Made by a program: the position numbers and the translations under genes | IMG/VR virus record: IMGVR_UViG_3300024313_000004 | Location: 62,001-126,000 of that record | Length of the DNA: 64,000 bases | Origin: a virus | Strand: one strand, 5' to 3' | Notes under the pieces: model-generated | What the model was told of the DNA's origin: nothing | Databases searched by the model: none | The model's input: the letters and a program-made list of their open reading frames with translations, nothing else | Shown: one piece after another, positions 1-64,000 of the stretch | Numbering within the stretch: the first letter of the stretch is position 1 | Layout: every line of letters begins with the position of its first letter

Positions 1-62
1 CAGCAACCTATATATTTAATGCTTGGTACTTTGCTGTTAAAAAAGTAACTTATGTTGCATGA
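1..62 (+). CDS. C-terminal end of an upstream gene (partial)
   Basis: Frame 3 is open from the window edge and ends at a TGA at 60-62. The visible tail reads ATYIFNAWYFAVKKVTYVA, which is hydrophobic and aromatic. The stop overlaps the ATG of the next gene (ATGA at 59-62), the usual sign of translational coupling. Too little is visible to name a function; the neighbour looks like a virion surface protein, so a fibre or adhesin subunit is plausible. Confidence 0.55.
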   Translation, partial: ATYIFNAWYFAVKKVTYVA

Positions 63-669
63 TAAATAGTATATTACCTGGAATTATAGGACAATTACAA
101 TCAACACCTTGGTGTTCTCCAATAGTTGGAACAACTTGGGACACTACCGTAGGGACTTCTAATAATTCATTCTCCCTGCTTATGGTTTATATGATTACTC
201 ACAGAGTATGATGATTTTTAAACAATCTGAAATAGGTTCTGGAGAAAAGCAAATAAATTCAATATCATTCCAACTTAGTAATTATTCAGGTGGTTATACT
301 ATGAATACTCAAGTAATAAAATTAGCACACATAACAGATAGTCAATTCGGAACTTCTGTAAAAAGTGATTTGACAGGTATTGGTGGGTTGGCCGACTTAA
401 CAACGGTAAAAAGTTTTAATTGGTCAACTTCAAATGGTTGGGTTACATTTACTTTTGATGATAATTTTTGCTATAATGGAGTTGACAACTTAATGGTTGT
501 GTGGGAAAACAGAGATGGTAGTTGGGAAAGTGGCTACGGATGGGCTGAATCTCATACTACAGGAGGAGAGTTTTTATCGTGGTATGTATATCAAGATAAT
601 ACCTACCCAACTAGTGAATTTGGTACAAGAAGTTCTGCTAGTAGAGCTAATACAAGATTAGGTTATTAA
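59..669 (+). pseudogene. Fibre/adhesin-type surface protein, apparently frameshifted
   Basis: An ATG at 59 overlaps the upstream stop and opens frame 2 (MINSILPGIIGQLQ...), reaching ...GTSNNSFS near 165-175 before running into a stop at 206-208. Frame 1 is then open through PAYGLYDYSQSMMIFKQ to a stop at 667-669. Joined, they give one continuous domain: TxGTSNNSF-LPAYGLYDYSQSMMIF, a SEIG helix, then a beta-rich region with FCYNGVDNLMVVWEN. This layout is familiar from Bacteroidota secreted and adhesin domains and from phage fibre tips. Two bases (170-171) stand where a codon is expected, so a 1-nt deletion (or sequencing error, or programmed -1 shift) is inferred. If only the 3' part is translated, the ATG at 208 would be used. 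No classical slippery heptamer is visible. Confidence 0.55.
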
Positions 670-685
670 AAAATAAATAGATAAA

Positions 686-904
686 ATGATAGATTTAGTA
701 GGTTTAATAAATGATTTATCGACAAACGGTGTTGTTGATTTAATAGGTGAGAATAACACACTTTCTTATATTTTAGTAATGAGTGATGTTACTGAAATAA
801 CTGTTGTAGAAAATATATTAGAAAGTTATATAATAACAAAATATCCAAATAGAGTTACATCGACATTGGTGGATGGTATCTATAAGGCCCAATATGATAA
901 ATAA
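686..904 (+). CDS. Hypothetical protein, 72 aa
   Basis: The 72-codon frame starts 17 nt after the fibre-tip gene and runs in the same direction, so it is probably co-transcribed. The protein (MIDLVGLINDLSTNG...) alternates acidic and hydrophobic residues and looks like a small alpha/beta fold. There is no signal peptide and no recognised motif. Its position after a surface protein could suit a fibre-assembly chaperone, but that is only a guess from context. Confidence 0.55.
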   Translation: MIDLVGLINDLSTNGVVDLIGENNTLSYILVMSDVTEITVVENILESYIITKYPNRVTSTLVDGIYKAQYDK

Positions 905-954
905 AGAAGTGTAATATCGATAATGATTATATTAATCAAAAATTCGTACTAATA

Positions 955-1221
955 TTATTTTATTATTTTTATTATATTTTCTAATGAAAATCCATCTAAT
1001 GGTTTTCCTCCATTTTTAAGATATTCTCCATAGATGTTATTATAATCATCTATAGTATAAAACTTTGAATCTATATCACAGAATATAACATTTGTGTCAT
1101 GTGACGTGATGGTTTTATTTTGTAATCTAGTTTCACCATAACCAGGTCCTATTGGTCCGATAAGTTCGGTTCCATTTACTTCTTCTTTAATGAAGTCGTT
1201 AAATCTTTTAATTATCATCAT
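955..1221 (-). CDS. Small protein with capsid-targeting-like leader
   Basis: This 88-residue protein begins MMIIKRFNDFIKEE. It matches the leader shared by many proteins here: basic start, then F-x-x-F and an acidic stretch, similar to the T4 capsid-targeting peptide. After the leader comes a Gly/Pro-rich turn (ELIGPIGPGYGE) and a hydrophobic/acidic core. Its start overlaps the end of the upstream minus-strand gene by 14 nt, so the two form an operon. Function is unknown; packaging into the head is inferred from the leader only. Confidence 0.6.
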   Translation of the reverse strand: MMIIKRFNDFIKEEVNGTELIGPIGPGYGETRLQNKTITSHDTNVIFCDIDSKFYTIDDYNNIYGEYLKNGGKPLDGFSLENIIKIIK

Positions 1222-1702
1222 CGTTACTAACTTCTATTTTTTCAAAATATTCATCTTGTTCTTGTAATGAATATTCTCTTTTTTTATTATTAAAAATTAT
1301 ATTGTATAAGAATCTATCTTCTAATTCATGTTTTTCATCACCTTTCATGTATATGGTACAAACATCCTCTTCAAATATATTTTCAACTCTTATTATCTCC
1401 AATCCAAATTTGCCATATTTATCATTTAGGTCACATATAACTTTTTTCTTTTCTGAAAGAAGTTCCTTTAACTTTGAAAAGGTTGAGTTCTTTGATAGAT
1501 ACATAAAGTCCTTTGAGTTTTTATCATTAAAATCTTTGGTTTCTTTATATAAATTTAAAAAACCTATTTCCTTATTGGTTAATCCTTTATTATTATCAAC
1601 CTTATCTAATATTCTATTTAACTCAATCTCTTTCATAGATTTGCCAAATATATAATATTTTATGAGTTTTTTAATCTTCATACTATCTCTATTTTCTATC
1701 AT
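1208..1702 (-). CDS. Hypothetical protein, 157-164 aa
   Basis: First gene of a two-gene minus-strand operon. Two starts are possible: the ATG at 1702, which directly abuts a TTAATATAT box, or the ATG at 1681 (MKIKKLIKYYIFGKS), which leaves a more usual leader. The protein is Lys/Glu-rich and mainly helical, with a C-terminal DEYFEKIEVSNDDDN tail. No family was recognised. Confidence 0.6.
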   Translation of the reverse strand: MIENRDSMKIKKLIKYYIFGKSMKEIELNRILDKVDNNKGLTNKEIGFLNLYKETKDFNDKNSKDFMYLSKNSTFSKLKELLSEKKKVICDLNDKYGKFGLEIIRVENIFEEDVCTIYMKGDEKHELEDRFLYNIIFNNKKREYSLQEQDEYFEKIEVSNDDDN

Positions 1703-1724
1703 ATATATTAATAAGTGTAAATGA

Positions 1725-1737
1725 TTTTTTTATATAT
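1725..1737 (+). promoter_or_regulatory. Late-promoter-like TATATATA box
   Basis: TTTTTTATATATA precedes the tape-measure candidate by 29 nt. The same AT box recurs before most virion genes here. The phage encodes a gp55-type late sigma, whose T4 relative uses a lone TATAAATA -10 element, so a late promoter is inferred. Confidence 0.4.
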
Positions 1738-1766
1738 AGTTTATATACTAAAATTTATAGTAGGAA

Positions 1767-4700
1767 ATGGATCAAAAGTTATTAAATGCATTAAATAATC
1801 TATCAGAGGCACTTCAGGAGATATCGGATGCTCTTAAAAGTAAAGGTGGTAATTCCGCAACTGCTAACGCATTACAAAGTGGTGACTTTATTTCTGAGAT
1901 AAAGGAAATAAGTGTTGGTATAAAACAACTTCAAATTGATAATAAAAAGATATTAAAGAATCAAGAGACTATAATACAACTTTCTAAAAAGGCCGCGGGT
2001 GATAAAAAGAGTGATTTTGAAAAAGCGGGTGGTGATAAAAAACAGGAAAGTAATATTAAAAAGGGAGTTGGTACTATATTATTAATTGCGGTTGCGGTAT
2101 TGGCTATAGGTGTGGCATTTAAGCTTGTTGGTGGTATAGATTTTTTATCTGTTATTGGTTTATCTATTGCTATATTAGTGGTTGCTAAGGCATTCGAGCA
2201 AGTTGCCTTACTAAAAATGAGTCTAAAGGAATCTGCAATTGTATCTGCTGCTCTTATTATGATGGCAACTGGTATAACTATATCATCTTGGATAATGTCT
2301 AAAATTAGTACAATTTCAATTGCACAATCTTTAACTGCTATTTTAATTGGTGTTGGATTTAGTACTATGGCACCTGCTATACGTAATATCATATCATCAT
2401 TCGGTGGAATGGGTTGGGGTAGTATTATTAAAGCGGCTGTTGGTTTGGTTATGGTATTGCCAGCAATTGCAATGGGTATTACCTTATCATCTTGGGTATT
2501 GAGAATGATTACACCTATTGGATTTGGTCAGGCTATTACTGCGATTTTAATAGCTGGTATGTTTACGGTTCTTTCTTTCTCTATTAAGAAATTAATAAAA
2601 GCATTTGGTACCGGATTTGGTACTTTGGTTAAGGCAGTATTATTTTTACCATTGGTTCTGCCTGCAATTGCATTAGGTATTGCCATGTCTTCTTGGGTGT
2701 TACAAAAAATAACTCCAATTACATTTTCTCAAGCAGTTAGTGCAATTTTAATTGGTGCTATGTTTACGGTTATTGCATTTGGTTTAAAGAAGTTATTGGG
2801 TGCATTTGGTGGCAACGCTATAATTGGGTTGGGTGCCGCTATATTATTTTTACCAACTGTTATGGGTGCTATTGCAGATGGTATTGTTCGTGCATCAAGC
2901 CACTTGAAGAAAACTGAAAAAGTAGGTTGGACTCAAGCTTGGAGTGCGATATTAATTGCTGGGATATTTACAGTTATATCGTTTGGGTTGAAAAATATTA
3001 TGAATGCTATGGATTCTATAGATAATCCATTGGGTATTTTATTGGTTCCTCTTTTATTACCTGCAGTTGCTTACGCTATACAACTTTCATCAGAACCATT
3101 GAGTAAAGTGAGTCTTATGACAATGGATCAGTTTTGGACATCTTTGGGTATATCAGTTCTTTTTATTGCATTTGCATTTGCATTAAAATTAATAGGACCT
3201 TCTATTGAGAAAATAGGTATGGGTGTGATAATTAAAATACCTTTGATGTTTACTGCACTTTCTGGTGCGATTTGGGCATCTTCTAAAATATTATCACAGG
3301 CTGATGTTATGTCTGATGATTTTTTAATGGGTTTACTTAAATTCTCAACAGTATTGGCCATTTCGGTTGCGGCTATGGCTGGCGTTACGTTTCTTCTTAA
3401 TAAAGTTGGTTTTACAAATATCATTAAGGGTGTTATTGCTATACCTATTATAGCTGGTGTTATAATGGCATCATCTTTAATTTTATCACTTGGTAAATAT
3501 GATAAAAAATCATATCCTAGTCTTGATTGGGCATTGGGTGTTGCTGCTAGTGTTGGTGGTTTTGCATTAGGTGCTGCTATTTTAGGACCAATGGTATTTG
3601 GTCCTCAGGCATTCTTATTTGCTGCTGGTTTGGCTGCAGTTCTTGCGGTTGCGGGAACTGTTGTTGCGGCCTCTCATATTCTTTCTAAAGGTGATTATAA
3701 GGGAGGTCCTGATTTGATTTGGTCATTAAGTGTGTCTAAAGTGATGAAGATTTTTGGTGGTTTGACTGCACTTCTTGGGGTTATGCCCAAATCTTGGGTA
3801 AAGGATGGTAATAAGGCTATACGATCTGTTGTAGATTCTATCGTTTATGCCGCTTGGATTTTCAAAGGTGCCGATGCTGCATTTACTGGTGGTCCGACAA
3901 AAGCTTGGGCTGAGGGAGTAGGTATTGCCATTGGTGCATTCTCACCAGTTTATGCTATGATGATGGCAAATGGTGTTGCTAAACTTTTTGGTGGTGGTGG
4001 TGTTGGACCTAAAGAGTTTTCTGATGCTATACGAACGGTATCTAGGGGTATTATAGATGCTGCAGGTATTTTTGCCAATCCTGAAAATACTGCGGTTTGG
4101 ATAAATGGTCCGACAAAGGCCTGGGCTGAGGGAGTAGGTACCGCAATTTCCGCATTCTCTCCTGTTTATTCTATGTTATTGAAAAATGGGATTGCTAAAC
4201 TTTTTGGTGGTGGTGGTGTTGGACCTAAGGATTTTGCATTGGCAATAACGACTATATCTCAAGGTATTATAGATGCGGCAGGTATTTTCGCAGAAAATGT
4301 TTCAAGTTTCGAAGAAGGTAAATATCCATCTAGTGAATGGGGTAAAGGTGTTGGTGGCGCTATAACTGCATTTGCTCCAGTATTTAAAGCATTGAGTGAG
4401 GATACTGGTTGGTTTACATCAGGTGACGAAGTTATCAATAATATGGTAAATGGTGTTCTTACCGTTGCGGGTGCTATCGTAGGTGTTGCAAATAAGTTTT
4501 CTGCTGATGATGTGAATTGGACTAAGTTTCCTGATAAAAACTGGTCATATCACATTAAAAATGTAGTTAATTCTTATGTTGCTTTATCAAATAGTGTTAA
4601 TAAGAAAAAGGTTACATGGTCTACACTTAATAGTCTAAGAAATGTTGTTAATTCGATTGCAACTACCGCAAGGATTTTTGGTAAAAATAGTAAGTACTTT

Positions 4701-5225
4701 AATATGGATATAAATCCAGACTTTATGAAATCTATATCATCTAATATTTATTATTATATGGAGGTATATGATAGACTTCAAAATAGAAGTGGTGGATTAA
4801 CTGGTTTTCTTAAAAACACATTCAATAGTGATCCTGTTATAAGTATGTCAAAGGGTATGGTTGTTCTTGCTAAGGCTTATGATAGGTTGGCAAACTCACT
4901 CACTAAAATGGGTAAGGCGATGGATAGTTTGAATGATAAGAAGATTTCTCAGCTAGAGAGAATGTCTAATATCGCAGCACCTAGTTTAATTGGATATTCA
5001 GGTACTCCTAAGATGTCTAATGTTAATTCACCTGACTCTGCCAGTTCGAAGAGATCTTCAGTTGATAGTTCGAAGAGTATTAAGGGTAAATATGGATCTT
5101 CTATGGAACAGAATGATATTATTATCGAATTGCTTAAAAAGTTAAACTCTAATATTGGTGAAGAATCAATACTTTCAATGTATTTATTGAAAAACATGGA
5201 GAATAAAGATTCTACAATGTATTAA
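1767..5225 (+). CDS. Tape-measure-like tail protein with hydrophobic repeats
   Basis: 1152 residues. Residues 1-110 are polar and coiled-coil-like (QKLLNALNNLSEALQEI). Residues ~110-650 hold many hydrophobic segments in a repeated unit of about 55-60 residues, with recurring SSWVL-x-x-ITPI and AILIxGMFTVxxF. Residues ~700-860 contain three copies of a GPTKAWAEGVG / LFGGGGVGPK module. The C-terminus is Ser-rich and polar. A long protein with hydrophobic segments, upstream of small tail genes, fits a tape measure: it sets tail length, is packed inside the tube and may help DNA cross the membrane. At roughly 1.5 angstrom per residue it would suit a tail near 170 nm. A membrane-acting ejection protein is the main alternative. 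Confidence 0.6.
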   Translation: MDQKLLNALNNLSEALQEISDALKSKGGNSATANALQSGDFISEIKEISVGIKQLQIDNKKILKNQETIIQLSKKAAGDKKSDFEKAGGDKKQESNIKKGVGTILLIAVAVLAIGVAFKLVGGIDFLSVIGLSIAILVVAKAFEQVALLKMSLKESAIVSAALIMMATGITISSWIMSKISTISIAQSLTAILIGVGFSTMAPAIRNIISSFGGMGWGSIIKAAVGLVMVLPAIAMGITLSSWVLRMITPIGFGQAITAILIAGMFTVLSFSIKKLIKAFGTGFGTLVKAVLFLPLVLPAIALGIAMSSWVLQKITPITFSQAVSAILIGAMFTVIAFGLKKLLGAFGGNAIIGLGAAILFLPTVMGAIADGIVRASSHLKKTEKVGWTQAWSAILIAGIFTVISFGLKNIMNAMDSIDNPLGILLVPLLLPAVAYAIQLSSEPLSKVSLMTMDQFWTSLGISVLFIAFAFALKLIGPSIEKIGMGVIIKIPLMFTALSGAIWASSKILSQADVMSDDFLMGLLKFSTVLAISVAAMAGVTFLLNKVGFTNIIKGVIAIPIIAGVIMASSLILSLGKYDKKSYPSLDWALGVAASVGGFALGAAILGPMVFGPQAFLFAAGLAAVLAVAGTVVAASHILSKGDYKGGPDLIWSLSVSKVMKIFGGLTALLGVMPKSWVKDGNKAIRSVVDSIVYAAWIFKGADAAFTGGPTKAWAEGVGIAIGAFSPVYAMMMANGVAKLFGGGGVGPKEFSDAIRTVSRGIIDAAGIFANPENTAVWINGPTKAWAEGVGTAISAFSPVYSMLLKNGIAKLFGGGGVGPKDFALAITTISQGIIDAAGIFAENVSSFEEGKYPSSEWGKGVGGAITAFAPVFKALSEDTGWFTSGDEVINNMVNGVLTVAGAIVGVANKFSADDVNWTKFPDKNWSYHIKNVVNSYVALSNSVNKKKVTWSTLNSLRNVVNSIATTARIFGKNSKYFNMDINPDFMKSISSNIYYYMEVYDRLQNRSGGLTGFLKNTFNSDPVISMSKGMVVLAKAYDRLANSLTKMGKAMDSLNDKKISQLERMSNIAAPSLIGYSGTPKMSNVNSPDSASSKRSSVDSSKSIKGKYGSSMEQNDIIIELLKKLNSNIGEESILSMYLLKNMENKDSTMY

Positions 5226-5255
5226 ACAAAATTTATTTTAAACCATATAAATAAT

Positions 5256-5690
5256 ATGGTGAAAAAATTAAACGTTGTTAAAAAATTGAGATTATTCTCA
5301 TCGTATAAGAAATCTATTAAATCAATAAAAGATATGTTAGAGAAAAACTTTAATATAAGAGTTGATAGTGCATATAGAATGTATACGGTTATTAATATTC
5401 CTGAAGAATTGATCGGTGAGGCCTTTTCTCTTAAAAAATCGGATATAGATAGAATTTCTGAGACTTATATAAAGGAGTATCTTTCTGAATTAAATAATTT
5501 TTTAAATAAAAATGGTCTATCTGAAATTTTTGAACTATATAGTAGTAAAAAGGTTGATAAGTATTCCTATTTAGTTATAGTTGGCTTTTCACTATTTAGA
5601 AGTGATAAGTTTTATAATAGATTATATTGGCGATTTATACCAATAATATCTACTATTGTATTATCAATTTTATTTTTCTTTCTATTATAG
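5256..5690 (+). CDS. Small tail-anchored membrane protein
   Basis: 144 residues with a Lys-rich N-terminus (MVKKLNVVKKLRLF), a helical middle and one strongly hydrophobic C-terminal segment (about residues 126-144, IPIISTIVLSILFFFLL). This is the layout of a tail-anchored membrane protein. It lies 30 nt downstream of the tape-measure candidate on the same strand. No family was recognised; a role at the inner membrane during infection or lysis is possible. Confidence 0.55.
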   Translation: MVKKLNVVKKLRLFSSYKKSIKSIKDMLEKNFNIRVDSAYRMYTVINIPEELIGEAFSLKKSDIDRISETYIKEYLSELNNFLNKNGLSEIFELYSSKKVDKYSYLVIVGFSLFRSDKFYNRLYWRFIPIISTIVLSILFFFLL

Positions 5691-5749
5691 AAAACTTTTA
5701 ATTAAATTTTTATTATAAATATAAATAAAATATAAACAAATATAAAATT

Positions 5750-6196
5750 ATGGCAAAGGAAACAACAGATGCGTTCTATAAATTAGACGAAACAACAGAA
5801 GAACTTTTTATGGATGTCTTCAATAAGAAGTCATTTCCGGTGAATGTTGGTTTCCAATTTATTGGAAGCTCTAAACAAAAACAATTGATTAAAGTTGCAA
5901 AAATCTCCGATGATTTTGCGTTTGTACTCAAAAAGGATCTTAAAATTATAATCAATGAGGATCTTTTAAATGTTTTTGATGAAGAATCAATTACAATTCT
6001 TATCGAACAGGAGATTGATAAAATCAATATCAATATGGAAAGTGGTAAGATTAAATTAGTTGGAACTGATTTAAATACATTTTCATCAATTGTTAATAAA
6101 TATGGTGTTGAGAAAGTAACGAAAGCTAACGGGACACAAGAGTTGTATGCTGAACAAAAAAAAGATGCTAAGACAGACGAAGAATTTATTATCTAA
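5750..6196 (+). CDS. Phage-metallopeptidase-fold protein with lost zinc ligands
   Basis: 148 residues. Residues ~55-120 follow the pattern of the phage putative-metallopeptidase family (as I recall it: helix with HHELxH, then a glycine turn, then GHDxxxF and a final YG). Here the zinc-binding HExxH is Q87-E-I-D-K91 and the third ligand in GHD is T106 (LVGTDLNTF). All three histidines are gone while the flanking residues (IINEDLL, SGKIKLVG, NKYG) are kept. A non-catalytic structural or chaperone derivative is inferred. It is followed after 2 nt by the next gene and belongs to the tail-gene operon. Confidence 0.55.
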   Translation: MAKETTDAFYKLDETTEELFMDVFNKKSFPVNVGFQFIGSSKQKQLIKVAKISDDFAFVLKKDLKIIINEDLLNVFDEESITILIEQEIDKININMESGKIKLVGTDLNTFSSIVNKYGVEKVTKANGTQELYAEQKKDAKTDEEFII

Positions 6197-6198
6197 TT

Positions 6199-6456
6199 AT
6201 GAGTATTATAACAACTAAATATATATCAGCACTTCAAAAAAGATATGAAGCTGAAATGGCAGAGGCAGAGGCAAATATTGTTCTTTATCTTTCCGGTCAA
6301 AATCTTGCCGCAATTGGAGAACACTCTGATTTGATGGAAGAACAGGATAAATGGATCGAAAAATATACAAATGCTAAAGATAAGTTGGAAACATTGAAGT
6401 CTTTGGATTTAAATGATCCTTCTAAAACAAAATCAAGTGAAAGAATCAACGGCTAG
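6199..6456 (+). CDS. Small coiled-coil protein
   Basis: 85 residues, almost entirely helical and Glu/Ala/Lys-rich (RYEAEMAEAEANIVLYLSG ... EEQDKWIEKYTNAKDKLETL). It starts 2 nt after the degenerate metallopeptidase gene, so the two are translationally linked. Its size and place between tape-measure and tail genes would suit a tail-assembly chaperone or a phage protein of the DUF-type coiled-coil class, but no family was recognised. Confidence 0.6.
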   Translation: MSIITTKYISALQKRYEAEMAEAEANIVLYLSGQNLAAIGEHSDLMEEQDKWIEKYTNAKDKLETLKSLDLNDPSKTKSSERING

Positions 6457-6483
6457 TTCGTATAAAATAAAATAAAAATAAAT

Positions 6484-7155
6484 ATGTCAAATATTGAAAC
6501 AAATGTAGTAAAACCAGAAATTAAGTTTTTCGAAAATAATATCGAAAATTTAACAATTGATCCTTCTAATGAAGTTTTATTGGATAAAAAAATCCAAACA
6601 ATAGAGGATTTTATGACGACAAATGATGGTAAGGGTAAAACCGAAGAAGAAAAGGATACTCTTTATAGAGATTCGCAAGAATTATGGCAAGATTATACAA
6701 ACTCTTTAAGAGATGTTAAGTATAACTTCCATCTTAATAGAGTTCAGTGGAAATTCTTAACGGATTTAATCTTACAAAAATTAGAGTATGATGTTAACAC
6801 AGTATTCTTTGCTATTGAATTAACTGATTTATTGGGAACAATGAGAGAGGTTAAATATACAAATGATGAGGAACTTATTTCATTCCCTGTTAATGCAACA
6901 GAAATTACTTATATTTACCATTTAATTTCTAAACATAAAGTTAAAGGATTAACGAAAGACTCTTATACTTTTTCTAAGGTTTTAGTTAGAATTGGTAATA
7001 TCAGTAAGTTATTTAATTATTATGATTCTTATGCGAAAAACCTTTCTACAGAAATCCAAAATTGGGTAACTTCATTTGAAGAAGGTGTTATTACTGAGAC
7101 AAAAGTAAAAAAAACCAAATCTAAGAAAGTAGAACTTGAGACAACTCAAGATTAA
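6484..7155 (+). CDS. Tail-operon protein, 223 aa
   Basis: Last gene of the plus-strand tail block, starting after an A-rich leader (AAAATAAAAATAAAT) typical of Bacteroidota-type translation without a Shine-Dalgarno site. The protein is acidic at the N-terminus, helical in the middle (residues ~85-190) and ends with a Lys/Glu tail (KVKKTKSKKVELE). No signal peptide or membrane segment. Function unknown; a virion or tail-assembly protein is likely from context. A strong terminator follows. Confidence 0.6.
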   Translation: MSNIETNVVKPEIKFFENNIENLTIDPSNEVLLDKKIQTIEDFMTTNDGKGKTEEEKDTLYRDSQELWQDYTNSLRDVKYNFHLNRVQWKFLTDLILQKLEYDVNTVFFAIELTDLLGTMREVKYTNDEELISFPVNATEITYIYHLISKHKVKGLTKDSYTFSKVLVRIGNISKLFNYYDSYAKNLSTEIQNWVTSFEEGVITETKVKKTKSKKVELETTQD

Positions 7156-7169
7156 ATTTCTACCAAAAT

Positions 7170-7200
7170 AAAAAGCCTTTGATACTTCAAAGGCTTTTTA
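7170..7200. terminator. Bidirectional intrinsic terminator
   Basis: The stem AAAAGCCTTTGA / TCAAAGGCTTTT with loop TACT is flanked by A-runs on one side and T-runs on the other. It sits between convergent genes and can end transcription from both. Confidence 0.85.
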
Positions 7201-7204
7201 TTTT

Positions 7205-10200
7205 TTAAAATATTGGTGTTATTGGTTGAAATGGTCCTATGACATCTAATTCACCTATTGGTTCTTGTAAATCTTTTAGTCCTCTTATTTCATAGTTTTT
7301 TCTATCTCTATAAACGGATCCATATCCGTTTTCTGATGTTACTTCTATTGTTATGAACGGATCAATATTGGAATCAATAGTGAAATTAAATGGTGATACT
7401 ATTGGTTCTTTGTGTGATCCTATATCACTTAAAGATATTATCGATTGTGTTACTCCTGTAATTGGTTCGGTTTTTATTTTCCTGTATTCATCAATTGTTT
7501 GTACAGGTTCTAAATCAATTTCTTTCCACTCTGTTATATTTAACCAGTTTTTATCATCACCTTGGTCTAATACTGGTGGTGTGCTATCATATTGAGAACC
7601 TAATCCACTATAAACAAATATTTCATTTTCATATTTTACTATTGTTGTTACGGTATAGTTACTATTTGAATCCCATTCAGATACATCTTCATACCTTCTA
7701 GGACTTTTAACTTTATTATTATCTATTGTTGATATATATAATTTGCCATAGTATGTTACTTTATCACCTTTCTTATAATTTGTAAAGGGTGCCCATTCTT
7801 TATATGTTTTATATGTTCTTATTTTTATTGTAAAAAACTCAGGTAATTTAAGGTTTTCTTTATAGTCGTTGTATGGTTTTGGTGGTGGTACTAATCCAGT
7901 TGGATTTTTATCTGAACCTACACCTTCTAATATAGAATAAAAGTCCAATACACAATTATAAACAGTTGATCCAGTATTAACTGGCATTAGATATACTTCA
8001 TTAAGTTTTGTTGTTATGGGAGTCATATTTTCTTTTATATCTATTATTCTCATATCATGAACTCTATGTGTTATTTGGTTTCCTCCTGTAAAATATGATT
8101 TACCTGTTATGTCTAATATTTTATGTGTTAGTGGTATTATATTTTTCTTTAACCAAAATTTAAGTCCTTGTAGTTTAATAGTTATTTCGTCTATATTATA
8201 TGGTAATAAATTTTTACCTTCTTTATCTGTTATAAAGTAAGTTAAATTCATTAGATTTGTTTCTTCGAATTTTTCATTTGGAAAGGTATGTTTTATGAAA
8301 TCACTTTCATTCCACCCATCCACCGTGTTGTCAAATATATCTGGTATCTCTACTTTAAATAGTTTTGAAAAGTTTTCTGATTTAACATCAATGTTTCTAT
8401 AATACTCATTAAGTTGTAAGTCGTTGTAACCAAAGAAATTTATTGCATTTATTATAGATTTGTATGAACCGATATATGGGTATATAAGATTCTTCATGAA
8501 TAACAATTCTTTCCTTTTTGAATTTAGGAAATTCCAATCTATACCACCTTCGTATATATCATAATCTTTGAATATAAAGATATCATTAACACCTATATTT
8601 TTACCTTGATTACCCAACTCTATTTTAAACCTTGGGTCTTCAATTTCGGTCTGTCCGATAGTGTTGAATCTACCAATTTCTCTATCTATTACCTTAAAAG
8701 TAGTTTTTAGATATGTTATGTCGTTTGCTTTTGGGTAGTTCTCAATAACACTACTTTCTTTTTCGAAATAATCAAGTTGAGTGTTGAAAAAATCCACAAT
8801 TATACTTTTTGTGTACAATTCTTTAATTTTAACAATGTATCCGTTATTTTGTGACGAATATTGATTTTTTGTGTTTGTTACATCCTTTATAGATACACCT
8901 AAGTATTGTCCGACTTTAAGTCCTTTATTAGTAAATGTCTCTTCTGACATTTGGTTTATTTTAATCTTACCTCTTTTATAGTCATTTGATGTAAGTGTTT
9001 CAAATGATACATTAGTATCATTTGTGTTTGTACTAACTATGCTAAATTCAACTTCCTCTTTTTTGTATAGCTGAAGTTGTGATTTATAAGCACCTTCCTC
9101 ATCTGCCTTGAATCCAATAAATAACTCTAATGCACTTGGTTCGGTCGAAATATCATCTTGATCATCTATATAACTAAGTTCGTATTCAACCTTATTGAAT
9201 ATAGTTTGTTGGTATTCTGGTAGATAAACCTTAGAAATATCTCTATTTGGATATTTATTTAATGGAACATCTTTTAATGGTTTTTCTCCTAAGTATGCAT
9301 ATTTTCCTGTGCTTTCTAATTGCTCACCACTCAAATCGTATATAAAAAATTCAGGACTTTGATCATCTATCCATTTCCAATAGTACTTTACCGGAATATC
9401 ACCTTCGAAGTTCTCTCTTGGTTTTCTAACACATTCTAATGCCTTTATCCATATATCACTTGGTTTTATGTAATTTAAATCTAAAGTACCATATTTACCT
9501 TCGTCAATTGAAGATCCAGTTACACTAATTAATTCAATTTCGCTATTTACAGTGGATTGTATTTCATAGATATTTTTAATACCTGGTTGTAGTGTCCATA
9601 CAGATTTTCTTTCGGGATTATATATAATTTTAGTGTTTAGTGCTCCTGAATTTTCGGTATGTATAACATTTCCTGTTCCCGAATCTATAGTTAAAATCTG
9701 ATTAGTTGTCTGTGATGCTAAGTAGACACCACCATCATATTGATTTAGTGTTAAATTACCATAAACTGCTGGAATTTTATCAATGTTTATTGAGTTGTCG
9801 CTTATATTTAATGATTTGAATCTATATGTTTTATCTGAGATATTCATCTCTCCAGTAAGATTGTTATAGATTACATCTACAAACTCACTCATAGTTATAC
9901 CTACGATTGAATATGTAAGTCCGTTGTCGACTCTCCATAATTGAGTATCTGCATAGACATAAATAGATTCGTTAACTGGTTCGTAAAATATCGAAGATTG
10001 TGTTAGTCCTGGTATGTTATATGATTCTTGTATATCTCTTGTTGAACCATTTATTCTTAAAAGAATATCGGCATCGGTTGTTATATACATATCCTTTTCG
10101 AATGAATTGTATACCATTTTCCCAGTTCTTGTATCTGTTGCAGGAGTTATTATTGTTGTCGTTAAAACATTACTACTATCATATATTGATATTATTGGGT

Positions 10201-13200
10201 TGTTTGTGTATGTAATATAAACATCACCATTATCTGGATTTGATACTAAATCTGCAGCATCACTTGCTAATTCAATCGTTTCTATTATGGTATTCATAAC
10301 AGGATCTACTATCCAAACTTTATTTATTGATAGACAATAAAGATAATTGTTATATACATTAAAATCCATCTTTATACTATTACTATTATCTATACCATTC
10401 TCGGTTAGATAAATTGTTGATATATAAACACCGGTATATGCATCAATTACACTTATATTATCACCTAAAACAAACATAGAGTTAGATAGTTGTATATATT
10501 TTAGATCTATTAAATTATCTACACCTGGTAAGTCTAATGTTATATTAGATGATAAGTAATCATTTTGATTGAAAGATACTCCAAACATTTGATCATTATA
10601 TTGTATTGAGTTGAATGGTCCACCTTGACCTGTCGCACCAGTCGCTACTATACAAGTTGTTTGTGAGAATCCCAAATCAAATGCCAATGTTATGAATCCA
10701 GATGACTTACATGGATTAACTTCTGTTCCCCAGAATGGTCCTTGATATGATAGGTTAAGTGCCTTTGGGTCCACACTAAGTAGGTTATATTTTATATCCT
10801 GTAATGGATATTTTGTATTATTTATAGAAACTACACGACCAGTTCCAAAACCTAAATCTTCAAATGATTCTGTTGATAGACTATCTAAAATTATTTCATT
10901 TCCGGTTATTATTACACCAGTATTACCCTTTATTTTATCTGTTATAACATAGTCTGTATGTCCTGGTAATAATAACTTACCTGTTTTTATAGTATAATCA
11001 AGCCTTCTATCTGTTCTTTTAACATCAAATTTTATTAGGTTGTTAATATTATTTACAATTATACCATAACTTTCTAGTGTTAATGAATGATCTAATATCC
11101 ATTGTTCTAAAGTTTTTGGAATATCTGGTATTTTTACTGATGCGGATGCCGAAGTTGCAGAAACGGTTGCACCGGTATTATCCAGGAATGTTCCAAATAT
11201 CGTTTGTGTCTGATATGGAGTGTCATTTATTATAAATGTTATACTAGAACCGATTTCATTAAATAAAACTCTGGAATGCTCTATATGGTAATCTGCGGTT
11301 GTCCCTACTTCGATTCTTGTTATATCTATTGGTATATTTGGATATTCAGACTTTAATACTATTGCATTATAGAATGGTGATGTATAACTACCTAAGTACT
11401 CTACCTCTGCAATTATACCAAGTTCTTTTAGTCTTATATAATATCTTTTTAACCAATTTCTAAGAGTTCTATCTATTGTTCTCTCCATATCAGGTTCTGC
11501 ACCTGAATAAATCCAACTTATTTCTTCATCATAGATATTCTTATTGATGATTACTTTTAATCCAAAATCATCCAAGTCTGTAAAGACTATGTTATATTTA
11601 AAGTTTTCTGAGTAATCATAATTGAGTTCTTGTGTAAGAGTTTCTTTTACTTCAATTAATCTCTCATTTGTCTGTAAGGTATTACCTATTTTATATGAGT
11701 TACAATTATTAACCTCTGTATCATATAAATTCGATAATTGAGAATATTCATTATAAGTCAGTGAACTGGTTGATGTTAAATCATTAGGTTTATTGAATAA
11801 TTCTATTGCTTTATTTATTATAAATTCTTCTCTGTCGCCTAAATTTATTAAACAACTATCTACGATTTCTGTATGATAGAAATTAACATCAATATATCTA
11901 CTAGAGTACATCAAATCGGCCTTTAATATACCTTTGTCCATATACAAATCTACATTAAGTGCTTTAAAATCATCTTTATATTTTTCGGATGCCATTGCTA
12001 ATGTTGTTGAACTACTTTGAGTATATGTCTGTTCAAAATATAACCTATCGGTTGTTAGATAGAATTGTGTATTGTTCAAAACCTCATCATTTAAAGATTG
12101 GTCAACTTTTGTATATGTTGGTTTGCCCCAGTACTCTGGATTTTTATCAGGTGTTATAAACATAGTATTTGGATCTGAATAATCCTGTGTATATGTCATC
12201 TTACATTCGTATATCGAGTTATTGTGTATTACCTGCTCTTCTATTTGATATGAAGTTAGTGATGTGTTATCGGTGAAACTTGGTATTGTGGATACTGAAA
12301 GAAAGTTTTTATTTAGGTTTGAACCCACTATTTTGAATTCTCTGCCAGGTTTTAATATCTTTGGGAAGTCATTTATATTATTAAAATAAATTCTCCCATT
12401 TGTTATATTTATACCACCATCATATATCTTTGGTACATCCGTTCTTGAAATAAGTTCTATAATAAGATTTTTATCTGTTGGTATATCACTTGCATAATAT
12501 TCAAAATGTATTGCATCTGGTATTTGGTTATTTTTAACCGTTATGACACCGTCATTGCTAGTAGAGTTTATAATATTAAGTCTCTTGTCATTATAATATT
12601 TTTCATAAAATAATGTTTCATTCCAATCTGATAGGTTATTTATATAGTTAGAGTCTATATAGTTATATGTTCCAATTAAATTAGAACCTCTTATTATAAT
12701 ATTTTCATAATCACTAGATGTGTAATCGGTATAATATGTAGATTCAAATGTTGCATTATCCAATTCACTTATTATCATGATTGCACCTTTTTTGCTACCA
12801 ATTACGGCATAGGTTTTTTTAAGATCGGTGAATTCTAAAAATTCGGTGTCAAACATTATAAATGTTCCAACTGGAAATAATCTTTCAAAATCGGTTCCGT
12901 ATATCCACTTGGAATAAAAGTTTGGATCGTTATTTACCGGTTCGATTTTAGTAATTGAGAATGTGCCCAGTTTTGCACCATAAAAGTGTACACCTAATTC
13001 ATTAAATAGTTGAAACTTATCAAGTTTCAAATCACCTGGTGTGGAATAGTCAAATGAAGGTAAATATTCCATTGTATAAAGACCAAATGTCTTATAGATA
13101 TCTGAAGAACTTTGATGAAAAAGTAAATCTCCTTCAAATCTATCTACCGTATTGTTATATTTTATATTTAAGTAGTCACCTTCTTTATTAAAGAATACTA

Positions 13201-13219
13201 AGCTTTTATGATTAGACAT
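7205..13219 (-). CDS. Giant baseplate/tail protein with beta-propeller and CBM-like modules
   Basis: 2004 residues. Roughly residues 860-1230 hold repeated beta-propeller-type blades (ISVIDAYTGVYISTIYL, VWIVDPVMNTIIETIEL, LTIDSGTGNVIHT), the YVTN-like pattern. Around residues 1560-1640 lies a segment (KRKELLFMKNLIYPYIGSY then INAINFFGYNDLQL) of a kind I associate with baseplate-wedge or tail-tip proteins. Near residues 1805-1870 is W-x(5)-Y-x-x-GD-x-V-x-Y-x-G-x-x-Y, the signature spacing of CBM5/12-like carbohydrate-binding modules. No transmembrane segment. A baseplate or tail-tip protein combining assembly and receptor-binding parts is inferred. A TTTAATATATA box lies 19 nt upstream of the ATG. 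Confidence 0.6.
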   Translation of the reverse strand: MSNHKSLVFFNKEGDYLNIKYNNTVDRFEGDLLFHQSSSDIYKTFGLYTMEYLPSFDYSTPGDLKLDKFQLFNELGVHFYGAKLGTFSITKIEPVNNDPNFYSKWIYGTDFERLFPVGTFIMFDTEFLEFTDLKKTYAVIGSKKGAIMIISELDNATFESTYYTDYTSSDYENIIIRGSNLIGTYNYIDSNYINNLSDWNETLFYEKYYNDKRLNIINSTSNDGVITVKNNQIPDAIHFEYYASDIPTDKNLIIELISRTDVPKIYDGGINITNGRIYFNNINDFPKILKPGREFKIVGSNLNKNFLSVSTIPSFTDNTSLTSYQIEEQVIHNNSIYECKMTYTQDYSDPNTMFITPDKNPEYWGKPTYTKVDQSLNDEVLNNTQFYLTTDRLYFEQTYTQSSSTTLAMASEKYKDDFKALNVDLYMDKGILKADLMYSSRYIDVNFYHTEIVDSCLINLGDREEFIINKAIELFNKPNDLTSTSSLTYNEYSQLSNLYDTEVNNCNSYKIGNTLQTNERLIEVKETLTQELNYDYSENFKYNIVFTDLDDFGLKVIINKNIYDEEISWIYSGAEPDMERTIDRTLRNWLKRYYIRLKELGIIAEVEYLGSYTSPFYNAIVLKSEYPNIPIDITRIEVGTTADYHIEHSRVLFNEIGSSITFIINDTPYQTQTIFGTFLDNTGATVSATSASASVKIPDIPKTLEQWILDHSLTLESYGIIVNNINNLIKFDVKRTDRRLDYTIKTGKLLLPGHTDYVITDKIKGNTGVIITGNEIILDSLSTESFEDLGFGTGRVVSINNTKYPLQDIKYNLLSVDPKALNLSYQGPFWGTEVNPCKSSGFITLAFDLGFSQTTCIVATGATGQGGPFNSIQYNDQMFGVSFNQNDYLSSNITLDLPGVDNLIDLKYIQLSNSMFVLGDNISVIDAYTGVYISTIYLTENGIDNSNSIKMDFNVYNNYLYCLSINKVWIVDPVMNTIIETIELASDAADLVSNPDNGDVYITYTNNPIISIYDSSNVLTTTIITPATDTRTGKMVYNSFEKDMYITTDADILLRINGSTRDIQESYNIPGLTQSSIFYEPVNESIYVYADTQLWRVDNGLTYSIVGITMSEFVDVIYNNLTGEMNISDKTYRFKSLNISDNSINIDKIPAVYGNLTLNQYDGGVYLASQTTNQILTIDSGTGNVIHTENSGALNTKIIYNPERKSVWTLQPGIKNIYEIQSTVNSEIELISVTGSSIDEGKYGTLDLNYIKPSDIWIKALECVRKPRENFEGDIPVKYYWKWIDDQSPEFFIYDLSGEQLESTGKYAYLGEKPLKDVPLNKYPNRDISKVYLPEYQQTIFNKVEYELSYIDDQDDISTEPSALELFIGFKADEEGAYKSQLQLYKKEEVEFSIVSTNTNDTNVSFETLTSNDYKRGKIKINQMSEETFTNKGLKVGQYLGVSIKDVTNTKNQYSSQNNGYIVKIKELYTKSIIVDFFNTQLDYFEKESSVIENYPKANDITYLKTTFKVIDREIGRFNTIGQTEIEDPRFKIELGNQGKNIGVNDIFIFKDYDIYEGGIDWNFLNSKRKELLFMKNLIYPYIGSYKSIINAINFFGYNDLQLNEYYRNIDVKSENFSKLFKVEIPDIFDNTVDGWNESDFIKHTFPNEKFEETNLMNLTYFITDKEGKNLLPYNIDEITIKLQGLKFWLKKNIIPLTHKILDITGKSYFTGGNQITHRVHDMRIIDIKENMTPITTKLNEVYLMPVNTGSTVYNCVLDFYSILEGVGSDKNPTGLVPPPKPYNDYKENLKLPEFFTIKIRTYKTYKEWAPFTNYKKGDKVTYYGKLYISTIDNNKVKSPRRYEDVSEWDSNSNYTVTTIVKYENEIFVYSGLGSQYDSTPPVLDQGDDKNWLNITEWKEIDLEPVQTIDEYRKIKTEPITGVTQSIISLSDIGSHKEPIVSPFNFTIDSNIDPFITIEVTSENGYGSVYRDRKNYEIRGLKDLQEPIGELDVIGPFQPITPIF

Positions 13220-13238
13220 TATATTGAATAGTTTTTGT

Positions 13239-13249
13239 TATATATTAAA
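13239..13249 (-). promoter_or_regulatory. Late-promoter-like box for the giant tail gene
   Basis: TTTAATATATA on the minus strand ends 19 nt before the ATG at 13219. It is the same 11-mer found before many other genes in this window. The divergent gene at 13298 starts 49 nt away on the other strand. Confidence 0.45.
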
Positions 13250-13297
13250 ATAGTGGTTCTCGATAATAATATATAGAGTATAAAAATATAAATAACT

Positions 13298-13759
13298 ATG
13301 AGTAAAATTGATAAGATGGAGAAATTCTTAAAAGAAGAGAAGCCTAAAATGGAGAAGGATCTTGAGGTTGGTTTTGATATTGAATCTTTTGAGAAAGAAG
13401 AAGATACGGATACTCTTGGATTTAGATCAGAGTTTGAACCAATCACTAAAGGTAAAGAGAAAGCTCTTAAAAAAGAAATACAAGTAACTACACCAGGATT
13501 AAAGAAGTCTATCAAAAAGTTTGAGGATTTTAAAATCTCTATCTCTGTTGATGAAGTAGTACCAGAAGAAGATGTTGTTATGGGTGGTTTGGCACCTAAT
13601 GAAGAAGAATCTTGTGTTGTTTGTGAATGTAATCCTTGTGAGTGTGGTCAAGAAGAAGGTTGTTCAAATTGTGAATGTAATCCTTGTGAATGTGTATCTA
13701 CATCAGATGATAGTGAAAAGGTTGTCAGATTTGAAGATTTTTTAAAAAGTATAATGTAA
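13298..13759 (+). CDS. Acidic protein with duplicated Cys motif
   Basis: 153 residues. Residues 106-116 and 122-132 are a tandem duplication of C-x-x-C-x-C-N-P-C-x-C (10 cysteines), which suggests metal or Fe-S binding, or a disulfide knot. FxxF motifs of the leader type occur at 73-80 (KKFEDFKI) and at the very C-terminus 144-150 (RFEDFLK). The rest is Glu/Lys-rich. It ends 1 nt before the next gene, so the pair is co-translated. No known family was recognised. A virion-internal protein is inferred from the FEDF motifs and the linked gene. Confidence 0.6.
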   Translation: MSKIDKMEKFLKEEKPKMEKDLEVGFDIESFEKEEDTDTLGFRSEFEPITKGKEKALKKEIQVTTPGLKKSIKKFEDFKISISVDEVVPEEDVVMGGLAPNEEESCVVCECNPCECGQEEGCSNCECNPCECVSTSDDSEKVVRFEDFLKSIM

Positions 13760-13760
13760 T

Positions 13761-14330
13761 ATGAAACATATAAAACAATTTGCGGATTTCTCCGAAGGTT
13801 TAAAGTATCATTTGGTAAATTCTATGCCAATCACTGAAAATGTTTTTAGACCAGGTTCTAAACAATTCTTTTCTATATTGGAAGAAGCTAGAAATCTTTT
13901 TGATGAGGGTGCTTTAGTACTTGAAGGTATTGATAAAGAATTATACGAAAATACTGAGATTGGGTGCTTTGGTACTTTTAATGGTGAAAGAGTCCCTTTA
14001 GATATTCCAATGGAAGTTGAGGAAGAATTGAATGAGGCTGAATATAAAGGTAAAGAAGTAGAACTTAATAAACCTATGAGAAGTTCAGGTCCTAAGAAAT
14101 ATCAAGTTTATGTTAAAAATCCAAAAACTGGTAAAGTTAAAAAGATTTCTTTTGGTGATGTTAAGGGTGGATTGACAGCAAAGGTGAGTGATCCGGATGC
14201 TAGAAAGTCATTTGCCGCACGTCATAAATGCTCTACAAAAAAAGATAAGACTACCGCGGGCTACTGGGCGTGTCGTATAAATCGGTACGGTCACCTTTGG
14301 AATAATAAAACCTATCCAGGTTTCTGGTAA
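13761..14330 (+). CDS. Internal head protein candidate with conserved C/H motif domain
   Basis: 189 residues. The N-terminus MKHIKQFADFSEG is a clear capsid-targeting-like leader. The C-terminal half (about residues 112-180) is a domain with YQVYVKNPKTGKVKKISFG, then FAARHKC-x(4)-KDKTTAGYWACRxxRY. I have seen this Arg/His/Cys motif in T4-like prohead and internal proteins. C153 and C168 plus H151 could bind zinc. A possible prohead-protease site precedes the domain (ELNEAE). It follows the Cys-rich gene by 1 nt. Confidence 0.55.
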   Translation: MKHIKQFADFSEGLKYHLVNSMPITENVFRPGSKQFFSILEEARNLFDEGALVLEGIDKELYENTEIGCFGTFNGERVPLDIPMEVEEELNEAEYKGKEVELNKPMRSSGPKKYQVYVKNPKTGKVKKISFGDVKGGLTAKVSDPDARKSFAARHKCSTKKDKTTAGYWACRINRYGHLWNNKTYPGFW

Positions 14331-14374
14331 TCTAAGTGAGTTGGATTTCCTTTTCTATTTTTATATAAACATGT

Positions 14375-14635
14375 ATGAAACCATTTCAAGAAACAAAAAT
14401 AAGTGATAATACATTCATCAGAGAGTTTAGTCAAAATACTGATTCTGGAGAAATGACTTGGCATCGTGATAGAGAAAATCGCGTAATAGAATGTATTGGA
14501 GATACTGATTGGATGATACAAATAGATAATGAACTTCCTAAGAAAATTGAAGGTGAGATACTTATACCGATGGGTATTTATCATAGACTTATAAAGGGTA
14601 CTGGTGATTTGAAAATAAAATTATTAAAGTTATAA
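14375..14635 (+). CDS. Small cupin-like protein
   Basis: 86 residues. The pattern MTWHRD-x-ENRVIECIG then DWMIQIDNELP, EGEILIPMGIYHRLIKGTGDLKIKL matches a minimal cupin barrel: two beta motifs with a metal-site-like W-H-R-D and a second G-x-Y-H-R. Small cupins of this type occur in T4-like phages. H30 and H67 could coordinate a metal. The substrate is unknown. It is preceded by an AT-rich leader and separated from the previous gene by 44 nt. Confidence 0.6.
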   Translation: MKPFQETKISDNTFIREFSQNTDSGEMTWHRDRENRVIECIGDTDWMIQIDNELPKKIEGEILIPMGIYHRLIKGTGDLKIKLLKL

Positions 14636-14738
14636 AATTGAAAAAGATTTTAAAGGAAAACTTAATGTTTTTATTAATAATCTAGGAATTGAAGAGCGTG
14701 AAAGGTTTGGGTTAATATCAGATGAGGGTAGATCCTAA
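14628..14738 (+). other. Possible gene remnant without a start codon
   Basis: Frame open for about 36 codons (SYKIEKDFKGKLNVFINN then LGIEERERFGLISDEGRS) but without a usable ATG, and ending at TAA 14736-14738. The composition is protein-like. It may be the decayed end of a gene or an alternative-start peptide. Evidence is weak. Confidence 0.2.
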
Positions 14739-14790
14739 ATTAAATTACGATTTATATATTGAAGACCGTTCATAAGAGTGGCCTTTATAT

Positions 14791-14940
14791 TTATTTAGCA
14801 TATCTTCTTTCGTATCCTTTAACTTTGTATTTATTTCGACCAATTGGATGTCCGCCTTTATTATAATTTTTATAAACATAACTTCTACTGACACATCCGG
14901 TTAATGTTAAAATTAGTGTAATATATATTATTCTTTTCAT
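14791..14940 (-). CDS. Tiny lipoprotein, 49 aa
   Basis: MKRIIYITLILTLTGC is a classical lipoprotein signal: basic start, hydrophobic core and lipobox L-T-G-C with Cys16. The mature part is about 33 residues, Lys/Tyr/Arg-rich (YNKGGHPIGRNKYKVKGYER). It begins at an ATG that overlaps the preceding stop (TAATG), so it is translationally coupled to the 46-aa gene upstream. Small phage lipoproteins act as outer spanins in lysis or in superinfection exclusion. Either is possible and no inner spanin is adjacent. Confidence 0.65.
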   Translation of the reverse strand: MKRIIYITLILTLTGCVSRSYVYKNYNKGGHPIGRNKYKVKGYERRYAK

Positions 14941-15080
14941 TAGTATCTATACTTATACAATATTTCGGTATGTATATTTTGTGGTTTTTTTCTCGTATAG
15001 TAAGTAATACCAAATCTATTTCTGACTTTATACCACTTACCACCAATTATTTTCCTATATGATTTTATATATCTTAACAT
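14940..15080 (-). CDS. Small basic protein, 46 aa
   Basis: The ATG at 15080 immediately follows the TAA of the SbcD-like gene and its own TAA overlaps the ATG of the lipoprotein gene (TAATG). The sequence MLRYIKSYRKIIGGKWYKVR then FGITYYTRKKP is very basic and aromatic. There is no signal peptide. The tight coupling on both sides supports a real gene; the function is unknown (nucleic-acid or envelope binding would fit the charge). Confidence 0.5.
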   Translation of the reverse strand: MLRYIKSYRKIIGGKWYKVRNRFGITYYTRKKPQNIHTEILYKYRY

Positions 15081-16214
15081 TTAATCAATTTTTGATTTGT
15101 AATTCTCATTATAAATTCTTATTACTTCATCATACTCACTTAATATCCCATCTTTGAAATCAGGGTTCTCATATTTTTGTTTATCTATATATTCTCTAAT
15201 GTAGGTTTCATATTCTAGCTTTATAGATATATCCATAGATTCTTCATCTATCTCTACCGCTTCTGAAATAATATCTTCACCATCCTCATTCTTTTGTACT
15301 ATATCATCTATATATTCAACAGATGTAAAATTACCTTTCTCTAACATCATTTCGAGCTTCCTACGAAGCTTTCTGTTGTTTATAAGTAGATTGTTTGATA
15401 TTGCCAAATCTATGTAGTCCTTTGTGTCTTTAATCTCATCCAATCCATCGATATCCTCTTCTGTTATTACTCTGAACTTTCTGAATACTGGTGATATATT
15501 ATTTGGAAAAAACTCTTCACTATCATCTTCTGTGTTTATCACAAAAATGCCTTTTTGGTCGCCTGTATCATTTCTATCCATTTGAAAAATTGATCCAACA
15601 AATGTAAAACAATCATTTGATTGTACTAAATGAATATGACCAGATCTTACTTTTTTAAAAGATTTAAAGTTTTCAATATCTATCTTATCGTTATTTCTGT
15701 GTGCTGCGGAGTTTAAGTGCATTTTACAACCATTCAAATCTGAGTGACAGAATAAATAATCACAATTTTTATTTTCATCGATTACTTTTATTTGGTCTAA
15801 CCTTTTCTCTATATATGGCATCATTAAAATATCCAAATTATTGAATTTTAATATTTTTGGGGAGTCATATATCTTTACATTTGGTATGTATTTGAAAGGT
15901 CTTATTGAATTTATTTCGGATGCACTTTTTGAGTACAAATCATGATTTCCTATTATTATATGAAGAGGTGCTATTTTTGATATTTCCTCAACTATATCCA
16001 TACCATAGTTTAATAGGTTTATAGGTATGATATTTCTATTGTCAAATAAATCACCTAAGTGTATGATTATATCACCTTCTTTTACTTCTCTTTTAAGAAG
16101 AGGTATTAGAAAATCTCTAAAATATTCTATATGTACTTTGTGCCATTTATCTGTAGTGTTTGGATAGCCTAACCCTATATGGGTATCTCCAATTAAAAAT
16201 ATTTTTTTACTCAT
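15081..16214 (-). CDS. SbcD/gp47-type metallophosphoesterase nuclease subunit
   Basis: 377 residues. It carries the calcineurin-type metal motifs in order: GDTHIG (D10, H12), GDLFDNR (D55), GNHD (89-92), CHSD and SGHIH. This is the layout of SbcD/Mre11 and of T4 gp47, which with an SMC-type ATPase (SbcC/gp46) processes DNA ends for recombination-dependent replication. No gp46 partner is in the window. The C-terminal third (from about residue 250) is acidic and helical, as in the partner-binding part of the family. First gene of a three-gene operon. Confidence 0.85.
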   Translation of the reverse strand: MSKKIFLIGDTHIGLGYPNTTDKWHKVHIEYFRDFLIPLLKREVKEGDIIIHLGDLFDNRNIIPINLLNYGMDIVEEISKIAPLHIIIGNHDLYSKSASEINSIRPFKYIPNVKIYDSPKILKFNNLDILMMPYIEKRLDQIKVIDENKNCDYLFCHSDLNGCKMHLNSAAHRNNDKIDIENFKSFKKVRSGHIHLVQSNDCFTFVGSIFQMDRNDTGDQKGIFVINTEDDSEEFFPNNISPVFRKFRVITEEDIDGLDEIKDTKDYIDLAISNNLLINNRKLRRKLEMMLEKGNFTSVEYIDDIVQKNEDGEDIISEAVEIDEESMDISIKLEYETYIREYIDKQKYENPDFKDGILSEYDEVIRIYNENYKSKID

Positions 16215-16352
16215 GTGTAAGGGATAGATATTTTTTTAATTATAAATATATAATGTTATATTAAAAAATGAGAGATAGTTGTGAATTATGATATATATCT
16301 TTGAGTGATTGGTTTAGGATATTGAAAATGGAAAAAAATTGTTTTTTAAATA

Positions 16353-16368
16353 TAATATATACATTATA
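16353..16368 (+). promoter_or_regulatory. First of two identical promoter-like boxes upstream of tail tube
   Basis: TAATATATACATTATA occurs here and again at 16405-16420, 52 nt downstream. The repeat lies in the 240-nt intergenic region before the highly expressed tail-tube gene. It contains the TAATATATA late-promoter-like core; a tandem late promoter is inferred. Confidence 0.45.
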
Positions 16369-16404
16369 GTAAAATCCTTTTGAAAACAGAAGGTAAAAAA
16401 ATAT

Positions 16405-16420
16405 TAATATATACATTATA
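16405..16420 (+). promoter_or_regulatory. Second identical promoter-like box upstream of tail tube
   Basis: Identical 16-mer to 16353-16368, in TTAATATATACATTATA context, 35 nt before the ATG at 16456. The leader that follows is A-rich and lacks a Shine-Dalgarno site. Confidence 0.5.
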
Positions 16421-16455
16421 ATTGTTAAGCAATTACATAAAAATAAATAAAAAAT

Positions 16456-17076
16456 ATGCCATTACCACACTATACGCAGATTTCAAATGTTGGTTCACCA
16501 GGTGGACCAGGTACATTACCAGATGAGGTTGTATACACTAACCTTTTTGAGGTTACTTTTGTATTACCAACTATTCTTCAAGCACAAAAGAGAGATGCTC
16601 TTTTATTGTTAGAAAATGCAACAAAGATAAGTTTAAACTTAACAGAGCATGATGTTGCAGAGAAGGTTCAGAGATTTAAATACTCAACTAGAGCATTCTA
16701 TGCCACTCCTACAAAGACTCATGGTAACTTAACAATTCCTTTTCAGGTTAACGTTAATAACAATGGTTCTATGGAGGTTTGGAATACTTTGAAAGCTTGG
16801 TATGATTTACTTTTCAACTCTCAAAATGGATCTCTTCACTACAAAAGTGATTTGATTGGTACTATTATTGTTAATCAACATGATAAAAAGGGTGTTGTGT
16901 TAAGACGTGTTACTTTCCAAAACTGTCAGCTTTTTAAAGTTGCTGGTTATGATCTTGATTGGGCATCTAATGGTATCATTGAGAATGTTTCTGCCGAATT
17001 TGTTTATGATTATTTCATTGATGAATATATCGATTCGGGATTCTCTATCAATCCACCACTTGCGTCTGGATATTAA
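16456..17076 (+). CDS. Tail tube protein (T4 gp19-like)
   Basis: 206 residues, close to T4 gp19 (163) in layout: an N-terminal loop rich in Pro/Gly, a beta-barrel core with YTNLFEVTFVLP, KVQRFKYSTRAFYATPTKT, LTIPFQVNVNNNG and EVWNTLKAWYDLLF, then a long beta strand pair ending FVYDYFID. The motif of F-x-V then NxxGxxxVWNxLxxWY is characteristic of contractile-tail tube subunits. It polymerises inside the sheath. A double promoter box precedes it and a terminator follows, consistent with a high-copy late product. Confidence 0.85.
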   Translation: MPLPHYTQISNVGSPGGPGTLPDEVVYTNLFEVTFVLPTILQAQKRDALLLLENATKISLNLTEHDVAEKVQRFKYSTRAFYATPTKTHGNLTIPFQVNVNNNGSMEVWNTLKAWYDLLFNSQNGSLHYKSDLIGTIIVNQHDKKGVVLRRVTFQNCQLFKVAGYDLDWASNGIIENVSAEFVYDYFIDEYIDSGFSINPPLASGY

Positions 17077-17090
17077 TATTGATATTAAAA

Positions 17091-17123
17091 ATAAAAAACC
17101 CACTTTTGGTGGGTTTTTTTTTT
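17091..17123. terminator. Intrinsic terminator after tail tube
   Basis: AAAAAACCCAC, loop, GTGGGTTTTTTTTT. A-runs upstream and T-runs downstream allow it to serve both the tail-tube gene and the convergent minus-strand operon. Confidence 0.85.
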
Positions 17124-17126
17124 ATT

Positions 17127-17345
17127 TTAAAATTTTGGCATACTCATATTATTTGTAATGTTTGATGCGTTTTTCATCATTGAATTTGTATCAGGCATTG
17201 ATTGTTGTTGATCATCCTCATCTTTCTTCCTTTGATTATCCTCCTCTTCAACAATTTCATTGACAATCTTAATATTCTCTTCGAACATCCAAAAGGGCCA
17301 TTCATTCATTGAAACTTCCTGAGTGTGAAAATGTTTTTGAAGCAT
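17127..17345 (-). CDS. Small tail-assembly-associated protein
   Basis: The likely start is the ATG at 17345 (MLQKHFHTQEVSMNEWPFWMF), 4 nt after the stop of the gp26-type gene. A longer frame to 17441 would overlap that gene and is not needed. 72 residues: an aromatic N-terminal part (NEWPFWMFEENIKIVNEIVEEE), then a Gln/Met/Asn-rich tail. In T4-like phages, a short chaperone-like reading frame commonly follows the baseplate gp26-type gene; assignment here rests on that position. Confidence 0.55.
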   Translation of the reverse strand: MLQKHFHTQEVSMNEWPFWMFEENIKIVNEIVEEEDNQRKKDEDDQQQSMPDTNSMMKNASNITNNMSMPKF

Positions 17346-17349
17346 TAAT

Positions 17350-18300
17350 TTATTTTTCAATATATGCTTCAAAGGCATCATGAATAACGAAAATACCTGA
17401 AGCTCCGTTGGGAAACTGCATATCTGTGCGGACCTCCTCACCGCACGTGCAAGTTTTTTTAAGTTCTTTTATACCAAAAGTCATTTTACTAACTGCAGCA
17501 TTTAGAAATTGAAATGATATATCATCCATTCCCTCAAATTCTACAAGTTTTGCTTTTATACCATCATAAGTAATTGATGATCTACCACCCATCATAAATG
17601 GTATTATTTTTAAGAAAGAAAGATTTGGACTTTTCTTTTCACTATTTTCTTTCATTATGTATTCTGTGAATGCCTTCTGTAATCCAATATTTGGTGGTGT
17701 TAATTCAAATGACTTACCATTAATAGCCTTGAAATGATATGATCCATTAGATTGGTTATAAAACTTTTTAAGTTTCTCATCTATTTCATGGAAAATAAAA
17801 TTTTCTTTTTTAAGTTCGATTTCATTCTCTATTCCACATGTACATCTTGTGGTGGTTTTTAATGAGTTTCCTTCTTGAAAAGTTAACTCTCTTATTAAGA
17901 ATACTAAAAATAACCTATCTTGATCCTTAATATCGAGATATGATGCAACTCTACCATCGTTATATTTAACTCTGACACATGCTTGTAATATATCATTCAT
18001 TTTCTCAACTATATCATAGAAGTTATTATCATCTACCATAGAATATGCCTGAATCTCTCTAACTTGAGCAGGTCTTACCATAAATAGAGTTCCTGCTGGA
18101 TAGAATTGACCACAAGGTAGTTCTCTGATATCAAAATTAAAATATTGTAAATCGGTCACTCTAGTACTCTCCACTATAGGTTTCTCCACTATAGGTTTCT
18201 GTGGAATATCACTATTGAAACTATTTGTTGGTGTGGTATTTATATCTTGAAGATGTCTTTTTAAGTAATCTTCTTCGCTCATTTCTTGTTCTTTAGACAT
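17350..18300 (-). CDS. T4 gp26-type baseplate / tail assembly protein
   Basis: 316 residues. The region DIRELPCGQFYPAGTLFMVR then PAQVREIQAYSMVDDNNF, NDILQACVRV and DRLFLVFLIRELTF matches the T4 baseplate gp26/chaperone family as I know it. Two Cys pairs, CTCG near residues 152-155 and CTCGEEV near 288-294, could form a zinc site. The first ~55 residues are polar with a PIVEKPIVE repeat. It lies between the tail tube and the sheath, consistent with tail assembly. Confidence 0.65.
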   Translation of the reverse strand: MSKEQEMSEEDYLKRHLQDINTTPTNSFNSDIPQKPIVEKPIVESTRVTDLQYFNFDIRELPCGQFYPAGTLFMVRPAQVREIQAYSMVDDNNFYDIVEKMNDILQACVRVKYNDGRVASYLDIKDQDRLFLVFLIRELTFQEGNSLKTTTRCTCGIENEIELKKENFIFHEIDEKLKKFYNQSNGSYHFKAINGKSFELTPPNIGLQKAFTEYIMKENSEKKSPNLSFLKIIPFMMGGRSSITYDGIKAKLVEFEGMDDISFQFLNAAVSKMTFGIKELKKTCTCGEEVRTDMQFPNGASGIFVIHDAFEAYIEK

Positions 18301-18470
18301 AATGTATATTATTATTTTTTAGAATATATATTAGATATATTCTTTTCTCTTATATATCTTAAATCATGTAAAGTTTACATATTATATACACATTTTTTAT
18401 TACCTGTATTATATATTCTATGATAACCTATTTCATTCATTATTTCCTCTTCTGTCTTTTTGTTTAAACA

Positions 18471-18502
18471 AAAAAAGTCCCAAATTTCTTTGGGACTTTT
18501 TA
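18471..18502. terminator. Intrinsic terminator after tail sheath
   Basis: AAAAAAGTCCCAAA, loop, TTTGGGACTTTTT just downstream of the sheath gene on the minus strand. The remaining bases between 18304 and 18470 are AT-rich promoter/leader sequence for the gp26-type gene; nothing else is seen there. Confidence 0.85.
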
Positions 18503-18516
18503 ATTTTAGTTTATTT

Positions 18517-21500
18517 TTATGCAAATCCACCTGCTGAAATAGCACCAGTTCTAAGTATTGTTACATTGTTGACAATGATTCCCATACCCTTAATTGGTTC
18601 TACATAAGTATCAAGTACACCAATTTGGTTATCGATAACCTCTGTTGTATTATTCTCTTCATCCATTTTATTGAAGTAGTTATATAAACCATTTTTACTT
18701 ACGTAAGTCTCACAAATTACATCAGCTCTAAGTTTTATTTCAGATCTGATATCTGGTGTATTGTATCTCCATTGGAAGTCCAATAACATTCTTGACAATT
18801 CTCTTTCAAGTTCTATCAATACCTCTCTAACGTGAATGTAAGAAAGAGCAGATTTATATAATGTTTGTGCAGTATTTTCGGTCTCAATAACATTCCCTCT
18901 ATTTCGTTTGAAAACGATTGGATTTATTTGTGCACCATTTAACCATTCTATATCAGATGGTGTTAAATCCATTTCTAACCCAGCGATATTTGTAATTCTA
19001 CCATTAGTAACACCTGCTGCTATAGTCCAAGGTGTTATAGATCCAACATTTGATATATGTTTTCTCATATATGTTGTTGCTACGTGAGCTGCTGGTGGCA
19101 TATCCAATGGTCTACCATTATCATTAACTGTTAAATATGGCATGAAGTAACCAACGCAAGTTGTACCCTCACCATCACCGAATGAGTAAAGGAATGCTGG
19201 TCCACTCTCAGGATCTGCACCTTTTGCGATAAACTCTGCTTGAAGAACACCTTCAGAGTTTACGAATGTAGGTGAACTTGAGTTTTTGAATGACTTCATA
19301 GATGGCATGTTTAAAAATCCAAATGCATCTAATCTATCACCACATATATCAACCAATTGTTGTTTTGATCTCTCTGTTAAACCTAATCCAAACGAATCTA
19401 CTAAATATCTGAAGTCAATTGCTTCTTTGTTAGTTAATGCCTTAAAAATAGGAGTTCCTTTTGCAGTAAGATTTAATAATGTATTTTGTCTAGCTTCGGT
19501 ACCATCTGGTAAAGATGCTTCTCTTACTCTAAATCCTTTTAATGGTATTGCTTTATAAGTGGTAGCATAATTATCTACCGTTTTATATCTTGTAGTTTGT
19601 AAGTCTGTTCCGAATGCAATAACTTTAATCTCTGAATCACAAGTTATCTCTACTAAGTCTACATTTCCTGAGTATTGTCTTTTAGAAACAATTCTAGTAA
19701 GTTTTCTTGGGTATTCCCCTGCTACTAGTGTATTTTCGTCATAGAATGCCTCTAAGAAATCACCAACTTTAACTTCTGTATATCTTGCACCATTAACAAG
19801 AACCTTATTAGGAACTTGAGTATATCCTGTTGGTACCTCAATTTCTAAAGTTTGTTTGTAGTTTGATATTGCAGATTGTATCTCTATTGTACCTGCGGTA
19901 TTTGTATCAACTTCTTCAAATGCTGTGAAAGTTTCATCCATAAAGTATGTATTTAACTTACCATCTGTATCTAAATACATTTTAAGGTAATGTTTTGTGT
20001 TAAAATCTTCAATTATAGAAACATTTTGAACTCTTTCATATGTAGTATTTTCACTTACTTTATAAACATAGTTGAATATACCTGCACCATCATCTATAGT
20101 GGATATTAAATTATCAGATATTATTGTAAATGTTCCTGTGTTAGTAATTGCACTTGGTATAGATATAATATCATATAATTCTAATGCCGGATCTTCAGAA
20201 GAGTTGAATGCTATATAATCATATCCTGCTGCAGATGAAGTTGGTCCTACATTTATACCAGCTGTCAATCCAAATACCGAAACTGGTGACTCGCCATTGA
20301 AGAAGTAGATATCACTTATAAATTCTTCACCACTTACATATGGTAAGTTATTTGCATTTTGTAAGATACCAAAAGGTATTCTGTTTGTATAGAAGAAATC
20401 TCCTGTGTTTATACTACCATTTTCATATTTTGTATAGAAGTTAGATTCTAAACCTACAACACCATATCCTGTTTCTGTTTCTGCAACTTCATTTTGAGTT
20501 TTAACACCTTTTGATCCGATTATGAATTCGTTATCCACTGTATATAAAACTAAAAATCCTTCGATAACATCTGATAATTCTACTGATGTTAAACCAGTGT
20601 TTAATACGAATGATTTATCTTGTGTTGTAGATGTTACTATATCTGTTATTGTCATTCCAGAAAGACTAGCCTTTTTACCACTAGTGTAGTTTAAAAGCAT
20701 TGTCATTTTATCTTTATTAGTACTATCTATAAGTTCCACTAATCTATTGAACATTATAAATCTTCTATATTGTTCGTAGTTTTTAACACTTGGAGATGCA
20801 TCGGTATCTAAGAATGTTACTTTAATAGATCCTGATCCTAAATCTTCTACTAAATAGTCTGTACCAACTTCAAAGTTTTTGAATCCATCTTCATCAATAT
20901 TTACATTTGTGAAACTTGGAGTTCCTGAAATCTCTTGTTGGTAAACATCAAATGTTACATAACCTAATACAATATCGGTAGATGCAACTGTTGGATTTGT
21001 TGAATTGGAACTATTTACAACTTTGAAACTACCTGTAGAATCTAACACGAAAGTAGAAACGTAACTAGCAGTCGAACTACTATATACATAGTTATCCGTA
21101 GAAATTGATAATGTAACAGGATTTGAATCTAATTCAACCATGTTATCACCAACTACTGAGAATGCAATTGCATCAGTGTTTAATAATGAATATGTGGCAA
21201 CAATTGAGTTTGTTCCAAAAGATGGTGATAATTCACCTAAATAGTCTGCGGCTACATTATAAACATATCCTTCTGAGAAGTATGATGTTCTGTTGTTACC
21301 ATTTGCAACCCATCCATTCACTTTAGGTGTACCATATGTATGGTTAGTACCCTGTGAATTATATGCCCAAGATGCAGAACCACCTAATAGAGCAGTTACG
21401 TTACCTGGTAAATCTAATGGAGTTGAAGTCATTTCAACTTCTTCAGAAATCACATCTTTATAAGAAAGGAATTCTATATTAGTTTCATTTTTACCTGCAA

Positions 21501-22440
21501 TTGTATGTCCAATTAAATCTAATTTACCATTAAAGAAATCTGTTTCAACTAAATCGTTATTAAACGCACAGAAAACTCCGGTTCTATCTGTATCTCTATT
21601 TATTACCGTTTCGATAAATATATTTCTACCATTATCATCTCTAAAATATGGAATTAAAGAAAGTCCTTCATAATAAGATAGAAGGGTGATATTTCTATCA
21701 TTTGCAAATTCTCTAACTTTATCTTTTCTAAGACCATCGGCATTGAAGTATGTACTCCATCTAGAATCGACTGCTAAGTCTCTATAGTTTGACCAGTCTC
21801 CACCTACAACAATAACATCGACCATATAGTCAGATGCGTAATCATTTGAACTAATGTAAGGTGGCATCTTTTCAACTGAACCATACCATTCGATTAAAGT
21901 TCTATCAAAACCTGTTACCGAAGACTTAAATGCAAATACTGTAACATATCTATCTGATAGATTGGTTAAACTAAATGCTCTTTCGGAATATCCTGTATTA
22001 CTTTTTGTTAAGTTGATGAATGATTCAGTATCTCTTTTCCAGAAACCTGTTGTATCAAAGAATCTTCTATAAGGACCTACTCTATCAACATCATTTAAAT
22101 AATCTGCTGATGTAGATAAAGATTTATACTCAATAGTATCTAAGTTGTCATCTGTTAGTAGTAGGTTTACTGCAAAAACTGGTGCAGTTTCCAACATTTT
22201 AGAAATAGTTCTGTGAAAAAAAGAGCCTTTTCTTTCCAAGCTTCTATCCAATTGACCGAAGATTGCTTCTAAATCAGAATTATTAGTAATTCTGATAGGT
22301 GTGTTAACAGGTCCTTTTTTAGAGACACCGATTACTAAATTTGTAATACCACCTTCAGCAACTGGAGTTGCGATAACTGAGTTATCATATTCTTCTAAGA
22401 ATATCCCTGGTCTTTTGTATTTTCCAATTTGAATTGCCAT
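18517..22440 (-). CDS. Contractile tail sheath protein (T4 gp18-like, expanded)
   Basis: 1307 residues, about twice T4 gp18 (659). The N-terminus MAIQIGKYKRPGIFLEEYD and the first ~280 residues follow the sheath pattern (VIGVSKKGPVNTPIRITN, AIFGQLDR). The C-terminal ~330 residues hold the conserved domain: PPAAHVATTYMRKHISNVGS, PWTIAAGVTNGRI, LNGAQINPIVF, YIHVREVLIELERELSRML and a final strand (IIVNNVTILRTGAI) used in inter-subunit handshakes. Residues ~330-950 are an inserted, Ser/Thr-rich beta region that would decorate the outside of the tail. Promoter box TTTTATATATA lies upstream, with an A-rich leader. Confidence 0.88.
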   Translation of the reverse strand: MAIQIGKYKRPGIFLEEYDNSVIATPVAEGGITNLVIGVSKKGPVNTPIRITNNSDLEAIFGQLDRSLERKGSFFHRTISKMLETAPVFAVNLLLTDDNLDTIEYKSLSTSADYLNDVDRVGPYRRFFDTTGFWKRDTESFINLTKSNTGYSERAFSLTNLSDRYVTVFAFKSSVTGFDRTLIEWYGSVEKMPPYISSNDYASDYMVDVIVVGGDWSNYRDLAVDSRWSTYFNADGLRKDKVREFANDRNITLLSYYEGLSLIPYFRDDNGRNIFIETVINRDTDRTGVFCAFNNDLVETDFFNGKLDLIGHTIAGKNETNIEFLSYKDVISEEVEMTSTPLDLPGNVTALLGGSASWAYNSQGTNHTYGTPKVNGWVANGNNRTSYFSEGYVYNVAADYLGELSPSFGTNSIVATYSLLNTDAIAFSVVGDNMVELDSNPVTLSISTDNYVYSSSTASYVSTFVLDSTGSFKVVNSSNSTNPTVASTDIVLGYVTFDVYQQEISGTPSFTNVNIDEDGFKNFEVGTDYLVEDLGSGSIKVTFLDTDASPSVKNYEQYRRFIMFNRLVELIDSTNKDKMTMLLNYTSGKKASLSGMTITDIVTSTTQDKSFVLNTGLTSVELSDVIEGFLVLYTVDNEFIIGSKGVKTQNEVAETETGYGVVGLESNFYTKYENGSINTGDFFYTNRIPFGILQNANNLPYVSGEEFISDIYFFNGESPVSVFGLTAGINVGPTSSAAGYDYIAFNSSEDPALELYDIISIPSAITNTGTFTIISDNLISTIDDGAGIFNYVYKVSENTTYERVQNVSIIEDFNTKHYLKMYLDTDGKLNTYFMDETFTAFEEVDTNTAGTIEIQSAISNYKQTLEIEVPTGYTQVPNKVLVNGARYTEVKVGDFLEAFYDENTLVAGEYPRKLTRIVSKRQYSGNVDLVEITCDSEIKVIAFGTDLQTTRYKTVDNYATTYKAIPLKGFRVREASLPDGTEARQNTLLNLTAKGTPIFKALTNKEAIDFRYLVDSFGLGLTERSKQQLVDICGDRLDAFGFLNMPSMKSFKNSSSPTFVNSEGVLQAEFIAKGADPESGPAFLYSFGDGEGTTCVGYFMPYLTVNDNGRPLDMPPAAHVATTYMRKHISNVGSITPWTIAAGVTNGRITNIAGLEMDLTPSDIEWLNGAQINPIVFKRNRGNVIETENTAQTLYKSALSYIHVREVLIELERELSRMLLDFQWRYNTPDIRSEIKLRADVICETYVSKNGLYNYFNKMDEENNTTEVIDNQIGVLDTYVEPIKGMGIIVNNVTILRTGAISAGGFA

Positions 22441-22499
22441 ATTTTTAGTTTAATTTTTTATAGTTAAAGTATATATAAAATGTAAAAAGTGATATTTTT

Positions 22500-23060
22500 C
22501 TATTTTTTTATATCATCTGTTATTTTTTTAGAAGAATCTACTAATTCCTTTTTTATATCATCCATTTTCTTCTTTAAATCACTTTCTGCAGTTGTTAAGT
22601 CTTTTTGTGTGTCAATTATTTCTTGGCCTTTCAACTTTTGTTTTGATTTTATGTCGTTTATAGTATTTGTCTTCGATTCTACGGAACTATCACTACTATT
22701 ATCAGAGTTTAATAATTTTAAATCCTCTTGATTTTGATATAAATCATCATTGTACTTGACCAATTCATCTTGTATCTTTTTTATTCTGCTCTGAAGACTC
22801 AAAACTTTTGTATATCCTTCGATAAAGGGGTTATTTGGAAATTTATCTCTTATCTCATTTATCTTATCCTTTAGTATAGTATCACCATCATCTGATTTTA
22901 TATTTGTAAATGTACGATCCAGTTCGGCCTTTACTTTTGGATATTCCTTTATACTTTTCTCTAAATCATTTAACTTTTCCTTAGCGAGCATTATCTCTGG
23001 TCTATCTGTTACCTCAACATTTATATTCTCAAAATGTTTGAATTTTTTTAAGTATTTCAT
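22500..23060 (-). CDS. Coiled-coil protein with capsid-targeting-like leader
   Basis: 186 residues. It starts MKYLKKFKHFENINVE, one of the clearest copies of the shared leader. The remainder is a nearly continuous charged coiled coil (residues ~25-186, KEKLNDLEKSIKEYPKVKAE ... KKMDDIKKELVDSSKK). It lies 3 nt downstream of the 1046-residue gene. A head-core or internal protein is inferred; T4 internal proteins are likewise small, charged and leader-bearing. No enzymatic motif is seen. Confidence 0.65.
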   Translation of the reverse strand: MKYLKKFKHFENINVEVTDRPEIMLAKEKLNDLEKSIKEYPKVKAELDRTFTNIKSDDGDTILKDKINEIRDKFPNNPFIEGYTKVLSLQSRIKKIQDELVKYNDDLYQNQEDLKLLNSDNSSDSSVESKTNTINDIKSKQKLKGQEIIDTQKDLTTAESDLKKKMDDIKKELVDSSKKITDDIKK

Positions 23061-23063
23061 AGT

Positions 23064-26000
23064 TTATTTAATATTTGTATCTTTTATACCTTCGGTTGAA
23101 CTTATATTTTCGAATCCACCATACTCTTTAATATTTTTTTCAGTTGAACTTTTGTCAATTTTAACCCTTTTAAAATCATCTTTAGTTGAACCTCTACTTA
23201 AATCTACTATGTGATTGGCCTTTATTATTTTCCAATTATTTTCTTTCTTAACAACTTTAGTTCCTTTATTGTCTGATTTCTTATCATCATTAACTCTCAT
23301 AACACTATTTATAGTTATAGAGTTTGGGAGATTAAATTTACCATCTTTGTACAACTCTGTTGATTTTATACGTGTTGCCATAATTGGATAAATCTCACCA
23401 TTTGGATCCTTCTCATTAAATTGATTAATTTCTTTGTTTAAATTAACCGTTGTTCTACTAAATTTTTGAAGACTCTTTTTAAGATAAAATGCAGTTTCGG
23501 AATAGTTAATATATAAAAAGTTATCTTTTATTTCTTGTATTTGGAAATAAAATCTCTTTCCGTTACCACCATTCTCAGAAATAAGTAGTGAGAACCAAGT
23601 ATACTCTAAAGAGTTCTCGTTTTTAATTTTTATACTTGTTTCTCTACCATCGACAAGACTTACTTCTACCGATTTTATATTATTAGCAACTCCTGTTACA
23701 ACACCACCGTCACCACCGTAATATAGATTACTATCATTCTTATCATCTTTATATCCAAAATATTTATCTAGGAATTTAGCTTGTGCACCTTGTTCTTTAC
23801 CTGAACCACCTTTGTATAGCTCATCACCATCCAACATATCAGTCATGAATTTTCTTAGGTTCATACCTGCCTTTTCTATATACTCATCTCCAACTTTTAA
23901 TTTAGTACCGACATTGAATATTGCTTGATATTTTTTATCTTTTTTAACATCCAATACACAATTTTCCCATTGATTAAAAATTGCATTATTTCTATATGGT
24001 CCACCACTTGCACCTGCGGTCTCTGGGGTACCACCTCCAAAACTATGATATTCTAAAAATGTTTTGTTAGATACTTTACCACCAGATCTACCAGTTGGAA
24101 TAACTTGTGTTGTGTGTAACTTATATGCTCTATTAAATACTTTCACAATCTCTAATATAGGATCCATACCATCTATTACAATAGAATCTTTTTTCTCTGC
24201 AAGTTTTTTATCTAAATTTACTCTTACTTTATCAACTTCAGTTTTTTCTAAAATCCATATTTTTAGATCCATTTTTTTATCCCACCAGTCTTGTATTTTG
24301 GTAACACTATTTGGATTTTTCCACTCACTTACTTCACTGTTATTGTCATTTGTAGTATCTTCCGTTGGATCTTCGGTATCTTCCGTTGGATCCGTAGTAT
24401 CCTCTTCTTTCTTAAATCCAATTTTATTTTCGGTATAATCTGCCTCATTCATACTTAAAAAAGATTTATATCTAAGTAGAGTTTTAGACTCTTCTAAAAC
24501 TTTCTCAACATCATCCATAGACTTTGTAAACTCTTTACCACTTTTATCTTTGAAGATGAGATTTCTACCATCAATCCTTAATATTTCTTTAGTTATTTTC
24601 TTCCCGGTATCTCTACTATTCCAAGTAACCGTATCTCCTTCGTTCCATTTACTAGTCACTTCAAGAACATACTTCATGGATTCGTTGAATCCCTTTATAT
24701 CATCCGTAAATACATCCCACGTCTCTCCCTTAACTTCAATTTTGTTTGTTTCATCAATATAAATAATGAAGCTACCATCGGGCTTTTCTTTAGTCACCGT
24801 ATATATGTCTGCTATATATTTACCTATTTCATTCGACTTTTCTAATATCGTATGTACATCTTCGTTTATTCCATTTATAGATCTTATGTTTGTATATATT
24901 TTATCTATGCTTAATTTATACTTTTCATAACCGTCGTTTGTTGTTCTATCGTCAGAATTTAAAAACTTATGGAATTCACCATCTTTTATCAATATGTTTG
25001 GTTCGCTTTTAAATGCTAAATACAATGGTTTTATTACATCCCATAGTTTTTTAGTATCTAAATCTAACTTACGCTCATCTTTCGAACTTGTGATGAATTT
25101 CCATATTTTACCAACAATTTTACCGATAGGTTTACCCACTTTAGATGTGTTTGTATCGTTAGTATCTTCATCTATTTTTAGAAAATCATCATATTTCATT
25201 AATTTGGATTCAGTTTGAATTTGTTTCGGTGTTTTTTCTTTACTTTTGGCAACCGTAACATTTTCTTCACCTGGTAAAGGTTTTAGTTGATTTTTAGGAA
25301 CGCTCATAGTTTTTTTATACATTCCTTTTACATCTTTAAATGCAACAAAAGCATGATCTCTCTTTATAACATCGGTTCCGATTATATCATCTTTTGTGAG
25401 AAATTCTTTATCTGGTCCAGCCTTTTTTGTTTTATCTAAAGAAATAATTTTAACAGGGTTTTCTTTACCACTTTTATTTGTAAATACATATTCTTTACCA
25501 ATTTCAAACTCACCTTCTGTTGAAGATTGTTTATTTGTCTGTTGTGTTGGTGATTCTGTTGAATTTACTACATTTTTTATTTCCTGTGTTATTCCTTGAT
25601 AAGTCAATAAAATATCAAATAAATACTTAAAGTTTTCTAAATATGTTTCCGTTTCTGTTCTTTTTTCTTCATTTTTGTAATCATCATCTTCTGATTCACC
25701 CTCTTCAAATTGTTCTAAATATTTTTTCCATTCATTCAATTGTCTTAGTAGTTCATTTTTATCTTCTAAATCCTTATTCGAATTAACTTCTAAAATTGCA
25801 GATTCTGTTAGATTCAATAATTCAATCTTTGCTTCACCCTTTTCTACAGCATCTTGAAGAGCTATTAGATATGTTGATATTAAAGCCTTTGCATATAGTC
25901 TTTTATCATTTTCGTCCAACTCTGCAACTGATGAGGTTAATAAAATATCATCCATTGAATCTCTGAGTCTTTGTTCAACTGACTTTATTCTTAAAAGATT

Positions 26001-26204
26001 TGCACCTATTTTGGCTTTCCTTAATGTTGAATTTATTAATCTACCTAATAATGAATCACCCCAACCAACATTATTGACAAAGGGACCACCTACTACATCT
26101 TCATTTATGGTTTTAATATTTTCGGAATTTGTATATTTATCTTTAATTTTTAAAATATTATTATAATTTTTTAAAAAATCTTCTCTTCTATTAATATATT
26201 TCAT
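23064..26204 (-). CDS. Modular 1046-aa protein with three leader-like motifs
   Basis: Starts MKYINRREDFLKNYNN. Two more copies of the leader motif lie inside: LMKYDDFLKIDED at about residue 336 and LLRYKSFLSMNEAD at about 578, each preceded by a Lys/Glu stretch. A small beta module precedes each internal copy: EIGKEYVFTNKSGKENPVKI (about 226) and KWNEGDTVTWNSRDTGKK (about 515), both KOW/SH3-like in feel. The last module (about 640-1046) has FLEYHSFGGGTPE, ASGGPYRNN and a C-terminal beta region. No catalytic motif was recognised. A head-internal polyprotein cut at or near the repeated leaders is a hypothesis from layout alone. It shares an operon with the coiled-coil gene. Confidence 0.55.
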   Translation of the reverse strand: MKYINRREDFLKNYNNILKIKDKYTNSENIKTINEDVVGGPFVNNVGWGDSLLGRLINSTLRKAKIGANLLRIKSVEQRLRDSMDDILLTSSVAELDENDKRLYAKALISTYLIALQDAVEKGEAKIELLNLTESAILEVNSNKDLEDKNELLRQLNEWKKYLEQFEEGESEDDDYKNEEKRTETETYLENFKYLFDILLTYQGITQEIKNVVNSTESPTQQTNKQSSTEGEFEIGKEYVFTNKSGKENPVKIISLDKTKKAGPDKEFLTKDDIIGTDVIKRDHAFVAFKDVKGMYKKTMSVPKNQLKPLPGEENVTVAKSKEKTPKQIQTESKLMKYDDFLKIDEDTNDTNTSKVGKPIGKIVGKIWKFITSSKDERKLDLDTKKLWDVIKPLYLAFKSEPNILIKDGEFHKFLNSDDRTTNDGYEKYKLSIDKIYTNIRSINGINEDVHTILEKSNEIGKYIADIYTVTKEKPDGSFIIYIDETNKIEVKGETWDVFTDDIKGFNESMKYVLEVTSKWNEGDTVTWNSRDTGKKITKEILRIDGRNLIFKDKSGKEFTKSMDDVEKVLEESKTLLRYKSFLSMNEADYTENKIGFKKEEDTTDPTEDTEDPTEDTTNDNNSEVSEWKNPNSVTKIQDWWDKKMDLKIWILEKTEVDKVRVNLDKKLAEKKDSIVIDGMDPILEIVKVFNRAYKLHTTQVIPTGRSGGKVSNKTFLEYHSFGGGTPETAGASGGPYRNNAIFNQWENCVLDVKKDKKYQAIFNVGTKLKVGDEYIEKAGMNLRKFMTDMLDGDELYKGGSGKEQGAQAKFLDKYFGYKDDKNDSNLYYGGDGGVVTGVANNIKSVEVSLVDGRETSIKIKNENSLEYTWFSLLISENGGNGKRFYFQIQEIKDNFLYINYSETAFYLKKSLQKFSRTTVNLNKEINQFNEKDPNGEIYPIMATRIKSTELYKDGKFNLPNSITINSVMRVNDDKKSDNKGTKVVKKENNWKIIKANHIVDLSRGSTKDDFKRVKIDKSSTEKNIKEYGGFENISSTEGIKDTNIK

Positions 26205-26246
26205 TATTAAAAATCTATTTTTTGGTATATATTAAAGTTTTAATAT

Positions 26247-26675
26247 ATGTTTTCCTTTTTTAATCAGAAAAAATTCACTATATTTGTAGAACAAAATAAA
26301 GAAAATATGAAAGATATAATTTGCGTTGACCTTACGATACTTAGTGATGATGAACTTAAAGAATTCTGCGTTGGGTATAATTTAATGTATGATAGTATTT
26401 TAAATCTTAAAGAAAGAACATATGCAAAGTTATGGTTAACTAAAGATGGTATACTAATTGCGTTCAATCTTGTTGAAGAAAATATTTTTGAAATTGATGA
26501 TTTTGAGACAATTAGATTATTTAATAAATTCTTACCTGAATTATTGGCAGTAGAGGTATATGAACCGGTTAAAATTCCAATTATTTTAGAGGTTGATGTT
26601 ATCTTAGAAAAGATATCTAAATATGGTGTTGATTCTATAACCAAAGAAGAAAAAGACTTCTTAGATAATCAATAA
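26247..26675 (+). CDS. Hypothetical protein with rhomboid-type C-terminal motif
   Basis: 142 residues. The N-terminal part (DIICVDLTILSDDELKEFC) is acidic alpha/beta. The C-terminus, EVDVILEKISKYGVDSITKE then EKDFLDNQ, matches the short helical tail (D-x-IL-x-KI-x-x-x-G-x-x-S-x-T-x-E-E-x-x-FL) that I know from the C-termini of many Bacteroidota rhomboid proteases and other proteins. This supports a Bacteroidota host. Function unknown. Confidence 0.55.
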   Translation: MFSFFNQKKFTIFVEQNKENMKDIICVDLTILSDDELKEFCVGYNLMYDSILNLKERTYAKLWLTKDGILIAFNLVEENIFEIDDFETIRLFNKFLPELLAVEVYEPVKIPIILEVDVILEKISKYGVDSITKEEKDFLDNQ

Positions 26676-26830
26676 CTTAATTTTTAAATAAAATAATATT
26701 CAAAATTTATTAAAAATCCACGATTATAAAAAAAAAATTATAGAATCTCTAAAAAAAGACAATAAATAAGGTTATTGATTTTTATATTATATAATATTGA
26801 ATATATAAGATATAAAAAAAAGTCTCCAAT

Positions 26831-27115
26831 ATGAGATATATCGAATTAAAACATAATGGTAAAGTCTTTACCAATGAAAGTGAAATAAATAAAATACTAA
26901 TATCAAATAAATTATACTGGCTTATAGATTCTGAGTTTGAGAACGCAATTCTCGAATTAAGAAATAATACTATAATATGGTATAGTGGTGACTTCTACTC
27001 TGGTGATTGGCACTATGGTATATTTAAGGGGGGTTCATTTCATGGTGTTTGGGAAAATGGAATCTTTGAAAACGGAAATTTTAATGGTAAATGGGTAGAG
27101 GGAATCAAGTTATGA
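26831..27115 (+). CDS. Small protein with GxF/GxW repeat strands
   Basis: 94 residues. From about residue 50 the sequence repeats a short aromatic/Gly unit: WYSGDFYSGDWHYGIFKGG then SFHGVWENGIFENGNFNGKW. This resembles MORN-like or simple beta-helix repeats seen in phage structural proteins. It ends 22 nt before the next gene. The 155 nt upstream (26676-26830) are very AT-rich and contain only promoter-like sequence. Confidence 0.55.
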   Translation: MRYIELKHNGKVFTNESEINKILISNKLYWLIDSEFENAILELRNNTIIWYSGDFYSGDWHYGIFKGGSFHGVWENGIFENGNFNGKWVEGIKL

Positions 27116-27137
27116 TCTAAAAAATAAACAAATAACT

Positions 27138-27593
27138 ATGAAAAGGAGAAAAGTTGCTCTAAAAACGGTTGGGAGAAACGATGTCTATAATAATGGAATC
27201 GTTAGAATTACTAAAGAAGAAAATATATATTTTTTTGAAATTGGTAATGAGTTAACCAGTGATATAGCAGAGGCGGTTGTCCTATTAATGAGAAAATTTG
27301 ATTGGGATGATAATATATGGAATTTAGAACTTGGTGAAGTTGATACAGAGAACATAACACCTGAGAAGTCTCTATTTTGGTTAACGGGTGGATATACGGA
27401 GTGGAGAACATTAGATAATTATAGTAAACCTTGGTGTGATTGCTATTTAGATTTTCAAGAAGAGTATGGTATGTTGATAATTAACATAGTAAAGCGAAGT
27501 AAAAAAATAAGTGAAATAAGAGATAATTATTGTAAGTATCTTAATTTACCTATACTTTATGATTTTGCATTAAGTAAAAATATGATAAAATAA
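27138..27593 (+). CDS. Hypothetical protein, 151 aa
   Basis: Begins MKRRKVALKTVGRNDV after an AT-rich leader. The middle is rich in Trp and acidic residues (KFDWDDNIWNLELGEVD, LTGGYTEWR), suggesting a folded cytoplasmic domain. C102 and C104 (WCDCY) and C137 are present, but no known metal motif. Co-directional with the preceding repeat protein and followed by a terminator. No family recognised. Confidence 0.55.
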   Translation: MKRRKVALKTVGRNDVYNNGIVRITKEENIYFFEIGNELTSDIAEAVVLLMRKFDWDDNIWNLELGEVDTENITPEKSLFWLTGGYTEWRTLDNYSKPWCDCYLDFQEEYGMLIINIVKRSKKISEIRDNYCKYLNLPILYDFALSKNMIK

Positions 27594-27596
27594 TAA

Positions 27597-27636
27597 AAAA
27601 TAAAACACATAAAATAATGTGTTTTATTTTTTTATA
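27597..27636 (+). terminator. Intrinsic terminator
   Basis: AAAATAAAACACATaaaataATGTGTTTTATTTTTTT: stem AAAACACAT/ATGTGTTTT with a T-run. It ends the small hypothetical operon and overlaps the start of the next promoter box. Confidence 0.75.
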
Positions 27637-27640
27637 TATA
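27631..27640 (+). promoter_or_regulatory. Late-promoter-like box 4 nt before ATG
   Basis: TTTATATATA, then CTTT, then the ATG at 27645. The 4-nt spacing equals that at several other genes and predicts a nearly leaderless transcript if this is a T4-type late -10 element. Confidence 0.45.
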
Positions 27641-27644
27641 CTTT

Positions 27645-27884
27645 ATGGATAATAAATTGGCGGTTTGTAGTAGTCCTTGGTGTAAGGCAACATTTTCTTA
27701 TACTGATAGTGATATGGTTGGTAATGAAGATGTTAAATCACCACCTAAAAATTGTCCAAAATGTATAAGTTTTGATAATGAACTTAGTGGTGGTGTTACT
27801 TGGCTCGATAAAGAATATGAGGGTAGTAGATTTGATGTTATGCCACATGAAATAAAATATAAAGTAACAAATTTTAGACTATGA
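27645..27884 (+). CDS. Small zinc-binding-like protein
   Basis: 79 residues. CSSPWCKATF near the N-terminus and CPKC at about residues 43-46 make a plausible C-x(4)-C...C-x-x-C zinc ribbon. The acidic TDSDMVGNED linker lies between. It overlaps the next gene by 4 nt (ATGA), so the two are co-translated. Rubredoxin-type small ribbon or regulatory adaptor are possible; nothing specific is recognised. Confidence 0.6.
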   Translation: MDNKLAVCSSPWCKATFSYTDSDMVGNEDVKSPPKNCPKCISFDNELSGGVTWLDKEYEGSRFDVMPHEIKYKVTNFRL

Positions 27885-28726
27885 ATGCACATTTTTTTGA
27901 CATAGAGACTATCTTGGTCATGGATAGCAAGGTTTGGTTGGTTGATAAGAATAGTCCAAATTTTCCAGTATTCAAAATTAGCAATTCTGACTTTAACCTT
28001 ATAAGAAGTGGAATATACAAAAGTAAAAAAAATTCTATATATTTTGGTGGATCATCTTATTGGTTACCGGATGATTTAATGAATAGTATTAAAATAAAGT
28101 GTAAAAATCTTAATATAGATATAACAGATCTAACATTTTCTATGCAGGAATTTATGAATTCTGATATAATAGAAACACTTGATTATGATATTAATATAGA
28201 TAACTTAATACACTTAAAAAATAAAAATGATGATATCTATTTTATTTGCTCTAAAAACAATAAAAAAAATTATGATAAAATAATTAAGAAGATTGAGAAT
28301 AAGTTAGAGGAAGTTGGTCTTTTTATTAAAAAATATTATTTTATATCAGATACATTTTACAATAGAGACTTAGATGATATATCACATAAAAAGATTAGGT
28401 TATTATTACAACATTCAATTGGAATGAAAACAGATGGTGATAAATTTGTTGACGATGAACTTCAAAGTTATGATGATATTTACTTCTATGATGATGATCA
28501 AAATACAATAAGTCTTGGTATAAAATGTAATAACCTTTTACAACTTATTATTGATAATAGTGATTCTGATATAAAATCCGAGATAATTGATTTATTAAAA
28601 TCTGAGAATAAAAATATTTATTTTAATTTTGTTAGTACTAACAAGGTTAAAAGATTTTCAACTACCAAGGTTGTAATAAAATATAACATGATAAAGACTT
28701 TTGAGAATTTTAATTGGAAGAAATAG
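27881..28726 (+). CDS. Putative HAD-like protein
   Basis: 281 residues. The opening NAHFFDIETILVMDSKVWLVDK has a FFD-x-E/D-T pattern like HAD motif I, followed near 115-122 by IYFICSK (motif II-like Ser) and at about 200-206 by IYFYDDD (motif IV-like acidic triplet). These would suit a phosphatase/hydrolase fold, although the second Asp of motif I is Glu. The C-terminus carries MIKTFENFNWKK, a copy of the shared F-x-x-F motif at the end rather than the start. Coupled to the zinc-like gene by ATGA overlap. Confidence 0.5.
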   Translation: MNAHFFDIETILVMDSKVWLVDKNSPNFPVFKISNSDFNLIRSGIYKSKKNSIYFGGSSYWLPDDLMNSIKIKCKNLNIDITDLTFSMQEFMNSDIIETLDYDINIDNLIHLKNKNDDIYFICSKNNKKNYDKIIKKIENKLEEVGLFIKKYYFISDTFYNRDLDDISHKKIRLLLQHSIGMKTDGDKFVDDELQSYDDIYFYDDDQNTISLGIKCNNLLQLIIDNSDSDIKSEIIDLLKSENKNIYFNFVSTNKVKRFSTTKVVIKYNMIKTFENFNWKK

Positions 28727-28727
28727 A

Positions 28728-29351
28728 CTATTTATTCTTATCTTGTTCTTTATTCAACATTGCCATCTTAATCATATCATTCAATTTTCTATTATCAGTT
28801 ATCTCACCTTCTGGTTTTGACTCTATCTCTTCTGATACTTGTGTTTCTTGTTCAATCTCTTCGTATCCTAAATCCTTTCTAAGTGTTTTATAGAACTTTT
28901 CCAATTCGGTCTTTTGTCCAGATAAAAACTTGGCATTTTCTCTTATTTGACCAACTGTTTGATTGACAACTTCATGCATTCTTGCAGAATTATCGCCATT
29001 ATCAACTTGCCTCATTTGTGTAAGTAAATTCTTTCTAGTCATCTTTGTTAAGAAGATTGCTTCTGCATAAACCATAGCATCCTCTTTCATTTTACTTTTT
29101 ATATAAGGATGTTCTTTTAATTTAGGAACATCACCTAAGTATAAATCTACAAGTGGTTCAACAACATCCATTGCTTGTTGACTTGCAACTGTTAAATCCG
29201 AATCATAGTCATATATTTCAATTTCTCCCAAATCGGGTAGATCCTCTGGTCTTGCAAGATGTTTAGAAAAGTCGAAATCACCGTTTTCTGACTGTATTTC
29301 GTCAAATTCGTATTTTATTCTATTTTTTTCATTTTCTTCTTTTTTAGACAT
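28728..29351 (-). CDS. Candidate terminase small subunit
   Basis: 207 residues, mostly helical: an acidic N-terminal tail (to about residue 55), a helical core (QQAMDVVEPLVDLYLGDVPK ... MTRKNLLTQMRQVD) and a charged C-terminal tail. It is encoded divergently next to the terminase large subunit. T4 gp16 (164 aa) has the same three-part layout and no strong sequence signature, so the call rests on position and architecture. Its ATG overlaps the stop of the RHH gene by 8 nt. Confidence 0.45.
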   Translation of the reverse strand: MSKKEENEKNRIKYEFDEIQSENGDFDFSKHLARPEDLPDLGEIEIYDYDSDLTVASQQAMDVVEPLVDLYLGDVPKLKEHPYIKSKMKEDAMVYAEAIFLTKMTRKNLLTQMRQVDNGDNSARMHEVVNQTVGQIRENAKFLSGQKTELEKFYKTLRKDLGYEEIEQETQVSEEIESKPEGEITDNRKLNDMIKMAMLNKEQDKNK

Positions 29352-29526
29352 GGTTTATATGATTATTTTTAGTTTTTTCTTTTTCTAAAAAGTTTTTAAG
29401 AATCTTATCCATTAGTTTTGATTTATTAATTGAATTCTCTTCACAATATTGTTCAAACTCTTTGTAAGTCTCTATGTCTACAGAGAAACCAACTTTTAAT
29501 TTATTTACTCCCGATTTTCTTCCCAT
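29344..29526 (-). CDS. Ribbon-helix-helix DNA-binding protein
   Basis: 60 residues: basic N-terminus, a strand KVGFSVDIETYKEF, then two helices (EQYCEENSINKSKLMDKILKNFLEKEK). This is the Arc/MetJ/CopG ribbon-helix-helix fold: a beta strand for the DNA major groove followed by a helix pair. It overlaps the downstream candidate small terminase gene, so it may autoregulate this operon and the divergent terminase promoter in the 77-nt gap. Confidence 0.65.
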   Translation of the reverse strand: MGRKSGVNKLKVGFSVDIETYKEFEQYCEENSINKSKLMDKILKNFLEKEKTKNNHINHV

Positions 29527-29603
29527 ATTGTATATATAAATTGAAAAAAGTGTATTTTTTCCACTTTTACTACTTTATATATACAAAAAATAAATGTATA
29601 TAT

Positions 29604-31748
29604 ATGGCAGTGAAGTCAAATGATGAAAGACAAATGGTATTTACTACTAAATTTGTTGATGAGGCCACTGATAAGATAAATGATGGTGTTGTTGTTAAGA
29701 GATATCAAAATCCTTGGATGAAGAGTGAGGTCGGTATCAGAAGAGCCGGTGTCTCTTTCAGGATGACACCTGAAGAACAACAAGAATACGTAAGATGTGC
29801 GTTAGATATACATTACTTTACAGAAAAGTATTGTAAGACAAAAAGAGAAGATGGATCTGTTGGTTCTATTACTCTTAGGGACTATCAAAAAGAAATATTA
29901 GATAATTTTGTAAATAATAGATTTAATATACTTATGGCATCAAGACAGGTTGGTAAAACCGTGTCTTCTGCAATTTTCATACTACATACAATATTATTTA
30001 ATAATGATAAAAACTGTATGATTGTTGCGAATAAGGGTGATACTGCTGTTGAGATTGTCGATAAGGTTAAATCGATATACACATTACTACCATTTTTTTT
30101 AAAACCTGGTGTTAAGACTTGGAACCAGAAATCACTAACATTCGAGAATGGTTGTAGAATAAAAACATCTGCTAGATCTAAGACTCCTGCGATCGGTTTT
30201 ACGATTGATGTTCTTTACTTAGATGAGTTTGCACATATTCCATCGAATATTATTGAACCGTACTATACGGCGGCATTTCCGACCGTATCTGCAGTACAGA
30301 ATTCTAAAATTATAATAACTTCAACTCCAAATGGTATGAATTTATTTCATAGGTTACTTATTGATGCAGAGAGACCTGATGGTGATCCATTGAAGAATAA
30401 CTATAAACCAATGAGAGTTTATTGGTATCAAGTACCTGGTAGGTTTGTTACTTATATAAGATTAAATCCACATAAACTTTATGAGTATGGTGTTACTAAG
30501 GATGATATCTTTGATTTAGTGAATGGTGAATATGGTGAGAAAACAAAGGTTAAAATTGAGTTTAATATGGATCAACAGAAAGATGTTATTCATGTATTTA
30601 ATAATGATAAATGTACGGATGAACAGGTAAAGTCTATACATTTCATAGATAAAAATGGTTTTGAAACTTCTATATTAGCCATTGCAGAGTTGACTACTTG
30701 GCAGGATGAGGCGATAAAGGATATCGGTGGTGAAGATGCGTTCAATCAAGAGTATGGTTTGAGATTCATAAATGGTAGTAAGTCACTTTTGAATGAGGCA
30801 ATAATTGATGAGTTATTAAAATCTAAACGAAATTATAAATATGAGGAGATATCAGAATTTAAAAATAAATTGAAATTTATATATGAGGACCTAAAATGGA
30901 TTGACGATGATGGAATATTCGTACCATTAAGACGAAAAGATTATAAATTTGTGTTATCGGTTGATATATCAGAGGGACTTGGTCAAGATTACTCTATAAT
31001 AAATATTTTTAAGGTTTCTGAGAAACCAATTGATGTAATAGAACAACAAAAACATAAATATAAATCTATAACTGACTTTTTTAGATTAGAACAAGTTGGT
31101 ATGTTTAGAAATAACTTTGTTTCGGTTAAACAACTTTCTGAAATTCTTTATTTATTAGTATTTGAATATTTAAATCCTGAGAATGTTAGAGTTGTTTTGG
31201 AGTTAAATAATTATGGTAATACTTTACTTGCAGAAATGCCACATGTTTTTGATGGTAATAATAACTACGGTTCATCTGTTTTTGTTAGATATAAACATAG
31301 AATAGATTCTACCGAAGAAAAGGTTGGTCTTAAAGTTGGTGAAAATAAGAATATGATGGTTAAGGATTATCAAGATCTTATGTATAGTAAAGGTTTTCAT
31401 ATAACAAATGAAGATAACATACGTGAGATTACGACATTCGTTAAACATACTACAAGTGCTGGTAATACAAGATATGCTGCCGATGTTGGTCATGATGATA
31501 CTGTTATGACGATAGTTAATGCCACTTCTATATTTAATAAACCAGAGTTTAAAGAGTTAGTAGAAGAATGGGGTAATAAGTATAGTCCAAAGGAATTTAT
31601 GAACTATGTAAATGAATGTATGAGAAATATGGATTATGTACAGGGTCTCGATTATGGTCAAGTACTTAAAGTAAGAAGACAGGTTAAATCAAGAGTACAA
31701 AATACTGGTGGTAATGTTAGTGGTATAAACTGGTTTAATAAAAGTTAA
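29604..31748 (+). CDS. Terminase large subunit (T4 gp17-like)
   Basis: The start is taken at 29604 (MAVKSNDERQ), which follows a TTTATATATA box; a longer open frame upstream overlaps the divergent RHH gene and is not used. 714 residues. The ATPase has Walker A MASRQVGKT (111-119), Walker B VLYLDEFA (203-210) and a coupling motif TSTPNG. The nuclease domain shows VLSVDISEGLGQDYS, VVLELNNYG and AADVGHDDTV, giving the three acidic residues of the RNase H fold. It packages DNA into the prohead through the portal. Length is slightly above T4 gp17 (610). Confidence 0.92.
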   Translation: MAVKSNDERQMVFTTKFVDEATDKINDGVVVKRYQNPWMKSEVGIRRAGVSFRMTPEEQQEYVRCALDIHYFTEKYCKTKREDGSVGSITLRDYQKEILDNFVNNRFNILMASRQVGKTVSSAIFILHTILFNNDKNCMIVANKGDTAVEIVDKVKSIYTLLPFFLKPGVKTWNQKSLTFENGCRIKTSARSKTPAIGFTIDVLYLDEFAHIPSNIIEPYYTAAFPTVSAVQNSKIIITSTPNGMNLFHRLLIDAERPDGDPLKNNYKPMRVYWYQVPGRFVTYIRLNPHKLYEYGVTKDDIFDLVNGEYGEKTKVKIEFNMDQQKDVIHVFNNDKCTDEQVKSIHFIDKNGFETSILAIAELTTWQDEAIKDIGGEDAFNQEYGLRFINGSKSLLNEAIIDELLKSKRNYKYEEISEFKNKLKFIYEDLKWIDDDGIFVPLRRKDYKFVLSVDISEGLGQDYSIINIFKVSEKPIDVIEQQKHKYKSITDFFRLEQVGMFRNNFVSVKQLSEILYLLVFEYLNPENVRVVLELNNYGNTLLAEMPHVFDGNNNYGSSVFVRYKHRIDSTEEKVGLKVGENKNMMVKDYQDLMYSKGFHITNEDNIREITTFVKHTTSAGNTRYAADVGHDDTVMTIVNATSIFNKPEFKELVEEWGNKYSPKEFMNYVNECMRNMDYVQGLDYGQVLKVRRQVKSRVQNTGGNVSGINWFNKS

Positions 31749-31773
31749 AGCCACTCAATGAGTGGCCTTTTAA
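31747..31773. terminator. Bidirectional terminator after terminase
   Basis: AAGCCACTCA-A-TGAGTGGCCTTTT between the convergent terminase and ClpS genes; stem of about 9 bp with a T-run on the plus side. Confidence 0.75.
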
Positions 31774-32052
31774 TTAGTTTGCTTCCATAGTTACTGAAAG
31801 TCCAGATACTGATAACTTTTCTTTCATTGTTGAGATTGTTTCGTAATCACCATATTTCACGTCACATTTGCCCTTAAAATGTACTATGTGTGCACATTGG
31901 TTTGCCTGTTCTTCTTGATGCTTACATACTTTCATAAGACATGTGATTACCCAATCGAAAGAATTGTGATCATCATTGTGAAGTTCTAATCTATAAGGTT
32001 TTGATAAAATCTCCTCAACCTTAGACTCTACTTGTTCTTTAGTTTTACTCAT
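31774..32052 (-). CDS. clpS: ClpS N-degron adaptor
   Basis: 92 residues, the usual ClpS size. After a short flexible tail, YRLELHNDDHNSFDWVITCL matches the ClpS core with the N-D-D motif that binds the alpha-amino group of an N-degron. A conserved helix (EEQANQCAHIVHFKGK) contains the His of the substrate pocket. ClpS delivers proteins with destabilising N-termini to ClpAP or ClpCP. A phage copy could redirect or inhibit host proteolysis. It is transcribed alone between a terminator and a HAD gene; an interaction with the phage tmRNA/RNase R set is inferred only from shared theme. Confidence 0.88.
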   Translation of the reverse strand: MSKTKEQVESKVEEILSKPYRLELHNDDHNSFDWVITCLMKVCKHQEEQANQCAHIVHFKGKCDVKYGDYETISTMKEKLSVSGLSVTMEAN

Positions 32053-32088
32053 ATTGTATTTATCTCTTTTTTTATTATATATTATATA

Positions 32089-32616
32089 CTAGATCCCTGA
32101 TATAGTTGTTGTGGTTTTATTGACAACATCTATAATTTCACTTTTAATATCAAGTTCTTTTGCCCATTCTACAAACTTTGGTAAGTGTGCTTCACGATCA
32201 TCATAGAACTTTAATTCTTCCACACCCATTTTTGTAATCATTCTTTCAAGTAGGTTACATTTGAATATAAATGTATCACTTCCCCAGTTTAAGTGTACTT
32301 CGTCGAACTCTATATTATTATCCCTTAGAATCTTTTCTACATTAGTTCTCATACCAGGAACTTTATCTAATCTTCCGGTTGCCATAATAACATATGCGTC
32401 TGGATCCGCAACTGCTTCTAAATATCTTTGGTATGTCCATTCATTCTTTGGGATATCAAAGATATCATCATCAATAGATTCTGGTTTACCCCACCATCCT
32501 CTATGTGGCCACTCTGTTCCTGTTTTTTCTTTCCAGACTATTTTACCTTCTTCAGGAAGAGGTGTGTGGAAAAGTGTATCATCAAAATCGAAACAGATAA
32601 GTCTTTTATATTGCAT
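32089..32616 (-). CDS. HAD-superfamily phosphatase, RNA-repair-like type
   Basis: 175 residues. Motif I is FDFDDTLFHTP (D10 and D12), motif II ATGR near residue 99, a Lys in the FIFKCNLLERM segment, and motif IV FYDDREAH. The TP/GxWP...WW features resemble the Swiss-Army-knife RNA-repair HAD group, but another phosphatase (for example a polynucleotide or nucleotide phosphatase) is equally possible. T4 uses such a HAD domain in Pnkp. It lies downstream of ClpS on the same strand with separate AT leader. Confidence 0.7.
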   Translation of the reverse strand: MQYKRLICFDFDDTLFHTPLPEEGKIVWKEKTGTEWPHRGWWGKPESIDDDIFDIPKNEWTYQRYLEAVADPDAYVIMATGRLDKVPGMRTNVEKILRDNNIEFDEVHLNWGSDTFIFKCNLLERMITKMGVEELKFYDDREAHLPKFVEWAKELDIKSEIIDVVNKTTTTISGI

Positions 32617-32685
32617 AAGTCTTTTATTTATTTATACAAATATATATAAAATATTTTGATATATAAAATAAATTATAAAAAATTT

Positions 32686-33468
32686 ATGAAAATTTCAACA
32701 CAGAGAAATATACTAGTAATAGTATTGATAATCCTACTGTTTTTATTTATTCGTTCTTGTAGTGGTTCGAGTAGTCAATTAAATACACTTAATCAGAATA
32801 TATTCACATTAAATGATTCTATTAGAACATATCGTGATGATAATGGTAAACTTGTTTATGAGAAAGGTGTGCTTATATCAGAAAATGGTAATTTGAATAG
32901 TCTTAATAGTAATTTATCAAAAGAGGTTAAATATTTAAAGGATAATCCAATTGTGATTATAAGACCCGTTATTAGTATAACTCATGATACTACTTATATT
33001 GAAATAAAATCTACAAGTCCTGGTAAATGGGATGGTAATACTTTTACAAAAAACTTCGAATGGGATTTAAGTAATAAATATTCATCAAAAAACTATAGAT
33101 TACTTGAGGGTAATTTTGATGTAAATATTGATAGTTCCTTTAACATATCAACATCTAAAATGTCTATTACTAAAGATGAATTTAACATTGAATTATCTAC
33201 TGGCTTAACTGAAAATAAAGATGGTATATTGGAGATTTTTGTTAAAAGTGATTATCCAGGATTTAAACCATCTAAATTAGATGGTGCTTTAATTGATCCA
33301 AAAGACTCCGACGTTTTGAAAAAATACTTTCCGCCTAAAAAATGGGCAATTGGTGTTTACGGTGGTTATGGTGTTGGTTTAAATCCTGTCACTTTACTTC
33401 CAGTCACGGGTGTACAAATAGGTATAGGTTTACAGTATAATATATTACAATGGAATTTTAAAAAGTGA
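32686..33468 (+). CDS. Membrane-anchored protein, spanin-like layout
   Basis: The start is taken at 32686 (MKISTQRNILVIVLIILLF); a 10-codon upstream extension is possible. An N-terminal transmembrane segment (about residues 9-22) with a Cys just after is followed by a coiled region (SQLNTLNQNIFTLNDSIRT), then a beta-rich periplasmic-type part and a C-terminal KKWAIGVYGGYGVGL ... GVQIGIGLQYNIL strand pair, similar to outer-membrane-like tails common in Bacteroidota phage proteins of unknown function. Candidate spanin or envelope protein; not certain. Confidence 0.55.
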   Translation: MKISTQRNILVIVLIILLFLFIRSCSGSSSQLNTLNQNIFTLNDSIRTYRDDNGKLVYEKGVLISENGNLNSLNSNLSKEVKYLKDNPIVIIRPVISITHDTTYIEIKSTSPGKWDGNTFTKNFEWDLSNKYSSKNYRLLEGNFDVNIDSSFNISTSKMSITKDEFNIELSTGLTENKDGILEIFVKSDYPGFKPSKLDGALIDPKDSDVLKKYFPPKKWAIGVYGGYGVGLNPVTLLPVTGVQIGIGLQYNILQWNFKK

Positions 33469-33487
33469 AAAAAATCATATTTTTTAC

Positions 33488-33498
33488 TTAATATATAA
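33488..33498 (+). promoter_or_regulatory. Late-promoter-like box
   Basis: TTAATATATAA ends 25 nt before the ATG at 33524, with an A-rich leader (AAAAAATTAAACAAAAAGA) and no Shine-Dalgarno site. Confidence 0.45.
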
Positions 33499-33523
33499 CT
33501 ATATAAAAAATTAAACAAAAAGA

Positions 33524-34096
33524 ATGAAACATATCAGACAATTTGAAAGTTTTAGAGTTCAAAAGAATAGAGAAGAGATAATTAAAGAATCTGTTCTACA
33601 AGTGAACGATTTATATAAGGTTAAAACAATGATTGATATTCCACAATCATTAATAAATTCTTATGTTAAGAAAGTAAAAGAAACGACAGGTAAAAATCTT
33701 CGTCAATTTTTCGGTGATGTTGATATTGCAGAAGAGATTGTTAAATATATCACATTGAATAATACTGATATTGATAAAATACCGGGTAATGCTCTAATGG
33801 GTGGTGCACAAGGTCAATCACAGGCTCAAGGTCAGGGTCAAGTTCAGATACAAACTGAAGTTCAACCACAGGCACAGACTCAAGGTCAAGAAGAAGTTCA
33901 ACCACAAGGTCAAGAAGAAGTTCAACCACAAGGTCAAGAAGAAGTTCAACCACAAGGTCAAGAAGAAGTTCAACCACAAGGTCAAGAAGAAGTTCAACCA
34001 CAAGGTCAAGAAGAAGTTCAACCACAAGGTGATTTCGAAGAGCCACAGGCACAGACTCAAGGTCAAGAAGAAGATGAAGAAGAGCTTCCACTTTAA
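33524..34096 (+). CDS. Leader-bearing protein with six GQEEVQPQ repeats
   Basis: 190 residues. The N-terminus MKHIRQFESFRVQ is a textbook copy of the shared leader. Residues ~15-85 form a small helical domain (NDLYKVKTMIDIPQSLINSY, RQFFGDVDIAEEIV). From about residue 95 the protein is a Gln/Glu-rich tail with six perfect GQEEVQPQ repeats, ending DEEELPL. Such acidic low-complexity tails resemble scaffold or internal head proteins. A terminator follows. Function beyond a likely virion-internal role is unknown. Confidence 0.65.
   Translation: MKHIRQFESFRVQKNREEIIKESVLQVNDLYKVKTMIDIPQSLINSYVKKVKETTGKNLRQFFGDVDIAEEIVKYITLNNTDIDKIPGNALMGGAQGQSQAQGQGQVQIQTEVQPQAQTQGQEEVQPQGQEEVQPQGQEEVQPQGQEEVQPQGQEEVQPQGQEEVQPQGDFEEPQAQTQGQEEDEEELPL
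33884..34027 (+). repeat. Six perfect 24-nt tandem repeats
   Basis: Unit GGTCAAGAAGAAGTTCAACC+ACAA, six copies without interruption, in frame and encoding GQEEVQPQ. All copies are identical at the DNA level, so the array is recent and prone to expansion or loss by slippage. Confidence 0.9.
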
Positions 34097-34108
34097 TCTA
34101 AAAAAATA

Positions 34109-34140
34109 AAAAAAACTCATCAGAAATGATGAGTTTTTTT
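34109..34140. terminator. Intrinsic terminator
   Basis: AAAAAAACTCATCA, loop GAAA, TGATGAGTTTTTTT. Its T-run merges directly into the next promoter box (TTTAATATATA at 34138). Confidence 0.85.
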
Positions 34141-34148
34141 AATATATA
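34138..34148 (+). promoter_or_regulatory. Late-promoter-like box 4 nt before ATG
   Basis: TTTAATATATA then AACC then the ATG at 34153. The box-to-start gap equals 4 nt, as at seven other genes here. Confidence 0.5.
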
Positions 34149-34152
34149 AACC

Positions 34153-34308
34153 ATGAAAAATTTAAAACTATTTGAAAACTTTATTAGTGATAAGTTAATA
34201 GAGGATAAAATAAAGGATACTTGGAAAGTAGACCCTTATGAGTTTAAAGATTATATCTTATCCTCTATGGATCATGGTGGTTTATATGGTGGTTATGAAG
34301 ATATTTGA
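34153..34308 (+). CDS. Small leader-bearing protein, 51 aa
   Basis: MKNLKLFENFISDKLIEDK carries the shared leader, followed by KDTWKVDPYEFKDYILSSM and a Gly/Tyr-rich end (DHGGLYGGYEDI) that stops at a TGA. The frame stays open for another 10 codons after this TGA. It has its own promoter-like box directly upstream. Most of the protein is the leader itself, so it may be an internal head peptide. T4 also packages small peptides of this sort. Confidence 0.55.
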   Translation: MKNLKLFENFISDKLIEDKIKDTWKVDPYEFKDYILSSMDHGGLYGGYEDI

Positions 34309-34326
34309 AAAATATCAAATTATGTA

Positions 34327-34337
34327 AATAATATATA
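34327..34337 (+). promoter_or_regulatory. Late-promoter-like box 4 nt before ATG
   Basis: AATAATATATA then GTAA then the ATG at 34342, the same geometry with one base different from TTTAATATATA. Confidence 0.4.
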
Positions 34338-34341
34338 GTAA

Positions 34342-34992
34342 ATGAGATACCTAAAAACCTTCGAAAGCCATACAAATAAAGATATTCTTATTGTTGTTGA
34401 TGTACAAAAATCATTTAAAGAATTTTTCACGGATAATTATGTTAAAGAGTTGAAAAAATATTGTAACCGGTTTAATAGGGTATACCAAATATGGGATAAT
34501 CATGTAGATGGTAAAAATGTTGATAAAGATTATTTATACGATGAGGATCCAGAAGTTCCTGATCATGATGATTTATATGATTTTCCAAATCAAATCGATT
34601 TAATCGAGAAAAGATATAACTATGATGTTGATGCAGATTTTTATAAAAAGGTATTATCCGAAGATACATATAAAGAGGTTAAATCTAAGGAAGATTCAGA
34701 TGATATTAAAATAGGTGATGTTTTTCCTACAAAGGAGGGTACTCTTATTGTCTATGTCGGTAACAATCATGTTTGGTATCACATACCAAAGAAATTACAT
34801 GAATTATTTACAGAGGTTGTTGATGCACAAAATTTAAACGAAGGATTAAATGAAGTTAATGATGTTATTCTTGTTGGTGGTGCAGATGGTGAGTGTTTGG
34901 AGGATATTGAAATTGCGGCTAAATCGATGGGAGTTCATTTAAAGATGAATAAAGACTATATTTATAGTGCAAAACATTGTCCTATAAAATAA
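34342..34992 (+). CDS. Isochorismatase-like hydrolase with capsid-targeting-like leader
   Basis: 216 residues. After the leader MRYLKTFESH comes ILIVVDVQKSFKEFF, the first strand and catalytic Asp of the cysteine-hydrolase (isochorismatase/nicotinamidase) fold. Near the C-terminus VILVGGADGECLEDIEIAAK provides the G-x-x-x-x-x-C nucleophile loop (Cys ~185). The middle is an acidic insert (DEDPEVPDHDDLYDFPN). A Lys of the catalytic triad is not obvious, so activity is uncertain. Related enzymes cleave nicotinamide or small amides; an NAD-related role would fit the NADAR gene, but this is speculation. Confidence 0.6.
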   Translation: MRYLKTFESHTNKDILIVVDVQKSFKEFFTDNYVKELKKYCNRFNRVYQIWDNHVDGKNVDKDYLYDEDPEVPDHDDLYDFPNQIDLIEKRYNYDVDADFYKKVLSEDTYKEVKSKEDSDDIKIGDVFPTKEGTLIVYVGNNHVWYHIPKKLHELFTEVVDAQNLNEGLNEVNDVILVGGADGECLEDIEIAAKSMGVHLKMNKDYIYSAKHCPIK

Positions 34993-35002
34993 ACTATTTA
35001 CT

Positions 35003-35209
35003 ATGCCAACTAAATCAAAACAACAATTTAAATATATTTGGGCTATGCGCAATAAGTATGGTTCTAAAAAGAAAGCACCTAAAAATATGAAATGGGTTTT
35101 TGATAAAGAATGGACCGATGTTAGTTTCAAAGATTTGCCAAAAAAGATAAAAGAAAAAAATATACATAGTTATGTTGATTTTCTAAATGAGATATATTTT
35201 TACAAATAA
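35003..35209 (+). CDS. Small basic protein, DUF3008-like
   Basis: 68 residues. MPTKSKQQFKYIWAMRNKYG followed by KKKAPKNMKWVFDKEWTDV is the pattern of short basic phage proteins that start M-P-x-K-S-x-x-Q and carry a K-rich middle. It begins 10 nt after the isochorismatase-like gene and is co-transcribed. Function in such proteins is unknown; DNA binding or head packaging is possible. Confidence 0.6.
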   Translation: MPTKSKQQFKYIWAMRNKYGSKKKAPKNMKWVFDKEWTDVSFKDLPKKIKEKNIHSYVDFLNEIYFYK

Positions 35210-35218
35210 TATGGTTAA

Positions 35219-35596
35219 TTAAGAAACTACATAATAAACATCCAAATCCCTTATTTGAAAAAATACCTCCATATACTCTTGGTGTCTTTCCGGATCTTCG
35301 AAGAATGAGACCTTCAATATATATGGCACGGAATCTAATTCTTTTATATATGTTGATATTTGACTTCGTAAATCATCCTCTATTGACTTCTCGGATAACC
35401 TTGTTTGGTGTAAGTAATATGGTAAATCGCCTCCAAATTCTGGGTCAAAGAAAAGTTCACCTTTATTTGTGAATAATATCATTTCCCATTTTTGAACAAT
35501 TACCCTTATAGTATCATCCTCTATTAGTCGTTTATCGACAAATCTTGGGTGTTCGGGATATCCAAGATAAAAATCTATAAAGTTATAGTTTGCCAT
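35219..35596 (-). CDS. Baseplate wedge protein (T4 gp25-like)
   Basis: 125 residues, close to T4 gp25 (132). It shows the family's order: an N-terminal strand, a long helix (EDDTIRVIVQKWEMILFTN), the turn GELFFDPEFGGDLPYYL, a helix (IEDDLRSQISTYIKEL) and a C-terminal strand pair. The KGE(L)-x-x-x-PE-x-G motif is diagnostic of GPW/gp25 proteins, which link sheath initiation to the wedge. It has a TTTAATATATA box 4 nt before its ATG and converges with the small basic gene. Confidence 0.85.
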   Translation of the reverse strand: MANYNFIDFYLGYPEHPRFVDKRLIEDDTIRVIVQKWEMILFTNKGELFFDPEFGGDLPYYLHQTRLSEKSIEDDLRSQISTYIKELDSVPYILKVSFFEDPERHQEYMEVFFQIRDLDVYYVVS

Positions 35597-35600
35597 AATT

Positions 35601-35611
35601 TATATATTAAA
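35601..35611 (-). promoter_or_regulatory. Late-promoter-like box 4 nt before ATG
   Basis: On the minus strand TTTAATATATA, then AATT, then the gp25-like ATG at 35596. The rest of the 103-nt gap up to 35699 is AT-rich with a 20-codon frame on the plus strand that is not convincing. Confidence 0.5.
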
Positions 35612-35699
35612 AAATGAAATCTCTTATGGAAGAAACTAACCAAAGTATCACTCCAACTTTTGATTATATTTTTTAATATAAAATTATATAAAATGAATA

Positions 35700-36662
35700 T
35701 CAACCATGAATTATCTCTCTTATTTTTCCTATAAACGATATTCCGACTATGATGGGATCTATGGAAGATTCCATCATCAATGTATATTCACAAACAGTGT
35801 TTGCTACTTTAAATAATAAATTAACATCCTTTCCATTCTCAATCGACCAATCGATGAATGGTTTACCCAATAGTTTAATCATTGAGTCTATTTTCTCCTG
35901 ACCAAAGTTTGACATTAAAAAGTGGTAAACACTTTCATAGTTTCCACTTTCATATAGAAAGTTATAAAGATCATTTTTGACCTTACTGGATACGTTACTA
36001 ACACCATTATTTATCTCACCAGTTTCGATGAAATCTTGAACTTCAACAAGTATATTACGAAAGTCTGGAAACTTCTTATTGATAATATATCCTAAGTTCT
36101 CTTTAGAAATCTCTTTCCCTTCTTTAGGTAGAATCACATTTTGAATTCTTTTATATAATTCGGTTTTTAGATACCTTTCTTCATTCGCACCTATGCAATC
36201 AAATCCAATAGTTTTAATTCTAGATTTTAGTCCTTCTGTTATTTTATTTATATGATTTGTAGTTATTATAAATCTAACATTATTGTTATACTTTTCTATA
36301 AATGCTTTGAATGCATCTTGGAATTGTGCAGAAACTCTTTCGAACTCATCCAGGAATACATATTTAATATCTGAATTAGACTCAAACATTGGTGTGAATT
36401 TACAAAAATTTTGTATTTCCTCTCTAAGGACATCTATAGATGTATCCAAAGAACAATTTAGTTCTAAGAATGGTGTCTCTTTACTATACTTACCAATAAG
36501 TATTCTCGCTAAACTTGTTTTACCTGTTCCATAGTTTCCATAAAATATATAATGTTGATTTATACCATTTTCAAATTGTTTACGTATTCTTGGAAGAAGA
36601 ATTATATCTTCTATTTTTTTGGGTCTCCATCTTTCCCAAAGTATTAGACTTTTTACTGACAT
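35700..36662 (-). CDS. Sliding-clamp loader ATPase (T4 gp44-like)
   Basis: 320 residues, near T4 gp44 (319). ERWRPKKIEDIILLPRIRKQ is the typical RFC-type opening, Walker A is GNYGTGKTS (42-50), Walker B FLDEFERV (103-110), sensor 1 TTNH, and a SRIKTIGF segment stands where the SRC arginine finger lies. The C-terminal half is helical collar. It loads the replication clamp, which in T4 also activates late transcription with gp55; the clamp and the gp62 partner are not in this window. Confidence 0.85.
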   Translation of the reverse strand: MSVKSLILWERWRPKKIEDIILLPRIRKQFENGINQHYIFYGNYGTGKTSLARILIGKYSKETPFLELNCSLDTSIDVLREEIQNFCKFTPMFESNSDIKYVFLDEFERVSAQFQDAFKAFIEKYNNNVRFIITTNHINKITEGLKSRIKTIGFDCIGANEERYLKTELYKRIQNVILPKEGKEISKENLGYIINKKFPDFRNILVEVQDFIETGEINNGVSNVSSKVKNDLYNFLYESGNYESVYHFLMSNFGQEKIDSMIKLLGKPFIDWSIENGKDVNLLFKVANTVCEYTLMMESSIDPIIVGISFIGKIREIIHG

Positions 36663-36713
36663 ATTTAAAATTTATTTATCACATGATATATAGTTATGCA
36701 GAAGGAAAGTTTA

Positions 36714-36724
36714 TTTAATATATA
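36714..36724 (+). promoter_or_regulatory. Late-promoter-like box 4 nt before ATG
   Basis: TTTAATATATA then ATGA then the ATG at 36729. The first ATG (36725) opens only a six-codon frame, so 36729 is used. Confidence 0.5.
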
Positions 36725-36728
36725 ATGA

Positions 36729-37709
36729 ATGATTGGAGATAGTTTTAATTTTGAAGATGTATTCTTTAGAGACTTAACAGTTTGTGTCTTAGATACGCTA
36801 GAGGGTCAGATAAAATGGACAAATAGATTTACATCTGGTGATGTTTTTGTACAAGTTCCTATATACTACTCACTTACTGGTGATGAGAGATTCTTATTAG
36901 ACTCATTTTCGGATGATATAGTATCTGAAAATAGGTTTGTCGAATTAAATACCGATATGATACCAAGAGGTCATTTAACAATGACTGGTTTTAATATAAA
37001 ATCTGATGAATTTGCCAATCCAAACGTTTGGTTGAGGATGGTTATTGAGAATGAGGTGGAGATTAGAAAAGTCTTAGGTAAAGTTAGGGCAATTCCAATA
37101 ACTGTAAATTATGATTTAGAAATAACATTATCAAGCGAGGTCGATACTTTTAAATGTAGTCAGGCTATATTAGATACACTTTGGATTTATAAATTCATGT
37201 ATTTTGAACACAATTTCATGAATATTGATGCAGTAATTGTTATGCCAGATTCAAATACCATTGAAATGAGTAGAGAAAAAAATCTAACAAGTGATAATAA
37301 TATAAAGTTGAAGGTATCATTTACGGTGGAAACATACTACCCTGCATTTAGAAGAGACCGGGTTACAGATACTGGTTATCCAAGAGAATTTGGATCTGGT
37401 ATGAAAGATGCCAATGGATTTGAAATTACTGGTGGTTATTCTGATTACTTTGAACAACCTTGGATAAATGGACCCTTTGATCCAAATAATCCTTTACCAG
37501 GATACGGTCAAACCGGTAGTTTCTATAATACAAATGGTGTAAATCCAAATGATATATATGGAACATTTGGAGAAGACGGTTATGCAATTGTACCAAAACG
37601 TAGTAGATGGTTCAATAATATATTAAAATCTAGAGAACGTGCTGGTGGTAGTTCAATCAATCCGGTTACAGGGCAACAAAATATAACTCCAAGAGATACA
37701 AATAAATAA
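36729..37709 (+). CDS. Tail sheath completion/terminator protein (T4 gp15-like)
   Basis: 326 residues. The N-terminal domain follows T4 gp15: LEGQIKWTNRFTSGDVFVQVP then IYYSLTGDERFLLD aligns with gp15's ...LESGDKFIRVPITYAS-x-x-HF; later ITVNYDLEITLSSEVDTFKC and QAILDTLWIYKFMYFEHNF align with its YELSIFTRYEDDMFQIVEQILPYF region. gp15 caps the tail tube and sheath and joins the tail to the head. The last ~110 residues are Gly/Asn/Pro-rich and flexible. Alignment was done by eye. Confidence 0.7.
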   Translation: MIGDSFNFEDVFFRDLTVCVLDTLEGQIKWTNRFTSGDVFVQVPIYYSLTGDERFLLDSFSDDIVSENRFVELNTDMIPRGHLTMTGFNIKSDEFANPNVWLRMVIENEVEIRKVLGKVRAIPITVNYDLEITLSSEVDTFKCSQAILDTLWIYKFMYFEHNFMNIDAVIVMPDSNTIEMSREKNLTSDNNIKLKVSFTVETYYPAFRRDRVTDTGYPREFGSGMKDANGFEITGGYSDYFEQPWINGPFDPNNPLPGYGQTGSFYNTNGVNPNDIYGTFGEDGYAIVPKRSRWFNNILKSRERAGGSSINPVTGQQNITPRDTNK

Positions 37710-37779
37710 AAAAAAATAGAAAAAAACGGCTTTTTGTAGTTAATATATACTCTATAATATAAAAAAAATATCTAAAAAT

Positions 37780-39063
37780 ATGAAGAATCTTAAACTTGAA
37801 TTGTTTAACTTTAAAAAGAATCTTTCTCTTGAACAAGATGAGATCTCTACGATAGTTGAGGGACATATGAATGCTTGTAACACTGCATCAGAGAAAACAA
37901 TTGTTAATTCGTTAAACGAAAGACTTAAACCTTATACTTATGATAAAAGTGTAAAGTCTCTTTTAGAAGGGTTGAACGACGATATGAAGAACTTCGAGTT
38001 ACTTTATGAGTTGAAAAACCTTTACAATGTTCTTAACACTAAGAATAGTGGTGAGTTATATAGACAACCTATTAATGTACTTCTACAAACTATAAACCTT
38101 GAAACTGATCAAGATAGAATGTCTAAAGTATTAAACGAACTTTCGGTTTATGATTGGGTACCTGAGATTAAACTATTCGTTCATAATTTAACAAAATCTC
38201 CTGAACAAAAATCAAATTTATTAAGTGGTGGTAAAGGTGAGTCTATTTTCACAATAGTTGAATCTGTTGAAGAGGGTCACATTGCATTAGTTAAAGATTC
38301 TTGGTTCCTTTTAAGTGAGAGTGTTATCGAAAAGACATTAGTTGAAAATCATGTTAAAGATGAAGAAACATTGAGATCTTTAAGAATGTTAGAGACTGCA
38401 ATGAAATATGCATCTGTCACAGAGGATAGAGTTAATTTTAAAATTTCCGAGTACTTAACAATTGGTTTATCAGTTGGTAAAAAAGGTAAAGTATTTATCA
38501 ATGATGATGAGATGAATGATGAGACAACTTTAGAAAGTTTATTCAATTCTCCTATTATTCCAATTGTAAATAAAAACTTTTACCCAATCTTATTAGAAGT
38601 TTCTAGTAATCTTGATAAATTTGTTGAGTTAGATGTGGTTAAAAGAGTTAATAACTTAATTAATCCACATTTAGAATGTTTTGCATTTAATTATAAAAAT
38701 ACAACTTTCTTATATAGATGTGATGAGAGATATGGTAATTCATTTTTTAAGTATGAATCTGCATTAGAATTAGTTAATGAAGTAAGGAATGAACTTAATT
38801 ATGACTTAACTTACTTTTATGAAAATAAATTAGGTAAAGAACTTATTGTTAAAAGAAGATTGGAAGATAAAGAAAGAGAAATAACTCTTAAATTAGAAGA
38901 CGTTAATTTTAACATTGATAAACTTAAAGGTTCTATTAAAATGGTAGGTGAATCTGAAGTATTGTCAACTGCACTTAATAATTTAGAAAAGAGGAAATCA
39001 GTTTTAGATTCTGAATTATATGCTATAAAAGAAACACAATATAATGAGAGAATTAAATTATAA
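37780..39063 (+). CDS. Probable virion protein, 427 aa
   Basis: Starts MKNLKLELFNFKKNLSLEQDE, loosely like the shared leader but with an extra residue before the F-x-F. It is a mainly helical protein with a C-terminal coiled coil (about residues 365-427, KRRLEDKEREITLKLEDVNF). TTAATATATA lies about 30 nt upstream with an A-rich leader, the arrangement used by the capsid, tube and portal genes. A terminator follows. No family was recognised; an abundant head or neck protein is inferred. Confidence 0.55.
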   Translation: MKNLKLELFNFKKNLSLEQDEISTIVEGHMNACNTASEKTIVNSLNERLKPYTYDKSVKSLLEGLNDDMKNFELLYELKNLYNVLNTKNSGELYRQPINVLLQTINLETDQDRMSKVLNELSVYDWVPEIKLFVHNLTKSPEQKSNLLSGGKGESIFTIVESVEEGHIALVKDSWFLLSESVIEKTLVENHVKDEETLRSLRMLETAMKYASVTEDRVNFKISEYLTIGLSVGKKGKVFINDDEMNDETTLESLFNSPIIPIVNKNFYPILLEVSSNLDKFVELDVVKRVNNLINPHLECFAFNYKNTTFLYRCDERYGNSFFKYESALELVNEVRNELNYDLTYFYENKLGKELIVKRRLEDKEREITLKLEDVNFNIDKLKGSIKMVGESEVLSTALNNLEKRKSVLDSELYAIKETQYNERIKL

Positions 39064-39080
39064 TTCATATTGATATTTTT

Positions 39081-39106
39081 AAAAATCCCCTATTAGGGGA
39101 TTTTTT
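39081..39106 (+). terminator. Intrinsic terminator
   Basis: AAAAATCCCC, loop TATTA, GGGGATTTTTT. Confidence 0.85.
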
Positions 39107-39180
39107 ATTTTATAAACTTTTTTGACTTTTTGTTATATAACATGAAAGTATAAAAAATCCATAAGGATTACAAAAAAATA

Positions 39181-39558
39181 ATGCTTAATTTAATGTATTT
39201 AAATAATAGAGAACTTTATATAGAATTAGTGGTTAGTAAGGCACAAGGTAGACTTACAAGACCTGCACAAAAAATGTTAGAACTACTTGCAAAAAAGACA
39301 ATCAAAAAAATGAGATACTGGTCTAATGATGATAAAATGGATTGTTATCAAAGTGGACTACTTTATGTTTTTCAAAACTGGTATAATTTTAACGAGGAAA
39401 AATCAGTAAATGCTTTCGCATATTTTACGGAAATATTTAAGCGAGGGATTGCGAAGGGTTATAATGACTTATATAAAAAGAAGGGTGATAATGACCACCA
39501 AATAAGGTTAATATCTATAGAAGGGTCTAATGATGGAATGGGTTTACACTCTTTATGA
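39181..39558 (+). CDS. Late-transcription sigma factor (T4 gp55-like)
   Basis: 125 residues (a start at 39193, MYLNNREL, is equally possible). YLNNRELYIELVVSK aligns with gp55 YVNNKELLQAIIDWK; the region DKMDCYQSGLLYVFQNWYNF then NEEKSVNAFAYFTEIFKRGI and YNDLYKKKG follows the sigma-2-like helices of gp55 (a tryptophan/tyrosine-rich core-binding region). T4 gp55 (185 aa) recognises the late promoter TATAAATA. The gene therefore fits the AT-box promoters found throughout the window. It is shorter than T4 gp55 and lacks its C-terminal clamp-binding tail. Confidence 0.75.
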   Translation: MLNLMYLNNRELYIELVVSKAQGRLTRPAQKMLELLAKKTIKKMRYWSNDDKMDCYQSGLLYVFQNWYNFNEEKSVNAFAYFTEIFKRGIAKGYNDLYKKKGDNDHQIRLISIEGSNDGMGLHSL

Positions 39559-39686
39559 TTAAACTATTTACATATGACATAATACTTCCACCAAGTATTG
39601 GAATGACTGCTATTAGTATAAATCCTTCAAAAAGTGCTTTGAGAAGATATAAGATTAAGAAGGTATTTCTACAATATTTATTGTAA
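39555..39686 (+). CDS. Possible small gene coupled to the late sigma
   Basis: The ATG overlaps the sigma stop (ATGA at 39555-39558). The 43-codon frame (MIKLFTYDIILPPSIGMTAI...) ends at 39686 and overlaps the convergent gene by 32 nt. The coupling suggests a real peptide. No motif is seen and it may be spurious. Confidence 0.35.
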   Translation: MIKLFTYDIILPPSIGMTAISINPSKSALRRYKIKKVFLQYLL

Positions 39687-39852
39687 TCTCTACTTTTATA
39701 TTCTTACCTGTAAATTCTGCAAGTTTCTCATCAACAAAGTTTGATGGATTATTTAATCTTACTGAATTTTCACCATTTACGGTTTCTATTAAAAAATTAT
39801 CTTTTGCCTCAAATACTCTACCTTGATATTCTTTTATATTTATTGATTTCAT
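39655..39852 (-). CDS. Hypothetical small beta protein, 65 aa
   Basis: MKSINIKEYQGRVFEAKDNF then ETVNGENSVRLNNPSNFVDE and a final strand IKVEITINIVEIPS look like a small beta barrel (OB/SH3-like). It is monocistronic with an AT-rich upstream region that is shared with the divergent cyclase gene. No family recognised. Confidence 0.5.
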   Translation of the reverse strand: MKSINIKEYQGRVFEAKDNFLIETVNGENSVRLNNPSNFVDEKLAEFTGKNIKVEITINIVEIPS

Positions 39853-39905
39853 AATATATTATTTTTTGTCTTACAAATATAAGTATAATTTTACATTATC
39901 ACAAA

Positions 39906-39915
39906 TTTATATATA
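39906..39915 (+). promoter_or_regulatory. Late-promoter-like box 5 nt before cyclase ATG
   Basis: TTTATATATA then ATAAT then the ATG at 39921. Confidence 0.45.
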
Positions 39916-39920
39916 ATAAT

Positions 39921-40580
39921 ATGAGATGGATAAACGACTTTAGAGTATTCGAATCTAACGATTCTGATGATAAAACAAATAAGAGATCTGATAGGTTACT
40001 TACTGACGCACAACGGAACTATGAAGAGAATAAGAGTGAGTATCCTGGTGGTGATTCGCCTACAATGCTTTTCACAGATGTTGTTGGATCTTCTAGTATG
40101 TGGTCTGATGATGCAAAAACAATGAGTATTCAGTTGGATAAACATTTTAAAATAATGGATGATTTGGCAAGAAAAAGAGGAGGATTTGTTGTTAAGACAA
40201 TTGGTGATGCATTTATGATTTATTTCAGTAAAAGTGAAAAATCTTTGGAGAATGCAATCGATTTTGCAGTTGATGTTATAAATACAGAAGAACTACCACT
40301 TAGAATTGGTATATGTTCTGGTAAAATGACTGCAAAAAAATGTAGAATACAAAATGTAGAGCTTCTAGATTTCTTTGGTGATGTTGTAAATACTGCATCA
40401 AGAATGGAATCGAAAGTCGCAGAGAAGGGTTCAATTGCATTCACATCTGTTGATAATATTGATGAACAAATAAAGTCGATATCGAAAAAACATAAGGGTT
40501 TGATTAAAATAGAAGGATCTAGTATTCCGGATTTAAAAGGTGTGAAGGTTCCATTTGTATATAAATTAAGAGTTAAATAA
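39921..40580 (+). CDS. Class III nucleotide cyclase with capsid-targeting-like leader
   Basis: 219 residues. After the leader MRWINDFRVFESN and a ~30-residue linker comes a complete class III cyclase homology domain (48-217): FTDVVGSS with metal Asp53, KTIGDAF with Lys92 and metal Asp96, RIGICSGK, and LLDFFGDVVNTASRMES with Asp150, Asn157 and Arg161. Lys92 and Asp150 are the adenine-choosing pair, so an adenylate cyclase is the default reading; class III relatives also make cyclic pyrimidines in bacterial defence. All catalytic residues are present, so it should be active as a homodimer. There is no membrane or sensor domain. Promoter-like box 5 nt upstream. Confidence 0.85.
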   Translation: MRWINDFRVFESNDSDDKTNKRSDRLLTDAQRNYEENKSEYPGGDSPTMLFTDVVGSSSMWSDDAKTMSIQLDKHFKIMDDLARKRGGFVVKTIGDAFMIYFSKSEKSLENAIDFAVDVINTEELPLRIGICSGKMTAKKCRIQNVELLDFFGDVVNTASRMESKVAEKGSIAFTSVDNIDEQIKSISKKHKGLIKIEGSSIPDLKGVKVPFVYKLRVK

Positions 40581-40633
40581 TATAAATAAAACTTTTAAGT
40601 ATATTTTCATATAAATGATATAAAATTATTTTT

Positions 40634-40933
40634 ATGAACAAGGTTATTTTACAAATTTGGGAAGAGTCTGAAAGAGGATCGGTGATAATACCCTCCGGAT
40701 GTTCTCTACATTTAGACTTTAAAGAAAGATTGAGTTATATTAGTAAAATTTATGAGGGTAGAGAGTCTGATACTGTACCTGATGAGTATGATAGAATCGT
40801 CGGTGACGGAGTTGAGGTCTTTGTAGAAGATTCACTTTTTAACATAATCAAAAAAGATAAGTCAGTTAGAATAACTGAGTATCAAATGAATAATCTTATA
40901 TCATTAGATGATATAACAATAAAGGATATATGA
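40634..40933 (+). CDS. Hypothetical protein, 99 aa
   Basis: Starts MNKVILQIWEESERGSVIIP after an AT-rich leader. It is acidic alpha/beta with a Cys at residue 23. It overlaps the next gene by 4 nt (ATGA), so both are co-translated. No family is recognised. Confidence 0.55.
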   Translation: MNKVILQIWEESERGSVIIPSGCSLHLDFKERLSYISKIYEGRESDTVPDEYDRIVGDGVEVFVEDSLFNIIKKDKSVRITEYQMNNLISLDDITIKDI

Positions 40934-41274
40934 TAGTTACATTTTATATTATAATATTTAGTTTTATATTTTCAGAAATATATCATTTTTTTAATAAAAA
41001 AAGATTAGATATTATCTTCAAAAATAAAGATATCGATACAATCAGGAAGTCTGATGGTATTTTTTATATCTTAAAAATACTCTCTATAATTTGGCCAATT
41101 ATTGGCCTTTTTTCAAGCTTTATTGATATATTTTTACTATTGATAGTATTTAATTTGATTAAATTCATATTCTATCATATATCAGAAACTACTTATAATT
41201 ATTATATAAGGATACTACCATTTATAAACATAACTTTATATCTAATAATACTATATTATAAGTTTATACACTAA
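40930..41274 (+). CDS. Small integral membrane protein
   Basis: 114 residues with three strongly hydrophobic segments: about 1-18, 48-78 and 94-112 (Ile/Leu/Phe-rich), separated by a Lys/Asp-rich loop (NKKRLDIIFKNKDIDTIRKSD). Coupled by overlap to the preceding gene. A holin-like or superinfection-exclusion role is possible, but no lysis enzyme is adjacent. It converges on the gp4-like gene with an 11-nt overlap. Confidence 0.55.
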   Translation: MIVTFYIIIFSFIFSEIYHFFNKKRLDIIFKNKDIDTIRKSDGIFYILKILSIIWPIIGLFSSFIDIFLLLIVFNLIKFIFYHISETTYNYYIRILPFINITLYLIILYYKFIH

Positions 41275-41791
41275 AGTTTTTTAGATTATCTTCTGTTATT
41301 ATGATGAATGAATAACCTTTTTTTTTACACCACTTTATCATAGTTTCCCATTTCTGTTTATTTTTATATGCCATCTTTAAATCATATTCAAAGCTCTTCA
41401 ATTTCTTCATTCCTTTATCAGGGACTGTTAGTTTACCTTCTGTTAGTGCAATAACCATTTTATACTCCTTCATCGGTTTAACTTCAACCACCACTTCTTT
41501 CAGAACACCATCATCTCCTCTCATTCTATAGAAAAAATCTGGATAATATCTATGTGCTTTTATTCTAGAGTCACCATTTTCAAAGTGTGTCATTTGATAT
41601 GGGATTTCTAGACATTCTGCACCCCATTGGAATATTTCATCTTTTAAATCTAACCAAATCATAATCTTTTGTTCCCAAGAACTTCTGTAATATACACCAC
41701 CTTCTGAATTAAGTTTTAATACTTTATCTTTATTTTTTGGTATGAAATTACCTCCATGATACTTTTTATTACTAGGTTTCGAATTTATCAT
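41264..41791 (-). CDS. Head completion nuclease (T4 gp4-like)
   Basis: 175 residues. GGNFIPKNKDKVLKLNSEGG then VYYRSSWEQKIMIWLDL matches gp4/gp50: F-x-P-x-N-x-x-K...YRSSWE-x-x, a TnsA/restriction-fold segment with Glu, then YYPDF (Asp) and VVVEVKP (E-x-K), the three residues of a PD-(D/E)XK site. In T4 the protein finishes packaged heads, probably by trimming DNA, before tail joining. A divergent plus-strand gene starts 46 nt away with a shared TATATATA region. Confidence 0.8.
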   Translation of the reverse strand: MINSKPSNKKYHGGNFIPKNKDKVLKLNSEGGVYYRSSWEQKIMIWLDLKDEIFQWGAECLEIPYQMTHFENGDSRIKAHRYYPDFFYRMRGDDGVLKEVVVEVKPMKEYKMVIALTEGKLTVPDKGMKKLKSFEYDLKMAYKNKQKWETMIKWCKKKGYSFIIITEDNLKNFSV

Positions 41792-41837
41792 ATGATTGAT
41801 TTTTTTTTATTTATATATAAAAGAAAAAAGTTTACAT

Positions 41838-42539
41838 ATGAGTAGTGGTGTATTAGATGAAAAAGTAAGATTAAGTCTTTTAGTTTATGGTAATGGTATT
41901 GAAGAGAATTTTAGAACAAATTCATTCTTTATGATGGATAAATACTCTAAGAGTGATGAAATGGTTACTTCAAAATCAACTACTGATATACAAACAGGTG
42001 GATTTTACTTTCTTCACTATATGGATGATTCAAATTGGATGAAATACTCACCGGTATTTGTGGTTGAACAAAGAAATTTCAATAACCAAATTATTGTTAT
42101 GGCAGTAAATTTGAATTTTATACCATTAGAAGTTCGTGTTTTAATATTTGATAAGTACATTACTGAAGAACATTTTGAGAAGGATTCATTCTTAAAAGTT
42201 GATTATAATGGTATGTATGCCGAGTTGATAAAATTTGGATTTGAATATGCATTAATGGAATATAATGCCATACAAATAAAACTGGTACATAAAATAAATA
42301 TGAATTTATTACCAAGATTTTTATACTCACAACATCCCAAGGCTACTTATGATCCAAAAAAACTTATGGATATTTGGTATAAGAAATTAGAGACTAAATC
42401 AAAGAGAAATCAAGAATTGATGAATTCTATGTTAAATGAATTCTATGATATAAATAATGAGATATCTGATAAATATTCGGTTATGAAAGGTCATATAGAA
42501 AGATTAAGAAAAAGTTATAAGAAGTATGGAAATGGGTAA
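41838..42539 (+). CDS. Portal-adjacent virion protein, 233 aa
   Basis: Start taken at 41838 (MSSGVLDEKV), which follows a TTTATATATA box and A-rich leader; an upstream extension would lie inside the promoter. The protein has GGFYFLHYMDDSNWMKYSPV then VVEQRNFNNQIIVMAVNLNF and a C-terminal helical region (WYKKLETKSKRNQELMNSML). It lies directly before the portal and is likely a head-neck component. I do not recognise a named T4 counterpart. Confidence 0.6.
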   Translation: MSSGVLDEKVRLSLLVYGNGIEENFRTNSFFMMDKYSKSDEMVTSKSTTDIQTGGFYFLHYMDDSNWMKYSPVFVVEQRNFNNQIIVMAVNLNFIPLEVRVLIFDKYITEEHFEKDSFLKVDYNGMYAELIKFGFEYALMEYNAIQIKLVHKINMNLLPRFLYSQHPKATYDPKKLMDIWYKKLETKSKRNQELMNSMLNEFYDINNEISDKYSVMKGHIERLRKSYKKYGNG

Positions 42540-42618
42540 AAATAGTTATTAGTGTCACTTATTTTATTTTTTGGGAGTTAACTATTTTTATATATAACTT
42601 AAAATTTTAATAATTTTA

Positions 42619-44349
42619 ATGGCATCATATAATTATAATAACGAAAGAGAAGGACAAGGAATGGGCTTTGTGAACTCTGCAGTAGAAAATAAAGGTCTTT
42701 TTAGTAGGATTTTAAGAACCTTATCAAACCATGGTATGAACTATGATGATATGATTATCAGAAATCAAGTTGGTATTGGTATAAACGAAGATCCTTATGC
42801 AGCTAAGGGTAACTCTATGTATGATTTCTTCTCACAAAGGGCAGTTGCATCTGTTTTAAATAGAAAGTCAATTCCCTATTTAGATAAGGCATATGGTGAT
42901 AAGAGAAGAATACTTAGAGAGTATTCTATAAAAGATGAGATCCGTGATATGGTTAGTTCTGTTGCAGATGAATGTATCGTTTATAATGATGATAGAGATT
43001 TTTGTTCACCTAGACCAATTTCAAATGATTACTCACAAGAAGTTAGCGATAAATATCAAGAATATTTTGAAAAAATATATAATAAATATGGATTTTCCGA
43101 TAGTATAACAGCATGGAATATGATGAAAGATTTCCTAATCGATGGTTATGTTGCAATAGAGATTGTTTATGATGACAAAAAAAAGAATATTGTTGCATTT
43201 AATAGACTTAGACCCGAAACACTTGTTCCTGCATATGAACCAAATGTTGGTCACTTATGGATACAATTCCCTGAGGATCCGCAATTAAGAAGAATATTTT
43301 TAGATTCGCAAATAGTTTTCGTTTCTTACTCTACACAAAATGATTATTCAGAGACATCTTATGTCGAGGGTCTTATTAAACCTTATAATCAATTAAAGAT
43401 TCTTGAGCAAACTAAGATAATGTTTAACGTTATAAATGCAACAATTTATCAAAAATTTACTATTCCTATCAAAGGTCTTTCAAGACAAAGAGCAGAAGAA
43501 CAAATAGGTCAACTTATACATGATTATTCAGAAGAAGTTGAGTGGGATGATACGTTAGGTACATTATCAATGAATGGTTCAAAACATTTACCTTATAATA
43601 AACAAATATGGTTTCCTGAAGGTGATGCAGGTACTCCAAATATGGAACTTGTTTCTCCACAAGGACATGATTTAAATGAGGATGGTATGCTTAAATGGTT
43701 CCACCAAGCACTTAAAAGGGCTTCTAAAATTCCTTTAACTAGATTCGAAGGAGAAAGTGGAGGTGGAAATTTAGTTAGTGATGCTGCAGAGATGACTAGG
43801 GATGAAATTAAGTTTCATAATTTCATATCAAGGGTTAGAGCCAATTTTAAAGAACTTATTGTTAAACCTTTAAAATTACAAATGTTGATTGAGTTTCCTG
43901 AACTGAAAGAGGATGATATGATTCTTAATCAAATGGATATTATTTTCTATACTAATCAAATATTCGAAGAATGGAAAAAAATAAATAACTTAGCAAAAAG
44001 AGCAGAGGCTATAACTACACTTACTAGTGTAATGGATGGTGAAAAACCTTATTTCCACATTGAATGGATAATGGATAATGTTTTCAAACTTACTCCTGAG
44101 GAGAAAGCAGAGAATCAAAAATATTGGGCAAAAGATTCCGGTAGTGGTGATGGATCCGGGCCAGAAGGAGGTGCTCAAGGTGGAGACTTCGGTGGAGGTG
44201 CTCAAGGTGGAGACTTCGGTGGAGGTGCTCAAGGTGGAGACTTCGGTGGAGGTGCTCAAGGTGGAGACTTCGAAAGTGGACCAGAAGGTGGTGCACAAGG
44301 TGGTTCGGAACCACCTGCAGATGAAGGTGGATCAGAATTTGAATTCTAA
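42619..44349 (+). CDS. Portal protein (T4 gp20-like)
   Basis: 576 residues, near T4 gp20 (524). The clip and wing regions show REYSIKDEIRDMVSSVADEC, FNRLRPETLVP, FVSYSTQNDYSETSYVEGLI then KPYNQLKILEQTKIMFNVIN, IKGLSRQRAEEQI, MLKWFHQALKRASKIPLTRF and the crown helix near residue 460. The dodecameric portal joins the terminase motor and neck. From about residue 517 there is a Gly/Ala/Asp-rich tail with AQGGDFGGG repeats, not found in T4, which would project from the crown or into the head. TTTTTATATATA precedes the gene. Confidence 0.9.
   Translation: MASYNYNNEREGQGMGFVNSAVENKGLFSRILRTLSNHGMNYDDMIIRNQVGIGINEDPYAAKGNSMYDFFSQRAVASVLNRKSIPYLDKAYGDKRRILREYSIKDEIRDMVSSVADECIVYNDDRDFCSPRPISNDYSQEVSDKYQEYFEKIYNKYGFSDSITAWNMMKDFLIDGYVAIEIVYDDKKKNIVAFNRLRPETLVPAYEPNVGHLWIQFPEDPQLRRIFLDSQIVFVSYSTQNDYSETSYVEGLIKPYNQLKILEQTKIMFNVINATIYQKFTIPIKGLSRQRAEEQIGQLIHDYSEEVEWDDTLGTLSMNGSKHLPYNKQIWFPEGDAGTPNMELVSPQGHDLNEDGMLKWFHQALKRASKIPLTRFEGESGGGNLVSDAAEMTRDEIKFHNFISRVRANFKELIVKPLKLQMLIEFPELKEDDMILNQMDIIFYTNQIFEEWKKINNLAKRAEAITTLTSVMDGEKPYFHIEWIMDNVFKLTPEEKAENQKYWAKDSGSGDGSGPEGGAQGGDFGGGAQGGDFGGGAQGGDFGGGAQGGDFESGPEGGAQGGSEPPADEGGSEFEF
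44167..44274 (+). repeat. 27-nt in-frame repeats at the portal C-terminus
   Basis: About four copies of GGAGGTGCTCAAGGTGGAGA+CTTCGGT, encoding GGAQGGDFG. The copies are nearly identical at DNA level, so length variation between isolates is expected. Confidence 0.85.
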
Positions 44350-44354
44350 TATAA

Positions 44355-44387
44355 TAAAAAAGTCACTCAATTTGAGTGACTTTTTTT
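44355..44387. terminator. Bidirectional terminator after portal
   Basis: AAAAAAGTCACTCA, loop ATT, TGAGTGACTTTTTTT between the portal gene and the convergent minus-strand operon. Confidence 0.85.
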
Positions 44388-44832
44388 ATGCTATATTTTT
44401 CTCATATGTATCTACATAGAAGTAAACTACTTTATTATCTATAATATGTGGTTTTAAATCGATTTCTGTCGAATTGTCTATAAGTTCCTCTATAACTTTA
44501 CCCATTGGTGTTTCTAAAGTTTTACATCTTAAAGTTAGTTTGTCTATTTTATTATCTTTTAGAATAAAAGACATTGATTTTATAGTAAGTACAGACATTT
44601 GTATCGAAAGAATATTTTCAACATTTCCAAGTTGTACAAACATAGATATTGACTCTACATCAAATTGTATTCTTTTACCAGATTCTAAAACATTTGTTAG
44701 TTTAATATCTCTTTTGATTGATTTCCATTCTTTGTATCTACACATCAAATCCTCAAATTGATCCAAAGTATTGTTGTTTAACAATACTTCGTAATCAAAA
44801 TGTTTTATATCATCATCTAATTCAGATTTCAT
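44386..44832 (-). CDS. Hypothetical protein coupled to RNase R
   Basis: 148 residues. The ATG overlaps the RNase R stop (TAATG at 44830-44834), so translation is coupled. The protein (MKSELDDDIKHFDYEVLLNN...) has a helical N-terminus and a beta-rich C-terminal half (SISMFVQLGNVENILSIQMS, KIDKLTLRCKTLETP). No known family. The tight coupling raises the possibility of a partner or adaptor for the exonuclease. Confidence 0.6.
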   Translation of the reverse strand: MKSELDDDIKHFDYEVLLNNNTLDQFEDLMCRYKEWKSIKRDIKLTNVLESGKRIQFDVESISMFVQLGNVENILSIQMSVLTIKSMSFILKDNKIDKLTLRCKTLETPMGKVIEELIDNSTEIDLKPHIIDNKVVYFYVDTYEKNIA

Positions 44833-46715
44833 TAGAACTTTGTAAAATTTATCTGTTTTTTCTCCAAATCTACAGATTTGACAACAACTTTAATAGGATC
44901 ACCTAATCTTATCTGTTCACCTATTGCACTATATGCAAAGTAATTATCCGAATCTGCCGTCCATTTTCCATTTAATGTTTCTAATCTTATCAATCCTTCA
45001 CACTTATTTTCAGAAATCTCCACATATATACCTCTATCCATTACACCGGTAACGATACCATCAAATACTTGCCCAAGTCTTTCTTGAAGATACTCTGCTT
45101 GTTTATACTTTATAGAATCTCTTTGTGCTTTAGATGCAATCAGTTCTCTACTAGAACACCACTTTGCCTGTTCCTCTATTTTAACAGGATTTCTTTGTTT
45201 ACCATTACTTAGTTTATCGAATAATATTCTATGTGTTATCAAATCTGGATATCTTCTTATAGGAGAAGTAAAATGAGAGTAGTGTGTAAACCCTAATCCA
45301 TAATGTCCTATATTCTGTATAGTATAAGTAGCCTTTGACATACATCTTGTTACCAGTGTTTCAATCATATTTTCTTCAGGTGTTCCTTTTATTTCTCTTA
45401 AAAGTTTATTAAGATTATTTTTCAAAACATCACCATCTTCATTCAATTCAAGTTTATAACCAAAGTTTGTACATATACTTTTTAAAGCGGATAATTTATC
45501 ATTATTCGGTTTATCATGTACCCTATAAACATTGTACCATTGATCTTTTGCTAAAAGTTTCGCAACTGCCTTATTCGCGAGTAACATATACTCTTCGATC
45601 AATTTATTTGCATCTTTTTGTTCTTTGAAATAAACACCTACTGGTTTTTTATCATCTTCGGCAAGTTTAAATTTAACTTCAATACCACCCATTTCGATAG
45701 AACCATTTTTAATTCTAGATTTTCTTATATTTTTCGCAATAGAGTCTAATTGTCTTATTTCCTTGTGGTAATCACCATCAAAACCTTCAATTATTTCCTG
45801 CGCATCTTCATATGCAAATCTTCTATCTGAGTGTATAACTGTTTTCCCATACCAGGTATCTTTAATCTTACCATCTTGTCCAAGTGTGAAAACAACCGAG
45901 AATGCCAATCTATCTACATTTGGTTTTAATGAGCATATACCATTTGATAATCTTTCCGGTAACATAGGTACACATCTATCTACTAAGTAAACAGAAGTCG
46001 CTCTTTTAAATGCTTCTTTATCTAGTTCTGTTCCAAACTTAACATAGTGTGCAACATCAGCAATATGCACACCAACTTTTATATTATTAGGATCCTTCAT
46101 ATCGATAGATATGGCATCATCAAAATCTTTTGCATCAACCGGATCAATAGTTATAGTTGTAACCGATCTCATATCCCTTCTAGATTTGATTTCACTTTCG
46201 GTTATAACTTCCGGAACAAGTTCCGACTCATTTAATACTTCTTGTGAGAAATCTACAGGTAATCCATATTCATACATTATCGCATTCATTTCAGTATTAT
46301 TCTCACCAACAAAACCTAATATCTTAGTAACCTTTCCTCTCGGTGACTTTTTACCAATTTCCCAATCTAAAAAGTCAACTAGTACCTTCTGACCATTCTC
46401 AACTGTAGTATTTCCTTTTATATAGAAATCTACAGAGATTTTTGGATTATCAGGTATAACAAATGTTGTATCTTTTTTAACTTGTGCTGTTCCTACAAAT
46501 TGTGTTTTAAATCTCGAAGTTACTTCTAATACTTTTGCCTCTAACTTACGTTCTCCTTGGAATATCTCTATTCTAACTGTATCTAAGTGAAGTGCATTTA
46601 AAGTTTTTTTCTTATGTACGAAAACTTCTTTACCATCGATTTTAACTCTTGCATTTCTCGATGCAGTGAACTCTATTTGTGATTCAAATATGTCACCTTC
46701 TTTTATTTTATTCAT
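44832..46715 (-). CDS. rnr: RNase R/II-family 3'-5' exoribonuclease
   Basis: 627 residues. N-terminal cold-shock-like beta region (1-180), then the RNB domain with ITIDPVDAKDFDDAISID: D191, D197, D199 and D200 correspond to the four catalytic aspartates (RNase R D272, D278, D280, D281). It continues with HIADVAHYV, ATSVYLVDRCVPMLPERLSN and YGLGFTHYSHFTSPIRRYPD, and ends in an S1 domain (GIVTGVMDRGIYVEISEN). Shorter than bacterial RNase R (~710-810) but catalytically complete. RNase R degrades structured RNA and non-stop mRNAs released by tmRNA. Phage-encoded copies are rare. Coupled to the downstream hypothetical gene by TAATG. Confidence 0.92.
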   Translation of the reverse strand: MNKIKEGDIFESQIEFTASRNARVKIDGKEVFVHKKKTLNALHLDTVRIEIFQGERKLEAKVLEVTSRFKTQFVGTAQVKKDTTFVIPDNPKISVDFYIKGNTTVENGQKVLVDFLDWEIGKKSPRGKVTKILGFVGENNTEMNAIMYEYGLPVDFSQEVLNESELVPEVITESEIKSRRDMRSVTTITIDPVDAKDFDDAISIDMKDPNNIKVGVHIADVAHYVKFGTELDKEAFKRATSVYLVDRCVPMLPERLSNGICSLKPNVDRLAFSVVFTLGQDGKIKDTWYGKTVIHSDRRFAYEDAQEIIEGFDGDYHKEIRQLDSIAKNIRKSRIKNGSIEMGGIEVKFKLAEDDKKPVGVYFKEQKDANKLIEEYMLLANKAVAKLLAKDQWYNVYRVHDKPNNDKLSALKSICTNFGYKLELNEDGDVLKNNLNKLLREIKGTPEENMIETLVTRCMSKATYTIQNIGHYGLGFTHYSHFTSPIRRYPDLITHRILFDKLSNGKQRNPVKIEEQAKWCSSRELIASKAQRDSIKYKQAEYLQERLGQVFDGIVTGVMDRGIYVEISENKCEGLIRLETLNGKWTADSDNYFAYSAIGEQIRLGDPIKVVVKSVDLEKKQINFTKF

Positions 46716-47100
46716 CTTTTTTATTCATTTTTGATATATTATCAACACCATATTTATCTACTAGTGTTTTTTTCATTTTTGATAATACATTTTTATTTTG
46801 TATTGGGTAGTCAACACCAAAGTTTTTTCTAAGAGTTTCCTTTCTTTTAACTTCAGAACATTTTCTACAGGAATAGTCTCCCCAATTATCATTATCATAT
46901 TTAAGGTAATTTTTGTAGATTACTTCTTTCTCAAGACCACAACCATCACATTTACACTTTATTTTATAGTGTGATCCATTTGGTAAAAGTCCCACTGGTA
47001 TATTAATTTTTTCACCTATCGAAATATCATATCCCAAGTCTTCATAATATTGATAGTTAGACTCATTTATTTTTATTTCAATTTCTCTTGTAAGTATCAT
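46708..47100 (-). CDS. Truncated homing-endonuclease-like zinc protein
   Basis: ATG start taken at 47100 (MILTREIEIKINESNYQYYE); a GTG at 47130 would overlap an upstream repeat. 130 residues. CDGCG and CRKC make a zinc ribbon, followed by TLRKNFGVDYPIQNKNVLSK then YGVDNISKMN, the repeated F/YGV-x-N/YP motif found in the DNA-reading part of EDxHD/VSR-type homing endonucleases of phages. The nuclease domain itself is missing and the gene ends 8 nt inside the RNase R start region. It is likely a remnant of a mobile endonuclease or a captured DNA-binding domain. Confidence 0.6.
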   Translation of the reverse strand: MILTREIEIKINESNYQYYEDLGYDISIGEKINIPVGLLPNGSHYKIKCKCDGCGLEKEVIYKNYLKYDNDNWGDYSCRKCSEVKRKETLRKNFGVDYPIQNKNVLSKMKKTLVDKYGVDNISKMNKKDE

Positions 47101-47116
47101 ATTTCTTAATTGAGGA

Positions 47117-47130
47117 TATAAAAAATCCAC
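47117..47130 (+). repeat. TATAAAAAATCCAC motif, copy 1
   Basis: Identical 14-mer also at 47190-47203 and 49373-49386; the copies lie upstream of the protease-scaffold and capsid genes and each is followed by an AT-box. Possible regulatory or processing site. Confidence 0.4.
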
Positions 47131-47189
47131 TATATATTTTATAAAAAAAAATGATTTAGTTTCAAAATAATAATAAGATATTCTTAATC

Positions 47190-47203
47190 TATAAAAAATC
47201 CAC
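47190..47203 (+). repeat. TATAAAAAATCCAC motif, copy 2
   Basis: In TCTATAAAAAATCCAC context, about 28 nt before a TTATATATACAC promoter-like box and 70 nt before the protease-scaffold ATG. Confidence 0.4.
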
Positions 47204-47273
47204 CTTTATATTTTGCTTGTTTTTGGTAGTTATATATACACTAATAATTATACAAAAAAAAACAAACTATTTC

Positions 47274-49370
47274 ATGAAACCAGTTCTAATTGTAGAAAAT
47301 TCAACGAACTCTCTTATAAGAGAAAGTTCAAGTACTGGTAAGAAGGATTATATTTTAGGTGGTACATTTACTGAGTTCGGTGTTAAAAACCGTAACGAAA
47401 GAATCTATACTGCTCCTAAATTCCTTCCTGCTTTAGAGGAGATGAATGAAAGAATGAACAATTTAGGAATTGTCTATGGTGAATTTGATCACCCGGATGT
47501 TTTCGATACTTCACTTTCAAGAGCTTCTCACGTAATTACAAAGGCTAATTATGTAAAAGAATCAAACTTAGTAGAAGGTGAAATCAGATTATTAAGCACT
47601 TATTGGGGAAAAGAGGCAAAATCGTTAGTTGACGATGGTTGTCCTATTTTCGTTTCATCAAGAGCTGCAGGTATTACTGAATCTGACGGAACCGTATCAT
47701 TAAAAAAACTATTCACTTATGACATTGTTGCTGATCCAGGATTTGCATCAGCTAAGATGAGTGTAAAGGTTCTTAATGAGTCACTTGGTTATGACAACCC
47801 AAAATCCAACTTTAGGATATATGATTTATCCAACGAGTCAAAAACAGAAGAGTTATTTAACATGAACAACAACGAATTTGTTACTAAACAACAATTAACT
47901 GATTACTCTCAGTATTTAGTTAAAGAGTTGGCGTCAACTAAGAAAGAAGTTAAGAACGCCATTACTAAAGGTAATATTGAACCTAAAAAACTTGAGCAAT
48001 TACTTGAGTATTATGATGAATTGAACAACACTAATTCACAAGTAGCTAAATATTTAGACTACTTAGCTGAGAAAGTTCAAATTATGGTTAATGAGAATCA
48101 ATCATTAAAAGAAACTACAGATAAACTAATCAAACATAATGATTATTTGGCTGAAAATCTAGAAAAGGCAGTAAATTATTCTGAATATGTTGCTGAAAAT
48201 TTAGATAAGAACATTGCATATTCTGAATATGTTGCTGAAAATTTAGATAAGAACATTGCATATTCTGAATATGTTGCTGAAAATTTAGATAAGAACATTT
48301 CTTATACAGAATATGTTGCTGAAAATTTAGATAAAAACATCGCTTACTCTGAATACATTGCTGAAAATTTAGATAAAAACATCGCTTACTCTGAATACAT
48401 CGCGGAAAACTTAGATAAAAACATCGCTTATGGTGAGTATATCGCTGAACATGTTGATAATTCTATCGCTTATTCAGAATATTTGGCAGAACATGTTGAA
48501 GGTAATATTGCTTACTCTGAATACATTGCTGAAAATTTAGATGATAATATTGCATATGGTGAGTATATCGCTGAAAATTTAGATAAATCTATTAACTACC
48601 AAGGATTAATAGTTGAGAAGTTAAATGGTGGTAAATTAAACGAATCGGAAGGGGCATTCCCAACTTTAAATACTGTTGGTTTTGAGACTATCGTTGAAGA
48701 AAACGAAGTTGAAGAAAACGAAGTTGAAGAAAACGAAGTTGAAGAAAACGAAGAAAATGGTATTGCAGAAATTGCACCCGAAAATGTACATGCATACGAA
48801 GAAGAAAAAGAAGAAGAATGTGCTACTGATTATAAAGTTAACGGTAACTCTGATTCTGAATTATCTGAATCTATTGATAAATTAATTGAAGAAGCTAAAA
48901 AACGTAAAGTTTCTGAAACATCAGATTTGAATTTCTTGAAATTCTTATCTAAGTCACAAGTTGATAGCTATTATGCTTTAACAAATGAAGAACAAGATAG
49001 TGTTAAACTACACATAAACGAAAGTAGTTACTTCACACAAAAAGAAGTATTGTCTTTGATCTCTGAAGCATTATCAACTAAAAACGAAACTCTTGAAGAA
49101 AGAGTAATCAGATTAATGCCTGATAACACAAAGGCTATCTGGAACCAATTGAACGAATCGGCTAAAAAATCTATCATTTCACAAGCTAGATTATACCCAG
49201 CTGAGGTACTTCAAACTGAAGGTCAAGTTGAACACTTTTGGACAACAAGAAACCTTAAAACAAATGAATCAGTATCCAAAAAACTTGTTTCACATGAAGC
49301 TCTTATCCAAGAAGATAAGTTGTCTGATAATGATGTAACAGCAATTATGGAAAGATTCAAAAACATTTAA
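47274..49370 (+). CDS. Prohead protease fused to scaffold (T4 gp21 + gp22-like)
   Basis: Start at 47274 (MKPVLIVENSTNSLIRESSS) after an A-rich leader; the frame upstream is promoter sequence. 698 residues. Residues 1-200 are the prohead protease: GGTFTEFGVKNRNERIYTA, YGEFDHPDVFD with the active-site His, and CPIFVSSRAAG with the nucleophile Ser. From about residue 285 a coiled region repeats YSEYVAENLDKNIA about ten times, followed by VEEN repeats and an acidic part to the end. T4 encodes protease and core scaffold separately. The fusion could self-release upon maturation. Confidence 0.85.
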   Translation: MKPVLIVENSTNSLIRESSSTGKKDYILGGTFTEFGVKNRNERIYTAPKFLPALEEMNERMNNLGIVYGEFDHPDVFDTSLSRASHVITKANYVKESNLVEGEIRLLSTYWGKEAKSLVDDGCPIFVSSRAAGITESDGTVSLKKLFTYDIVADPGFASAKMSVKVLNESLGYDNPKSNFRIYDLSNESKTEELFNMNNNEFVTKQQLTDYSQYLVKELASTKKEVKNAITKGNIEPKKLEQLLEYYDELNNTNSQVAKYLDYLAEKVQIMVNENQSLKETTDKLIKHNDYLAENLEKAVNYSEYVAENLDKNIAYSEYVAENLDKNIAYSEYVAENLDKNISYTEYVAENLDKNIAYSEYIAENLDKNIAYSEYIAENLDKNIAYGEYIAEHVDNSIAYSEYLAEHVEGNIAYSEYIAENLDDNIAYGEYIAENLDKSINYQGLIVEKLNGGKLNESEGAFPTLNTVGFETIVEENEVEENEVEENEVEENEENGIAEIAPENVHAYEEEKEEECATDYKVNGNSDSELSESIDKLIEEAKKRKVSETSDLNFLKFLSKSQVDSYYALTNEEQDSVKLHINESSYFTQKEVLSLISEALSTKNETLEERVIRLMPDNTKAIWNQLNESAKKSIISQARLYPAEVLQTEGQVEHFWTTRNLKTNESVSKKLVSHEALIQEDKLSDNDVTAIMERFKNI
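48135..48600 (+). repeat. About ten 42-nt in-frame repeats in the scaffold part
   Basis: Unit encodes [YN]-S-E-Y-[VI]-A-E-N-L-D-K-N-I-A (14 residues). The first copies are almost identical; later ones diverge by synonymous and single-residue changes. Fourteen residues is close to four heptad half-turns, consistent with a regular helical rod. Confidence 0.85.
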
Positions 49371-49372
49371 TC

Positions 49373-49386
49373 TATAAAAAATCCAC
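49373..49386 (+). repeat. TATAAAAAATCCAC motif, copy 3
   Basis: Immediately after the protease-scaffold stop and 72 nt before the capsid ATG, ahead of an ACGATATATATAG box. Same 14-mer as copies 1 and 2. Confidence 0.4.
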
Positions 49387-49457
49387 TTATGTAAAAATAA
49401 GGTTTTTTAACGATATATATAGATTATTAAAAAAAGAAAAAAAAAAGAAAAAAAATT

Positions 49458-51161
49458 ATGTCACACATTAGAATAGACAACGCGAAAGCAACTAAGAAAT
49501 GGGCTCCAGTTTTAGAAAACATGGGAGTAACAGGTGATAGAGTTGAATGGATGTCGGAGTACGCTGAATTTCACTCAATCAATGAAAATGCATATGTAAA
49601 CGCATCTAACGTTGCGGGTATGGGAGGTGTATTTGCACCACAACCAGCTGCTTATGCAGGTAACACAATCGGTGGTAACTATGCAGCAACAACTGCAGGT
49701 GGAACAATTGGTTCAGGAGACGTAGGTCAAAACTTATTACCAGTAGCTATGAAAATTGCTGCTCAAACAATCGGTTTGGATTTAGTAGCTGTTAAACCAA
49801 CTCCGGGTCCAAAAATCGATTTACTTTATATTGATTTCCAATATGATGATACTAGATTAGGTGATTCTGACGAAAGACCACAAGTTTTCAAATTAAATAC
49901 TACTAACAATTCTGATCTTGTTGCTGCAATCCAAACTGGTGCTGGTTCAACAATTGTAAATACACAAGGTGGTTTAGCAAATGGAAGATTCTTCTATTCA
50001 ATCAACGCAACAGGTACTGCTTCTTTAGGTGCTACTGTATCAACTACTGAACCTGCAAGTAAAGAAGGTGTTGTTGAGTTTTTAGGATTCTCTAGAATCG
50101 ATGGTTTCCCAATGTTCAGAGCATTTAGACAAACAAATACTGCACATACTGGTGTTAATCAATTCACAACTGCTTGGGGATTTGATGTAACAAGAAACAC
50201 TTTCGCACCAACTGCATCAATGGTTTCTCAAATCGATCAAATCGCGGGAGTTACACCAACAGGAACAACAATTGAATTAATCTCTGCATTAGAAGATCAT
50301 ATCCCAGGTTTCTCTACAAACTTTGGTGGTGTTCCTTCAGGTTCTGCACAAGGGTCTTACCCAATGTCAAGAGAAGAAGATGATAACAGTTATGCTGGTG
50401 TTATCGGACCAAAAATTTCTTCTAAAACTATCGCAGTTGGTACTATTGAAGTAACTTCAGCTTTAAGAAGAACAGAAATCGAAGATATCAAAGCTAACAC
50501 AGGTATGGATATCGTTCAAAAAATGGAATCTATCCTTGTTAATGAGTTGTCTCAAACAATCTCTAAACAAATCGTTGCTAAAATCTTCGAAATGGGTTCT
50601 TTAAATAGAGCAAGTGCTCCTATCAAATCTGGTTCAGATACTATTTTTGATTTAAATACAAACTATGCTGCAACTGGAGTTGTAGGTGGTGAAACTACTC
50701 ACGCGGTACAAAGAAAATTGATCACGAAAATTGCTCACGCTTCTAACTATATCGCAACAGAAGGTCGTGTTGGTCCTGCTCAATACCTTATCACAAATGG
50801 AGGTTTAGCTGCGGCATTACAAGATATCGCTGGTTACACAATCAACCCTGTTAAATCTAAATTAAACGGACAAGGTCAATTATACCCTGTAGGTTCTATC
50901 GGAGATATCGCTATCTATGTTGATCCTTACATGAAATATAATGACAACAGAATCGTTTTAGGTAGAAAAAATAACCCAGATCAACCAGGTATTATTTTCG
51001 TACCTTACTTGATGGCACAATCTATCTCAGTTATTTCTGAAGCGACTTTCGCACCAAGAATGTTACTAAGATCTAGATATGCGGTTGCTGAAGTTGGATG
51101 GTTCCCACAAAAACAATTTATGACTATTCAAGTTACTGATACTGAACAATTATTGAACTAA
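49458..51161 (+). CDS. Major capsid protein (T4 gp23-like)
   Basis: 567 residues, near T4 gp23 (521). The N-terminal part (KWAPVLENMGVTGDRVEWMS then EYAEFHSINENAY) resembles the removable gp23 propeptide. The HK97-fold core includes LPVAMKIAAQTIGLDLVAVK, AVGTIEVTSALRRTEIEDIK, MDIVQKMESILVNELSQTIS, IYVDPYMKYNDNRIVLG (about 486) and FAPRMLLRSRYAVAEVG near the end. Its leader is a long purine-rich A/G stretch without Shine-Dalgarno pairing, typical of very highly expressed Bacteroidota phage genes. A strong terminator follows. Confidence 0.92.
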   Translation: MSHIRIDNAKATKKWAPVLENMGVTGDRVEWMSEYAEFHSINENAYVNASNVAGMGGVFAPQPAAYAGNTIGGNYAATTAGGTIGSGDVGQNLLPVAMKIAAQTIGLDLVAVKPTPGPKIDLLYIDFQYDDTRLGDSDERPQVFKLNTTNNSDLVAAIQTGAGSTIVNTQGGLANGRFFYSINATGTASLGATVSTTEPASKEGVVEFLGFSRIDGFPMFRAFRQTNTAHTGVNQFTTAWGFDVTRNTFAPTASMVSQIDQIAGVTPTGTTIELISALEDHIPGFSTNFGGVPSGSAQGSYPMSREEDDNSYAGVIGPKISSKTIAVGTIEVTSALRRTEIEDIKANTGMDIVQKMESILVNELSQTISKQIVAKIFEMGSLNRASAPIKSGSDTIFDLNTNYAATGVVGGETTHAVQRKLITKIAHASNYIATEGRVGPAQYLITNGGLAAALQDIAGYTINPVKSKLNGQGQLYPVGSIGDIAIYVDPYMKYNDNRIVLGRKNNPDQPGIIFVPYLMAQSISVISEATFAPRMLLRSRYAVAEVGWFPQKQFMTIQVTDTEQLLN

Positions 51162-51186
51162 TCTTAACTAATAGTATAAAGATAAT

Positions 51187-51219
51187 AAAAAAGCTTCTCT
51201 CAGAGAAGCTTTTTTTTAT
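51187..51219 (+). terminator. Intrinsic terminator after capsid gene
   Basis: AAAAAAGCTTCTC, loop TCA, GAGAAGCTTTTTTTT. Confidence 0.88.
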
Positions 51220-51234
51220 TTTGTGTTTTTTTTA

Positions 51235-51245
51235 TTTAATATATA
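51235..51245 (+). promoter_or_regulatory. Late-promoter-like box 4 nt before ATG
   Basis: TTTAATATATA then AACT then the ATG at 51250 of the NFACT-R gene. A full terminator separates it from the capsid gene, so this gene needs its own promoter. Confidence 0.55.
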
Positions 51246-51249
51246 AACT

Positions 51250-52083
51250 ATGAAAAATATAATCACATTTAAAAAATATTTTGAAAGTAAAAATAAAGTA
51301 AATGAAGGTTCTGTTGAATTGTTTATGGCAGGTGTTACTTTATTAGGATTGACTAATTTAGGCTATTGGGCCACCGAAAATATAAAATATTGGACATCTA
51401 AACATGGAAGATATTTCAAAGCTTTAGAAAAAGATAAAGAATTCTTTAAACAATTTGTAGAATTACTTACTACTTATGGTAAAGGAGATCCTACACAAGC
51501 ATTTAGATATATCTTTAGAGGTTTAGGTTTTGAAAAAAAGAAATTTATAGATGAAATTTTTGAATTACCTAGAGCACTTGAGATAAGAGAAAAATTAGGT
51601 ATTAGTGACGATCCAGATTCAACAATGTGGAAAGTAAAATATGATTTTAATGATGCACTTATAAATGGATATGTTGAACGATTCATAGTTAAAAAACTGA
51701 AAAGTATCAAGAGAGACATAAATGAGTCTAAAAATAAGTTTCCTGATGTTAAGAAGATGGATATAGATGGTTTTATAGTTTATATCGGTAAAGATGCAAA
51801 ATCTAATGATTACTTAACATTTAATATGGCTGATGATGAGGATATATGGATGCATGCAAAGGGTGTTCCAGGTAGCCATGTTGTTATCAGAGTTATGGAT
51901 AATCTACCAACAGAAACAACAATTAAAAAGGTTGCAGAACTTGCAAAAAAGAATAGTAAGGCAAAAAGGGAAACTAATGTACCGGTAGTATATTGTCAGA
52001 GAAAGTTTGTTAAGAAAGAACCTGGTATGAATGATGGTCAGGTAAAAGTTGACTATATAAATTCAAATGATATTAATATATAA
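51250..52083 (+). CDS. NFACT-R (RqcH/Tae2-type) domain protein with leader
   Basis: 277 residues. It starts with the leader MKNIITFKKYFESKNKVNEG, then a hydrophobic helix (about 22-41, VELFMAGVTLLGLTNLGYWA) and a helical region to ~165. Residues 170-270 are the NFACT RNA-binding (DUF814) domain: GFIVYIGKDAKSNDYLTF, DIWMHAKGVPGSHVVIR (198-214), ELAKKNSKAK and VVYCQRKFVKK. In RqcH this domain grips the ribosome/tRNA during alanine tailing of stalled chains. The NFACT-N and coiled-coil arms of full RqcH are absent. The 16 nt to the next gene imply one operon with the peptidase. Confidence 0.85.
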   Translation: MKNIITFKKYFESKNKVNEGSVELFMAGVTLLGLTNLGYWATENIKYWTSKHGRYFKALEKDKEFFKQFVELLTTYGKGDPTQAFRYIFRGLGFEKKKFIDEIFELPRALEIREKLGISDDPDSTMWKVKYDFNDALINGYVERFIVKKLKSIKRDINESKNKFPDVKKMDIDGFIVYIGKDAKSNDYLTFNMADDEDIWMHAKGVPGSHVVIRVMDNLPTETTIKKVAELAKKNSKAKRETNVPVVYCQRKFVKKEPGMNDGQVKVDYINSNDINI

Positions 52084-52098
52084 ATAAAATAAAAAGAT

Positions 52099-53454
52099 AT
52101 GGCTGAACAAAAAATAGAGTTCTCAAAAGAACTTACTGAAGTACTAACTAAGTTGGAAAAACAAGGAAATTACGTTGCATTTGAACTTCTTTGGATGACA
52201 GAACCTGATGCTGAATATTTCAATGGTTTAAAGATAACTAAGGTTGATGTATCTAAAGTTGATTGGTGTTTTAATATAACAACAGAAAATGGTGTTAAAA
52301 ACGATATGAAGATTGGTAAATTCATCAGATATTACTTTAAAAATATTATAAATGATTATGAAATAACTAAGTTTTCCAAACTTTATAATAGTTTAAAAAG
52401 TGGTAAACCACATGAAGATGGTAATCCTATAAATGTTGAGAAATTTGTATATTCTCCTAAGGATCCAAGAAAAACATTTTTATCATTGGTAACCAAAACA
52501 TACCCACATGGTAATGAAGATGAGGTTCTACAATTCTTACCTACTTTACAGAAAGATATTATAGGTAATTATTATACTATTATAGGTGGTAACACAAACA
52601 CAATGTTTACTTGTCACTTAGATACCGCAGATAGAACACAAATGACAACAACACTATTCTCTAAAAAAGAAGGTGATGATGAGATTATCGTAACTGATGG
52701 TAATACGGTTTTAGGTGCCGATGATAAATCAGGAACTACCGTTATGCTTTATATGATGGCACATAATGTACCTGGATTATACTATTTCTTTATTGGAGAA
52801 GAAAGAGGTGGAATTGGATCAAACGCACTTGCAGATGTTTATGAAAGTGTAGATTATTTAAAAAATGTTAAAAGATGTATTTCATTCGATAGAAGAAACT
52901 ATAATTCTATTATAACAAACCAAATGGGTACAGAATGTTGTTCTCCTGAATTTGCAGATGCTTTATGTGATGCATATAATGCGAATGGTATGGAAATGAA
53001 ACCTGATAATGGTGGTATTTATACAGATTCTGCATCATTTATCGAAGATATACCTGAATGTACAAATGTTTCGGTTGGGTATTTTAACGAACATACTGGA
53101 AAAGAGAAACAAAATATAACCTTCCTTATTAAACTATGTGAGGCATCAGTAAAGGTAAATTGGGATTCTCTACCTACCAAAAGATCATTAGATGAGATTA
53201 TATCATATAAAAAACAATCATTAGAAGCAAAAAAGAAACATAAAGGTTTATTAGAAGAAGTTAAGAAAACAATTAATTTAGATAGACTTATTTCAGTTGA
53301 TGGTGGTGTAACATATATGTGTCTTGATTTAGAAGGATCTGATATCGATACTATACTTGATTCTTTAAAATCTCTAAAAGAGATAATGAAAAAACATAAT
53401 CTTAGAGAAGAAGTAGTCTTTGATGAGACATATTTAAAAATAGAACTTAAATAA
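52099..53454 (+). CDS. M20/M28-type metallopeptidase (PepT-like)
   Basis: 451 residues. The first ~115 residues are a lineage-specific domain. The metallopeptidase core follows with all expected ligands: CHLDTAD (H173 and catalytic D175), GADDKSG (D208/D209 bridging), GEERGGIGS (E234 catalytic base, E235 ligand), FDRR (D264) and NEHTGKE (H332). The fold is that of M20/M28 two-zinc aminopeptidases, such as peptidase T. It would trim peptides in the cytoplasm; no signal peptide is present. It sits between the NFACT-R gene and the tmRNA. 1 nt separates it from the next gene. Confidence 0.85.
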   Translation: MAEQKIEFSKELTEVLTKLEKQGNYVAFELLWMTEPDAEYFNGLKITKVDVSKVDWCFNITTENGVKNDMKIGKFIRYYFKNIINDYEITKFSKLYNSLKSGKPHEDGNPINVEKFVYSPKDPRKTFLSLVTKTYPHGNEDEVLQFLPTLQKDIIGNYYTIIGGNTNTMFTCHLDTADRTQMTTTLFSKKEGDDEIIVTDGNTVLGADDKSGTTVMLYMMAHNVPGLYYFFIGEERGGIGSNALADVYESVDYLKNVKRCISFDRRNYNSIITNQMGTECCSPEFADALCDAYNANGMEMKPDNGGIYTDSASFIEDIPECTNVSVGYFNEHTGKEKQNITFLIKLCEASVKVNWDSLPTKRSLDEIISYKKQSLEAKKKHKGLLEEVKKTINLDRLISVDGGVTYMCLDLEGSDIDTILDSLKSLKEIMKKHNLREEVVFDETYLKIELK

Positions 53455-53455
53455 A

Positions 53456-53866
53456 ATGATAAAGAGATATAACAACTATATTAAAGAGGATAAATACGAA
53501 GATGAATTCTTTGACGATTATGGTTCACAAGATGAATATGAGGGTCAAGATGACGCACAAGGTGATGATGATATGGAACACCTTCTTTACCTTTTGAGGG
53601 CTTTCTTAAAGGATGCTGGTATTAAAAATGTGAGTTTGAAAAATACAAATTCTAGTATACAATTAGAAATAATTACTAAAAGAAAAGAATCTATAACAGA
53701 AGTTATAAGAATTTTTGAAGTTTTGAAAAAATTATCTAATGATATAATGGGTGATTATGATTGTGAGTTTGATATTTGGGAAACAAATAAGGGTAATCCA
53801 TTATTGATAATTGACTTCTACTTACCAGGTGATTATAATTATGAAGATGATGATATGCCATTTTAA
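53456..53866 (+). CDS. Acidic protein with capsid-targeting-like leader
   Basis: 136 residues. It begins MIKRYNNYIKEDKYEDEFFD, a variant of the leader with Y in place of F. A very acidic linker (residues ~14-45) precedes a folded alpha/beta domain (EHLLYLLRAFLKDAGIKNVS ... FDIWETNKGNPLLIIDFYLP). It starts 1 nt after the peptidase stop, so it is co-translated. No family recognised; last gene before the tmRNA. Confidence 0.6.
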   Translation: MIKRYNNYIKEDKYEDEFFDDYGSQDEYEGQDDAQGDDDMEHLLYLLRAFLKDAGIKNVSLKNTNSSIQLEIITKRKESITEVIRIFEVLKKLSNDIMGDYDCEFDIWETNKGNPLLIIDFYLPGDYNYEDDDMPF

Positions 53867-53880
53867 AAAAATATTAAACT

Positions 53881-53914
53881 TTTTTAGGTATTTAGAATAT
53901 TATATATATCTTTG
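53881..53914 (+). promoter_or_regulatory. Bacteroidota-type promoter for the tmRNA
   Basis: TATCTTTG at 53907-53914 matches the TAnnTTTG -7 box, with a T-rich -33 element at about 53881. Transcription would begin near 53920, leaving a ~20-nt leader to be removed by RNase P. Unlike the late genes it uses the host consensus, so early expression is expected. Confidence 0.55.
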
Positions 53915-53939
53915 TTAAGATAAATAACGAATACAACTT

Positions 53940-54298
53940 GGGGGTGTCTTAGAATCGCCTAGCAGATTGGTAGTAGTTATGCAGGTATCGGGTTATCTAG
54001 TGTCCGATTAATAAATTAAGAGGTAACGTCGTAAATGGCAAAACAAATGAAGTAGGAACTCGTGAAGACTTAGTAGCGACCCTTAAAGCAATTGGAGTTA
54101 ACACTCCAGAATTGGTATAAGAGAACCAATAAAAAATTTCTCCCAGCTGTATCACACAGACCAAATGTGAAACCCTTTTTGTTAGAGTTTGAGTTAAAAC
54201 TAAATATTTTGTAAGTTTAAGAAAAAACTTTCTAAGCCTGTGAAGATTAGTTATTAACAACTGAGTAGTACATGAGGAGCAGTACCTCATCACCTCCA
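53940..54298 (+). ncRNA. ssrA: tmRNA with a long non-ALAA tag
   Basis: Acceptor stem GGGGGTG (53940-53946) pairs with CACCTCC (54291-54297), giving G3:U70, the alanine identity pair; A54298 is the discriminator and CCA is not encoded (CTA). Near the 5' end TAGAATCGCC stands where TGGATTCGAC is usual. A hairpin ATCGG/CCGAT (53987-54008) has loop GTTATC that pairs with GGTAAC (54022-54027): pseudoknot PK1 just before the resume site. The tag frame runs from GTA 54031 or GGC 54037 to TAA 54118-54120 (starts GKTNEVG, ends VNTPELV). ATTGGT/ACCAAT encloses the stop, and CTAAGCCTG (54232) is the conserved 3' block. The T-arm, ATGAGG-AGCAGTA-CCTCAT, lacks the TTC loop. SmpB is not in the window. Confidence 0.9.
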
Positions 54299-54303
54299 CT
54301 AAC

Positions 54304-54339
54304 GATCTCATTATCATTTGATAATGAGATCTTTTTTTT
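54304..54339 (+). terminator. tmRNA terminator
   Basis: GATCTCATTATC, loop ATTT, GATAATGAGATC, then TTTTTTTT. A perfect 12-bp stem. It overlaps the 3' end of the convergent HNH gene. Confidence 0.92.
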
Positions 54340-55018
54340 CAAACATATTTACCTTACTACATAGAGGTTGTAGATTCGTATAATGATTTAATCTTATTAT
54401 ATCTTCTTCTGTTTCTGCTGAAGATAATGGTATAATATGATCAATTTGCCAGGTTTTTTCGTACTCACCATTATATAAACCGTGATTTTTCCAATCCATC
54501 CAGTTCTCAAACTTAGACTCCAAATAATTTTTAAAATAATCAAATGAACAACCTAATACTTCCTCTGTTTTTGATTTTTTATTGAAACCGCCTTTCCTAA
54601 TGCTATTTGATACCAATGTCCTTATTACACATTTTAATTTAAATAATGGATCTATTTTTTTCCTATATTTTAGATAGTTTCGATGATTTTTTCTAAATCT
54701 ATCTATATTATTATAATAATATTTTCTATTTAACTCCTTATACTTATCCGGGTTTTTAATATATCTTTCTCTATCTTGTTCTTGCTTTCTTTTTTTATTT
54801 TATTCAATTTCTCTATATAATTTATTATTTTTATTTCTCTTTTCTTTATTATTATCTCTATATTCCTTTTCCATTTTTTTATATTTCTCTATATTATTCT
54901 CTCTATATAATTTTATACAAATTTTGCACTCATTTTTAAATCCATCTTTAATTGCATTACTTTTGTGAAATTCATTAAATTCCTTTTCGGTATTACACTT
55001 TTTACATATCTTTATCAT
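54314..55018 (-). pseudogene. HNH endonuclease interrupted by one in-frame stop
   Basis: One frame of 235 codons with a single TAA at 54800-54802. Before it: a C-x-x-C...C-x-x-C zinc ribbon (ICKKC at 4-8, C31/C34) and a Lys/Asn-rich helix. After it the frame continues through a basic linker (NKKRKQEQDRERYIKNPDKY) to the HNH core: WQIDHIIPLSSAE, NHYTNLQPLC and N...K. It is the layout of HNH homing endonucleases in phages. Both halves are otherwise intact, so the break is recent, or the 3' half is translated alone from TTG at 54616. It converges on the tmRNA. Confidence 0.75.
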
Positions 55019-55071
55019 AACAAATCATTTCTTTTTTCATATATAGTATATATAAAAAAATATATCTCCTT

Positions 55072-55239
55072 ATGGAAAAATATAAAGAAACTAATCAAAA
55101 ATCGAAGAAAAATTATAATTCAGATAAAACTTTTATTCAGATATCAAAGGAGCTACATCAAAGAGTTAAGAAACATTGTGAAGAAAATAACCTTAAAGTA
55201 AAAGATTTTTTAGAAAAATTATTAATAGATAACCTATGA
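55072..55239 (+). CDS. Small ribbon-helix-helix-like protein, 55 aa
   Basis: MEKYKETNQKSKKNYNSDKT then FIQISKELHQRVKKHCEENN and LKVKDFLEKLLIDNL form a strand followed by two helices, resembling RHH (Arc/CopG) regulators and the 60-aa RHH at 29344. It is too short for most gene finders. It has an AT-rich upstream region shared with the divergent HNH gene. The stop overlaps an ATG of an 8-codon frame that is probably not a gene. Confidence 0.6.
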   Translation: MEKYKETNQKSKKNYNSDKTFIQISKELHQRVKKHCEENNLKVKDFLEKLLIDNL

Positions 55240-55286
55240 AAAAATTATTAGACAGATTGTAAGTAAATAAAAAATAACTTACACTC

Positions 55287-55583
55287 ATGAACAAACATCA
55301 AAACAAACACTGGTTAAGAGAAAAAGAATATCGTTCTCTAAAGAATCTCTATTATTCGGATTTTTATTGCACCAGAACCTCTACAGAAGCAGAGATAGAA
55401 GAAAGACTATGTTCAAAATTCTGGAACGAGTTTTGTGGATTCTATCATACTGCACCTAAACACTACAGAAAGACTCTTAACAGAATACAAAGAGCAAAAT
55501 CAAAACAAACTCTTATCAGAGAGCTCAATGGATATGATGTGTCCTATGAAGATAATTATAAAGACTGTAGCTGGTTTTGGTAA
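55287..55583 (+). CDS. Hypothetical aromatic/Cys protein, 98 aa
   Basis: MNKHQNKHWLREKEYRSLKN is followed by a Tyr/Trp/Cys-rich sequence (FYCTRTSTEAEIEERLCSKF, YEDNYKDCSWFW). Three or four Cys residues may bind a metal. It is co-directional with the RHH gene. Codon use in this gene (CTC/TTC/AGA mix, fewer ATA) seems a little less AT-biased than its neighbours. No family recognised. Confidence 0.55.
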   Translation: MNKHQNKHWLREKEYRSLKNLYYSDFYCTRTSTEAEIEERLCSKFWNEFCGFYHTAPKHYRKTLNRIQRAKSKQTLIRELNGYDVSYEDNYKDCSWFW

Positions 55584-55593
55584 TTTTTATATT

Positions 55594-56064
55594 TTATTTT
55601 AGATATTTTATTGTATAATAACTATGTTTGTCTTCTTTATATAATTCTCTCCTTTTTAACCAAGAATCTATATTGTTCAATCCCTTTAGATGTTGACCAA
55701 ATATAAAATCATAACCATTATCTTTGGCATAATTTTCAAACCAATCTTTCAACTTATCACCCAATCCATTACCTCTATACTCTTTTTTAAGACCAAGTGC
55801 GACTCCTTCTAATCCACTTTTATCTTTTATTTTCTTGTGTGATAATAGATAGAACCCAATAATATCACCATTATTGGTTAATTTACATGATATATCAAAA
55901 TCGACAATAGACCTAATATAATCTTGGTTGTCATCATATGACATCAAATTAGAAAAAATATGTGATGCCATATCAACAACCACATCTATATCCTCAATTT
56001 TAATCTTCTGAATTTTAATATCACCAATTTTAAAAGATTCATTATATTTTCTCAAATATTTCAT
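55594..56064 (-). CDS. GNAT acetyltransferase with capsid-targeting-like leader
   Basis: 156 residues. Leader MKYLRKYNESFKIGD is followed by a GNAT fold (about 16-150): strand KIQKIKIEDIDVVVDMA, IIGFYLLSHK, and the acetyl-CoA loop KKEYRGNGLGDKL (R-G-x-G-x-G-type at about 96-103), then a C-terminal strand pair. The substrate cannot be told. T4-like phages use such enzymes to modify host proteins or antibiotics rarely, so an injected effector is one option. Box TTTATATATA lies 4 nt before the ATG. Confidence 0.75.
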   Translation of the reverse strand: MKYLRKYNESFKIGDIKIQKIKIEDIDVVVDMASHIFSNLMSYDDNQDYIRSIVDFDISCKLTNNGDIIGFYLLSHKKIKDKSGLEGVALGLKKEYRGNGLGDKLKDWFENYAKDNGYDFIFGQHLKGLNNIDSWLKRRELYKEDKHSYYTIKYLK

Positions 56065-56068
56065 TTTC

Positions 56069-56078
56069 TATATATAAA
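56069..56078 (-). promoter_or_regulatory. Late-promoter-like box 4 nt before ATG
   Basis: Minus strand TTTATATATA, GAAA, ATG at 56064, in TTTTTATATATAG context. The divergent NADAR gene begins 47 nt away. Confidence 0.45.
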
Positions 56079-56110
56079 AACAAATAACTACTTTTTTAAT
56101 ATAAGTATCT

Positions 56111-56632
56111 ATGATAGATAAATTTGAAGGACGTTGGAGATTCTTATCGAATTTCCATGCATGTAAAGTTGAACATCAGGGAATAGTATATCCTTCTGTT
56201 GAGCACTACTACGTAGCGATGAAGTGCAACAATGAACAAATGTTAAACGGTAAGCATTATACTATTGGTGATTTTAGAGAGATGATTGCCAAAATTTCAA
56301 GTCCGGCAATTGTTAAATCTTTAGGTAGAAAAATACAAGTTAGAAAGGACTGGGATGAGAAAAAGCTTGGCTTTATGCTTTATGGTGTAAGAGAAAAGTT
56401 CAAAGATCCTGTATTAAAAGAACTTCTATTGAGTACTGAAGATTTTTCATTGGTTGAATCTAATGATTGGAATGATAAATTCTGGGGTGTGTGTCAAGGA
56501 AAAGGATTAAATCATTTAGGTCGAATCTTAATGAAAGTTAGAAAGGAAATAAGAGATAAAGAAAACGGTGTTGTTGAAAGACCAAATTCTTTGGATCAAT
56601 TCTTCAAACAAAGTGGACAACAAACCGACTAG
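56111..56632 (+). CDS. NADAR (YbiA-like) family protein
   Basis: 173 residues. IDKFEGRWRFLSNFHACKVE, VYPSVEHYYVAMKC, KISSPAIVKSLGRKIQVRKD, WDEKKLGFMLYGVREKF and SNDWNDKFWGVCQGKGLNHL GRIL match the NADAR/YbiA family, where F-LSNF, S-x-E-H, N-D-x-F-WG and G-N/H-L-GR mark the active site. Members hydrolyse N-glycosidic bonds, and some have been reported to remove ADP-ribose from guanine. In a phage this could undo a DNA ADP-ribosylation defence, or act in a NAD-linked pathway. It precedes the Dam gene. Confidence 0.82.
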   Translation: MIDKFEGRWRFLSNFHACKVEHQGIVYPSVEHYYVAMKCNNEQMLNGKHYTIGDFREMIAKISSPAIVKSLGRKIQVRKDWDEKKLGFMLYGVREKFKDPVLKELLLSTEDFSLVESNDWNDKFWGVCQGKGLNHLGRILMKVRKEIRDKENGVVERPNSLDQFFKQSGQQTD

Positions 56633-56745
56633 TTGGTTTGAAGATGTGACCGTTTATTTAGAAAGAAAAAAGAAAACTTTCGAAGTAGCAGTCTCTATAA
56701 GTAATAGTAAAATTAAATACAGAAAAAACAATAAAATAAATAAAA

Positions 56746-57675
56746 ATGTCGGTAATATCCTATTTTGGAGGTAAGGCGAACTTCCAATCATTCATCACGC
56801 CAAAAATACCTAAAGATTGTAAAACATACATTGAACCATTTTCAGGTTCTTTTGCAATCTATATGGATTCAGACTTAGAGTTTGAAAATGTTATCTTTAA
56901 TGACCGAAACAGACACCAAGCAAATCTTATGAGATGTTGTGCATCTCCGGAAGAATTCTTAGTTGAAATAAAAGCACTTATGGCACCAGGTGGTTTACTA
57001 TACAATGAATTAACTACACCAGAAGAGAAATGGGATTTCTATAAAGCCATATATCGAGATTATGTTAAGAACGATTTCTTAGATAATATGGATTTTGAGA
57101 TTGGTGATTTCAAAGTAGGTGCTATTTATGCATTTCTTATCACATCTTCTTTCTCAAGTGTTTATCCAAGAGGTGGTGGTTTCACTGGATATAAAAAGAA
57201 AAAAGATAAACTGAATCTTTCTATTTTAATAAACAAGCTTGAGAAAAACAAATATACTAAAAGACTTCAAAACATCACTGAGTTCAACAACTCTGACTTT
57301 GAAGAAGTAATCAGAAGACATGATTCAGAAGATACTTATATCTATTTAGACCCACCTTATGCTCGATTTAACGACGTTAAAAACGATGATGATGGTAGAC
57401 GTTTATTTTGGTATGGATGTGATGATAAAGACACTTTTGGTGTTGAATCACATAGAAGATTGTTAGAGTTGTTGAAAACTACAAAATCAAGATGGTCTCT
57501 ATCCTATTATTACTTTCCTTTATTAGAAGAGATTTTACCAAAAGATAAATATATTTGGACTTCAAAGGAATTTCATAGACCATCTGCGGTAATTAAGACA
57601 GAGGGAGTTGAAAAGGAGAAGGGAATCGAACTTTTAATTATGAACTACGACCCAGAAACAGGAGAAAGAGTATAA
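56746..57675 (+). CDS. DNA adenine N6-methyltransferase (Dam-like)
   Basis: 309 residues. AdoMet-binding motif I reads YFGGKANF (6-13) with EPFSGSFA (30-37), as in D12-class MTases; catalytic DPPY is at 202-205 (YIYLDPPYARF). The target domain (about 60-180) differs from E. coli Dam, so GATC need not be the site. The last part carries KEFHRPSAVIKTEGVEK. The enzyme would protect phage DNA from host restriction. Start at 56746 after an AAAATAAATAAAA leader. It overlaps the next gene by one base (TAATGG). Confidence 0.85.
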   Translation: MSVISYFGGKANFQSFITPKIPKDCKTYIEPFSGSFAIYMDSDLEFENVIFNDRNRHQANLMRCCASPEEFLVEIKALMAPGGLLYNELTTPEEKWDFYKAIYRDYVKNDFLDNMDFEIGDFKVGAIYAFLITSSFSSVYPRGGGFTGYKKKKDKLNLSILINKLEKNKYTKRLQNITEFNNSDFEEVIRRHDSEDTYIYLDPPYARFNDVKNDDDGRRLFWYGCDDKDTFGVESHRRLLELLKTTKSRWSLSYYYFPLLEEILPKDKYIWTSKEFHRPSAVIKTEGVEKEKGIELLIMNYDPETGERV

Positions 57676-58379
57676 TGGATATAGTGGATATGATAAATTC
57701 CGGAATGGATCTTTTTGACTATTCCGGTTTTTTCAGAAAGAGTGATTATATTTCTGGTCTTGAAAGAGTTCAATTAAGTATGAATGTTCCGATTCAATCA
57801 TGTGTTGATTATCAACAAGAATATATTCGACAACTAAAAGATGAATTTAAATCAACCATACTTTCTAAAACATTTAAAAATATACGAATTACTAATGAAT
57901 ATTCAGTTTTAGATTTAAGAGGTAATAATCTAGAAGATGGTGATCAAGTTATCATAAACAGAGTATTAGATGAAATAAGAAGTAATAATTACAGAAATTT
58001 AGTTGTTTCTTCTAAAATTGGATCCATACTACAAGATTCCTCTTCATTTTTAATGACTTCTGAACCAATATCACAAGGTATTTATAAAATAGGTAGTATT
58101 TATGGATATCAAGATATATATGTTGATCCTTATCTTAGATATGATGATATGAGTATTTTATTATTTAATGATGTTTTTATAAACATAAGGGATATTGAAA
58201 GTAGTTTAAAACTTGAAACAACTTTTAGTCCTAGGGTTCTTATAGATTTTAATTATTCTATTAATTGTGCTAGTTCTAAAGTTATCTATTTATTAGATGA
58301 TAAATATCCTAATATTAGTCCAGATTTATTACAAAGAATACGTGAAGATAAAATAAATGAAATATTAGATGAAGACTGA
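57675..58379 (+). CDS. Short capsid-protein paralog
   Basis: 234 residues. Residues ~100-197 align by eye with the C-terminal region of the major capsid protein: NLVVSSKIGSILQDSSSF versus YLITNGGLAAALQDIAGY, YKIGSI...DIYVDPYLRYDD versus YPVGSI...AIYVDPYMKYND, and ETTFSPRVLIDFNYSI versus EATFAPRMLLRSRYAV. The N-terminal region is short and unlike the capsid protein, and no propeptide is seen. T4 has a capsid paralog too (gp24, vertex). A vertex protein, decoy or chaperone is possible. It lies away from the capsid operon beside the Dam gene. Confidence 0.65.
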   Translation: MDIVDMINSGMDLFDYSGFFRKSDYISGLERVQLSMNVPIQSCVDYQQEYIRQLKDEFKSTILSKTFKNIRITNEYSVLDLRGNNLEDGDQVIINRVLDEIRSNNYRNLVVSSKIGSILQDSSSFLMTSEPISQGIYKIGSIYGYQDIYVDPYLRYDDMSILLFNDVFINIRDIESSLKLETTFSPRVLIDFNYSINCASSKVIYLLDDKYPNISPDLLQRIREDKINEILDED

Positions 58380-58680
58380 AGATTTTGATAAGATACATTC
58401 GTTAGGATTTTGGATAACAATAGATTGGAATATTTGTTTTACGATTGAGTTATCCACGGATGATATGTTAAATATATTAGTCTGTTCTTATGATGAACAA
58501 TGGTCACCTAATATAAAATTTGAGGATATTATTGAGTTATCTTGTGATATATTTTATGAATGGTATAATGAGAATAAGGATAAGATAGATAATCTAACAC
58601 ATGAAGATTTAGATGATATCATATTGGGTGATATTACTAAACGTGTTAAAAGGAATCTAAACTTAGACAAACTTCTATAA
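58369..58680 (+). CDS. Hypothetical acidic protein, 103 aa
   Basis: Overlaps the capsid-paralog gene by 11 nt, so it is co-translated. MKTEDFDKIHSLGFWITIDW then Asp/Glu-rich helices (EDIIELSCDIFYEWYNENKD). No domain recognised. A terminator follows. Confidence 0.6.
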   Translation: MKTEDFDKIHSLGFWITIDWNICFTIELSTDDMLNILVCSYDEQWSPNIKFEDIIELSCDIFYEWYNENKDKIDNLTHEDLDDIILGDITKRVKRNLNLDKLL

Positions 58681-58682
58681 AC

Positions 58683-58712
58683 AAAAAGAGAGTCAAATGA
58701 CTCTCTTTTTTA
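58683..58712. terminator. Bidirectional intrinsic terminator
   Basis: AAAAAGAGAGTCA, loop AA, TGACTCTCTTTTTT between convergent genes. Confidence 0.85.
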
Positions 58713-59282
58713 TTTTTTTAACCAATCTATAAAACTCATTTCCAAATCATAGAATTCCATTTCAAATCTATATTTTTCATAAACTTTTAAACAAATTTCC
58801 TTTTCTTTCCTTGTAATTTCTTCAGAATCATTATCTCTATCATAGAATCTCGAGTTCGTACCAAAATGTGGGTAATGACCTTCGTTTTTTATTTCAGTGT
58901 TTTTAGGAACTAACTTTTTTAAATCCTTACTCATTTGTTTATCAACAGATTTACAATAATCGTTATCATTTTCCATCATCCAATTATGAAGTTTTAAAAA
59001 GTCTTTTTGTGATAGATTTTCACCATCTAATTTAAGTTTGATTAGTTTAGATATATCACCAGATATACCTTCATTAGTTTCTTCTAATGATTTTAAATCA
59101 TCAACTACTTCATCCTTTGTAACTGTAGTTATTTTACGTGTCGTTTCATCAAACTCATTTCTTGTATTAGTTGTATATTGTTGTTGATCAGAATTAGGTT
59201 TAAAAGATCTTTTAATCTTTTGAAGTCTTTCTTTTTCAACTTCGATGTTGAAATCTTCGAATCCTTTTACTTTTTTTGACAT
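58710..59282 (-). CDS. Leader-motif protein, 190 aa
   Basis: MSKKVKGFEDFNIEVEKERL carries the F-E-D-F core a few residues later than most leaders. The rest is charged and mainly helical, with no membrane segment. Third gene of a minus-strand operon (nucleotidyltransferase, 231-aa protein, this one; gaps of 0-1 nt). Function unknown; packaging with the other leader proteins is inferred. Confidence 0.6.
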   Translation of the reverse strand: MSKKVKGFEDFNIEVEKERLQKIKRSFKPNSDQQQYTTNTRNEFDETTRKITTVTKDEVVDDLKSLEETNEGISGDISKLIKLKLDGENLSQKDFLKLHNWMMENDNDYCKSVDKQMSKDLKKLVPKNTEIKNEGHYPHFGTNSRFYDRDNDSEEITRKEKEICLKVYEKYRFEMEFYDLEMSFIDWLKK

Positions 59283-59283
59283 A

Positions 59284-59979
59284 TTATTTATTTTTTAGTT
59301 TTTTATCCAATAGTTTAGCTATATTAGATCCTATGAAGTAATGTAAGTTCTTAAGAGTATCTGCTTCTACCGTTTCAATCTCATCCATAAATCTAAACTG
59401 ATATTTATAAGTATCTTTATCATCTTTATCATCGGCATCGATTTTAGAAATAGATAATTCCATATGATAGTTATCATTTATATTTATTTTAAAATCAAAT
59501 GTAGTTTTATCACAAGGTGTTGTTTTAAACTTAGGTTCATACTCTACATCAAATATAGAATATTCAGTTATCTTAGCTCTTTTCATGTAATAATTTAAGA
59601 ACATAGCAGGTGCCTCAATAAAATCCGAAAGTATTTGTAAGTCTTCACCAAAATCTTTAGATTCGATAACATCTTCAATTTTCTTTTTTAAGTCGATTAT
59701 TGTAGAGAACTCTATTTTGTGATATACACAATTTATATCATATAAATATATAAATGAGTTATCAATTATATGTCTTTTATTTAGATCGGTTTTAAATATG
59801 AATTTTGTATGTATTATTGAAGTATCTTCGGTTGTTAGGCCATGAATAGATATTATAAGTTTCAAGAAATCTTCATCATTTGACATTTCATAAACCGTTT
59901 CAACCGTGTTTACCATTCCCTTTTCTTCCTGAAATATATCTCTAAATACTTCTTCTATTTCTGATATTTTAATATCCAT
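59284..59979 (-). CDS. Hypothetical protein, 231 aa
   Basis: Starts MDIKISEIEEVFRDIFQEEK one base overlapping the stop of the nucleotidyltransferase gene. Two similar halves are visible by eye: residues ~35-75 (FLKLIISIHG...FKTDLNKR) and ~145-200 (TFDFKININDNYHMELSISK, KYQFRFMD), each beta-rich. No catalytic motif. Middle gene of the operon. Confidence 0.6.
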   Translation of the reverse strand: MDIKISEIEEVFRDIFQEEKGMVNTVETVYEMSNDEDFLKLIISIHGLTTEDTSIIHTKFIFKTDLNKRHIIDNSFIYLYDINCVYHKIEFSTIIDLKKKIEDVIESKDFGEDLQILSDFIEAPAMFLNYYMKRAKITEYSIFDVEYEPKFKTTPCDKTTFDFKININDNYHMELSISKIDADDKDDKDTYKYQFRFMDEIETVEADTLKNLHYFIGSNIAKLLDKKLKNK

Positions 59980-60749
59980 TATTTATTATTTATTTTAGTA
60001 TTTGATTCAAATTGTTTATCATAAGACTTACGTTTTAATTTCATTATCTTTTCGATATATCCATTACGACGCAAAAGCTTAAATACAAGATTACCTAATG
60101 AAAGTTCACCACCTTCTTCTGCCAATCCACTTTTTCTATATTTTTTAACTTTATCCCAAGCTTTATTCAATTTCTCATTGAATTTTTCATATTTATCCTC
60201 ATCAACTTCATCCTCAATTTCATCAACCATCATCATTACAGACTTCGATTTTTCTCTTAAAGATTCTTCATCTGGTTCGAATTCAACTTTCTTTGGTTTA
60301 ACATTCCACTTATTTTCCAATAATGAAAATACACCGCTTGATTTATGTGGTTCATCTACATCTTGTATATAAACTTCAACTTCATATCCTTTTATTTTGA
60401 TATCATGTCCGTCATTCCAGTTTTTCTTTGCAGAATCCACAAACTTTTTAACTAATTCAACATTATCATCAATATCTTTGAAATCAATAAGAATATGTAA
60501 GTCATAGTCTGAGTACTTTTCGGACCAGTTATAATTAGATAACGATCCAGTTAAAATAATATCTTTAACTTCTGCTTCAAGATCCGTAGATTTATAAAAG
60601 TCTTCTGCAATTTGTAGCAGTTGTCTTCTAACCTCTGAATCTAATTCAAAGTCCTCCCATAGTTTAGGGTTTAACTCATCTTTTATATAAAAAGATTTTA
60701 TCGGTTCAAAATCATCCTGAACGAATTCGTAAAATTTATTAAGTTTCAT
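59979..60749 (-). CDS. Minimal nucleotidyltransferase with leader
   Basis: 256 residues. Leader MKLNKFYEFVQDDFE, a helical segment, then LTGSLSNYNWSEKYSDYDLH (residues ~66-85): the G-S...D-x-D/E signature of pol-beta-type nucleotidyltransferases with metal ligands D82 and D84 region, and VEVYIQD as the third acidic strand. The C-terminal half is helical and charged. Related genes are common in T4-like phages, with no proven substrate (tRNA, protein AMPylation and antitoxin roles are possible). TTTAATATATA lies 4 nt before the ATG. Confidence 0.75.
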   Translation of the reverse strand: MKLNKFYEFVQDDFEPIKSFYIKDELNPKLWEDFELDSEVRRQLLQIAEDFYKSTDLEAEVKDIILTGSLSNYNWSEKYSDYDLHILIDFKDIDDNVELVKKFVDSAKKNWNDGHDIKIKGYEVEVYIQDVDEPHKSSGVFSLLENKWNVKPKKVEFEPDEESLREKSKSVMMMVDEIEDEVDEDKYEKFNEKLNKAWDKVKKYRKSGLAEEGGELSLGNLVFKLLRRNGYIEKIMKLKRKSYDKQFESNTKINNK

Positions 60750-60753
60750 AAAG

Positions 60754-60764
60754 TATATATTAAA
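60754..60764 (-). promoter_or_regulatory. Late-promoter-like box 4 nt before ATG
   Basis: Minus strand TTTAATATATA, CTTT, ATG at 60749. Confidence 0.5.
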
Positions 60765-60779
60765 AAATATATTACAAAA

Positions 60780-63578
60780 TTAGTATAATGTACAAGCAAA
60801 TCTAACTGCTGTTCCGGTTCCGATCGGAGAAGTCGGCATTGTTGAAATATTAGCCGTATTTGTTATTGCAAATGTAGAATCTGATATACCTGTATCATAA
60901 ATTGTTCTCCAAGAAGTACCTGATGGATAAAACCCAACAACTATATCCTCACCAGCAGTAACGTTCAAATTTTGACCTTCCTCTGCAGTTAAATTAATAA
61001 CATTTGGTCCAATTCCTGCAAGAGCACTACCCTGTCCTATTAGTGTTAAACTACCAAAAACTCCTCTATAAATACCAAATAGTACGTTATCACTTCCTGA
61101 GAAACCCCACATTTTAACCTTACTTATAGTCATTGTAACTTCTGCAACTGTTTGGTAGTAATATTGAGTTGTTGCTGCAGTTGGGGCCGTATCACATATA
61201 CCTACATTTATAGGAGAAAATGCAACATTTCTCTGATTAACCCATTGTGTATTATAATCTATAGAATCTATTTTAGATAAAATTTGACCACTTGTTCCTC
61301 CAGATGCCATACTTATTCCCGATGTTCCACTTGTTCCATCAATTCCTGAAGTTCCTGATGTTCCATCAATTCCTGAAGTTCCCGATGTTCCACTTGTTCC
61401 GTCAATTCCTGATGTTCCTGATGTTCCGTCAACTCCTGAAGTTCCCGATGTTCCATCAATTCCTGAAGTTCCCGATGTTCCACTTGTTCCGTCAATTCCC
61501 GATGTTCCACTTGTTCCGTCAATTCCTGATGTTCCTGATGTTCCATCAATTCCTGAAGTTCCCGATGTTCCACTTGTTCCGTCAATTCCTGATGTTCCGT
61601 CAACTCCTGATGTTCCTGATGTTCCGTCAACTCCTGAAGTTCCCGATGTTCCATCAATTCCTGAAGTTCCTGATGTTCCATCAATTCCTGAAGTTCCCGA
61701 TGTTCCACTTGTTCCGTCAACTCCTGAAGTTCCTGATGTTCCATCAATTCCTGAAGTTCCTGATGTTCCATCAATTCCTGAAGTTCCTGATGTTCCATCA
61801 ATTCCTGAAGTTCCTGAAGTTCCTGAAGTTCCATCAATTCCTGAAGTTCCTGATGTTCCATCAATTCCTGAAGTTCCTGAAGTTCCATCAATTCCTGAAG
61901 TTCCCGATGTTCCACTTGTTCCGTCAACTCCTGAAGTTCCTGATGTTCCATCAATTCCTGAAGTTCCTGATGTTCCATCAATTCCTGAAGTTCCTGAAGT
62001 TCCATCAATTCCTGAAGTTCCTGATGTTCCATCAATTCCTGAAGTTCCTGAAGTTCCATCAATTCCTGAAGTTCCCGATGTTCCGTCAACTCCTGAAGTT
62101 CCCGATGTTCCACTTGTTCCGTCAACTCCTGAAGTTCCTGATGTTCCATCAATTCCGTCATTTCCATTTACTACCCGGTTGTAGAAAAATACCCCAGATT
62201 GTCGGTTTATAATAATCTCAACATCGGCTATACTTATTCCAGTATTGGTAGTATTTATTATTATTCTATGTGTAGGTACAATTTCCGGAAAGGGAAGACC
62301 ATATGAGGAAATTGTTTCCTCGAGAGCATCCTTTATTTGTGAATGTTTCTGTCTACCCATCAATAATTTAATAGGATATATTGAATCATTTGTTGCCAAT
62401 AACCAATATGCTATATAAGTGTTATTTGTAGATTCAACTAAACTACCAGTACCGCCTATTCCAATTGGATTGTACATCGCATATGATGATCCTGAAACCC
62501 AAGGATTTGTAGATGGTGTTATCTGAACATAACTATCATTACTATAATATAAAACAGGTATGTAAGCAGTTGGTGATAATATTTGTTGATATGGTGAAGA
62601 TGGTGTAGTATTGTTTGTTATTTCATGTACCAAATCTTCATCTGCAATTTCAATATCTTCTATTGAAAGTGTTGTTTCTTCAGTATCATCTAATGTATAA
62701 TTAATAGCACCACCACTTCTCCAAACAGCACCAACATCTAAATGTTGTGAAAGGTGCCATTGAGTATCTCTATGGGATGCATGTCTTTCATCTCCAAATA
62801 TTACTACTTTAGAGTTTGTGGCATCCCAATAGATATATGATACTAATAAATGTTCTAATATATTAGGTGGATTTCCAATATCTTCTAATAATAAAGTTAT
62901 TGGATTAAATATTATATACCTACCACCACTTGTATTATCTATCGACAATGACTTAGATGTATTTATTTCTATTTCTTCACCCCTATACCAAACAGTATAT
63001 GATGATGAGACTGGATCTATAGTGATAGTTCTATTTGATGCACTAAATGATAAAACACTATCTACTCTATTAACAAATCCTGTCATATCTAATGTTATCG
63101 AACCCACTTCCTCAATGTTTATTGAAGTTCCACTTGTTCCAGAAGTTCCATCAATTCCGCTTGTCCCATCAATTCCTGAAGTCCCACTTGTCCCATCAAT
63201 TCCTGAAGTTCCACTTGTCCCATCAATTCCAGAAGTTCCCGAAAGACCAATCAACATTTTTTCCCAATATGTCATATCTAAATCAGGTGAAGTCCAAGGT
63301 GCATTACCAACCAAGTCTAATTTACACAAATATTGACTACCATTATAAGTAACGGTATCGTAATAAAAATAACGCATATTTGGATCCCATTCACCTTGAA
63401 AAACCATTGAAACCCCATCTGAACCAGTAGGTCCGATTGGTCCGATAGATGAAGTACCTACACCTAAATCCAAAAGATTACCAAATCCATCATAATATGT
63501 GTTTGGTGATCCTAAAGAAACTTGAACTATTCGACCATATGTTGATGATACTGTGGCCCCGGTTAAATTAAAATTCAT
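60780..63578 (-). CDS. Collagen-like tail fibre protein
   Basis: Start taken at 63578 ([20 protein letters not shown]) with box TTTAATATATA 5 nt upstream; 932 residues. A short N-terminal domain with a CBM-like W-x-P-x-x-x-Y-x-x-x-D-x-V-x-Y-x-G-x-x-Y stretch leads to a first collagen-type block (G-T-S, G-I-D triplets), a beta-rich domain (~165-460), a second long block of about 285 residues of G-x-y triplets, then a C-terminal trimer-tip domain ([20 protein letters not shown] ... [14 protein letters not shown]). Gly-x-y trimer rods ending in a receptor-binding tip are typical of adhesive phage fibres. Confidence 0.82.
61313..62167 (-). repeat. Collagen-type G-x-y repeat array, long block
   Basis: About 285 codons of GTS, GID and GVD triplets in a mostly 9- or 15-residue order (GTSGTSGID). 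The DNA repeats (GTTCC, GAAGTTCC, TCAATTCC mixes) are highly similar, so all six frames look open here. Confidence 0.9.
63118..63243 (-). repeat. Collagen-type G-x-y repeat array, short block
   Basis: About 40 codons of the same GTS/GID triplets nearer the N-terminus of the fibre. Confidence 0.85.
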
Positions 63579-63583
63579 ATTTA

Positions 63584-63594
63584 TATATATTAAA
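63584..63594 (-). promoter_or_regulatory. Late-promoter-like box 5 nt before fibre ATG
   Basis: Minus strand TTTAATATATA, then TAAAT, then ATG at 63578. Confidence 0.45.
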
Positions 63595-63741
63595 TAAACC
63601 ATCATTAGTTTCAAACGAAATAAATTTCATGTTAACATTTTGTAGGCGAAAATATTTAGAGTAAATCTATACTGAATTAGCAAAAAATAAAGATGAGTAT
63701 AGTGGATCCCAACATGTAATATATATAAATAAAAAAATAAA

Positions 63742-64000
63742 ATGCCAATAAAACATTCAACATTATTAAATACCGATTTAGTATGGAGTGAAGATGAAAT
63801 AATCGCGGGCAAAAAGTGGTTAAAATGGGAAGAGGTTACTATAAACTGGGAAAAAATTGATCTCACCTGGGATGAAGTTTTCATATTACTAGAAGTTGAA
63901 AATATAATTCGTGGAGGTAGTGGATATGGCATGAAAGACTATATAGACGGAAATCCCTGGAGAAAAGTAAATGAAAATATTGGTTTAGAAAAAACCAATA
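63742..64000 (+). CDS. Virion-type protein, N-terminal part (runs off window)
   Basis: ATG at 63742 after an AT-rich leader (TATATATAAATAAAAAAATAAA). 86 codons are visible: MPIKHSTLLNTDLVWSEDEI, then a Trp-rich series (KWLKWEEVTINWEKIDLTWD) leading to EVFILLEVENIIRGG and GMKDYIDGNPWRKVNENIG. The Trp-rich W-x-x-V/I repeats followed by a LLEVE helix recur in phage structural proteins. The gene continues beyond the window. Confidence 0.6.
   Translation, partial: MPIKHSTLLNTDLVWSEDEIIAGKKWLKWEEVTINWEKIDLTWDEVFILLEVENIIRGGSGYGMKDYIDGNPWRKVNENIGLEKTN

What the first reader, a model, noticed from the sequence alone, without database searches (positions are those of the whole stretch)
53940..54298. 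Phage tmRNA whose tag lacks the ALAA degron and is about three times the usual length
Seen: a tmRNA-type acceptor stem with G3:U70, PK1 pairing GTTATC with GGTAAC, the 3' block CTAAGCCTG, a helix around the tag stop, its own promoter and a perfect terminator. The frame after the pseudoknot (from 54031 or 54037 to the TAA at 54118) has 27-29 codons, starts GKTN and ends PELV. From memory, Bacteroidota tags are about 9-10 residues, start G-[EK]-[NT]-N and end YALAA, which feeds tagged proteins to ClpXP. Here the start looks host-like but YALAA is replaced by ~20 other residues. Inference: the phage rescues stalled ribosomes (and releases its own mRNAs) while marking products with a different fate: stability, another protease or localisation.
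Basis: partly seen in the sequence, partly recalled or inferred. Interest (0 to 1): 0.92.

Follow-up and report, generated by a model that had tools for sequence, protein, structure and literature searches.

The report
Giant-phage tmRNA with long tag
The stretch is a real but very divergent tmRNA gene (the RNA that frees stalled ribosomes and tags their unfinished proteins), shared by a family of giant Bacteroidota phages; its tag is about three times the usual length and lacks the usual degradation ending, and related phages carry their own partner protein and protease, so the phage may run its own rescue-and-destroy pathway.

Summary
Confirmed and extended. Window 53940-54298 is a tmRNA too divergent for ARAGORN or Rfam on its own copy. 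I found 25 distinct full-length homologues (IMG/VR contigs and the 634-kb and 642-kb huge phages LR745206 and LR756502). They share an acceptor stem with G3:U, helix P2, pseudoknot PK1, a T-arm with a non-canonical loop, and a stop codon inside a hairpin. Base pairs covary far above controls. Two homologues match RF00023 over its whole length (E 6e-6 and 5e-5), below Rfam's curated score. The tag frame is open in 25/25 copies (27-29 codons), the other two frames in 0/25. The tag starts host-like (G-x-x-N) and never ends in LAA, but its last residue is always A or V. Near-complete phages of this family also encode SmpB, RNase R, ClpP and a ClpC-like ATPase but no ClpX or Lon; sister phages whose tags end in MAA or AVAA encode ClpX. 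Best reading: phage-run trans-translation whose tag is still a degradation signal, probably retargeted to the phage's own Clp protease. Long tags (8-35 residues) are known elsewhere: a new variant, not a new kind.

The parts
53884..53914 (+). Bacteroidota-type promoter: TTAG (-33-like box) 53884-53887, then TATCTTTG (TAnnTTTG) 53907-53914
   Evidence: TAnnTTTG lies 24-37 nt before the acceptor in 19/25 copies, most with a TTTG-like box about 19 nt further upstream
53940..54298 (+). tmRNA gene (359 nt, CCA not encoded)
   Evidence: family alignment A1, covariation, RF00023 full-length matches in homologues L120 and L143
53940..53946 (+). acceptor stem 5' strand GGGGGTG, pairs with 54291-54297, G3:U
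   Evidence: 98.9% of cells paired; pair types GC, AU, CG, GU at the fifth pair
53959..53986 (+). P2 5' strand, pairs with 54236-54268
   Evidence: P2 97-100% of cells paired, 8 pairs with compensatory changes
53987..54008 (+). PK1 stem 1 ATCGG 53987-53991 with CCGAT 54004-54008
   Evidence: invariant in 25/25
53992..54027 (+). PK1 stem 2 GTTATCT 53992-53998 with AGGTAAC 54021-54027
   Evidence: 78.6% of cells paired, 4 of 7 pairs with compensatory changes
54037..54120 (+). tag reading frame GKTNEVGTREDLVATLKAIGVNTPELV* (27 codons and TAA); resume codon GGC 54037-54039
   Evidence: frame open in 25/25 homologues, other two frames 0/25
54053..54084 (+). hairpin inside the tag frame: TAGG/CCTT and TCGT/GCGA, loop GAAGACTTAGTA (codes EDLV)
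   Evidence: inner helix 98% of cells paired, all 4 pairs with compensatory changes
54093..54108 (+). second in-tag hairpin TGGAGT/ACTCCA
   Evidence: folding of W; similar hairpins in most homologues
54111..54130 (+). P5 hairpin ATTGGT/ACCAAT with the tag stop codon in its loop
   Evidence: pairs across the stop codon in 25/25 copies
54232..54268 (+). CTAAGCCTGT block and P2 3' strand
   Evidence: alignment and counts
54272..54290 (+). T-arm: 6-bp stem ATGAGG/CCTCAT, loop AGCAGTA (not TTCRANY)
   Evidence: stem 95.2% paired, 4 pairs with compensatory changes; loops listed
54304..54339 (+). intrinsic terminator: 13-bp perfect stem and T-run
   Evidence: sequence; a hairpin with T-run follows the gene in the other copies too
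51250..52083 (+). protein with NFACT-R domain (the RNA-binding domain of RqcH), conserved neighbour of the tmRNA
   Evidence: PF05670 E=5.9e-16; in 4/4 genomes of this tmRNA family and 0/5 others; synteny
52099..53454 (+). peptidase T-like protein, conserved neighbour
   Evidence: phrog_4191 peptidase E=5.5e-65; synteny
44832..46715 (-). RNase R
   Evidence: TIGR02063 623 bits, cut-off 597.85; RNB domain

Best explanation
It is a divergent phage tmRNA that works by trans-translation. Charged with alanine through its G3:U acceptor and bound to SmpB, it enters stalled ribosomes, lets translation resume at GGC 54037, and adds Ala plus GKTNEVGTREDLVATLKAIGVNTPELV before stopping inside P5. The released mRNA would be degraded by the phage RNase R. 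The tag is most likely still a degradation signal, with a small C-terminal A/V kept and the LAA motif lost, and is matched to the phage's own ClpC-like ATPase and ClpP rather than to host ClpXP. Shown here: RNA anatomy, conserved frame, presence of the partner genes in the phages. Inferred: expression, charging, use of the resume codon, and the protease. Component probabilities: tmRNA identity 0.96; this frame is the tag 0.94; tag is a degron of some protease 0.7; that protease is the phage ClpC-like/ClpP pair 0.4.
For: 25 distinct homologues with covarying acceptor, P2, PK1 stem 2 and T-arm; RF00023 full-length hits in two members; frame 0 open 25/25, others 0/25, shuffled chance 0.11 per copy; tag lengths 27-29 codons, so all length changes are whole codons; last residue A/V in 25/25 against 7% of long open frames; stop in a hairpin loop in 25/25; host-like resume position and G-x-x-N start. 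SmpB in LR745206, LR756502 and the 476-kb contig G001, above NCBIfam cut-off for the LR745206 protein. ClpP in all, also on the window's own contig. ClpC-like ATPase with a VGF loop at the ClpP-binding position in LR745206, LR756502 and G001. RNase R in G000, G001, LR745206, LR756502 and LR756504. ClpX only in genomes whose tag ends MAA or AVAA (Lak-A1, Lak-B5, LR756504), absent where the tag lacks it (LR745206, LR756502, G001, LR756501, LR756508); no Lon in six records.
Against: No expression data. The ClpX/tag correlation rests on few related lineages. Host ClpX and ClpC are presumably also present in infected cells. The ATPase scores best, below cut-off, to the ClpB model, so 'ClpC-like' rests on the VGF loop. 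The contig holding the window is partial (134,595 bases) and shows neither SmpB nor the ATPase. pN/pS of the tag is only 0.60 (0.39 in the core without hairpin codons), so part of the conservation is RNA structure. The T-loop is not canonical and the window copy itself has no Rfam tmRNA match.
Confidence: 0.55

Rival explanations
1. Ordinary phage tmRNA whose tag is still read by host ClpXP (or ClpC) as a weaker degron; the long middle is drift around inserted RNA hairpins.
For: C-terminal residue always A/V; endings LVA and AVA in some copies and AAV in LR756508 resemble known ssrA variants (PMC9382460); the middle holds a covarying hairpin that constrains codons 8-9 and 14-15.
Against: EDLV-type core and whole-codon length changes are kept across the family; the window clade ends PELV, which resembles no described ClpX degron known to me; phages of this family carry their own Clp parts.
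Confidence: 0.3
2. The tag gives a non-degradative fate (stability, localisation or another function).
For: No LAA in any copy.
Against: Constant A/V end and phage-encoded ClpP/ATPase fit degradation; no phage protein in the stretches searched carries a similar peptide that would suggest a shared localisation signal.
Confidence: 0.1
3. The added codons are mainly an RNA element (two hairpins before P5), for example to recruit RNase R; the peptide itself is incidental.
For: Inner hairpin covaries at all four pairs; a second hairpin precedes P5 in most copies; RNase R recruitment depends on the 3' part of the tag frame (PMC8012679).
Against: Frame open 25/25 against 0/25; length changes in whole codons; third positions vary most.
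Confidence: 0.12
4. A decoy that titrates host SmpB or inhibits host trans-translation, as suggested for the TLD-only RNA of mycobacteriophage DS6A.
For: Very divergent T-loop; DS6A precedent (PMC4131195, PMC11915505).
Against: Complete mRNA-like part with a conserved frame and P5; phages encode their own SmpB.
Confidence: 0.04

Closest known systems
Bacteroidota host tmRNA (RF00023), e.g. L173-L175, tags GDNNYALAA, GTDYNYALAA, GENNYALAA
   Same: gene length, acceptor with G3:U, P2, PK1, resume codon near base 97, G-x-x-N start, stop inside P5
   Different: host tag 9-10 codons ending ALAA; host genes are found by ARAGORN; phage tag 27-29 codons, no LAA, T-loop about GGCAGTA, two extra hairpins in the frame
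tmRNAs of sister huge phages: Lak-A1/Lak-B5 (DDEIDFRMAA, DDEIEFRMAA), LR756504 (DNVNSFEQSILNELFAPVEMAVAA)
   Same: phages of the same huge-phage clade (PMC7162821) that also encode SmpB; Lak-A1 and LR756504 were shown to encode ClpP
   Different: their tags end MAA or AVAA and these phages encode ClpX; Lak tags are 10 codons
tmRNAs of LR756501 (735 kb; GDYKMNAEDMMSIPTSLTGKVATESFVEDLVLA) and LR756508 (484 kb; GVNNADYESAGFTAEDFAQMDGESLYHGSERKPAAV)
   Same: long tags (33 and 36 codons) without LAA; no phage ClpX
   Different: different sequence; LR756501 copy appears interrupted by a group I intron; LR756508 has a canonical T-loop and no SmpB match; frames read by eye by me, not by a program
Mesoplasma florum ssrA tag read by Lon
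   Same: a longer tag that went with a switch of protease (PMC9382460, PMC8138137)
   Different: ends NYAFA and uses Lon; no Lon_C domain in the phages

Membership tests
tmRNA (ssrA) | tRNA-like acceptor with alanine identity pair G3:U | tested here: met
   GU in 24 of 25 rows; the one other row (L015) is shifted by two bases in the alignment and has GU when read from its own GGGGATG
tmRNA (ssrA) | internal tag frame with resume codon after PK1 and stop in P5 | tested here: met
   25/25 copies
tmRNA (ssrA) | P2 helix and PK1 pseudoknot | tested here: met
   P2 97-100%, PK1 stem 1 100%, stem 2 78.6% of cells paired, with compensatory changes in P2 and stem 2
tmRNA (ssrA) | match to covariance model RF00023 | tested here: inconclusive
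   window copy: none; homologues L120 E=6.4e-6 and L143 E=5.4e-5, full length but below the curated 47 bits
tmRNA (ssrA) | canonical T-loop TTCRANY (usual in bacterial tmRNAs; a detection criterion rather than a functional requirement) | tested here: not met
   loops AGCAGTA, GGCAGTA, GGCGGTA, GGCAGTG and similar; this is why I call it a divergent variant
tmRNA (ssrA) | partner protein SmpB | tested here: met
   in LR745206, LR756502 and G001 of this family; not on the partial window contig
tmRNA (ssrA) | aminoacylated, tags nascent chains | not testable with these tools
   needs infected cells or an in vitro system
ssrA degron of the ClpXP type | tag ends in LAA (ALAA) | tested here: not met
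   0/25 copies
Lon-read long tags (Mesoplasma type) | ends NYAFA; Lon is the protease | tested here: not met
   no such ending; no Lon_C in six phage records

The most novel reading that the evidence does not exclude
These giant phages carry a complete, self-contained trans-translation and proteolysis pathway (tmRNA, SmpB, RNase R, ClpC-like ATPase, ClpP, perhaps the NFACT-R protein) in which the tag has been rewritten so that the phage's own protease and not host ClpXP destroys rescued products.
Probability: 0.35. Interest if true: 0.88.

Novelty: new variant of a known kind. Interest (0 to 1): 0.72.

Why it matters
If true it would be a further natural case, beside the mycoplasmas, in which a tmRNA tag changed together with the protease that reads it, here inside viruses and across a graded series of related genomes (10 codons ending MAA, 24 ending AVAA, 27-36 without LAA). 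It also shows that standard tools miss a whole clade of phage tmRNAs: the 2020 huge-phage survey assigned tmRNAs with ARAGORN (PMC7162821), which finds none of the copies tested here. The tag and protease are directly testable with a reporter fusion.

Tried and rejected
Weak blastn matches in Lak phages, LR756504 and staphylococcal phages at the 5' end are not the tmRNA; the Bacteroidota-phage ones cover only the promoter region. The 15-mer scan brought many unrelated loci, removed by blastn. The same core pattern in 84,980 bacterial and archaeal genomes hit only unrelated sequences, so I found no host copy at that pattern. Relaxed ARAGORN (70% threshold) gives the right start and tag for the window copy but also 61 calls in the rest of the window, so it is no evidence. 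Recoded stop codons: no sign in this window; TAA, TAG and TGA all end long frames. A search for the tag peptide elsewhere in the stretches held found only the tmRNAs themselves. ARAGORN's tag GRRKPLSW for LR756508 looks like a wrong frame.

Full report
WHAT IS THERE. The acceptor GGGGGTG/CACCTCC has G3:U, PK1 and P2 are present, the tag runs from GGC 54037 to TAA 54118, and the stop lies in the loop of hairpin ATTGGT/ACCAAT. A TAnnTTTG promoter element starts 33 bases upstream and a perfect terminator starts six bases downstream.

STANDARD TOOLS MISS IT. ARAGORN finds nothing in the window or in 29 homologous loci. Rfam finds no tmRNA in the window copy even at E up to 10. As a positive control ARAGORN finds three Bacteroidota host tmRNAs with tags GDNNYALAA, GTDYNYALAA and GENNYALAA.

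HOMOLOGUES. blastn found two true relatives, in the huge phages LR745206 (634,780 bp) and LR756502 (642,428 bp). Pattern scans of IMG/VR brought the rest. After removal of duplicates, 25 full-length sequences were aligned. Two of them match RF00023 over all 374 positions: L120 at E=6.4e-6 and L143 at E=5.4e-5, both below the curated score of 47 bits. The same DNA pattern in bacterial genomes gave only unrelated sequence.

STRUCTURE. For the structure taken from RNAalifold plus PK1 stem 2 added by hand, 95.3% of cells are paired (shuffled 87.1%, 0/500 as high), 23 pairs show changes on both sides, and the covariation score is 0.332 against 0.173 (0/500). Sliding the partners by 1-3 columns drops pairing to 49.2% or less. 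Because most of the structure was derived from this alignment, the slid control leans in its favour; the compensatory counts are the stronger evidence. The acceptor appears as GGGGGTG/CACCTCC, GGGGATG/CATCTCC, GGGGCTG/CAGCTCC and GGGGAAG/CTTCTCC. The T-stem covaries, but the T-loop is about GGCAGTA instead of TTCRANY, which probably explains the failure of ARAGORN.

TAG. The zero frame is open in 25/25 copies and the other two in 0/25; a shuffled tag region stays open with chance 0.11. Lengths are 27, 28 or 29 codons. The core reads G[KN][TV]NEV[GA][TS]-x-ED[LI]V-x-x-L. pN/pS is 0.60 over the tag and 0.39 in the core without the hairpin codons. A hairpin inside the frame covaries at all four inner pairs and makes codons 8-9 and 14-15 change together, so the frame serves both peptide and RNA structure. 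The last residue is V or A in every copy: ELV, ATV, MTV, MAV, AMV, VVA, LVA, AVA, VIA, VEA, ETA. Only 7% of long open frames of the same contig end in A or V. None ends in LAA.

PARTNERS. The genomes LR745206 and LR756502 and the 476-kb contig G001 encode SmpB, a roughly 705-residue two-domain Clp ATPase without the usual N domain and with a VGF motif where ClpC binds ClpP (the role of that motif is from general knowledge), ClpP and RNase R. The window's own contig is partial, but holds RNase R (window 44832-46715; TIGR02063 above cut-off) and a ClpP. Next to the tmRNA lies a protein with the NFACT-R domain of RqcH, followed by a peptidase T-like protein and a small acidic protein. This order is kept in nearly all loci with enough upstream sequence; L018 is the exception. 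The NFACT-R protein occurs in 4/4 genomes of this tmRNA family and in 0/5 other huge phages tested.

GRADIENT AMONG HUGE PHAGES. Lak-A1 and Lak-B5 have 10-codon tags ending MAA, and LR756504 a 24-codon tag ending AVAA; all three encode ClpX. The present family (27-29), LR756501 (33, ending VLA) and LR756508 (36, ending AAV) have no LAA and no ClpX. No Lon_C domain was found in the six records searched. The correlation is suggestive, but it rests on few lineages.

INTERPRETATION. Established knowledge: tmRNA-SmpB rescues stalled ribosomes, RNase R removes the mRNA, tags vary from 8 to 35 residues (PMC8012679), the most frequent length is 10 (PMC11915505), and Mesoplasma has a longer tag read by Lon (PMC9382460). 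Huge phages were already reported to carry tmRNA and SmpB, with tmRNAs assigned by ARAGORN (PMC7162821). What is new here is a tmRNA family that those tools miss, with a long, conserved, LAA-less tag, alongside phage-encoded Clp parts. I consider retargeting to the phage Clp protease the single most likely specific fate (0.4), weak recognition by host ClpXP next (0.3), and a non-degradative fate unlikely (0.1). Expression and function remain untested.

Noticed in passing
window 51250-52083 (+): Protein with an NFACT-R domain (RqcH RNA-binding domain) between the major capsid gene and the tmRNA; found only in genomes of this tmRNA family among nine tested.
   Followed up: partly
L196:1400-1844 (LR756501, 735 kb): The tmRNA of the 735-kb phage appears to be interrupted near its T-loop by a group I intron (RF00028 E=2.2e-7 adjoining the tmRNA match) and codes a 33-codon tag.
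   Followed up: partly
L184 (Lak-A1 ClpX): ClpX of phage Lak-A1 is split by an insert of some 300 residues that reads like an intein.
   Followed up: no
L191:1501-1947 (LR756508): tmRNA whose tag ARAGORN calls GRRKPLSW; a 36-codon frame GVNNADYESAGFTAEDFAQMDGESLYHGSERKPAAV starting at the usual place looks more likely.
   Followed up: partly
L130:2039-2114 (LR756504): tRNA beside the tmRNA with a four-base anticodon (tcta) according to ARAGORN, possibly a frameshift or stop-suppressor tRNA.
   Followed up: no
PHROG phrog_6791 (hit by the SmpB of LR756502, L128): The PHROG family listed as unknown function matches phage SmpB (E=8.9e-43).
   Followed up: no
window 54314-54616 (-): Weak HNH endonuclease-like gene facing the tmRNA at its terminator.
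   Followed up: no
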